This document shows, piece after piece, positions 1 to 35,255 of a stretch of DNA of 35,255 nt. The stretch spans positions 1 to 35,255 of the forward strand of contig CANPXC010000005.1 in assembly GCA_947585605.1 (NCBI GenBank). The letters are read 5' to 3'. The notes beneath the pieces are model-generated. The model searched no databases. It had not been told where the DNA came from and saw nothing but the letters and a program-made list of their open reading frames with translations. How positions within the stretch are numbered: position 1 is the first letter of the stretch; each line of letters opens with the position of its first letter. The DNA is from Candidatus Gastranaerophilales bacterium (GTDB taxonomy: Bacteria > Cyanobacteriota > Vampirovibrionia > Gastranaerophilales > Gastranaerophilaceae). A program made the translations under genes and the position numbers.

Positions 1-74
1 TCGGGATGACAAGATTCGAACTTGCGACCCCCGCGACCCGAACACGGTGCGCTACCAAGCTGCGCTACATCCCG
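1..74 (-). tRNA. tRNA-Pro (anticodon CGG)
   Basis: Reverse complement CGGGATGTAGCGCAGCTTGGTAGCGCACCGTGTTCGGGTCGCGGGGGTCGCAAGTTCGAATCTTGTCATCCCGA folds as a cloverleaf: acceptor CGGGATG/CATCCCG, anticodon stem CCGTG/CGCGG with loop TTCGGGT, and a T-arm with GTTCGAATC. Confidence 0.95.
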
Positions 75-100
75 ATTGTGTTATTATTTAATTTTTATAT

Positions 101-180
101 TGTAGCGCACCTACGGTGCTACCTCTCCTCGAACGTGACATTTAGTCACCTTCTCGTCGGCAGAGTCAAGCTCGCTACAT
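101..180. repeat. Structured intergenic element (nested inverted repeats)
   Basis: Outer arms TGTAGCG (101-107) / CGCTACA (173-179); inner hairpins GCGCACC-TAC-GGTGC (about 105-119) and GTGAC-ATTTA-GTCAC (135-149). Confidence 0.5.
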
Positions 181-354
181 TTTGATAATTGTTATTTAGT
201 TTTCAATCAATCGATAACTTTATTTTAATACAAAAAAAATTTTTTAAAACAATTTTTATTCTGTTTTATTTCATTTTATAATTCGCGTTTTTAATAGACA
301 TTTCTGTTTATTTATTTTATAATATTTCTCGTTATATAACAATTAAGGAAAAAA

Positions 355-2214
355 ATGACATCAGACTCAAACCCTGTGCAGGAAAAACAAGATATAGAAA
401 CAACACAGGAAAATAAAGAAAATAATTCTAACGTTAATCTTAAATTTAGAGCAGTTGTTAGAGCATTCTTAGCAAATATATTTATTACATTAATAAAATT
501 GTTTTCCTGGTATTTTACCAAAAGTTCCGCTATGTTCGCGGAAGCAGTCCACTCAGGTGTGGATTCTTTTAACAGTATATGTTTAATGGTAGGTTTAAAA
601 CGAGGCTCAAGACCTTCAGACAGAGTTCACCCCTTTGGTCACGGGCTTGAAACTAACGTATGGACTATTATTGCGTGTATATTAATGTTTTTTGGCGCCG
701 CTGTTTCGCTTATCAGTGCTTACGATAAAATTTTTGTAAATACCCACGAAGTTGAACAACTTATAAAAAATTACCACGCACTTGCTTTCATACTTATATG
801 CAGTATATGTTTTGAGGGCTGGGCTGTTAACAGTGCGGTTCACGCGGTTTTGGACGAATCCAACATTAAACATAAAAATCCGGTAATAGATTTTATTAAA
901 TCAATTAAGTACGTTCATAAAATTACTACACCTACAACAAAATACGTTTGGTATGAGGATGTAGTTGCGCTGACCGGTGTTATTGTAGCTTTTGTTGCGG
1001 TGTCAATCTCTAAATATATCTTACCGCTAAGTTTGGCACATATACCTGACGGTATTGCTTCCGGTATTATCGCTTCAATGCTGCTGTTTTTGGCCGGTTA
1101 TATGCTGAAAAATAATGTAAATCTTTTAACAGGGCTTTCCGCTGAACCGCAAGTTGAAGAAATAATTAAAAAAGTAACTGAAAATCTTCATTGCGTAAGC
1201 TGTGTTAAAGAATTAAAGACCATGAATATGGGTACTTCCGGTTTGATTGTTAATATTACCATTGAAGTAGACCCCGAAATCCAAGTTAAAGAAGCAGATG
1301 ATATTGCAGAAATGGTTGAACGTAAGATAAGAAAACACGTAAGCAATGTTTCACATGTTTCTGTTGAAATCGACTCAAATGACGCGGAAGAAAATTGGGA
1401 AGATAAGTTTGATAAAATAATTCAAGAAGGCGAAAAAATAGAAGTAATTGATGATAAAGAAGCAAATATGCTTTCTAATTTTTATTCTTTTGCTCAAACT
1501 GTCGTAAAAGAAATAATGGTTCCCCGTCCTAAAGTTTATTTTATTGACGCGGAAGAAAATTTAAATACATTAATTGATGTTATTATTGAATCCGGACATA
1601 CGCGTATCCCTATTTATGAAAATGCGGTTGATAATTTAATAGGTGTAATCAATGCAAAAGACGCGCTGAAGGCATTAAGGGATAAAACGTATGAGCAGGA
1701 AGGATTTGAAATAAAATCACTGGCAAGAGAAATTTTAATAATCCCTGAAAACAAATTTATAAGTGATTTGTTAAATGATTTCACGACGACAAAAAACCAA
1801 ATAGCCGCTGTTGTGGATGAACACGGCGGTATCGCGGGTATTGTTACCGTTGAGGATATTATAGAAGAAATAGTCGGTGAAATATATGATGAATTTGATG
1901 AAGCGCCTGTTCCCGAGCTGATAAAGATTGATGATAATACCTTAAATGTGTCCTCACAAATGGATATTGAAGATATAAACGAAAAATATGATTTAGATAT
2001 TCCAAATGAAGATTTTCAAACAATCGGCGGATACGTATTCGGACTTTTGGGGCGTGAACCTGAAATAGGCGATAAAGTTGAAGATAAAAATCTTTCTTTT
2101 GAGGTCATAGAGCTTGACGGAATAAGAATTTCACGCGTTATAATGAGAAAAAATACTCCGTTTGTCGAATCAATAAATAAAGAAGAAAATACTCAAACCA
2201 ATGAAACATTATAA
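355..2214 (+). CDS. Cation diffusion facilitator family transporter fused to a CBS-pair plus CorC/HlyC-type C-terminal domain
   Basis: N-terminus resembles CDF (FSWYFTKSSAMFAEAVHSGVDSFNSICLMVGLKRGSRPSDRVHPFGHGLE). C-terminus resembles the CorC/hemolysin-C family (VKEIMVPRPKVYFIDAEENLNTLIDVIIESGHTRIPIYE...VVDEHGGIAGIVTVEDIIEEIVGEIYDEFDE). Confidence 0.85.
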   Translation: MTSDSNPVQEKQDIETTQENKENNSNVNLKFRAVVRAFLANIFITLIKLFSWYFTKSSAMFAEAVHSGVDSFNSICLMVGLKRGSRPSDRVHPFGHGLETNVWTIIACILMFFGAAVSLISAYDKIFVNTHEVEQLIKNYHALAFILICSICFEGWAVNSAVHAVLDESNIKHKNPVIDFIKSIKYVHKITTPTTKYVWYEDVVALTGVIVAFVAVSISKYILPLSLAHIPDGIASGIIASMLLFLAGYMLKNNVNLLTGLSAEPQVEEIIKKVTENLHCVSCVKELKTMNMGTSGLIVNITIEVDPEIQVKEADDIAEMVERKIRKHVSNVSHVSVEIDSNDAEENWEDKFDKIIQEGEKIEVIDDKEANMLSNFYSFAQTVVKEIMVPRPKVYFIDAEENLNTLIDVIIESGHTRIPIYENAVDNLIGVINAKDALKALRDKTYEQEGFEIKSLAREILIIPENKFISDLLNDFTTTKNQIAAVVDEHGGIAGIVTVEDIIEEIVGEIYDEFDEAPVPELIKIDDNTLNVSSQMDIEDINEKYDLDIPNEDFQTIGGYVFGLLGREPEIGDKVEDKNLSFEVIELDGIRISRVIMRKNTPFVESINKEENTQTNETL

Positions 2215-3088
2215 ATTCGGATATGTTGCAATAATAGGAAGACCTAATGTCGGTAAATCAACCATATTAAACAGATTAATCGGACAAAAAATAGCTATTG
2301 CAACTAATAAGGCTCAAACTACAAGACGGAGAATTAACGGTATTTTGACGACAGACGAAGCGCAAATTGTGTTTGTTGATACCCCCGGAATTCATAAACC
2401 TATTGATAAATTAAGCGAGTGTTTGGTGGATGAGGCTAAAAGTGCCATACCTGACGTCGATTTAGTGGTTTTTGTTGTTGACGGTTCAACATCGGCAGGC
2501 AGGGGCGATAAGTGGATTGTTGAAAATGTTCTTAAATCATATAACGGCGAAATGCTTATTGCCGCTAACAAATATGATTTGGAAAAAGATATTAACAAAA
2601 GAGAAGAAAATCTTTTAACATATAAAACTCTGTTTGAAAAGAATTATTCGTGCGTGAAAATCTCGGCGAAAACAGGCAGAAATTTTGATACTTTAATAAA
2701 AAATATCGTAAGAAAGCTGCCTGCGGGTGAAAAAATTTATGATGATGATGAAATTACGGACGAAACCATGCGAAATATCGCAAGAGAGCTTATAAGAGAA
2801 AAAATTCTTTTATATACCCGCGATGAGGTTCCGCACAGTGTAGCTGTTATTATTGAGTCTTATGAAGAACAAGAAAATCTTGATAAAATTACCGCACAAA
2901 TTATTGTCGAACAGGAAACTCAAAAGGGAATTATAATCGGTAAAAACGCGTCAATGCTTAAAAAAATAGGAACCGAAGCAAGAAAAGAAATTGAGCAAAC
3001 CGCAGGGAAGAAAGTTTTTTTGGATTTACAGGTAAAAGTTATAAAAGATTGGCGTAAAAAATCCAAAGATATGGAAAAGATGTATTAA
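2201..3088 (+). CDS. era: GTPase Era
   Basis: G1 GRPNVGKST, DTPGIH, NKYD and a C-terminal KH domain; overlaps the upstream gene by 14 nt. Confidence 0.95.
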   Translation: MKHYKFGYVAIIGRPNVGKSTILNRLIGQKIAIATNKAQTTRRRINGILTTDEAQIVFVDTPGIHKPIDKLSECLVDEAKSAIPDVDLVVFVVDGSTSAGRGDKWIVENVLKSYNGEMLIAANKYDLEKDINKREENLLTYKTLFEKNYSCVKISAKTGRNFDTLIKNIVRKLPAGEKIYDDDEITDETMRNIARELIREKILLYTRDEVPHSVAVIIESYEEQENLDKITAQIIVEQETQKGIIIGKNASMLKKIGTEARKEIEQTAGKKVFLDLQVKVIKDWRKKSKDMEKMY

Positions 3089-3178
3089 AATTTATAGTCT
3101 TTTTAATTAGTTGAAGCAGGGTTGTAAAATCTAAAAATATACTTTATAGCTGGATTAGTTAATAACCTTGGTATTTAT

Positions 3179-5782
3179 ATGTTTAAACCTCCGGTAAAAT
3201 TAATCCTGCTAATAATTTTGTTATGCTTTAATTTTTCTTTATGTTTTGCTGATGATATTTATACTTATAATGAATTAATTGATAATTTAACAGAATCTTG
3301 TGAACAAAAGGATATAAATATACAAGAAGATTTAAAAGCTAATTGTTCCGTGGGTTGTCCTATGCCTTCTTCAGTAAATATAAACGGGAATAACCATACA
3401 ATAGACGGTAATGATTGCGGCGGATTTATTCTGGAAAACGGTAAAACTCTTAATATGAGCGCGGTAAAAGCTGAAAATTTCCACGGAACTCAAGGCGGAG
3501 TGGTTTATAATAACAATGGCTGCAGTGTTAACTCTTTAGATGGTGAATTTTGTCATAATTCCTCGGACGGTGACGGAGGAGTTATATATAATAATGCCAA
3601 TATAGGTAATATAAACGGAGAATTTTCCGATAATCATTCGGTTAATAACGGCGGAGCCGTTTATAATAATTCCTTAAGCCGAATAGAAAATGTAACGGGA
3701 AGTTTTAAAAATAATTCAACTACTGATTCTACTGGCGGTGCAATATGTAATATGGGAGAAGTAGGCAGGGTTAATGCATATTTTAACTCAAATCGTGCGG
3801 TTACGGGAAATGGCGGTGCTGTTTCAAATTATTCAAAAATAGATTATATTGAAGCGGATTTTAATTCAAATAATGCAAAAGAGTCCGGCGGTGCCGTTTT
3901 TAATTCGGGTTTAATAGGGTATTTAAAAGGTAATTTTAACGGAAACAGCTCTGAAGAAAATAATATGTATATGGGCGGCGGGGCAATAATGAACTATGGC
4001 TCGATTAATAAATTATCGGGCAAATTTGAAAATAATAAAACAAACGGTTACGGCGGAGCTATACATAATGCTTACGGCGTAATTAATCTTATATCTGATG
4101 AAGAAGATATTATTTTTAACGGAAATACCGATTCAACAGGTTCAAATGCAATATATAATGACAGCGGCGTTGTAAACCTAAATGCCGGAGGTTATGATAT
4201 TGTTATTAATGACGCTATAACCGGCGGGAATACTGATTACAGCCATGATTCAATCATAAATATAAATAATCCGGCAGTTTCTCAGTCCGGGCAAGGAAAT
4301 ATAGCAATAAATAATACGGTTGCGGATAATATTATAAATATGTACGGCGGTACATTAAAGTTGGGCTTAAATCCTAATGACGGCACGACGGGTGAATTTT
4401 TAAAAAGCGTTGATTTTAATTTTTACGGAGGAACGCTGGATTTAAGGGATGAAAATATACACAATACAAATCTTGGTAATTTAACCTTGTACTCCGACAT
4501 GAATTTAAAGCTGGACGGAAGCTTTGAAGAACCTTTATCCGATACTTTTACCGCAAATTCTTTTGTTTCAAACGGATTTAATATTAATATAACCGATATT
4601 TTATTAATGACAACCACAAATGAAAAGAGAATAGAAATATCACCAATCGGAGAAAATATAGATGAAACGGTAAGAAATTTAATAAAAGAAGCAATTATAT
4701 ATACAGGCGGTGATGTGATAAATTCTCCTATATATAAGTATAAATCTTGGTATGACAAAGAAAACGGTCTTATTATATTTGAAAGACTTGAAGGAACTGA
4801 TATTTATAATCCGTCTGTAAAAGCTGCCGCTGTAGCTGCACAATTGGGCGGATATTTATTTCAGTTAAACTCGTATCAGGAAGCATTCAGAAGAATGGAT
4901 ATGTATATGTTAATGACTAACAGACAAAGATTGACATATAAATATGCAAATAAATATGCTTCAATTGACTCTGCGAACGGGTATTATAATCCCTATTCGC
5001 CTTATGATAATAAATATGGCTGGATAAGCCCTTATAGTGTGTTTGAAAATGTCCCCTTGAAAAGAGGTTATAAGGTATCGAATATTTTATACGGTACATT
5101 TGCCGGGATAGAATCAGAATTAATTAATTTAAAAAAAGATTGGGATTTAATTTGGAGTCCGTATATAGGCTATAACGGTTCTCATCAGGCTTATCAAGGA
5201 ATTGATATATATCAAAACGGCGGTTCGTTCGGTGGTGTCGCAATGGCTTATAAGGGGAATTTATTTACCGGATTGACCTTGAATGCCGGAGTAAATAACT
5301 GTGAAGCCGATAATATGTATGGCAAAGATAATTTTTCCATGATTATGGGCGGTTTAGCAAGTAAAACAGGTTATAACTTTGAATTTAATGACGGCAGATT
5401 TATTCTGCAGCCTAATTATTTTATGTCTTATACATTTGTAAATACATTTGATTATAACAATGCCGCAGGAATTAGAATATCTTCAAGTCCGTTAAATGCG
5501 CTGCAAGTTGCGCCGGGTATCAGATTTATAGGCAATTTTGAAAACGGACTGCAGCCATATTCAACTTTATATATGGTATGGAATTTAATTGATAAATCTA
5601 AATTTAAAGCAAATGATGTTTCGCTTCCGCAATTAAGCATAAAACCGTTTGTATTTTATTCTGTAGGGGTAAGAAAAATATTCAATGAAAATTTTACGGG
5701 ATATTCACAAGTATATTTAGTAAACGGCGGCAGAAACGGTGTAGGTCTACAGGCAGGATTAAGGTTTAAAGTCGGGCATTAA
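3179..5782 (+). CDS. Autotransporter-like surface protein with Pmp-like GGA[I/V]xN repeats and C-terminal beta-barrel
   Basis: Signal peptide (LILLIILLCFNFSLCFA), about 8 repeats of the GGA[VI]xN ... GxFxxN type, and a C-terminal region with alternating aromatic/hydrophobic strands typical of autotransporter barrels. Confidence 0.75.
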   Translation: MFKPPVKLILLIILLCFNFSLCFADDIYTYNELIDNLTESCEQKDINIQEDLKANCSVGCPMPSSVNINGNNHTIDGNDCGGFILENGKTLNMSAVKAENFHGTQGGVVYNNNGCSVNSLDGEFCHNSSDGDGGVIYNNANIGNINGEFSDNHSVNNGGAVYNNSLSRIENVTGSFKNNSTTDSTGGAICNMGEVGRVNAYFNSNRAVTGNGGAVSNYSKIDYIEADFNSNNAKESGGAVFNSGLIGYLKGNFNGNSSEENNMYMGGGAIMNYGSINKLSGKFENNKTNGYGGAIHNAYGVINLISDEEDIIFNGNTDSTGSNAIYNDSGVVNLNAGGYDIVINDAITGGNTDYSHDSIININNPAVSQSGQGNIAINNTVADNIINMYGGTLKLGLNPNDGTTGEFLKSVDFNFYGGTLDLRDENIHNTNLGNLTLYSDMNLKLDGSFEEPLSDTFTANSFVSNGFNINITDILLMTTTNEKRIEISPIGENIDETVRNLIKEAIIYTGGDVINSPIYKYKSWYDKENGLIIFERLEGTDIYNPSVKAAAVAAQLGGYLFQLNSYQEAFRRMDMYMLMTNRQRLTYKYANKYASIDSANGYYNPYSPYDNKYGWISPYSVFENVPLKRGYKVSNILYGTFAGIESELINLKKDWDLIWSPYIGYNGSHQAYQGIDIYQNGGSFGGVAMAYKGNLFTGLTLNAGVNNCEADNMYGKDNFSMIMGGLASKTGYNFEFNDGRFILQPNYFMSYTFVNTFDYNNAAGIRISSSPLNALQVAPGIRFIGNFENGLQPYSTLYMVWNLIDKSKFKANDVSLPQLSIKPFVFYSVGVRKIFNENFTGYSQVYLVNGGRNGVGLQAGLRFKVGH

Positions 5783-5787
5783 ACCAA

Positions 5788-5823
5788 ATCCGCCCTGCGA
5801 AACTGCAGAGCGGATAAATTTTT
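5788..5823 (+). terminator. Rho-independent terminator of the autotransporter gene
   Basis: Stem ATCCGC...GCGGAT with inner CTGC/GCAG, followed by a T-rich tract. Confidence 0.7.
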
Positions 5824-5932
5824 ATGAATTTGCATTTGAAACTGTTTGTGTTTCTTCTTTTTTCTTTTTCATTAATTTTGCTATTCCGTAACCAATTCCG
5901 GCAATTGCACCAAGCATTAATAGTTTATTCAT
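5822..5932 (-). CDS. Small single-pass membrane protein (36 aa)
   Basis: MNKLLMLGAIAGIGYGIAKLMKKKKEETQTVSNANS; strong Shine-Dalgarno (GGAGGGAATAATA-ATG on the minus strand); hydrophobic N-terminus followed by a Lys-rich stop-transfer segment. Below the ORF-track cutoff. Confidence 0.7.
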   Translation of the reverse strand: MNKLLMLGAIAGIGYGIAKLMKKKKEETQTVSNANS

Positions 5933-6044
5933 TATTATTCCCTCCCGTTTTTACTTTTTGATGTTAACTTGTTATAAGAAAATTTTCCATATCGTAATTT
6001 CTTGAAATGCGGATAATATTATTTTTTTTCGAATTTGAAAATTA

Positions 6045-6053
6045 TGATATAAT
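6045..6053 (+). promoter_or_regulatory. Candidate extended -10 promoter for the yhaO-like operon
   Basis: TGATATAAT upstream of the TTG start at 6112, with AGGGGG as the ribosome-binding site at about 6101. No good -35. Confidence 0.45.
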
Positions 6054-6111
6054 TTATGAAGTCAGAGGTAGTTGCAGTTTAGGCAGCTGAGTATAGATAC
6101 AGGGGGATATT

Positions 6112-7404
6112 TTGAGCTTTTCATTTATTCAAATTTCGGATATTCATTTAGGCCGCCCGTTTTCTGACTTGTCAAAATATTCTGTTGATATAAATTTAAA
6201 ACACTTGTATAAAAATGCAGTTGAAAAAGCATTAAATAATGCCGTTGATTTTGCTATCGGTAAAGCTGTTGATTTCGTTTTAATATGCGGAGATACCTTT
6301 GATTCAAATGAACAGGATTTTGAAGCTAAAATTATATTAAAAGAAGTTTTAAATAAACTTTTATCTGCTGATATCAAAGTTTTTTTAATCTGCGGCAATC
6401 ATGACCCGTTATCTTCTTATAATAAGTTAACGTTTGATTTTGATGAAAATTCCCCTATTCATATAACGGGATTAAATTCAAAAAATCCCGCAGAATATAC
6501 GCTAAAGGATAAATCGGGAAAGAATGACGTAATAATTCACGCTTTCAGCTTTGAAAATAATGTGTTAAAAGAAAATCCCGTTAAGTATTTTACTCCGCCT
6601 CAGAAGGAGAATGGGGGAGCATTTCATATCGGAATGCTTCACTGTGATTTGGATTGCTCAAGTGAAAGCCCTTATGCACCTTGTAAATCCGCTCAATTAA
6701 AAGATATAAATTATAATTATTGGGCTTTGGGGCATATACACATTCCTAGCGTTATTGATGATAAAATCGTTTATTCCGGAACTATTCAAGGCCGTAATAC
6801 TAAAGAAACCGGAGTTCACGGTATACGATATATTAAGGTTGATGATAATAATGCAATTGCGGAAAATTCATTTATACCCCTTGATGTTATACGTTACGAG
6901 GATTTATGTATTGATTTATCCTCCTCTAAAGATATCACTTCAGCGGCTTCCGTTATTACCGACTCCGTTTATGATTTAATCGGGAACGATAAAAATACTT
7001 CCTGTGAACTTTTTCTTTTAAGAATTTACTTGACCGGCATGGTATGTTTTTATGATGAAATAAATGAACAATTCTTTTCGGTACTCTCTGAACGATTAAA
7101 TAATCAGACTCAAGGGAAAATTTGTATTTCTCAAATTAATAATAATACCTCAATAAAAGCGGATTTGGAGGCAATTATCTCCGATGAGGGTATTGCGGGC
7201 GAAATATATAAGACAATTCAAAATGATGATAATATGACTTCATTTTTTAATTCGGTTCAAAATTCTTTGCAAAAATTGGTTTCCGATTGCAATTATTCCG
7301 AAGAAGAAAAGCAAAAACTTCAAGTTGAAGTATTAAATTCGGTTAAGGAAAATTGCATAAATATCTGCGGTAGTATTTGTGCTGACGAAAGAACGGTTGA
7401 TTAA
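6112..7404 (+). CDS. SbcD/YhaO-like metallophosphoesterase (DNA repair exonuclease family)
   Basis: QISDIHLGRPF, CGDTFDS, CGNHDPLSSY, GHIHIP motifs; TTG start preceded by AGGGGG. Confidence 0.85.
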   Translation: MSFSFIQISDIHLGRPFSDLSKYSVDINLKHLYKNAVEKALNNAVDFAIGKAVDFVLICGDTFDSNEQDFEAKIILKEVLNKLLSADIKVFLICGNHDPLSSYNKLTFDFDENSPIHITGLNSKNPAEYTLKDKSGKNDVIIHAFSFENNVLKENPVKYFTPPQKENGGAFHIGMLHCDLDCSSESPYAPCKSAQLKDINYNYWALGHIHIPSVIDDKIVYSGTIQGRNTKETGVHGIRYIKVDDNNAIAENSFIPLDVIRYEDLCIDLSSSKDITSAASVITDSVYDLIGNDKNTSCELFLLRIYLTGMVCFYDEINEQFFSVLSERLNNQTQGKICISQINNNTSIKADLEAIISDEGIAGEIYKTIQNDDNMTSFFNSVQNSLQKLVSDCNYSEEEKQKLQVEVLNSVKENCINICGSICADERTVD

Positions 7405-10120
7405 TATGAATAAATTGGTCTTTGATAATGTGATTATAGAACAGAGTTCAAAAGATATTCCCAAAGGGGTAAAGTATGATTTTTGCGAAAATTTTAACTT
7501 GGTTTGCGGTGAAAATGAAACAGGAAAAAGTTCGCTAATGCTTTTTATCAAGGAAGGTTTATTTCGCATAAAAGGTGTTGATACCGGTAAAATTAATATG
7601 AGTTTAATCAGTGCTGATAATTCCGTACATATTAGGGCTGATATAAAAGATAACCGTTCTTTGGAACAAAGATGTAAACTTTTTTATGATGATAACTCCT
7701 CTTGCGGTTATGATTTTATTGAAAAAATGATTAACCCCAAATATTTTGAACAGGGATTTCATATTAATCTTGATGATTTAATGAAAATCCAAACAAAAGA
7801 AACCTCGCTGTTAGTGAATGTAATTAAAGATCCTTCGGGAGAAAAAATCCGTTCTTTCGTTGAAAAAATTAATAATGAAATTAATTCCGTTCTTTCAAAA
7901 GACGGAAAATTAAAAAAAGATTATAAAGAAATTAAAGATAAAATAGCTGAAAAAAATTTAAAAATAAATGAACTTTCCAAAAAAGAAGATGATTACATTA
8001 AAAATATTAATAGCGTAAAACTTTTGGAAGAACAATTAAAATCCGTTGTCAAACAAAAAGAATTTTTTAATATTCTGCTTCAAATAAAAGAATTAAAAGA
8101 CCGCTGTGAACTCTTAAACACCGAGAAGTTAAATTTGTTAAACAGTTTTAACTCTAAATTGTATGAAAATCAAAAAGATATAGGAAAAATTCATCAAGAC
8201 TGCGGGGTATATAATTTAAATAATGAAAATATAAAAAGAAATTGTAATTCTATTGAAGAATATAAAAATAAAATTTTGGAACAAAAAGCCGTTTTGGCGT
8301 CTGTTACTGATTGTGATATGAAGGAGGAAACCATAAATCAGTTTGTAATAGATGTTGAAAAAAATAAAAAGGTTGAAGATTACAGCAATCAAATTAATGA
8401 AATGAAGCAGGAAATCAAGGCTAAGAATATAAAAATTGATGACAGTAATGACACTATTTTAAAAATTGAAACCGAGCTTGAAAGTCTTAATAAAGAATTA
8501 AATAATAACACAAACATATCCGAAGCGGAAAAATTATACAAAGATATAGAAGAAGGTTTAAAACAATTTTATTTTATTTCTTCCGAAATAAATAAATATG
8601 AGCCTTTGGAAAAATCAAGTAAAAACAACGGAATTACGCTAATAATGTGTATTTTGGCTGTTATATTATCGGGCTTGTGCGGATTTTGTTTTTATAAACA
8701 AATATATATACCTGCATTTATAAGTATTTTGGGAATTTGTTTAATAATATTGTCATTTTTTATCTTGAAAACAAATAATAATACTTCAAATAAAAATGAA
8801 ATATTACATCTGAAAAATCAGCAGAAGGATATATTAAATTCATTGGTCAATTCGGTAAAAGATATTAATAACGAAATTGAAAAAGTTGATTATACTTATA
8901 TTCCGTCAAAGCTTGAGAGTATAAAACAGGAAATATATTTAAAAATGCAGGAAAATAAAAAACTGCTGGAAAATATTAAAAAATTGCAAACCGAAAAAAA
9001 TTACAATGAAACAAAACTTACAAAAGAAAAAGATACTTGTGAACAAATAAATAAAAATATAAATGAACTAAATGCCAGGATTAATGATTTAATTGATAAA
9101 AATATTTTTAATTGTGATATTAAACCCGAAAAATATCTTGAAACAATAGAGATAATAAAGTCTTTAAAAAACGATATAAAAAATTTAAATTCACTGGAAA
9201 ATGAAAATCAAAATGCACTTAGTGTAAATAAAGAAATCTCGGAATATTTAAGAAACTTTTTAATGGTAAATGAAATTCCCGTAACCATAAGTGAAAGAGC
9301 GGATGAAACCATAAATAACATTGAAGATTATAACAGTGAAAACAATAAAATAAAAAAGGATATTGAAATAAAAGAGTGTGAAATAAAAACAATAAGCGAA
9401 AAACTTGAGAATTTAGAAAATTTAAAAGACACTCTGATAAAGAATTATAATTTTAATCCGTCTCTTTACGATATAAAATCGGCAATAGAGGAGTTAAATA
9501 TCGAAAAAGAAACAAAATTAAATCAAAAAAAGGAAGCCGAATATCAAAAACGCGATTTGGAAAAATTTGAAGGTTTATCCGATTTAAAGCTTGAAAGAAA
9601 TATATTAACGGATGAATACAGAAAAACTATAAAAAAACTGATAATTAATAAAATGACAATAATGGCAATAGAAAAAGCGAAATCGGAATTTGATAAAACA
9701 CAGCCGGATTTAATTAATGCGCAAAAATATTTGTCAATTTTAACTGGCGGAAAATATAATAAAATCAATTTGGAACTTCAGGAAATTGATAATGAAGAAG
9801 GAACAAAAAATAAAAAATGGGAGGAGTTAAGCCGAGGAACAAAAGAACAGTTATATTTAGCTTTAAAACTCGGATATGCTTCAAATTATACAAAAGATAA
9901 AACGACATTGGAGGATAACGGAAAACCGGCTCTGCCTTTAATAATAGATGATGCTTTTGTAAATTTTGATAAAAACAGAACCGTCGGTGCTTTAAAATGT
10001 TTGTTTGAATTTTCAAAGACAAACCAAGTAATCTTCTTTACTTGTCATCGGGAAGAAATAAAAAAAATAATCCAAGATTTATTTAATCAGGAAACAAATT
10101 ATAAAATAATTGATATGTAA
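7379..10120 (+). CDS. SbcC/YhaN-like AAA ATPase with long coiled coil (start may be ATG at 7406)
   Basis: Walker A GENETGKSS, long Lys/Glu/Asn-rich coiled coils, internal hydrophobic hairpin, C-terminal LIIDDAFVNFDKNR Walker B; adjacent to the YhaO-like gene. Confidence 0.85.
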   Translation: MLTKERLINMNKLVFDNVIIEQSSKDIPKGVKYDFCENFNLVCGENETGKSSLMLFIKEGLFRIKGVDTGKINMSLISADNSVHIRADIKDNRSLEQRCKLFYDDNSSCGYDFIEKMINPKYFEQGFHINLDDLMKIQTKETSLLVNVIKDPSGEKIRSFVEKINNEINSVLSKDGKLKKDYKEIKDKIAEKNLKINELSKKEDDYIKNINSVKLLEEQLKSVVKQKEFFNILLQIKELKDRCELLNTEKLNLLNSFNSKLYENQKDIGKIHQDCGVYNLNNENIKRNCNSIEEYKNKILEQKAVLASVTDCDMKEETINQFVIDVEKNKKVEDYSNQINEMKQEIKAKNIKIDDSNDTILKIETELESLNKELNNNTNISEAEKLYKDIEEGLKQFYFISSEINKYEPLEKSSKNNGITLIMCILAVILSGLCGFCFYKQIYIPAFISILGICLIILSFFILKTNNNTSNKNEILHLKNQQKDILNSLVNSVKDINNEIEKVDYTYIPSKLESIKQEIYLKMQENKKLLENIKKLQTEKNYNETKLTKEKDTCEQINKNINELNARINDLIDKNIFNCDIKPEKYLETIEIIKSLKNDIKNLNSLENENQNALSVNKEISEYLRNFLMVNEIPVTISERADETINNIEDYNSENNKIKKDIEIKECEIKTISEKLENLENLKDTLIKNYNFNPSLYDIKSAIEELNIEKETKLNQKKEAEYQKRDLEKFEGLSDLKLERNILTDEYRKTIKKLIINKMTIMAIEKAKSEFDKTQPDLINAQKYLSILTGGKYNKINLELQEIDNEEGTKNKKWEELSRGTKEQLYLALKLGYASNYTKDKTTLEDNGKPALPLIIDDAFVNFDKNRTVGALKCLFEFSKTNQVIFFTCHREEIKKIIQDLFNQETNYKIIDM

Positions 10121-10132
10121 ATTTAAATTTCT

Positions 10133-11296
10133 TTGAACTATACTGATTTTATGAGTTTTTATGAAGAAGAAATAAAAAAATATAAAGCAAAAGATAATTT
10201 CAGACAAGTCCGAAATATTGATGAAAAATGCGGGAAATACATTATATCTGAAGGAAAGAAGTACTTAAACCTTTCCTCAAATGACTATTTAAATTTAAGT
10301 ACTGACCGTAGTTTAATTGAGGAATTTATTGATTTAGACAAAAAACAAAATGAATTTATCTTTTCTTCAACCTCCTCAAGGCTTTTAACGGGGACATCGA
10401 AAATATATAATCGGTTGGAATACAATCTTGCGTTCATATTTAAAAAAGAAGCCTGCTTGCTGTTTAATACTGGATATCAGTGTAATTTAGGCGTTGTAAG
10501 TTCTCTCGTAAACAGAGATGATGTTATATTTTCCGATAAATTAAACCATGCCAGTATTATAGACGGAATGAAGCTTTCGGGCGCAAAATTTTACAGATAC
10601 AGGCATTTAGACTATCAAAATTTGGAAGAACAGCTGGAAAAATACCGCAGTAATTATAAAAAAGCAATAATAATATCCGAAAGCGTTTTCAGTATGGATG
10701 GTGATATTGCGGATATAAAGAAACTGACGGAATTAAAGAAAAAATATAATTGTCTTTTAATGATAGATGAAGCGCATGCTTTCGGAATATTCGGGAATAA
10801 CTTGGCGGGTGTTTGCAATCAGGAAAATCTTTCGGATGATATAGATGTCATAACTGCAACACTGGGCAAATCGTTTGCGTCTATGGGCGCTTTTTGTACA
10901 GCGGACAAAACAATAATTGATTTTTTAATAAATAAAGCAAATTCGTTTATATTTTCAACTGCAATTCCTTCCGTAAACATAATGTGGTCAAATTTTTTGA
11001 TTGAAGAAAAAATGAATTTGGTGAAGGAAAAATCGCGGAAATTAAATAATTTGGTAAAACAAGCTCACAAATACATTAACGATAAAGGAAAAAGCCAAAT
11101 AATCCCGGTGATTATAGGGGAAAATGAAAAAACGGTTAAAATAGCGGAAGAACTACAAAGCAAAGGATTTTATATACTTCCCGTCAGACCTCCTACGGTG
11201 CCTGTTAATACTTCCAGATTAAGACTCTCTTTAACCGCGGATATAACTTTTGAAGAATTCAAAAATGTTATTGATATTGTAAATGGGGCTATATAA
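10133..11296 (+). CDS. bioF: 8-amino-7-oxononanoate synthase (BioF) / alpha-oxoamine synthase
   Basis: SSNDYLNLS, SSTSSRLLTGTSKIYNRLE, IIDEAHAFGIFG, TLGKSFASMGAF; neighbours bioG and bioC. Confidence 0.9.
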   Translation: MNYTDFMSFYEEEIKKYKAKDNFRQVRNIDEKCGKYIISEGKKYLNLSSNDYLNLSTDRSLIEEFIDLDKKQNEFIFSSTSSRLLTGTSKIYNRLEYNLAFIFKKEACLLFNTGYQCNLGVVSSLVNRDDVIFSDKLNHASIIDGMKLSGAKFYRYRHLDYQNLEEQLEKYRSNYKKAIIISESVFSMDGDIADIKKLTELKKKYNCLLMIDEAHAFGIFGNNLAGVCNQENLSDDIDVITATLGKSFASMGAFCTADKTIIDFLINKANSFIFSTAIPSVNIMWSNFLIEEKMNLVKEKSRKLNNLVKQAHKYINDKGKSQIIPVIIGENEKTVKIAEELQSKGFYILPVRPPTVPVNTSRLRLSLTADITFEEFKNVIDIVNGAI

Positions 11297-11925
11297 TGCA
11301 GTATAAATGGCTAAATCATAAAAATAATGAAAAACTTATTGTATTTTTTAACGGATGGGGAATGGATGAAAAGATTGTTTCACACTTAAATTGCTCTGAT
11401 TATGATGTTTTAGTCTTTTTTGATTACGAAAGTTTTGATATTGAAAAATTTGATTTTGAAAAATATAAAAATAAATACCTAATTGCTTGGTCTATGGGCG
11501 TATATGTATGCAATTATTACTATGAATTAATTAAAAATTTTGACCGATTTGCGGCGGTTAACGGAACTCAAAAACCGATTGATGATAATTTTGGAATACC
11601 TGAATTTGTTTATGGATTGACCGTCAACAATTTTAATGATTTATCCTGCTCTAAATTTATGAAAAAAATATCACCGTTTTTTGATTTATCGGCTTATGTT
11701 ACAAGAAACACGCATGCATTAAAAAATGAGCTGATTTCCATAAGAGATTTAAAAGTTGAAAATTATGTTGAATTTAACAAAACAACAATTTCAAAAAAAG
11801 ATAAAATTTTTCCGTTCCAAAATCAAATGAATTATTGGGAAACAACAAACGCGCAAATAAATATATCGGAAGACGGCGCTCATTATATTTTTAATTTATA
11901 TCAAAATTGGGAAGATTTATTATGA
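11296..11925 (+). CDS. bioG: BioG-type (DUF452) pimeloyl-ACP methyl ester esterase
   Basis: LIVFFNGWGMD, AWSMGVYVC nucleophile elbow, FAAVNGTQKPIDDNFGIPE; lies between bioF and bioC. Confidence 0.85.
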   Translation: MQYKWLNHKNNEKLIVFFNGWGMDEKIVSHLNCSDYDVLVFFDYESFDIEKFDFEKYKNKYLIAWSMGVYVCNYYYELIKNFDRFAAVNGTQKPIDDNFGIPEFVYGLTVNNFNDLSCSKFMKKISPFFDLSAYVTRNTHALKNELISIRDLKVENYVEFNKTTISKKDKIFPFQNQMNYWETTNAQINISEDGAHYIFNLYQNWEDLL

Positions 11926-12665
11926 TTGATAAATCTCTTATTAAAAAAAGGTTTTCAAAAAGCTTAAAAACATACGAAGATAATGCTGTTATCCAAAAAG
12001 AAATGGCTGAAAAACTCGTGAAACTTCTGCCTGATAAGTTCTATGGCGATGTACTTGAAGCAGGATGCGCAACGGGTGTTCTTACACGCAAATTAACGGA
12101 ACAAAAAATAAAATATAATAATTATTACGCAAACGATATTGTTGAAAAATCGAAAAATTATATTGAAAAACTAATTCCATCTTCGGTTTTTATACATGGT
12201 GATATCGAAAATATAACATTAGATAAAAAATTTGATTTAATAATATCTAATGCTTGTATTCAATGGTGTAACAGCCCCAGTAACGTGATAGAGTCTTTAC
12301 ATAATGCCTTAAAAGATAACGGCATATTTGCATTCACAACATTTGCAGATAAAAATCTGTATGAAATAAGTGAAATTTTTCAAATACAAACTCAATATAC
12401 CCCGCTTGAACAACTGAAACAGTGCATAAATAAATATAATCCGCTTTATTTTATTGAGGAGGAAAAACGAATATATTTTAACTCAGCAACGCAAATATTA
12501 AAGCATTTAAAATATACCGGGGTAAATTCCGTTACCGAATATAGGCTTACAAAATCAAAATTACAAGATATAGAACAAAAATTTTCCGTAAAGTTTAATA
12601 AGGACGGAAAAGTATTTATAACCTACAATCCTGTTTACGTTGTAATAAAAAAGACTATATATTAG
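11922..12665 (+). CDS. bioC: Malonyl-ACP O-methyltransferase BioC
   Basis: IKKRFSKSLKTYEDNAVIQKEMAEKL, class I SAM motif VLEAGCATGVLT, SNACIQWC; ATGA overlap with bioG. The ORF track gives an upstream TTG at 11907. Confidence 0.9.
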   Translation: MIDKSLIKKRFSKSLKTYEDNAVIQKEMAEKLVKLLPDKFYGDVLEAGCATGVLTRKLTEQKIKYNNYYANDIVEKSKNYIEKLIPSSVFIHGDIENITLDKKFDLIISNACIQWCNSPSNVIESLHNALKDNGIFAFTTFADKNLYEISEIFQIQTQYTPLEQLKQCINKYNPLYFIEEEKRIYFNSATQILKHLKYTGVNSVTEYRLTKSKLQDIEQKFSVKFNKDGKVFITYNPVYVVIKKTIY

Positions 12666-14196
12666 AACGATATTGAACCGCTTGTGCAATGTGGCTTACT
12701 AAAATATTTTCACTTTCCTCAAGGTCAGCAATAGTTCTTGCCAGTTTTAAAATTCTGTCATAAGCTCTGGCGGAAAGATTAAATCTGTTAACGGCATTTT
12801 TAAGAATATCCGTTCCCGCAGAATCAAGCTTGCAGTATTTTTTTATTAACTTTGGTGTTAAATTCGAATTTGTATATATTCCAATGTCTTTATATCTTTC
12901 AAGTTGAATATTTCTGGCTTTAATAACTCTTTCACGTATTTGTTCCGAGGTTTCACCGTCATTGTCATTTTTTTTCATTAATTCGTCAATTTTTAATCTC
13001 GGAACATCAATAACAATGTCAATTCTGTCTAATAATGGGCCTGATAATTTAGCTCTGTATTGCTTTATTTGAAATTCGGAGCAGGTACAATGCTTTTCAT
13101 TATCTCCTAAATAACCGCACGGACAAGGATTCATAGCGGCAAGCAGAATAAAGTCGGAAGGAAATTCAAGGCGCATTTTGGCTCTGGCAATAACAACTTT
13201 GCCGTCTTCCAAGGGCTGCCTTAAAACTTCAAGCACCTGACGGGGAAATTCAACAAATTCATCCAAAAATAAAACTCCTCTGTGGGCAAGAGTAATTTCA
13301 CCGGGTTTGGGATTTGTACCGCCGCCGATAATGCCGATAGCAGAAGCCGTGTGATGTACGCTTCTGAACGGTCTATGGGTAATTAACGGTTTATTCGGAT
13401 TAACTAATGAGCTTATACTGTATATTTTAGTTAATTCAATTGATTCTTCAAATGTTAACGGCGGTAATATGGACGGAAAACATTTTGCAAGTAATGTTTT
13501 TCCGGAACCTGGCGGGCCTGACATTAAAAGATTATGCGCCCCCGCAGCTGCAATTTCCATTGCTTTTTTTGCACGCAGCTGCCCTTTAACATCTTTAAAA
13601 TCAAAATACCCGTTAACTTCTGATTTTTCCTGCATAAAATCTTGAATGTTTACTTTAATCGGTTTTATAGCAGTGTGTTCGGGCAAATTAGTATTAAAGT
13701 GATTAACAATTTCAACAAGATTTTTAGCGCCGAGAATTGTAAGCCCTTCTATAATTGCTGCTTCTTTTGCGTTGTCAAAAGGAAGAACAATAGTTGTAAT
13801 CCCTTGCGCTTTCAGCCCTGCTGCTATCGGTAAAACTCCCGGAATGGCTCTTAATGAACCGTCCAGCGATAATTCACCTATAAAGGCGGTATTTTCAAAG
13901 TTTAAATTGGGTATAACTCCGATTTTTGCCAGTATTCCAACTGCAATAGGTAAATCATATCCGCTGCCCATCTTCTTTATGTCTGCAGGTGCCAGATTTA
14001 CAACTACCTTCTTATTCGGAAAATCATAACCTGAATTTTTTATAGCGGAGCGGACTCTCTCTTTTGCTTCGTTTACTGATGTATCAGGTAATCCGACAAT
14101 TGAAACCGAGGGCAGTGAATTATTTACATCAACTTCAACTTGAATTTGATAAACCTCCAGCCCTATTATACTTGCCGTTAAAATTTGTGATATCAC
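12655..14196 (-). CDS. comM: YifB/ComM family Mg-chelatase-like AAA ATPase
   Basis: SIVGLPDTSVNEAKERVRSAIKNSGYDFP, GPPGSGKTLLAK, HRGVLFLDEFVEF, AAMNPCPCGYLGD. Confidence 0.95.
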   Translation of the reverse strand: MISQILTASIIGLEVYQIQVEVDVNNSLPSVSIVGLPDTSVNEAKERVRSAIKNSGYDFPNKKVVVNLAPADIKKMGSGYDLPIAVGILAKIGVIPNLNFENTAFIGELSLDGSLRAIPGVLPIAAGLKAQGITTIVLPFDNAKEAAIIEGLTILGAKNLVEIVNHFNTNLPEHTAIKPIKVNIQDFMQEKSEVNGYFDFKDVKGQLRAKKAMEIAAAGAHNLLMSGPPGSGKTLLAKCFPSILPPLTFEESIELTKIYSISSLVNPNKPLITHRPFRSVHHTASAIGIIGGGTNPKPGEITLAHRGVLFLDEFVEFPRQVLEVLRQPLEDGKVVIARAKMRLEFPSDFILLAAMNPCPCGYLGDNEKHCTCSEFQIKQYRAKLSGPLLDRIDIVIDVPRLKIDELMKKNDNDGETSEQIRERVIKARNIQLERYKDIGIYTNSNLTPKLIKKYCKLDSAGTDILKNAVNRFNLSARAYDRILKLARTIADLEESENILVSHIAQAVQYRSNI

Positions 14197-14300
14197 ACTA
14201 AAATCCTATACTATCTCTTAAGTGCCGGACAAAATTTACCCGCACACTCTTTAAAGAAAGTATATAACACACTAAATCAGCAAGCAATAATTTAATATAT

Positions 14301-14432
14301 CTATGCTAATTTTTTTTCTGTTTCTTCTATCTTTTTTAAAATGATATCCATTTGATTTTTAAACCAAGCCGTAAAAAGTTTGATTTCATTCTTAAAACTG
14401 TATGCTCCCGGCCATACGTTGTAATAATACAT
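14301..14432 (-). CDS. Small protein (43 aa), unknown function
   Basis: MYYYNVWPGAYSFKNEIKLFTAWFKNQMDIILKKIEETEKKLA; purine-rich AAGAAAGGCAGATAA precedes the ATG; amphipathic C-terminal helix. Below the ORF-track cutoff. Confidence 0.45.
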   Translation of the reverse strand: MYYYNVWPGAYSFKNEIKLFTAWFKNQMDIILKKIEETEKKLA

Positions 14433-14633
14433 TTATCTGCCTTTCTTATTTTTATCTCTCTTTTTATTGTTTATCGGCAGCTTTTGAAAAAACTTTAGAA
14501 TAAATTGTTAAGTTATGTAAAAAAGTTGCTTAAAAAAAGCATAAAATTTTTTTTAGGGTTATTAAAGAAAATGTAAGACTCATAAAAAGTCTAAAACTGA
14601 ACAACTATCTACCAAAACTAACCTAGTTAACGC

Positions 14634-14660
14634 TCTTTTCCAAAAGAGCTTTTTTTTTGT
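14634..14660 (+). terminator. Strong Rho-independent terminator with no annotated upstream plus-strand gene
   Basis: GCTCTTTTCCAAAAGAGC followed by TTTTTTTTT. Confidence 0.75.
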
Positions 14661-14693
14661 CATTAACAAGTTTGTTCGATATATAATTTAGTT

Positions 14694-15296
14694 ATGTTAA
14701 AAGTCGCAATTACTGGAAATATAGCAAGCGGAAAATCTCAGGTGGAAAAAATATTGTTATCACTGGGATATAAGGTTGCGGATACTGATAAAATAAATCA
14801 TTATATACTTGCTTCTGATATGAATGTGATTAAAGAAATAAAAAATGCTTTTAAAGAAGATGATGTATTGGATGAGCAGGGATATATTTCACGTGAAAAA
14901 TTGGGAAAAATCGTATTTTCACAAGGCTTAAAAAGAACAATTTTAGAAGGTATATTACACAGAAAAATATACGATAAAGTTGAAGAATTTTTTAAGGAAA
15001 ACGAAAAAGAAAAAGCTGTGTTTGTTTCTGTTCCGCTTTTGTTTGAAACAAAACAAGAGGACAGATTTGATAAAATTATATTTGTTTCGGCAGATGAAGA
15101 TGTCAGATTAAAACGCTTAATGGAGCGTAATAATTATACAAAGACATTCGCAAAATCAAGAATAGCCGCGCAAGATAAAGAAGATGATAAAATAAAAAAA
15201 TCTGATTTTGTTATTTATAACAACACTAATTTTATTTCATTGAGAAATCAGGTTAATAGTATATTATCACAGCTGTTTATTGATAAAAATGACTAG
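14694..15296 (+). CDS. coaE: Dephospho-CoA kinase
   Basis: VAITGNIASGKSQVEKIL, VADTDKI, VFVSVPLLFET, RLKRLMERN. Confidence 0.93.
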   Translation: MLKVAITGNIASGKSQVEKILLSLGYKVADTDKINHYILASDMNVIKEIKNAFKEDDVLDEQGYISREKLGKIVFSQGLKRTILEGILHRKIYDKVEEFFKENEKEKAVFVSVPLLFETKQEDRFDKIIFVSADEDVRLKRLMERNNYTKTFAKSRIAAQDKEDDKIKKSDFVIYNNTNFISLRNQVNSILSQLFIDKND

Positions 15297-17812
15297 CACA
15301 TATTAATTCGTTCAGATGTTAATTTTAAAATGGAGGATTTGTAGAAATCCGTATTAATATTAAGATATTCGCCTAATATAAGCAGAGAGAATAAATAATC
15401 TCTTACTTCATCCATATTATTATTTAATTTAACAACATCATCAAGAAGCTTAGTGAATTTAGTATAAATTTTATTAAAATACATATTTTGAGCTTCGGAA
15501 ATATCTATTTTTAAATCAAGCTTAGCTGCGCATTCAAACATTTTTATAATTTTTTCAAGTTTATGTATTTCAAAGTTTTTCATAAAATTATAAATTGCTT
15601 TTTGAATTTGTCTTGAAAAAATTTCATTGGCAGGTGTTTTATCAATTTCAATTTTAAAGTCGATTGCTTCTTTTGCAATATCATAAGCCTTTTGTATTGT
15701 TTCATCATCTGTGATGTTAATACAATCTTTAAAAATTTCATTAAAATCATTTGTAAGCGTATACTGTGCAGCTAATTTATATTCATTTGGTACATTAATA
15801 CCAAGATTAATTAACTGCATGATAAAACTTTTACCTTCGTTATATACTTCTCTGTAAGTATTTGAAAATTTACCGAGTTTATCTTTAAGCGAAGATATTA
15901 AAATTTTGCTTCTGTCTTCAATGATAATATCTTTTAAGGTGAAATATTCACTGCCGAATATTTTATCAAGCGCTCTTATTGTTTCTGTTATTGGATTATT
16001 TAAATAAGTACTGCAGAGCTTTTTGATATCATCTTGAATATTTTCGCTGTCATCATAGCGTTTTATGGCGCAGTGGAAATCACCTTCGGCAAATTGCAAT
16101 GCCGCGAAAAAGAAATCAGCTTTTTCTAAAGTTATTCTGGATTCAATTTCAATTCTGCCCGAACAAAAAGTAGTTGAACCGTTAGAAACTGATTTACAAT
16201 AGTGTTTTTTAATGTCGTAGCAATACAGGGTTGTAAAATCTTCAAAATTATTATGCATTGAAGAAATTGCCCATAAAGCTGCAATTTGTTTTATTGATAC
16301 AACAGAGGGTTTAACAAACTTTTCATAAACATCTTTTCCGCTGCCAAAGCCGGGGATGTTACTTTGCGCTTGAGCTAAAATTTCTAAAAACGGAGTTTCA
16401 ATGTCTTTATCGGAAAAATAATTCGCAAGCTGCATTGCACGTGCTGCATATTTCATAATTTGAGTTGTTTCTATTCCTGAAATTTCGGAGAAAAACCAAC
16501 CGCAGCTTGTATACATAAGCATTGATTGTCTTTGCATTTCCATTAATTTAAGTGCTTTAACGGTTTCATTATGGTCAAGTTTATGGTTTGCGTATGTTTC
16601 CAAAAACTTATTTACCGTATTCTTACTTCTGTCTAATATTACGTCAATATAACCGTTTCTTGCAGCCCAAATATCGTTAAAATATAAAGAAGCATTTTCT
16701 TCAAAAATTTTAATTAATTCGTCACGAACGTAGTCAAGTGCTTGGCGCAGAGGTTTTCTCCATTTTTGATTCCAGCCGTATCCTCCGCCTGTCGAACAGC
16801 CGCAATCGTCGCACCATCTGCCTACGCCGTGGGCGCAGCTCCAGGAAGATACATCTTTTATATCCGCTTCGTACTGAACACCTTCTTGTTCCAAGTAGTT
16901 CGCGTAATTTGTAATTTCAAATCCTTCATCTTCGGCTTTTATTTTTAATATGTATGATAATGCCATATCACCGAATTTAGTGTGGTGTCCGTAGCTTTCT
17001 CCGTCTGTTGCGATATGTACAAGCTGGTTATAATCTCTTAAATTTGATATTCCGTCTTTTAGCCTTGATATAAATTTGTTTCCGTCGGTTAAAAGTTCAT
17101 CAAATGCTACGGATTTTGAAATAGAACCGTCATAAAAGAATAAATCGATATATTTTGATTTATCGGATTTTGCGAAATATCTGTATGCCCTTGCAGGGTC
17201 AATATTTCCCCAGCTTACATCGCTCCAATCATCTTGCGAATTTAATTTTCTAACCGCTTTAGCTTGATGAGGAGATAATATGGTAAATTTAATACCGCAA
17301 TCAATAAGAGCTTCCAAGGTTTTATCATCGCATGCCGTTTCTGCCAGCCACATTCCCTCCGGTGTTCTTCCGAAACGGTACTGAAAATCCTTTATCCCCC
17401 ATATTATTTGGGTATATTTATCGTTTTTATTGGCTAACGGCATTATAATATGATTGTAAACCTGTGCAATGGCATTACCGTGGCCGTTATTTCTTGAAGC
17501 ACTTTCGATATCCGCTTTAATTATTCTTTCGTATGAGTACGGGCTGTTATATTCCATCCAAGACAATAGTGTCGGCCCGAAATTAAAGCTTATGTATGAA
17601 TAATTATTTACTATATCAAGAATTTTATTATCTTGAGTTACAATTTTTGAAACGGAATTCGGAGTATAACATTCGGCGGTTACACGTGCATTCCAGTCAT
17701 GAAAAGGGTTTGCGCTATCTTGCACCTCAATTGTTTCAAGCCAAGGATTTTCTCGTGGCGGTTGATAAAAATGACCATGTATGGCAAGATATGCTTTTTT
17801 ATTATTCTTCAA
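15293..17812 (-). CDS. Glycoside hydrolase family 57-type protein with DUF3536-like C-terminal region
   Basis: AIHGHFYQPPRENPW, DWNARVTAECYTPNS, GMWLAETACD, DGESYGHH, SCAHGVGRWCDDCGCSTGG. Confidence 0.88.
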   Translation of the reverse strand: MKNNKKAYLAIHGHFYQPPRENPWLETIEVQDSANPFHDWNARVTAECYTPNSVSKIVTQDNKILDIVNNYSYISFNFGPTLLSWMEYNSPYSYERIIKADIESASRNNGHGNAIAQVYNHIIMPLANKNDKYTQIIWGIKDFQYRFGRTPEGMWLAETACDDKTLEALIDCGIKFTILSPHQAKAVRKLNSQDDWSDVSWGNIDPARAYRYFAKSDKSKYIDLFFYDGSISKSVAFDELLTDGNKFISRLKDGISNLRDYNQLVHIATDGESYGHHTKFGDMALSYILKIKAEDEGFEITNYANYLEQEGVQYEADIKDVSSWSCAHGVGRWCDDCGCSTGGGYGWNQKWRKPLRQALDYVRDELIKIFEENASLYFNDIWAARNGYIDVILDRSKNTVNKFLETYANHKLDHNETVKALKLMEMQRQSMLMYTSCGWFFSEISGIETTQIMKYAARAMQLANYFSDKDIETPFLEILAQAQSNIPGFGSGKDVYEKFVKPSVVSIKQIAALWAISSMHNNFEDFTTLYCYDIKKHYCKSVSNGSTTFCSGRIEIESRITLEKADFFFAALQFAEGDFHCAIKRYDDSENIQDDIKKLCSTYLNNPITETIRALDKIFGSEYFTLKDIIIEDRSKILISSLKDKLGKFSNTYREVYNEGKSFIMQLINLGINVPNEYKLAAQYTLTNDFNEIFKDCINITDDETIQKAYDIAKEAIDFKIEIDKTPANEIFSRQIQKAIYNFMKNFEIHKLEKIIKMFECAAKLDLKIDISEAQNMYFNKIYTKFTKLLDDVVKLNNNMDEVRDYLFSLLILGEYLNINTDFYKSSILKLTSERINMC

Positions 17813-17844
17813 AACTCTCTCCTGACTGTTTATTCCTGCTTTTA

Positions 17845-18339
17845 TTATTTTGATTTATGAGATATTAATTTTAATTCTTTTATATCGAGCCAAGCGTCAC
17901 CGAGTGCTGCAGAAAATACTGTTCCGGAAATTTTTATTTTGTCGCCGGCTTCGAGGTCTATATGTTTTTCGGCATTTTCTCTTGTTAAAAACATTTTTAG
18001 TTCAGATAAAGGTATTACGGTATTTTGTGAATCATCACGTTTTATCAAAATGCCTACATACTTGCTTCCTTCACGAAGTGCAGGTTTATAATCCAGCCCT
18101 AATGAGGTAAAGGCTACAAATTCAGCATTAAATGTTACGTTTTTCTTAAGGTATTGCAGGGGATTTTTAACTATATCCAAGGGCGCTGCAGGGGTATAAA
18201 TCGTTTTTTGTGCTTCTGCTGCCGGTTTAACTGGCGCATTTACTGCTGCTTGTGATATGTTACAATTAATAATTACGGATGAAAGTATTATTAATGCTGT
18301 TAACATTGATTTGATTGATTTTGTGTATGAAAATTTCAT
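17845..18339 (-). CDS. Secreted/periplasmic hypothetical protein, possibly OB-fold-like
   Basis: The ORF runs to 18372, but the likely start is MKFSYTKSIKSMLTALIILSSVIINCNISQAA (signal peptide) at 18339. Confidence 0.6.
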   Translation of the reverse strand: MKFSYTKSIKSMLTALIILSSVIINCNISQAAVNAPVKPAAEAQKTIYTPAAPLDIVKNPLQYLKKNVTFNAEFVAFTSLGLDYKPALREGSKYVGILIKRDDSQNTVIPLSELKMFLTRENAEKHIDLEAGDKIKISGTVFSAALGDAWLDIKELKLISHKSK

Positions 18340-18416
18340 AGTGACCTCTAAAATAATTTTGTCTGTATACAATTAACTATATTTTATCATACTTTTAAAA
18401 AAAATTAAAAAATAAG

Positions 18417-18500
18417 TGTAGATTGAAACAATTTGAACGAACGATTGAATAATACTTGTTCGCAACCCCGAATTAAAGTGTTCGTTAGTTTCAATCTACA
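18417..18500. repeat. Inverted repeat with 13-bp perfect termini, long potential hairpin
   Basis: TGTAGATTGAAAC ... GTTTCAATCTACA flanking about 58 nt, with an additional inner AACGAAC/GTTCGTT pairing. Confidence 0.65.
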
Positions 18501-18598
18501 TTTTAAATATAACGTATTATAAATATGTTTTCACTGTTCAATAGTATATATTTTATTTAAAAATGTTTATACTTCCGTTGTAATACTGATTAATAATA

Positions 18599-19678
18599 TC
18601 AGTTCAAAATATAATTCTTTATAATATCACCCATTTTATCGGTTGAAGTGAGCGTCATACCTTCAGACATTATATCTTGGGTCCTGTATCCTTCTTTTAA
18701 TGCTTTTCTGACTGCGTTAACAATAGTATTATATTCATCCTCCAAGTTAAATGAATATTTTAACATCATGGCAGCAGATAGTATTGTAGCAATAGGATTT
18801 ACAATATTTTTACCTTTTAAATCAGGCGCACTTCCGTGAATTGGTTCATACATTGCAGGATTTTTATCTGATAATGACGCGCTGGGAAGTAAACCGAGCG
18901 AGCCGGAGAGCATGGAAGCTTCATCTGAGAGTATATCCCCGAATATGTTTCCCGTAAGGATAACATCAAATTGTTTCGGCGCTCTTATAATTTGCATTGC
19001 TGCATTATCTACGTACATATTAGTAAGTTCAACTTCAGGATATTCTTTAGATACTTGCGCAACAACTTCTCTCCATAATCTTGAAACATCAAGTACATTA
19101 GCTTTATCGACGGAACATACTTTTTTCTTTCTTTGCATTGCCACTTTAAATGCGCAATGTGCTATACGTTTAATTTCACTTTCGCTGTAGCACATATTGT
19201 TATATCCGAAACGTTCTCCGTCTTTTATTTCAATACCTTTTGGAGTACCAAAATATACGTCGCCCGTAAGTTCGCGGATTATCATTATATCTGTTCCCGC
19301 AACATTTTCTTCTTTTAACGGAGATAATTTGGTTAATTCCGGATATACAATTGCCGGTCTTAAGTTTGCGAATAAATTTAATTCTTTCCTTATACCGAGC
19401 AGAGCGCGCTCAGGTCTAACTTCAGGCGGAAGTTTATCATATTTCCAATCTCCTACGGCTCCCAATAAAACCGCATCGGATTTTTTCGCAAGATTAAGCG
19501 TTTCTTCCGGCAGTGGGGTTTTGTATACATCATAAGCACATCCGCCTATCAGTGCCGGTTCAAAATTAAAATCCGCTGAATACTTTACTCCGACTGCTTT
19601 TATAACTTTTACGGCCTCATTTGTTACTTCCTCTCCTGTTCCGTCACCTGCAAGTAGTGCTATATTATATCTTTTCAT
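18599..19678 (-). CDS. leuB: 3-isopropylmalate dehydrogenase
   Basis: [72 protein letters not shown] ribosome-binding site before the ATG at 19678. The ORF track extends to 19711. Confidence 0.95.
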
Positions 19679-19712
19679 ATTATTCCTCCGAGTTTTTTTA
19701 TTATATACCAAA

Positions 19713-19737
19713 AAAGCCTCTTATTAAAGAGGCTTTT
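19713..19737 (-). terminator. Rho-independent terminator
   Basis: AAAAAGCCTCTT-ATT-AAAGAGGCTTTT; downstream of the minus-strand gene at 19766-20134, with an A-run on plus that is a U-run on minus. Confidence 0.75.
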
Positions 19738-19765
19738 CGTATATATAATATTCCCTTTTGACGGG

Positions 19766-20134
19766 TTATGATGAAAATGTCATTAATGCTCTTACTGAAC
19801 GAGCGGTATTTCTTACTTCTTCTTCAGAGTGCATTTTTATTGTGTCATCAAGAATTTTAATAGCTTCTGTTTTATCTTTTAATGATAAAAGTTCATTTAT
19901 TGAAGCCATTGCAACTCTTGCACTTAAATCATTTATTCCCTTGCCTTTTGAAATAAGAACAACTCTTAATGATTCATGTGTATTTTTCTTTATTAATGTT
20001 TGTGCCGTGATTTCTCTTATTTCATCATCCGGAGAATTTGTTCCAAGTTCAGTTAATAAATCTATAGCAGCTTGTGAATCTTTGTGTTCACCTAATGCTT
20101 GAATTATGTTTTTAATTTTTTGATTATTATCCAT
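19766..20134 (-). CDS. HEAT-repeat-like small alpha-helical protein
   Basis: Helical repeat pattern with EIREITAQTLIKK and EVRNTARSVRALM segments. Confidence 0.5.
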   Translation of the reverse strand: MDNNQKIKNIIQALGEHKDSQAAIDLLTELGTNSPDDEIREITAQTLIKKNTHESLRVVLISKGKGINDLSARVAMASINELLSLKDKTEAIKILDDTIKMHSEEEVRNTARSVRALMTFSS

Positions 20135-20156
20135 TTATCTTCTCCCTTAATTATTT

Positions 20157-20615
20157 CTAAGCTGCTTGTATTCCTGCTAAATCCTGCCATAGTGTTTTTA
20201 ATTCGCTTACATCTTTTGAAGCCAAATTTTTAACACTATATTGTCTGTTCGGGAATAATTTATTTTTTATTCCTGTCATATCAAAAGTAATTTCAGTATT
20301 ACCAAATTTTTCAATGGTATCAAATACGTTTGTTGTAATTTTCTTACCGAAAGATACAACAGAATTCATTCTTGATTTGAATGCTTCATTAAAGTTGTTG
20401 ATACCGCTGACAACTGCTGACGCAAATAATTTGCTCTTTTCTGAAATACTTTTGCCGATACCTGCTTTTTTTGTTCCTTCAAATACATCTGCTTGTATAA
20501 CGTTTCCTTTGAAGCTTACTCCAAAAGGATTGCTCGCTAATTTTTTTTCAGGTGAGCAATTATTATTTGTTTTGCTTGTATTTGTTGTATGTAAACTGAT
20601 TTTACCTATTTGCAT
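20157..20615 (-). CDS. Hypothetical protein with N-terminal NPFGVSFKGN motif
   Basis: Continuous 152-aa ORF; SNPFGVSFKGNVIQ near the N-terminus. Confidence 0.5.
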   Translation of the reverse strand: MQIGKISLHTTNTSKTNNNCSPEKKLASNPFGVSFKGNVIQADVFEGTKKAGIGKSISEKSKLFASAVVSGINNFNEAFKSRMNSVVSFGKKITTNVFDTIEKFGNTEITFDMTGIKNKLFPNRQYSVKNLASKDVSELKTLWQDLAGIQAA

Positions 20616-20777
20616 AATAGCCCTTTCTATTTTTTACATTCCTCATTGGTACATTAAGGTTATCATATTTAAAGGGCTTTAATATCATTCTTTTGGAGTA
20701 AATAATAATTCATATTTGTATAAAAATGAAAAAAAAAATAGTTCTTTTGTACGAGGGCAAATTTATTTAATCTAGTG

Positions 20778-20819
20778 TCGCAACCTTCCGCTTGCTCATC
20801 GCAACCGTAAAGTTGCTCA
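20778..20819. repeat. Two tandem 21-bp imperfect-palindromic repeats
   Basis: TCGCAACCttccgcTTGCTCA followed directly by TCGCAACCgtaaagTTGCTCA; identical outer parts, different 6-nt centre. Confidence 0.6.
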
Positions 20820-20839
20820 CCTTTTATAAACGCCACTCC

Positions 20840-20873
20840 AAAATTTCGCTCACGTTCCTTATCGCGAAATTTT
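20840..20873. repeat. Long hairpin
   Basis: Perfect 10-bp arms AAAATTTCGC / GCGAAATTTT with a 14-nt loop, between the 21-bp repeats and the stop of the FkbH-like gene. Confidence 0.6.
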
Positions 20874-20885
20874 CTCGGACAATTT

Positions 20886-22809
20886 TCAGTGATGTATAAG
20901 CCCGATAGCAGGACTTTTTCCGTATATATCTTTCCCGAATACTCTTATAAATCTTTCATTCTTTTTAAATCTGAACCATATAATTTTTCTTCTGAACATT
21001 GTTAAATTAAATTTAATCCGTTTCAGATACATTGCAAAAAAGTTAGTTTTTCCTATGTCACAGTTTAAAATTTTTGAGGTCAACGTTTCAATATCATTGC
21101 CTAAATAATGATATATATTTCTTTTGTAATGTGTTTTACTGTCTGTCATGTTATCTGCGCTTTTTACATATTTCCTTACATCTATAAGGTAACAGTTTTT
21201 ATGAGCGGCAATAAATTCATCAAGTGCAGCATTTAGGGCTATAAATCTTTCTGTTTTTTCTTTTGTATCTTTGGGAAATTCCGTTTCGGGGCCGTTTATG
21301 AAAAATATGGGCTTATTTGTATTTTTCAAAATAAATTCTAATTTTTCTTGTAAAAGTTCTTTATTTAAATATCCTATTGCTTCGTTTGATTTTTTTATTG
21401 TTTTAATTTCTTCAAGTGAACATTTAATTCCCCTGGACGATAATTCTTTATAGCATTCTTCTTCATCATCTTCAAAGAAATTAGTTTTAAATTCGTTTAT
21501 TATAGAAGGAAGTATGACGCCTGTTTCTTTGTCTTTATATATTTTATTGCAGTAGTTAAACATTAATGAGAAAGCCAAAATATCGTATTCCTCGCGAAAC
21601 ATCGGATTATTAAACAATTCGGCTTCTATAAAAGGATATTTTTTGTATAATTTTTCTTTTGTTTCATCATCCAGTTTTTTGCTGTTTTCTATTGTAAATA
21701 TATCGTCCCAGCGAAATCTAAAAAATGTATTTTCCGAATAATCCAAATTATATTTGTATTTTAAGTTTTTGTTAGCACAATTGCTCATTATCTGATACAA
21801 ATCACACTGTCCTATTAATAATATTTTGATTTTATTTTTATCCTCCTTTTTGGTTTTTTGTTTTTTATAATTATTGTGTATCCAGTTGGGAGTCGTTTCT
21901 TTATTTAATACCGCAGATACCGGTTCTTTTATTTCAATCTGCGGAAATTTCAGTTTTGAATATATCCATTGTTCCACTCCGAGATTTAATATTCTGCAGG
22001 AAAACAGGAAATGTTCCAAATAATGTTTTTCTTTATTATAGGAATAAAATCCCGCAAGCCCGTAATCTCCGTATTTATCTGAAACATATACAATTTTATT
22101 TTCATATTCGGAATTTTTAGTTAAATTTTCAAGCTCATTTTTGTCAATTCTTTTTTTTGTAAAATTTAATTGATTTGTGCGATTAATCATTTCCAGCACG
22201 CGTTCAAAGTCTTTTGATTTTAAAATTTCCGTTTTAACATTTATGTTTGATTGTTTTAAAAAATCCAAATTGTTATCAAACTTTTTACTTGCGCTGTATT
22301 TAGTTTCCAAAACTTTATATTGCTTAAGTCTTGAATGATTTATATCATCTTTTCCTTTTAATCCGTTATATGATAATAAATTTTCAATAACATCAGGGAA
22401 AGCTGTTTTTATATTTTTGCAGTAAAATTTTGCTTCTTCTAAATTTAAGTGGTTATCATCAATAAAAAGAGTATTTTCATCTCTTAAATTTGCGGAATTA
22501 ATTAATTCTTTAATTTCTTGACCTTTTGAATTCCGGCAGATATGAGGAAATATAAAATAATCCCAAATTCCCAGTTCCTGTAGTTTTTCTTTTGCTTGTT
22601 CAAAATCATTTTTTGAACAAATAGAGTTCATTATACCTCTATCTGTAAGTTGTTTAACAATTTCTATATTCTTTTGAGACGGTATGATACCCGGTTCTTC
22701 CCCCCCCCCTGCTTGAAGTTTCGGAAAGAGTACCGGACCAAAAAGTTTCATCTAAATCCCATATAACAAGTTTTATTTGAGTTTCATTTAGTATTTTATA
22801 GGTATCCAT
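20886..22809 (-). CDS. FkbH-like protein (HAD-family N-terminal, GNAT-like middle, SGNH-like C-terminal part), frameshifted at a poly-G(10) tract; candidate phase-variable gene or pseudogene
   Basis: The true start frame from 22809 reads MDTYKILNETQIKLVIWDLDETFWSGTLSETSSRGGG and is then out of frame. The long downstream ORF resumes ...EEPGIIPSQKNIEIVKQLTDRGIMNSICSKNDFEQAKEKLQELGIWDYFIFPHI...TLFIDDNHLNLEEAKFY. The ORF-track start at 22751 (MKLFGPVLFPKLQ) is an out-of-frame reading of the DLDETFW region. Confidence 0.8.
22700..22709 (-). repeat. Homopolymeric tract, 10 G on the coding (minus) strand
   Basis: ttcCCCCCCCCCtg on plus; 10 consecutive C in a very AT-rich background. Confidence 0.95.
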
Positions 22810-22882
22810 TATTTTATCTCTTTCCGTTCTGCTATCTTCTCACTCACATCCATAACATATTTATGGAATACTTTTTGGGGCA

Positions 22883-22905
22883 TTTTATTTTATTATAAAA
22901 TAAAA
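22883..22905. repeat. All-AT perfect inverted repeat
   Basis: TTTTATTTTA-TTA-TAAAATAAAA. Confidence 0.6.
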
Positions 22906-23008
22906 GATAATTTTTATTGTAAAGTTTTGTTTCTTTTAATATATATTATCTAAAGCTAATTAATTAATATGCCGTAATAAAATTTAGAATGAAAGTAGAA
23001 GGATATAT

Positions 23009-23137
23009 ATGAACGAATTAAATCAAAATCTGGCTGAAAATCTCGGGAAATTTTTGTTGGAATTTCGTGATGAAGTAGTCAAAGGTTTACAGGAATATTT
23101 GACACTAAATTCATCTTTATCCTATGAAACTATTTAA
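23009..23137 (+). CDS. Small protein (42 aa), unknown function
   Basis: MNELNQNLAENLGKFLLEFRDEVVKGLQEYLTLNSSLSYETI; AGAAGGATATAT precedes the ATG. Below the ORF-track cutoff. Confidence 0.5.
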   Translation: MNELNQNLAENLGKFLLEFRDEVVKGLQEYLTLNSSLSYETI

Positions 23138-23188
23138 AATTTTAGGTTTTCATTTTTAAAATAGTTGTTTAGTATTTTTGATTGATAG

Positions 23189-23812
23189 TTATTTAAGATA
23201 CGGATTAAATTTCTTTTCTTCTCCTATAGTTGAAGATTGACCGTGTCCCGGATATACGGGAGTTTCATCCGGAAACTTAAGAAGATTTTTTTTGATAGAT
23301 GTGATTAACTCATCATAATCTCCGTCATAAAAATCCGTTCTTCCGATATTATGGTGAAATAAAGCGTCACCTGTGAATAATTTTCCGTCAATGTAATATG
23401 ATAAACTGCCTTTTGAATGTCCCGGCGTTCTAAGTATTTGTATTTCGGATGTTCCGATTGACAATGTGCTGTTTTCATCTATGAATAACGGTTTTAAAGT
23501 TTCACTTTTATAATTAAATCCCCATAAATGAAGTTCATCCTCCATTTTGTTATAATGGAGTGCTTCATCTTTATGAATATATATAGGAATTTGCGGGTAT
23601 TTATTTTGAACTTCAATTTCGCCTAATATATGGTCAAAATGCCCGTGGGTATTCAAGATAAATTTTATTTGACATCCTTTTTCGTCAATATATTTTTTTA
23701 TGATATCAAATGACCCGCCAATATCTATTATAACGGCTTCTTTTGAAATTTCATCCGTTAAAACATAAGTATTGACTTCTAATGGCCCTGTTCTAAATAT
23801 TTTTAATTCCAT
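23189..23812 (-). CDS. Metallo-beta-lactamase-fold hydrolase (glyoxalase II-like)
   Basis: NTHGHFDHILG, RTPGHSKGSLSYYIDGKLFTGDALF, YPGHGQSSTIGEE. Confidence 0.88.
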   Translation of the reverse strand: MELKIFRTGPLEVNTYVLTDEISKEAVIIDIGGSFDIIKKYIDEKGCQIKFILNTHGHFDHILGEIEVQNKYPQIPIYIHKDEALHYNKMEDELHLWGFNYKSETLKPLFIDENSTLSIGTSEIQILRTPGHSKGSLSYYIDGKLFTGDALFHHNIGRTDFYDGDYDELITSIKKNLLKFPDETPVYPGHGQSSTIGEEKKFNPYLK

Positions 23813-23824
23813 ATTTATCTCCGT

Positions 23825-24790
23825 TTATAACTCTAATTTTTTGACTAAAGCGGGTACTATAGCTTCCCAGGCTTTTTCGTTCGGATGCGGCGGATTTTGC
23901 CAGATATCATACTTATGTTTATATTCTTTATCTGCTAAATTTTTATCTGTCAATTCTTCTGTTGAAATAATTTTTACATTATTTATTTTTGATATATCGC
24001 TCCATGTGTTAAGGGATAATATATCATAATTCCCGTTATTTTCCACATCTTTAAACAATAAAATAACAAATGTTGAATCCGGATATAGCTTATGTGTTAT
24101 ATTTATAATCTTTTTTATTATACTCTTTTGCACCATTATTAAATTATCGGATTTCTTTACAAAGCGTTTTGCGTTAATTAATTTAAATGTATATGATTTA
24201 TTTAAGTAATACTTTACTTCATCAGAGAAGGAATTATTTTTATTTTTAGAATACTTGTCATTTATATATTCACACAAATCAAATAAATTTATTCTGTTAA
24301 AGTGATCAAACATTACCGTATAGATAATAAATTCAGGCTGCTTTTTATGGTCAATTACATCAGTAAAATTTTTATTTCTGATTACGGAATATATTTGACT
24401 AAAAGACCAACCCATAGCGGCAATATTATATGTTTTTCTCTTTGTATATTTTTGCACTTGAGAACTGAATGTATTATTAACTTTTATTCCTTGCCCGTAG
24501 GTGTAAGAACACCCGAAAAATATAACAGGTCTTTTATTTTCAGAATAAGAAAGTGTTCTATCATTTCTTGAATGAGCAAATAATATAGTTCTTGCGTAAT
24601 CTTTTTCCTGAGAGTATGTCGGCATAAGGATTTTACATCCGTTGTAATCCAGGGTAAACCTTTTATGTATAACTCCTTCAAATGTTTGTGCAAGCTTTCC
24701 GTAAATATAATTGTAACTTATAATTTCAATTAAAATTATAAAAATACAAAAACAAATACTTATATATATAAATTTTTTTTTATTTTTCAT
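23825..24790 (-). CDS. Membrane-anchored SGNH/GDSL hydrolase-like protein
   Basis: N-terminal transmembrane segment (FIYISICFCIFIILIEIISYNYIY), VIFFGCSYTYGQGI block I-like Ser, PHPNEKAW block V-like His. Confidence 0.6.
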   Translation of the reverse strand: MKNKKKFIYISICFCIFIILIEIISYNYIYGKLAQTFEGVIHKRFTLDYNGCKILMPTYSQEKDYARTILFAHSRNDRTLSYSENKRPVIFFGCSYTYGQGIKVNNTFSSQVQKYTKRKTYNIAAMGWSFSQIYSVIRNKNFTDVIDHKKQPEFIIYTVMFDHFNRINLFDLCEYINDKYSKNKNNSFSDEVKYYLNKSYTFKLINAKRFVKKSDNLIMVQKSIIKKIINITHKLYPDSTFVILLFKDVENNGNYDILSLNTWSDISKINNVKIISTEELTDKNLADKEYKHKYDIWQNPPHPNEKAWEAIVPALVKKLEL

Positions 24791-24793
24791 ATT

Positions 24794-25831
24794 TTATTCA
24801 GAATCTAATAACTTTTTATACAGTTCCTTTTGTTTTTCAGTAATAGAAGAGGGTATATTAATAATAATCTTGATATTAAGATTACCGAAGCCTCCGGATT
24901 TTTTCGGAAGCCCTAAATCCTTTAACCTTAAGATTTTGCCCGCTCTTGTTTCAGAAGGGATTTTTATATTAATTATACCATGCAATGTTGAAATATCTTT
25001 TTTACAGCCTAAAACCGCTTCAGCAGGAGTTATTTCAATATCTTTAGTCAAGTTAACATCTTCAATGGTGTATTCGCTGTCTTTAAATTTAATAATGAAG
25101 TACAAATCTCCCCTGCGGCCGTAATTATCGGACTTGCCTTCACCTTTAAGCCTTATTTTTTGACCTTCTTTTACTCCTTTTGGTATTTTAACTGAAAGAT
25201 TTTTTGATTTACTTACAATCCCGGTTCCTCCGCATTCTGAACAAATACTGCCCGCACCTGAACATTTCATGCATTTTTCAACCGTATTCATTTTAACGTT
25301 AATAGGTTTATCGTTCATGAGGTCTTTTGCCGTGATATTCAAATCCTGAGTAATATCAAGGTTTTCCTGTTGAGGCTGAGGTCTTTGGGATTGATTTCGC
25401 GCTCCGGAAAATAAATCTTCATAAGAAAATCCTTGCGATGATTTATTTGATGAACGTTTTGTTCTGCCTCCGCCCATAAAATCACCGAACAGAGAGCTGA
25501 AAAAGTCCGAAAAATCACCCATATCAGAAAAATTTTGGCTATATCCGCCCTGATTAAAATTATTAAAATTAAAACCTTCAAAACCGGGTGGCGGCGTAAA
25601 ATTAGCGCCCTGCTGCCAATTGGCGCCTAAACTGTCATATCTGCTCTTCTTTTCTTTATCTGACAGAACTTCGTATGCTTCATTGATATCTTTAAACTTT
25701 TTTACGGCATCCGGTGATTTATTTACATCAGGATGATATTGACGCGCAAGTTTCCTGTATGCGGATTTTATTTTAGCTTCCGTTGCATCCCGTTCTACAC
25801 CCAGTATTTTATAATAGTCTTTATATTCCAT
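24794..25831 (-). CDS. DnaJ-family co-chaperone with shortened zinc-finger region
   Basis: J-domain [38 protein letters not shown]; Gly/Phe-rich linker; only two CxxCxGxG motifs ([16 protein letters not shown]); DnaJ C-terminal domain. Confidence 0.9.
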
Positions 25832-25941
25832 TATTTAATCTCCTTTTTTTAATATAATATAAAAATGGTTTTTACTGTTAATATTTAATTTTTTTTTAAT
25901 TTTGTATTAACAAATCCATTGTTTTTTACTATGATATAGCT

Positions 25942-27954
25942 ATGAAAAAATTAATTGGAACATTAATAATATGTATGGCTGTTGTACTGAATTGTACAAC
26001 AGTATTCGCTGATGACAATTTAAAAGATAATTTAAGGCTTAATGTCAATCAAAATAATCAATCGGCCATAAATGTAAATAATAATACCAATAAAAATGAA
26101 ACTTATAATATTGTAAAACAAAATATTGTTGAGAATAATAACTCTTTAAATTTTGAAATAACACCCGTCAAAACATTTCAAATTATGCCTGAAGGTATTA
26201 TATATCAAGAATTACAAAGAAATTATAATGCTATCGACCCTAAAAAAGAAGGAAATGTTAATTCATATTATCCCGGCTTAAGAGGCCCAAACCAGTTAAA
26301 TATTTATACTCCGTTATATGGTTTAAGAACCGGCACTAATGAATTCGGAACAGAAGCTATTGTTGAAAATAATATGGTTGTCCGCATGAATGGTGCTGAT
26401 TCCATAATCCCCAGAAACGGTTTTGTTATATCCGGGCATGGCAGTGCAAAAAATTGGATAAATAAAAATATTCAAATAGGCTCAAAAGTATATATAGATT
26501 ATTCCCTTGGCGCAATCAGAATTTATTTGACGCCCGAAAGCCTTATATTTGCCGCTAAAGAAAAACTTACGGAAGTGAATAATCTTATTGATTATTATAA
26601 AAAAATAGATATTTTATATAACGATAAAAAAGCCGGCGAACTTATGGAATCTTCAAAAGAAGCATTAAGAAAAGCCGAAAAAAAACCTGAAAAAACACAA
26701 AGCTATATAAATGAAGCAATGGACAGCTTAAATTTAGCCATTAAAAATGCAATTCCCTATTATGAAAATGAATTAAAAGGTGTTTGGATTAGGCCTGTTG
26801 AAAAAACACCCGAAGCTATTGTTAAAACAGTTGAAAGAATAGCCAATACGGGAATTACCGATATATTTTTAGAAACATACTTCCATGGTAAAACAATATA
26901 TCCGAGCGAATACTTGAGAAAATACGGTGTAATTCCTCAAAGAGAAGAATTCGCGGGATTTGACCCCCTTGAAGTTTGGATTAAAGAAGCACATAAAAGA
27001 AATATAAAAGTTCATATATGGTTTGAAACTTTTTATGTGGGGAATGATAATCCTCAAAATAATTCTAACCACGTTTTAAGGGTTTATCCTCTGTGGGCAA
27101 ATAAACGTTTATCGGACTATGACGCTGTTTATCCCGTTCCCTCATTATCGGAGCATAACGGCTACTTCCTTGACCCGGCGAATATGCAAGTTCAAGTATA
27201 TTTATTGGGATTAATTGATGAAATAATTACCAAGTATAAACCTGACGGTATTAATCTTGACTATATCAGATATCCGCAAACGGTTGATTCTTCATTCTCA
27301 AATTATGCTCAAACTAACTGGGGATATACTGTTATTGCAAGAAATGAATTTAAATCTTTGTATAACATTGACCCTATAGATATAAAATATGCTACTCCGG
27401 AATGGGATATGTGGGCTTTATACAGACAAAACCGAATATCCGACTTCGTGAAAAAAGTTCATTCATTAACAGAACCTGCAAATGTTACGCTTACGGCTGT
27501 AATTTTTCCGGATTTAAAAAAATCAATTACAACAAAAATGCAGAATTGGAGGCTTTGGGCTGTTAACGGTTATATTGACGGCTTAACACCTTTAATCCTT
27601 ACGGGGGATAAAAATACAGCCAATCTTTTGCTTAATGATGTTATAAAAAATACGGGTAATTGCGTAAAAATATACCCCGGCTTATTTGTGACTTTTATGG
27701 GCGGTACTTTTGACGAATTATTAGTTCAAATTCATAAAGCAAGAGAATTTAAAACAAAAGGTACAATACTCTTTGATTATGCACACCTTAGTGATGTGTA
27801 TATTGACGCTTTAAAAACAAGAGTTTTCAACAAAACTTATGATAATAATAAAGAATTTAAATTAAAACAACCTTCGGAAGATTATAAACCGGAAGTCAAA
27901 TTGAAAGATAATAAAAAGAAGAAAAAACATTTCAGGAGAAAAAAGAGTGACTAA
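25942..27954 (+). CDS. Secreted GHL10/family 10-like glycosyl-hydrolase-fold protein
   Basis: Signal peptide; ELKGVWIRPVEKTPEAIVKTVERIANTGITDIFLETYFHGKTIYPS, HIWFETFYVG, GINLDYIRYP. Confidence 0.8.
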   Translation: MKKLIGTLIICMAVVLNCTTVFADDNLKDNLRLNVNQNNQSAINVNNNTNKNETYNIVKQNIVENNNSLNFEITPVKTFQIMPEGIIYQELQRNYNAIDPKKEGNVNSYYPGLRGPNQLNIYTPLYGLRTGTNEFGTEAIVENNMVVRMNGADSIIPRNGFVISGHGSAKNWINKNIQIGSKVYIDYSLGAIRIYLTPESLIFAAKEKLTEVNNLIDYYKKIDILYNDKKAGELMESSKEALRKAEKKPEKTQSYINEAMDSLNLAIKNAIPYYENELKGVWIRPVEKTPEAIVKTVERIANTGITDIFLETYFHGKTIYPSEYLRKYGVIPQREEFAGFDPLEVWIKEAHKRNIKVHIWFETFYVGNDNPQNNSNHVLRVYPLWANKRLSDYDAVYPVPSLSEHNGYFLDPANMQVQVYLLGLIDEIITKYKPDGINLDYIRYPQTVDSSFSNYAQTNWGYTVIARNEFKSLYNIDPIDIKYATPEWDMWALYRQNRISDFVKKVHSLTEPANVTLTAVIFPDLKKSITTKMQNWRLWAVNGYIDGLTPLILTGDKNTANLLLNDVIKNTGNCVKIYPGLFVTFMGGTFDELLVQIHKAREFKTKGTILFDYAHLSDVYIDALKTRVFNKTYDNNKEFKLKQPSEDYKPEVKLKDNKKKKKHFRRKKSD

Positions 27955-28792
27955 GATTAATTTTACTAAAATGCAGGGTCTTGGAAATGATTTTATAATT
28001 ATTGATTACGACGAATACAAAAAAATAAATAAATCGCCTTCTCAAATCGCGCTTGAGCTTTGTGACAGGCATTTTTCCATCGGGGCAGACGGATTAATAA
28101 TAGTAAATCCAAATACCTCCCAAACTGATATAGGATGGATATTTTATAATTCCGACGGCTCAATTGCTCAAATGTGCGGTAACGGAATAAGATGTTTTGC
28201 TAAGTATGTGTATTCAAAAGGATTGGTTAATAAAAAAGAATTTTCGGTCGAAACTAAGGCGGGAGTTATTATTCCTAAAATCCTAGATGACGGCAGAGTA
28301 AGAGTTAATATGAATAAACCAATACTTGAACCGGCTAAAATTCCCGTAAATGTTCAAAATAATTTGAATTTTGAAGTTAAAGTTTCGGACGAAACATTTA
28401 TTGCAAATGCAATAAGTATGGGAAACCCGCATTGCATAATTATTACGGATAAAGATACAAAAGAACTTGCCTTAAAATACGGCAGGGAGATAGAAACTCA
28501 TAAACTTTTCCCCGAAAAAACAAATGTTGAATTTATAAAAATTCTTTCCGAGGATGAAATTAATCTTGATGTGTGGGAAAGAGGCTGCGGAATTACTTTA
28601 GCCTGCGGGACAGGGGCTTGTGCTTCGGTAACTGCGGCAATTCTTAACGGATTATGCTGCGGAAAAGTAAAGGTAAATTTGCCCGGTGGTCAACTGTTTA
28701 TTGAATGGGACGGTTCTCAAAATGATGTAAATCATAATATCTATATGTCCGGTCCCGCTCAATTATCTTTTTTAGGGCAGGTCGATATTTAG
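27947..28792 (+). CDS. dapF: Diaminopimelate epimerase
   Basis: KMQGLGNDFIIIDY, NSDGSIAQMCGNGIRCFAKYV, MGNPHCII, ERGCGITLACGTGACAS; GTG start. Confidence 0.95.
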   Translation: MTKINFTKMQGLGNDFIIIDYDEYKKINKSPSQIALELCDRHFSIGADGLIIVNPNTSQTDIGWIFYNSDGSIAQMCGNGIRCFAKYVYSKGLVNKKEFSVETKAGVIIPKILDDGRVRVNMNKPILEPAKIPVNVQNNLNFEVKVSDETFIANAISMGNPHCIIITDKDTKELALKYGREIETHKLFPEKTNVEFIKILSEDEINLDVWERGCGITLACGTGACASVTAAILNGLCCGKVKVNLPGGQLFIEWDGSQNDVNHNIYMSGPAQLSFLGQVDI

Positions 28793-30372
28793 TTATCTAT
28801 ACAATTTCCTTTTGAGGCTTTCTCAAAAATCTTGTAATCCGCCATATCAGGGTATAAATCTTCCGATTTCTTTATTAAGCAAAATCCGTTTTTCTTAAAC
28901 TGACCGTATAATAAATCCTGATACAGAAAATCAATTACATATACAATATCTTTACCTTTTATAATATCTGAAAAATTAACGTTTTCGGTATATTCTTTTG
29001 TATTTTTATTCATCCAATTAGCATATAAATCCCCGTTTTTTACCTCAAATTTTGCCAGGTCATCCATTCTCATCATGTTCTTTTTTATACATTGTGTTGT
29101 ACAATTGTCAGTTGTAATTACTAAATCATTTTCACTAAGACCGTTAAGAAAATCCATTCTTATTTTCACCTTGTCGGATTCATCATGGTTTGTTATCTCG
29201 TGGGTTAATATATTGTATTTATTAAGATAAAATATGTGTAATAAAAATAACAATATGATGAAAACTGTTTTGAACGTATTTAAATTTTTATTTTCAGTTG
29301 TGGTATCAAAAATCTTATACATTATTATTATTATTAACGGAATTAAAAATATAATTAATCTGTTGCAAAACGGATATATTCCAAACAATGAAAGAACTAT
29401 AAACGTTAAAACAGGTGTTATAATCAGTAAACCTGTATATTTCTGTTCGCTTGCCGCGGTTTTTCTAAATAATTGACTTATATATACGCCAATTCCTATT
29501 ATAAATAAAAGAAGGAAACATATTAACATATATGCCGGCATGATATGCGGTGTAGAACTATCCATTTGAACGTAATAAAAATATATTTGGTTTATTAGGG
29601 CATTTATGGCGTTTAATGATGTCGGTTTTATATAAAAATCTAAAAGCCATAATGTTTTTAAAGCCGAATCTTCTCTCATAAGGTGAATGTACATTAAATA
29701 TTCACTAATTATGAATAACGCAGTGAAGAACTGAAATATAATCAGCTTAATTAAATTAGCTCTATTTCTTTCAATCAGATTTTTAATAAAGACTATACCC
29801 CAGTATAATTCGATTAAAACTATTGACGGCAGTGAGAAAAATACTATAAACAACGAGCTTAATGTATATAAAATAAGTTCTTTTGTTGTATAATCGCTTT
29901 TTTTATTAATAAGATAATCTGCACTTTTAAATAAAATAAGTGTTAACACTAACTCATACATATAAGGTTTTATTGTAAATGAATTGTGTATAATAGTGTG
30001 ATTGAATACAAAAGTAAACAAACAAAAGATTATTAGCAGTTTATTTTTAAATGTAATTTTTAAAACATTCGTGAAAAGAAATAATGACAGAATTCCTGCA
30101 AATAAACTCGGTATACGAAAAAACAGCCAGTTTAAACCGAAAAATTTGTATAAATAATGGTATAAACATTTATATAAAGGCAAAACGTTTGTTCCCTGAA
30201 GGAACTCGGTAAACAAAGCTTTTATATTCAGGTACGAGCCTAATATCGTATGACATTCATCCCCGCTTATAAAGTATAAATTGTTTTTTAATGCAAAAAC
30301 TTGGAATATTATCCCTAATGTAATTAATACAAAAATACATATTAAATATATTATTTTTAAGCTATTTTTCAT
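28789..30372 (-). CDS. Polytopic membrane glycosyltransferase, GT-C/GT39-like
   Basis: Many transmembrane segments; SGDECHTILGSYLNIKALF resembles the first-loop acidic motif of GT-C enzymes; FFRIPSLFAGILSLFLF. Confidence 0.65.
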   Translation of the reverse strand: MKNSLKIIYLICIFVLITLGIIFQVFALKNNLYFISGDECHTILGSYLNIKALFTEFLQGTNVLPLYKCLYHYLYKFFGLNWLFFRIPSLFAGILSLFLFTNVLKITFKNKLLIIFCLFTFVFNHTIIHNSFTIKPYMYELVLTLILFKSADYLINKKSDYTTKELILYTLSSLFIVFFSLPSIVLIELYWGIVFIKNLIERNRANLIKLIIFQFFTALFIISEYLMYIHLMREDSALKTLWLLDFYIKPTSLNAINALINQIYFYYVQMDSSTPHIMPAYMLICFLLLFIIGIGVYISQLFRKTAASEQKYTGLLIITPVLTFIVLSLFGIYPFCNRLIIFLIPLIIIIMYKIFDTTTENKNLNTFKTVFIILLFLLHIFYLNKYNILTHEITNHDESDKVKIRMDFLNGLSENDLVITTDNCTTQCIKKNMMRMDDLAKFEVKNGDLYANWMNKNTKEYTENVNFSDIIKGKDIVYVIDFLYQDLLYGQFKKNGFCLIKKSEDLYPDMADYKIFEKASKGNCIDN

Positions 30373-31933
30373 TATTTGCCGCGCCTTTTATATATTTTGA
30401 ATATTGAATTATTGTGTCATTATTGATTTCTGATATTTTTTTATATCCCAAATTACTTATATATCCGTTAATTATAGAAATTTCATCATTTTTATCATCT
30501 ATATCATTGTATGCAAAATATACATTTTTTTTGTTGTTTAGAAGTTCTTTAAGCGGAATGTCGTTTTGGAAAGTTTTGTCTTTTTTATTAAATATTGTCA
30601 AATAAATGTTATCGGATTTAATTTTGGAATTATTTTTATCTATAACGATAATATTTTTATTATTTAAGCAATTAATACAAACTTGTTCCGTCGAAATAAT
30701 AATGGAGTCAGGTTCCCTACGGTTAAGTTCAAGAATACTTTGTTTAAATTTGTTTGATTGTTCAATGTTCGTAATGTATCTGTTTAAATCTCCGAGTCTG
30801 TATAAGTAATTAAAGAAAAATATTAATAATACCACGGAAAAAATATTTAAATATTTGTTATCTAATATTTTAAAAGGAATGATAATAAACAGCGGAATTA
30901 AAAAGAGAATGGGTCTGTTGGTAAAGGGATAAATATTTAAGAAGGATAAAAGAAGGAAGAATAAAACAGGTGTTGTAATAAAAAGACCAAAGTATTTATC
31001 GGAATTTTTAACCGCGTTAATAATAAATAATAACACTCCTGCGCAAAATAATAATAAATAAGTAATTAAAATTTTATCGGGAAGAACAGTTGTAAAAGTT
31101 TTATCAAACCAGAAGAAATTAAAAAAAGAAAAATGGACTAAAGTATTTAAAGCGTCCAAACAATCCGGTTTGAAATAGAAATTTGTCAACCATTGATTTT
31201 CAAGCCCGTCACTGGTTTGCATTTGTTTTATGTACAAAAAATAATTTAATAAAATAACAGGAACCGTAATTATTTCGTACAAAATATATTTTTTAATATT
31301 GGGGATATTTTTTTGAATTATATTTTGAATAAATAGTAATCCCCAAAATATCTGCATATTAACAATGTTTACCAGTGAAGAAAATGTTATAAAGATTGAT
31401 GTTAAAATGTAATATACAAGCTTTTTATTTGGTATTGTAGAGGTTTTGTAATTATTAGAGATATAAAAAGCAGTGTTAATAAGTATTAAAAATAAAAGTA
31501 TATCAAGCGCATAAGGTTTTATTTGAACGGAGTAATAGATTAAGTTGAAATTAAAAGCAAATACAGCTAAAGCTGAAATAATTATAAGCTTATGCTTAAA
31601 TAACTTAAGAAGTATGTTGAAAAATACAAATATCGATAAAATTCCGGCAATTAATGCAGGAAATTTGAGAACAGTAAAGTTAAATCCGTTAAACAAGTAT
31701 AGACATTTAAACAGAATTCTGTAAAATTGCAGAAAATTAGCGCCTTGAATATATCGTGAAAATAGTCCGATAAAAGAGGCATTTTCAATATCCGATAAAG
31801 AATGGCATTCATCCGGAGCAACAATATTGTAGTTATTAAAAAAAGCTGTTATCCTAAGCGCAATACTAACTATAATAACAAACCAAGCTATAAAATAAAA
31901 AAGTGTATCAGAATTTTTTCCCGAATTATTCAT
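30362..31933 (-). CDS. Polytopic membrane glycosyltransferase, GT-C/GT39-like (paralogue of the neighbour)
   Basis: APDECHSLSDIENASFIGLF, LKFPALIAGILSIFVFF; same organisation as 28789-30372. Confidence 0.65.
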   Translation of the reverse strand: MNNSGKNSDTLFYFIAWFVIIVSIALRITAFFNNYNIVAPDECHSLSDIENASFIGLFSRYIQGANFLQFYRILFKCLYLFNGFNFTVLKFPALIAGILSIFVFFNILLKLFKHKLIIISALAVFAFNFNLIYYSVQIKPYALDILLFLILINTAFYISNNYKTSTIPNKKLVYYILTSIFITFSSLVNIVNMQIFWGLLFIQNIIQKNIPNIKKYILYEIITVPVILLNYFLYIKQMQTSDGLENQWLTNFYFKPDCLDALNTLVHFSFFNFFWFDKTFTTVLPDKILITYLLLFCAGVLLFIINAVKNSDKYFGLFITTPVLFFLLLSFLNIYPFTNRPILFLIPLFIIIPFKILDNKYLNIFSVVLLIFFFNYLYRLGDLNRYITNIEQSNKFKQSILELNRREPDSIIISTEQVCINCLNNKNIIVIDKNNSKIKSDNIYLTIFNKKDKTFQNDIPLKELLNNKKNVYFAYNDIDDKNDEISIINGYISNLGYKKISEINNDTIIQYSKYIKGAANNEK

Positions 31934-32024
31934 AAATAAATTGTACTATAAATTAAAAATAAATTCGTAAAAAATAGTAATAGGCGGAATTGATTTTATA
32001 AAAGACATAAGTTAATATTCAAAT

Positions 32025-32975
32025 ATGATTTTATTGGATATAAAAAATTTAAATATAGCATTTAAGTCGCGGGAAAAGTATTATCAAGCATTATATAATG
32101 TAGATTTAGAACTTGAAGAAGGGAAAATGCTGGCAATAGTGGGGGAATCCGGCTGCGGAAAAACATTGACGGCAATGAGTATATTAAGGCTGTTAGCTCC
32201 GAATGCTAAAATTTTATCGGGCGAAATAATATATAAAGGGAAAAATCTGCTTTCATTAAGCGAAAAAGAAATGCAAAATATCCGCGGAAAAGAAATAGCG
32301 CTTGTACCTCAAGACCCTATGACTTCATTAAATCCGTTATATACAATAGGCTCTCAATTATTGGAGGTAATAGAAAAACATCAAAATTTAAGGGGCGGGG
32401 AAGCAAAGAAGCGCGCCGCAGAAGTTTTGGAGATGGTAAAAATTCCGAGTGCGAAAGAAAGATTAAAAGCGTATCCGCATGAGTTTTCCGGCGGAATGCG
32501 GCAGAGGGTAATTATTGCAATGGCAATAGCATGCCGTTCTAAAATTATAATAGCAGATGAGCCGACAACCGCGCTGGATGTTACGGTTCAGGCTCAAATA
32601 ATAGATTTGCTGAAAGAAATACAATTAAATTTAGGAACGAGTTTTATATTTATATCGCATGATTTCGGCTTGGTGTATGAAGCTGCAGATACGGCTGCTG
32701 TTATGTATGCAGGTCATGTTGTGGAAAAATCAACGGCAAAAGAAATATTTATAAATCCGAAACATCCATATACAAAGGCGTTAATAAATGCGCTTCCGGA
32801 TTTTAATACGGAAAAATTAAAAGCAATAGAAGGTCAGCCGCCTTCTATAAAAGATGAATTTGAAGGCTGTTCTTTTGAACCGAGATGTCCTCAATCGCTT
32901 GATATATGCCGTTTTAAACCGCCGTTAAATTTTAAATCCGATAATACTTGTACTGCTTGCTGGCTATATAAATAA
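32025..32975 (+). CDS. Oligopeptide/dipeptide ABC transporter ATP-binding protein (OppD/DppD family)
   Basis: GESGCGKT, PQDPMTSLNPLYTIGSQ, FSGGMRQRVIIAMAI, ADEPTTALDVTVQAQI, C-terminal CSFEPRCPQSLDIC. Confidence 0.93.
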   Translation: MILLDIKNLNIAFKSREKYYQALYNVDLELEEGKMLAIVGESGCGKTLTAMSILRLLAPNAKILSGEIIYKGKNLLSLSEKEMQNIRGKEIALVPQDPMTSLNPLYTIGSQLLEVIEKHQNLRGGEAKKRAAEVLEMVKIPSAKERLKAYPHEFSGGMRQRVIIAMAIACRSKIIIADEPTTALDVTVQAQIIDLLKEIQLNLGTSFIFISHDFGLVYEAADTAAVMYAGHVVEKSTAKEIFINPKHPYTKALINALPDFNTEKLKAIEGQPPSIKDEFEGCSFEPRCPQSLDICRFKPPLNFKSDNTCTACWLYK

Positions 32976-32995
32976 TTATAGAGTATAATGTGTTT

Positions 32996-33400
32996 ATGAG
33001 TAACGACAAATTTAAACAAGCTTCGGTAAATCAAAAAAAACACGCAAAGTATAAATATTCTTTGTTAACGGTCGTTTTATTGATTTGTATTATAGAACTT
33101 GTTGTAAGTAATATTCAAAACATTTCCAAAAATATAAATTATACGGCAAAAATCAGGGGGCTTCAGGCTAAAAAGGCTGAAGAAGTTAATAAAAATAAAC
33201 AATTAAAATCTGAAATAGAAAATTATAATTCTGATGTAATATTAGAATCAATCGCAAGAAATAACTTAAAAATGGCGGGGCAGGATGAAATATTAATTAT
33301 AATGAATAATTCAAAAGATAACGCCCCTCAAGAAGTAGAAGTAACGAATAAAAATATATTTCATTTCGGGAATAAAAAAGAAAAAAATAAAGAGATATAA
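32996..33400 (+). CDS. FtsB/DivIC-like septum formation initiator
   Basis: One transmembrane segment followed by a coiled coil (LQAKKAEEVNKNKQLKSEIENY) and an IARNNLKMAGQDEILI tail. The ORF track uses a GTG at 32990. Confidence 0.65.
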   Translation: MSNDKFKQASVNQKKHAKYKYSLLTVVLLICIIELVVSNIQNISKNINYTAKIRGLQAKKAEEVNKNKQLKSEIENYNSDVILESIARNNLKMAGQDEILIIMNNSKDNAPQEVEVTNKNIFHFGNKKEKNKEI

Positions 33401-33408
33401 AAACCGCA

Positions 33409-33430
33409 AAGCCGCCAACTATGGCGGCTT
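33409..33430. terminator. Shared convergent terminator hairpin
   Basis: AAGCCGCC-AACTAT-GGCGGCTT with a U-tract on the minus-strand side; sits between the ftsB-like stop and the stop of the minus-strand small ORF. Confidence 0.65.
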
Positions 33431-33445
33431 CAAACTCTCTGTTAA

Positions 33446-33601
33446 CTATTTGACCGAAACAAGCCTTAAATTAACGCCAATATCCGTATTTATTTGCCTG
33501 ACGCTTGCAATAGCCATTGAACGGCGTTTCTTTGCACCTCTTAAGAAAAATTCTACGCCTTCGGATATGTTACTTGTTGGTATTAAATATTTATTTTGCA
33601 T
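33446..33601 (-). CDS. Small basic protein (51 aa), unknown function
   Basis: MQNKYLIPTSNISEGVEFFLRGAKKRRSMAIASVRQINTDIGVNLRLVSVK; AAAGGAAAAAATAAA-ATG ribosome-binding site; followed by a GC-rich terminator hairpin. Not in the ORF track. Confidence 0.6.
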   Translation of the reverse strand: MQNKYLIPTSNISEGVEFFLRGAKKRRSMAIASVRQINTDIGVNLRLVSVK

Positions 33602-33738
33602 TTTATTTTTTCCTTTAACCCTTATGTATTTTTTATCGGAACTTTCGAAAAAAACTTTAATTTTTGCTTAAATTAGTTTACATTTTGTAAAGTATATTTT
33701 TTTATGATAAATATTTAATAAATATTCGGAAAAAATCA

Positions 33739-34458
33739 ATGAATGAAATTAAAATAATAACTTCTGACGGTGTAAAAATTGCTGTCAATCATTACGAAAA
33801 TAATAGCGAAAGCGTAATAATACTTGCTCCTGGGTGGTTTATGACAAAGGACAGTAAATCATTTAAAGAGATGAGTAAAGTGTTCAGCCAATATTGCAGC
33901 GTAATGGCTATGGATTTTCGCGGGCATGGCAAAAGCGGCGGATTTTATACATTTACAAGCAAAGAAGAAAATGATTTAAAATCGGTAATTGAATACGCGC
34001 AAAAAAAGTATAAAAAAATATATTTAATGGGATTTTCCTTAGGGGCGGCAGTGTCGTTAATAGTATGCTCCGAACTTGATGTTATAGAAAAATTAATAGT
34101 AGTAAGCGCGCCGACTTGTTTTGAAAAAATAGAAAATAAGATGTGGAAAAAGGAAGCGTGGATACCGACATTACAAAAGTGTGAATTAAAAAGGTGGTTC
34201 TCAATTCGGCCTTCAATCAAGGTAAGCTCAAAAGTAAAACCTATAGATATAGTAGAGAAAGTAAAATGCCCCACATTGTTTTTGGCGGGAGAAAAAGATC
34301 CCACGGTATGCAGCTGGCATACTCAAACTTTATTTACCAAAGCCGTATGTAAAAAGAAGTATGAACTTTTTGAAAACTGCTGCCATGCCGAAGATTTATT
34401 TATACAAAATCGAAAAAAATTCATTGAAATCTGTACTGAATGGCTTTTTCAATCCTAA
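33739..34458 (+). CDS. Alpha/beta hydrolase
   Basis: LAPGWFMTKDS, FRGHGKSGG, GFSLGAAVS nucleophile elbow, LFLAGEKDPTV, CCHAEDLF. Confidence 0.85.
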   Translation: MNEIKIITSDGVKIAVNHYENNSESVIILAPGWFMTKDSKSFKEMSKVFSQYCSVMAMDFRGHGKSGGFYTFTSKEENDLKSVIEYAQKKYKKIYLMGFSLGAAVSLIVCSELDVIEKLIVVSAPTCFEKIENKMWKKEAWIPTLQKCELKRWFSIRPSIKVSSKVKPIDIVEKVKCPTLFLAGEKDPTVCSWHTQTLFTKAVCKKKYELFENCCHAEDLFIQNRKKFIEICTEWLFQS

Positions 34459-34483
34459 TTAACTTATATAATGTATAAAAATT

Positions 34484-34492
34484 TGATATACT
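34484..34492 (+). promoter_or_regulatory. Candidate extended -10 promoter for cas9
   Basis: TGATATACT, 28 nt before the ATG at 34521; weak -35; AGGGAGAATAT ribosome-binding site. Confidence 0.35.
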
Positions 34493-34520
34493 AAATAAAA
34501 AGTAACTTTAGGGAGAATAT

Positions 34521-35255
34521 ATGAATAAGATTTTTGCGTTTGATATGGGAAAAGCCAGTATTGGCTACTGTGTAAGAGAAAATAATGAAATAAGAGAACT
34601 TGGTTCAATAATAATAGATAAAGACCATGCCACGGTTGCCGATAACAGAGCAAGAAGAAGGGTAATGAGAACTTTAAAATCTCATAAGGCAAGAGAAAAA
34701 TGGTTTGATGAACTTTGGCAGAGCCATGGGCTTTGTATTTTAGATAAAAACGATGAAAAATTTAAAAGAGAATTTGCAAACAGAAATGATAATACAATTT
34801 ATAATTCCACTCTGTTAAGAATTGCACTAATACAGGGCAGGAAACTTGAAGAATGGCAGATATATAAAGCATTACATAATGCGTTTCAACGCAGAGGTTA
34901 TGACATAAATATTGCTTGGGCAAACGGAACGGACGATGAAAAAGAAAATGAAAAAGCCGTTAAAAAATATTGCTGTATAGATGGTGCAGATATTATAAAT
35001 TCAGATGAATATAAATATCCTTGTTATTATGACGCTGTACTTTTAGGTTTATGGAATGAAAATAATCCTTATGAATTAAAAAGAGCAATAGGAATAGCGC
35101 CGACAAAAGTAAGAACAACAGGCAGAGTTGCACCAAGAGAACTTGTAGTAAAAGAATTGACAAAATTATGGGAGGAAACAAAAAAACAGCTTCCGCAATT
35201 GGAAAAAATATCCGTTGAAGAATTTTTATACGGTGATTACAGAGAAGCATACGGG
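34521..35255 (+). CDS. cas9: Cas9-family RNA-guided endonuclease, N-terminal 245 aa, truncated by the window edge
   Basis: Open reading frame to the last base. RuvC-I motif IFAFDMGKASIGYCVRE, Arg-rich bridge-helix-like segment NRARRRVMRTLKSHKAREKWFDELW, RRGY motif (ALHNAFQRRGYDINIAW), then VRTTGRVAPRELVVKELTKLWEETKKQLP. Absent from the ORF track because no stop lies in the window. Confidence 0.88.
   Translation, partial: MNKIFAFDMGKASIGYCVRENNEIRELGSIIIDKDHATVADNRARRRVMRTLKSHKAREKWFDELWQSHGLCILDKNDEKFKREFANRNDNTIYNSTLLRIALIQGRKLEEWQIYKALHNAFQRRGYDINIAWANGTDDEKENEKAVKKYCCIDGADIINSDEYKYPCYYDAVLLGLWNENNPYELKRAIGIAPTKVRTTGRVAPRELVVKELTKLWEETKKQLPQLEKISVEEFLYGDYREAYG

What the first reader, a model, noticed from the sequence alone, without database searches (positions are those of the whole stretch)
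34521..35255. Divergent Cas9 gene starting at the right edge, missed by the ORF track
The open frame encodes a recognisable Cas9 N-terminus beginning directly at RuvC-I (MNKIFAFDMGKASIGYCVRE). This argues against IscB, which normally has an N-terminal PLMP domain. It has an Arg-rich bridge helix, the conserved RRG[FY] motif and the REC-entry R..PR..v..EL..lw pattern. The sequence between RuvC-I and the bridge helix (LGSIIIDKDHATVADNRARRR) lacks the common G.RIF/FP pattern of many Cas9s, so the protein looks divergent. It follows an alpha/beta hydrolase and has only a 62-nt upstream gap, so any cas1/cas2, repeat array and tracrRNA should lie downstream, outside the window. A new subtype or PAM is possible, but this fragment cannot show it.
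Basis: partly seen in the sequence, partly recalled or inferred. Interest (0 to 1): 0.85.

Follow-up and report, generated by a model that had tools for sequence, protein, structure and literature searches.

The report
Divergent gut-bacterial Cas9, cut by contig
The window's right edge carries the first quarter of a real Cas9 gene from an uncultured gut bacterium (Gastranaerophilales-like); the matching guide array and tracrRNA were found on another contig of the same genome, so this is a conventional CRISPR immune system with an unusually divergent Cas9 whose close relatives are already deposited but apparently untested.

Summary
34521-35255 (+) is the first 245 codons of a cas9 gene that runs off the end of the contig; the window is a whole contig (C5) of a 172-contig, 84% complete MAG. 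Relatives are Ca. Gastranaerophilales. The fragment scores 298 bits against NCBIfam Cas9d; relatives 85-93% identical to it are complete ~1005-aa Cas9s with HNH and RuvC-I/II/III. Their loci read cas9-cas1-cas2-tracrRNA-array, without cas4 or csn2. The other half of this genome's locus is on contig C62: end of cas2, a tracrRNA whose anti-repeat covaries with the repeat across relatives, 13 repeats with 12 spacers, then groES-groEL. In about 20 congeners the window's hydrolase is followed directly by groES-groEL, so C5 and C62 flank one CRISPR locus inserted there; about 3.5 kb (rest of cas9, cas1, most of cas2) is missing from the assembly. Mechanism: RNA-guided DNA cleavage, inferred from homology. 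Subtype is unsettled: NCBI calls the family Cas9d, but published II-D traits (cas4, Zn ribbons, likeness to Cas9d-MG34) are not met; gene content is II-C-like. PAM undetermined. New member of a known kind; moderate interest.

The parts
34482..34492 (+). probable extended -10 promoter element (TTTGATATACT) of cas9
   Evidence: same element (TTTGTTATACT) upstream of cas9 in L056, L058, L059, L057, L045 although the genes further upstream differ; inference from consensus
34510..34515 (+). probable ribosome-binding site AGGGAG of cas9
   Evidence: sequence; conserved in close relatives
34521..35255 (+). cas9 (NCBIfam Cas9d family), first 245 codons, cut by the contig end: RuvC-I, bridge helix, start of REC lobe
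   Evidence: NF049971 298.5 bits E 1.6e-88, TIGR01865 71.5 bits; 93% identity to full-length L056
34521..34580 (+). RuvC-I motif; D8 is the presumed catalytic aspartate
   Evidence: D8 invariant in 12 aligned rows; function by homology
34641..34706 (+). Arg-rich bridge helix (about NRARRRVMRTLKSHKAREKWF)
   Evidence: alignment with relatives and sequence; limits approximate
33739..34458 (+). left flank, not part of the system: alpha/beta hydrolase, next to groES-groEL in congeners that lack the insertion
   Evidence: Pfam Hydrolase_4; present in 35 of 40 same-genus genomes, followed by groES-groEL in about 20

Best explanation
The window ends in the 5' quarter of cas9 of a type II CRISPR-Cas locus in a gut bacterium related to Ca. 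Gastranaerophilales. The whole locus sits between an alpha/beta hydrolase gene and groES-groEL, and the assembly breaks it into C5 (the window) and C62, with about 3.5 kb missing. The cas genes run cas9-cas1-cas2 from a promoter just upstream of cas9. On the opposite strand the array is transcribed (each repeat ends in an extended -10, TGTTATAAT), as is a tracrRNA lying between cas2 and the array. The anti-repeat pairs with the repeat, host RNase III trims the duplex, and Cas9 uses the ~30-nt spacer to find matching invader DNA and cuts it with HNH and RuvC. Shown: gene, domain content and order in relatives, own array and tracrRNA with covariation, empty site, RNase III gene. Inferred: expression, processing, cleavage, PAM.
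For: Cas9 profile hits; complete relatives with HNH_4 and full-length Cas9d model match, 1036 bits; cas9-cas1-cas2-array order in L058, L068, L069, G087 with type II Cas1 and Cas2 families in L058; own contig C62 with cas2 end, 13 repeats and tracrRNA; repeat/anti-repeat covariation: 8 pairs with changes on both sides, 0/500 shuffles, slid controls 32-48% paired against 95.7%; second tracrRNA stem with 4 covarying pairs; empty hydrolase-groES site in congeners; RNase III in own genome; extended -10 in the repeat as described for type II-C systems (PMC7038990).
Against: Codons 246 to the end of this cas9, cas1 and most of cas2 are absent from the assembly, so an intact gene in this strain is inferred. 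No convincing protospacer was found in phages, IMG/VR or relatives, so targeting is unproven. The AlphaFold model of a relative is poor (pLDDT 63, pTM 0.34).
Confidence: 0.93

Rival explanations
1. A Cas9 remnant: the gene is truncated or decayed in this strain and the array is no longer served.
For: Short cas9 N-terminal pieces occur in some relatives (G032:C28 83 aa, G070:C8, G011:C139); the rest of cas9 and cas1 are not in the assembly.
Against: The frame is open to the contig edge with 93% identity to intact genes; cas2 end, tracrRNA and 12 different spacers are intact on C62; three other genomes also break inside cas9 at contig ends (G033, G024, G010), so assembly breakage here is common.
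Confidence: 0.06
2. A stand-alone RuvC-HNH nuclease of the IscB/HEARO kind rather than a CRISPR Cas9.
For: Divergent N-terminus; weak IscB model hits in relatives (22-28 bits).
Against: IscB model far below its cut-off of 175; relatives are about 1005 aa and next to cas1, cas2, array and tracrRNA; own C62 carries an array.
Confidence: 0.01

Closest known systems
NCBIfam NF049971 Cas9d family; deposited Gastranaerophilales Cas9s (e.g. CANPYB010000046.1, CANQNW010000001.1)
   Same: 93% and 91% identity over the fragment; full-length model match of about 1036 bits in those relatives; cas9-cas1-cas2-tracrRNA-array in L058
   Different: the genomic site (hydrolase/groES here; TPR, ABC permease, recF-like or other neighbours elsewhere) and the spacers
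Type II-C CRISPR-Cas (NmeCas9, GeoCas9, ThermoCas9, CcCas9)
   Same: cas9-cas1-cas2 only, extended -10 at the repeat's 3' end, array opposite to the cas genes, closest solved structures by sequence and by the weak model
   Different: Cas9 forms a separate clade from seven ordinary Cas9s; G.RIF pattern replaced by LGSIIIDKDH; detectable sequence similarity largely confined to RuvC-II/HNH/RuvC-III
Type II-D, Cas9d-MG34-1 (PDB 9AUF, 8W2Z, 8W2S) and archaeal II-C2 Cas9s
   Same: name given by NCBI; divergent Cas9
   Different: no cas4, no CxxC Zn ribbons (one CxxC in one relative), about 1005 aa against 747 aa for MG34-1, only an HNH match of about 38 bits to MG34-1

Membership tests
Cas9 (type II effector) | RuvC-I and Arg-rich bridge helix at the N-terminus | tested here: met
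Cas9 (type II effector) | HNH and RuvC-II/III in the same protein | tested here: inconclusive
   not in the window (contig ends) or elsewhere in G000; met in 85-93% identical relatives
Type II CRISPR-Cas | CRISPR array and tracrRNA | tested here: met
   own contig C62: 13 repeats, tracrRNA with covarying anti-repeat; adjacency to the window from the empty site
Type II CRISPR-Cas | cas1 and cas2 | tested here: inconclusive
   cas2 end on C62; cas1 not in the assembly, expected in the gap; both present in relatives
NCBIfam Cas9d (NF049971) | model score over 375 bits | tested here: inconclusive
   fragment 298.5 bits over 245 aa; full-length relatives of the same genus 965-1103 bits
Published subtype II-D (PMC12669027, PMC9755519) | cas4 with cas1 and cas2 | tested here: not met
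   no cas4 between cas9 and array in L058, L068, L069, G087
Published subtype II-D (PMC12669027, PMC9755519) | Zn-binding ribbons in the recognition region and near RuvC-II | tested here: not met
   tested as CxxC pairs: none in 19 of 20 clade members, one single CxxC in L065; non-canonical Zn sites not excluded
Published subtype II-D (PMC12669027, PMC9755519) | Cas9 groups with archaeal and MG34 Cas9d | tested here: inconclusive
   MG34-1 chains score about 38 bits against about 101 for Nme/GeoCas9; archaeal sequences could not be fetched for a tree
Subtype II-C | cas9, cas1, cas2 only (no csn2, no cas4) | tested here: met
   in relatives; not testable in the gap of this genome
Subtype II-C | Cas9 within the II-C part of the Cas9 tree | tested here: inconclusive
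   clade of 20 is separated from 7 ordinary Cas9s, 100/100, long branches; few references
IscB | N-terminal PLMP domain and IscB model over cut-off | tested here: not met
   protein starts at RuvC-I; IscB model 22-28 bits in relatives, cut-off 175

The most novel reading that the evidence does not exclude
The NF049971 clade is a type II lineage of its own, neither II-C nor published II-D, with its own tracrRNA fold and PAM, spread horizontally among gut Gastranaerophilales and relatives (also Termititenax and Verrucomicrobia) and never biochemically tested.
Probability: 0.3. Interest if true: 0.55.

Novelty: new member of a known kind. Interest (0 to 1): 0.4.

Why it matters
It shows a ~1005-aa divergent Cas9 family with complete loci, arrays and a covariation-supported tracrRNA in uncultured gut bacteria, enough to design guide RNAs and test a Cas9 lineage for which no experimental work was found in the papers searched. 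It also shows that the NCBI label Cas9d and the published definition of subtype II-D do not coincide for these loci. The empty hydrolase-groES site documents gain of a whole type II locus.

Tried and rejected
Overlap of the contig end with another contig: none. C122 match: 58 bases inside a long coiled-coil-like gene, chance. C42 HNH match: a stand-alone HNH protein common in the genus. Protospacers: INPHARED phages with 48 own and related spacers, six IMG/VR patterns (the first was mistyped and repeated), two spacer sets against 98 relatives. Only a few weak non-array matches; three with 2-3 mismatches have A-rich 3' flanks (AAAAAATAAC, AGAAAACAAT, AAAAAGTTAA), but the genomes are AT-rich, so no PAM is claimed. 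Structure prediction was poor, so the Foldseek ranking is only supportive. Rfam has no match to the tracrRNA or to the flanks. The single-sequence fold of the tracrRNA region is not unusual (z -0.86); the evidence is the covariation. Papers on Gastranaerophilales or Melainabacteria Cas9: none relevant.

Full report
Observation. The window is the complete contig C5 of a genome held as G000 (172 contigs, 1.79 Mb, 84% complete). At its right end, 34521-35255 (+), an ATG-started frame of 245 codons runs off the contig without a stop. NCBIfam scores it 298.5 bits (E 1.6e-88) for Cas9d and 71.5 bits for the generic Cas9 model; both are under whole-protein cut-offs, as expected when three quarters of the protein is missing. 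PADLOC Cas9 models agree. Pfam has no significant match to the fragment, and in a full-length relative it finds only the HNH part.

What organism. Named relatives of the fragment are MAGs of Candidatus Gastranaerophilales (several from the 'Lapin' series), at 93, 91, 91 and 90% identity for the nearest, then Ca. Termititenax (52%) and Verrucomicrobia (34%). G000 itself is unnamed, so its taxonomy is an inference from these.

The complete protein in relatives. Fifteen genomes of the genus, family and order hold uninterrupted genes of about 1000-1020 aa matching the Cas9d model from end to end at 965-1103 bits. L058 (91% identical over the fragment) has HNH_4, and the alignment of 12 rows keeps D8, E501, H581, N604, H728 and D731, which I assign as RuvC and HNH catalytic positions by homology. 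Ordinary Cas9s score 568-788 bits on TIGR01865 and 126-151 on the Cas9d model, while members of this family do the reverse. A maximum-likelihood tree separates 20 members of the family from 7 ordinary Cas9s with 100/100 support, but branches are long and references few.

The locus. In L058 the order is cas9, cas1, cas2, a 173-nt spacer, then the array, with no cas4 or csn2; L068, L069 and G087 are alike in gene order. L058 Cas1 matches the type II Cas1 model (155.8 bits, cut-off 120) and Cas2 the general model. Repeats are 36 nt (GTTTTGATTTTCTCTTAATTTAAAATATGTTATAAT in this genus) with 27-31-nt spacers.

The other half of this genome's own locus. A search of G000 with the L058 locus hit C5 and, on C62, the end of cas2 and an array. 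C62 is 10,566 bases and its match begins at its very last base: the last 19 codons of cas2, the intergenic spacer, 13 repeats with 12 spacers, a short flank, then groES and groEL. By L058 coordinates the missing stretch is about 3.5 kb. No Cas1 is found anywhere in G000, and the only other Cas9d-model hit is a stand-alone HNH protein.

Adjacency: the empty site. The window's alpha/beta hydrolase is present in 35 of 40 same-genus genomes. In about 20 of them it is followed, after roughly 90 bp, by groES and groEL. In G000 it is followed by cas9, while groES-groEL follow the array on C62; the native groES upstream sequence resumes just to the right of the array flank. The simplest reading is one CRISPR locus inserted between hydrolase and groES. 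The nearest Cas9 relatives sit elsewhere (next to a TPR gene, ABC permeases, a recF-like gene, a HAD-like gene and others), and G027, whose Cas9 is 93% identical, has the empty hydrolase-groES site. The locus has therefore changed place between genomes. The mechanism of insertion was not determined.

tracrRNA and transcription. On the strand opposite to the cas genes, the cas2-array spacer contains an anti-repeat pairing with repeat positions 1-30 at -20 to -43 kcal/mol. Over eight distinct repeat/anti-repeat pairs, 95.7% of cells pair, 8 pairs change on both sides, and no shuffle of 500 reaches this; sliding the partner by 1-3 drops pairing to 32-48%. A second stem in the tail (GGAGAAU/AUUCUCC) has 4 of 7 pairs with changes on both sides. 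Almost every repeat variant in the genus ends in TGTTATAAT, an extended -10; in the type II-C systems of C. cellulolyticum and N. meningitidis such repeat-borne promoters are described (PMC7038990). The cas9 gene has its own conserved upstream element. RNase III, which type II systems use for guide processing, is encoded on C14.

Subtype. NCBI names the family Cas9d. The 2025 classification defines II-D by a deep Cas9d branch and loci with cas1, cas2 and cas4 (PMC12669027); PMC9755519 adds Zn-ribbon motifs. cas4 and CxxC pairs are absent here, and the solved Cas9d-MG34-1 chains (9AUF, 8W2Z, 8W2S) match only through HNH at about 38 bits, against about 101 bits for NmeCas9 and GeoCas9. PMC11706934 describes II-D as lacking cas1, cas2 and cas4 altogether, so the published descriptions themselves differ. 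Gene content and array orientation look II-C-like. I do not file it as II-D or II-C; it belongs to the NCBI Cas9d family and is a type II system.

Targets. No phage, viral-contig or clear prophage target was found; three weak matches have A-rich 3' flanks and are not enough for a PAM.

Verdict. A real, divergent Cas9 in an otherwise conventional type II locus, cut by assembly. It is already represented by many deposited homologues and is apparently uncharacterised experimentally in the open papers I could search.

Noticed in passing
window 33739-34520; C62 (L078) 8899-9480: Empty site: in about 20 congeners the hydrolase is followed directly by groES-groEL; in this genome the CRISPR locus is inserted between them.
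   Followed up: yes
L058 15799-15990; L078 9324-9480: Right of the array in L058 an ORF for a 27-aa hydrophobic peptide (MEQFNLSLILILLILFIIKSSPYRNKR) followed by a conserved stretch, with a truncated copy in C62; resembles a type I toxin-antitoxin remnant. No Rfam match in C62; similar pieces on C2 and C79.
   Followed up: partly
L006 (G000:C42 5885-9073), 1294-1806: Stand-alone ~170-aa HNH protein, matched by the Cas9d model's HNH part, present in most genomes of the genus.
   Followed up: no
G032:C28 9271-9495; G070:C8 15-230; G011:C139 11458-11685: Short frames of 83-105 aa matching only the N-terminus of Cas9d: apparent cas9 remnants or other contig-end fragments.
   Followed up: no
L078 (own C62) spacers; L058, L044 (G037) and L038 (G001) arrays: Pairs of spacers that look like variants of the same target (e.g. 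own TTCACGTCGGAGAATATGGAGAAAAAACCA and G001 CATGTTGGTGAGTATGGAGAGAAAACCA), suggesting repeated sampling of one conserved target gene.
   Followed up: partly
window 3179-5782: Large secreted repeat protein (867 aa) with a C-terminal part that looks like an outer-membrane beta-barrel (autotransporter-like); judged from sequence only.
   Followed up: no
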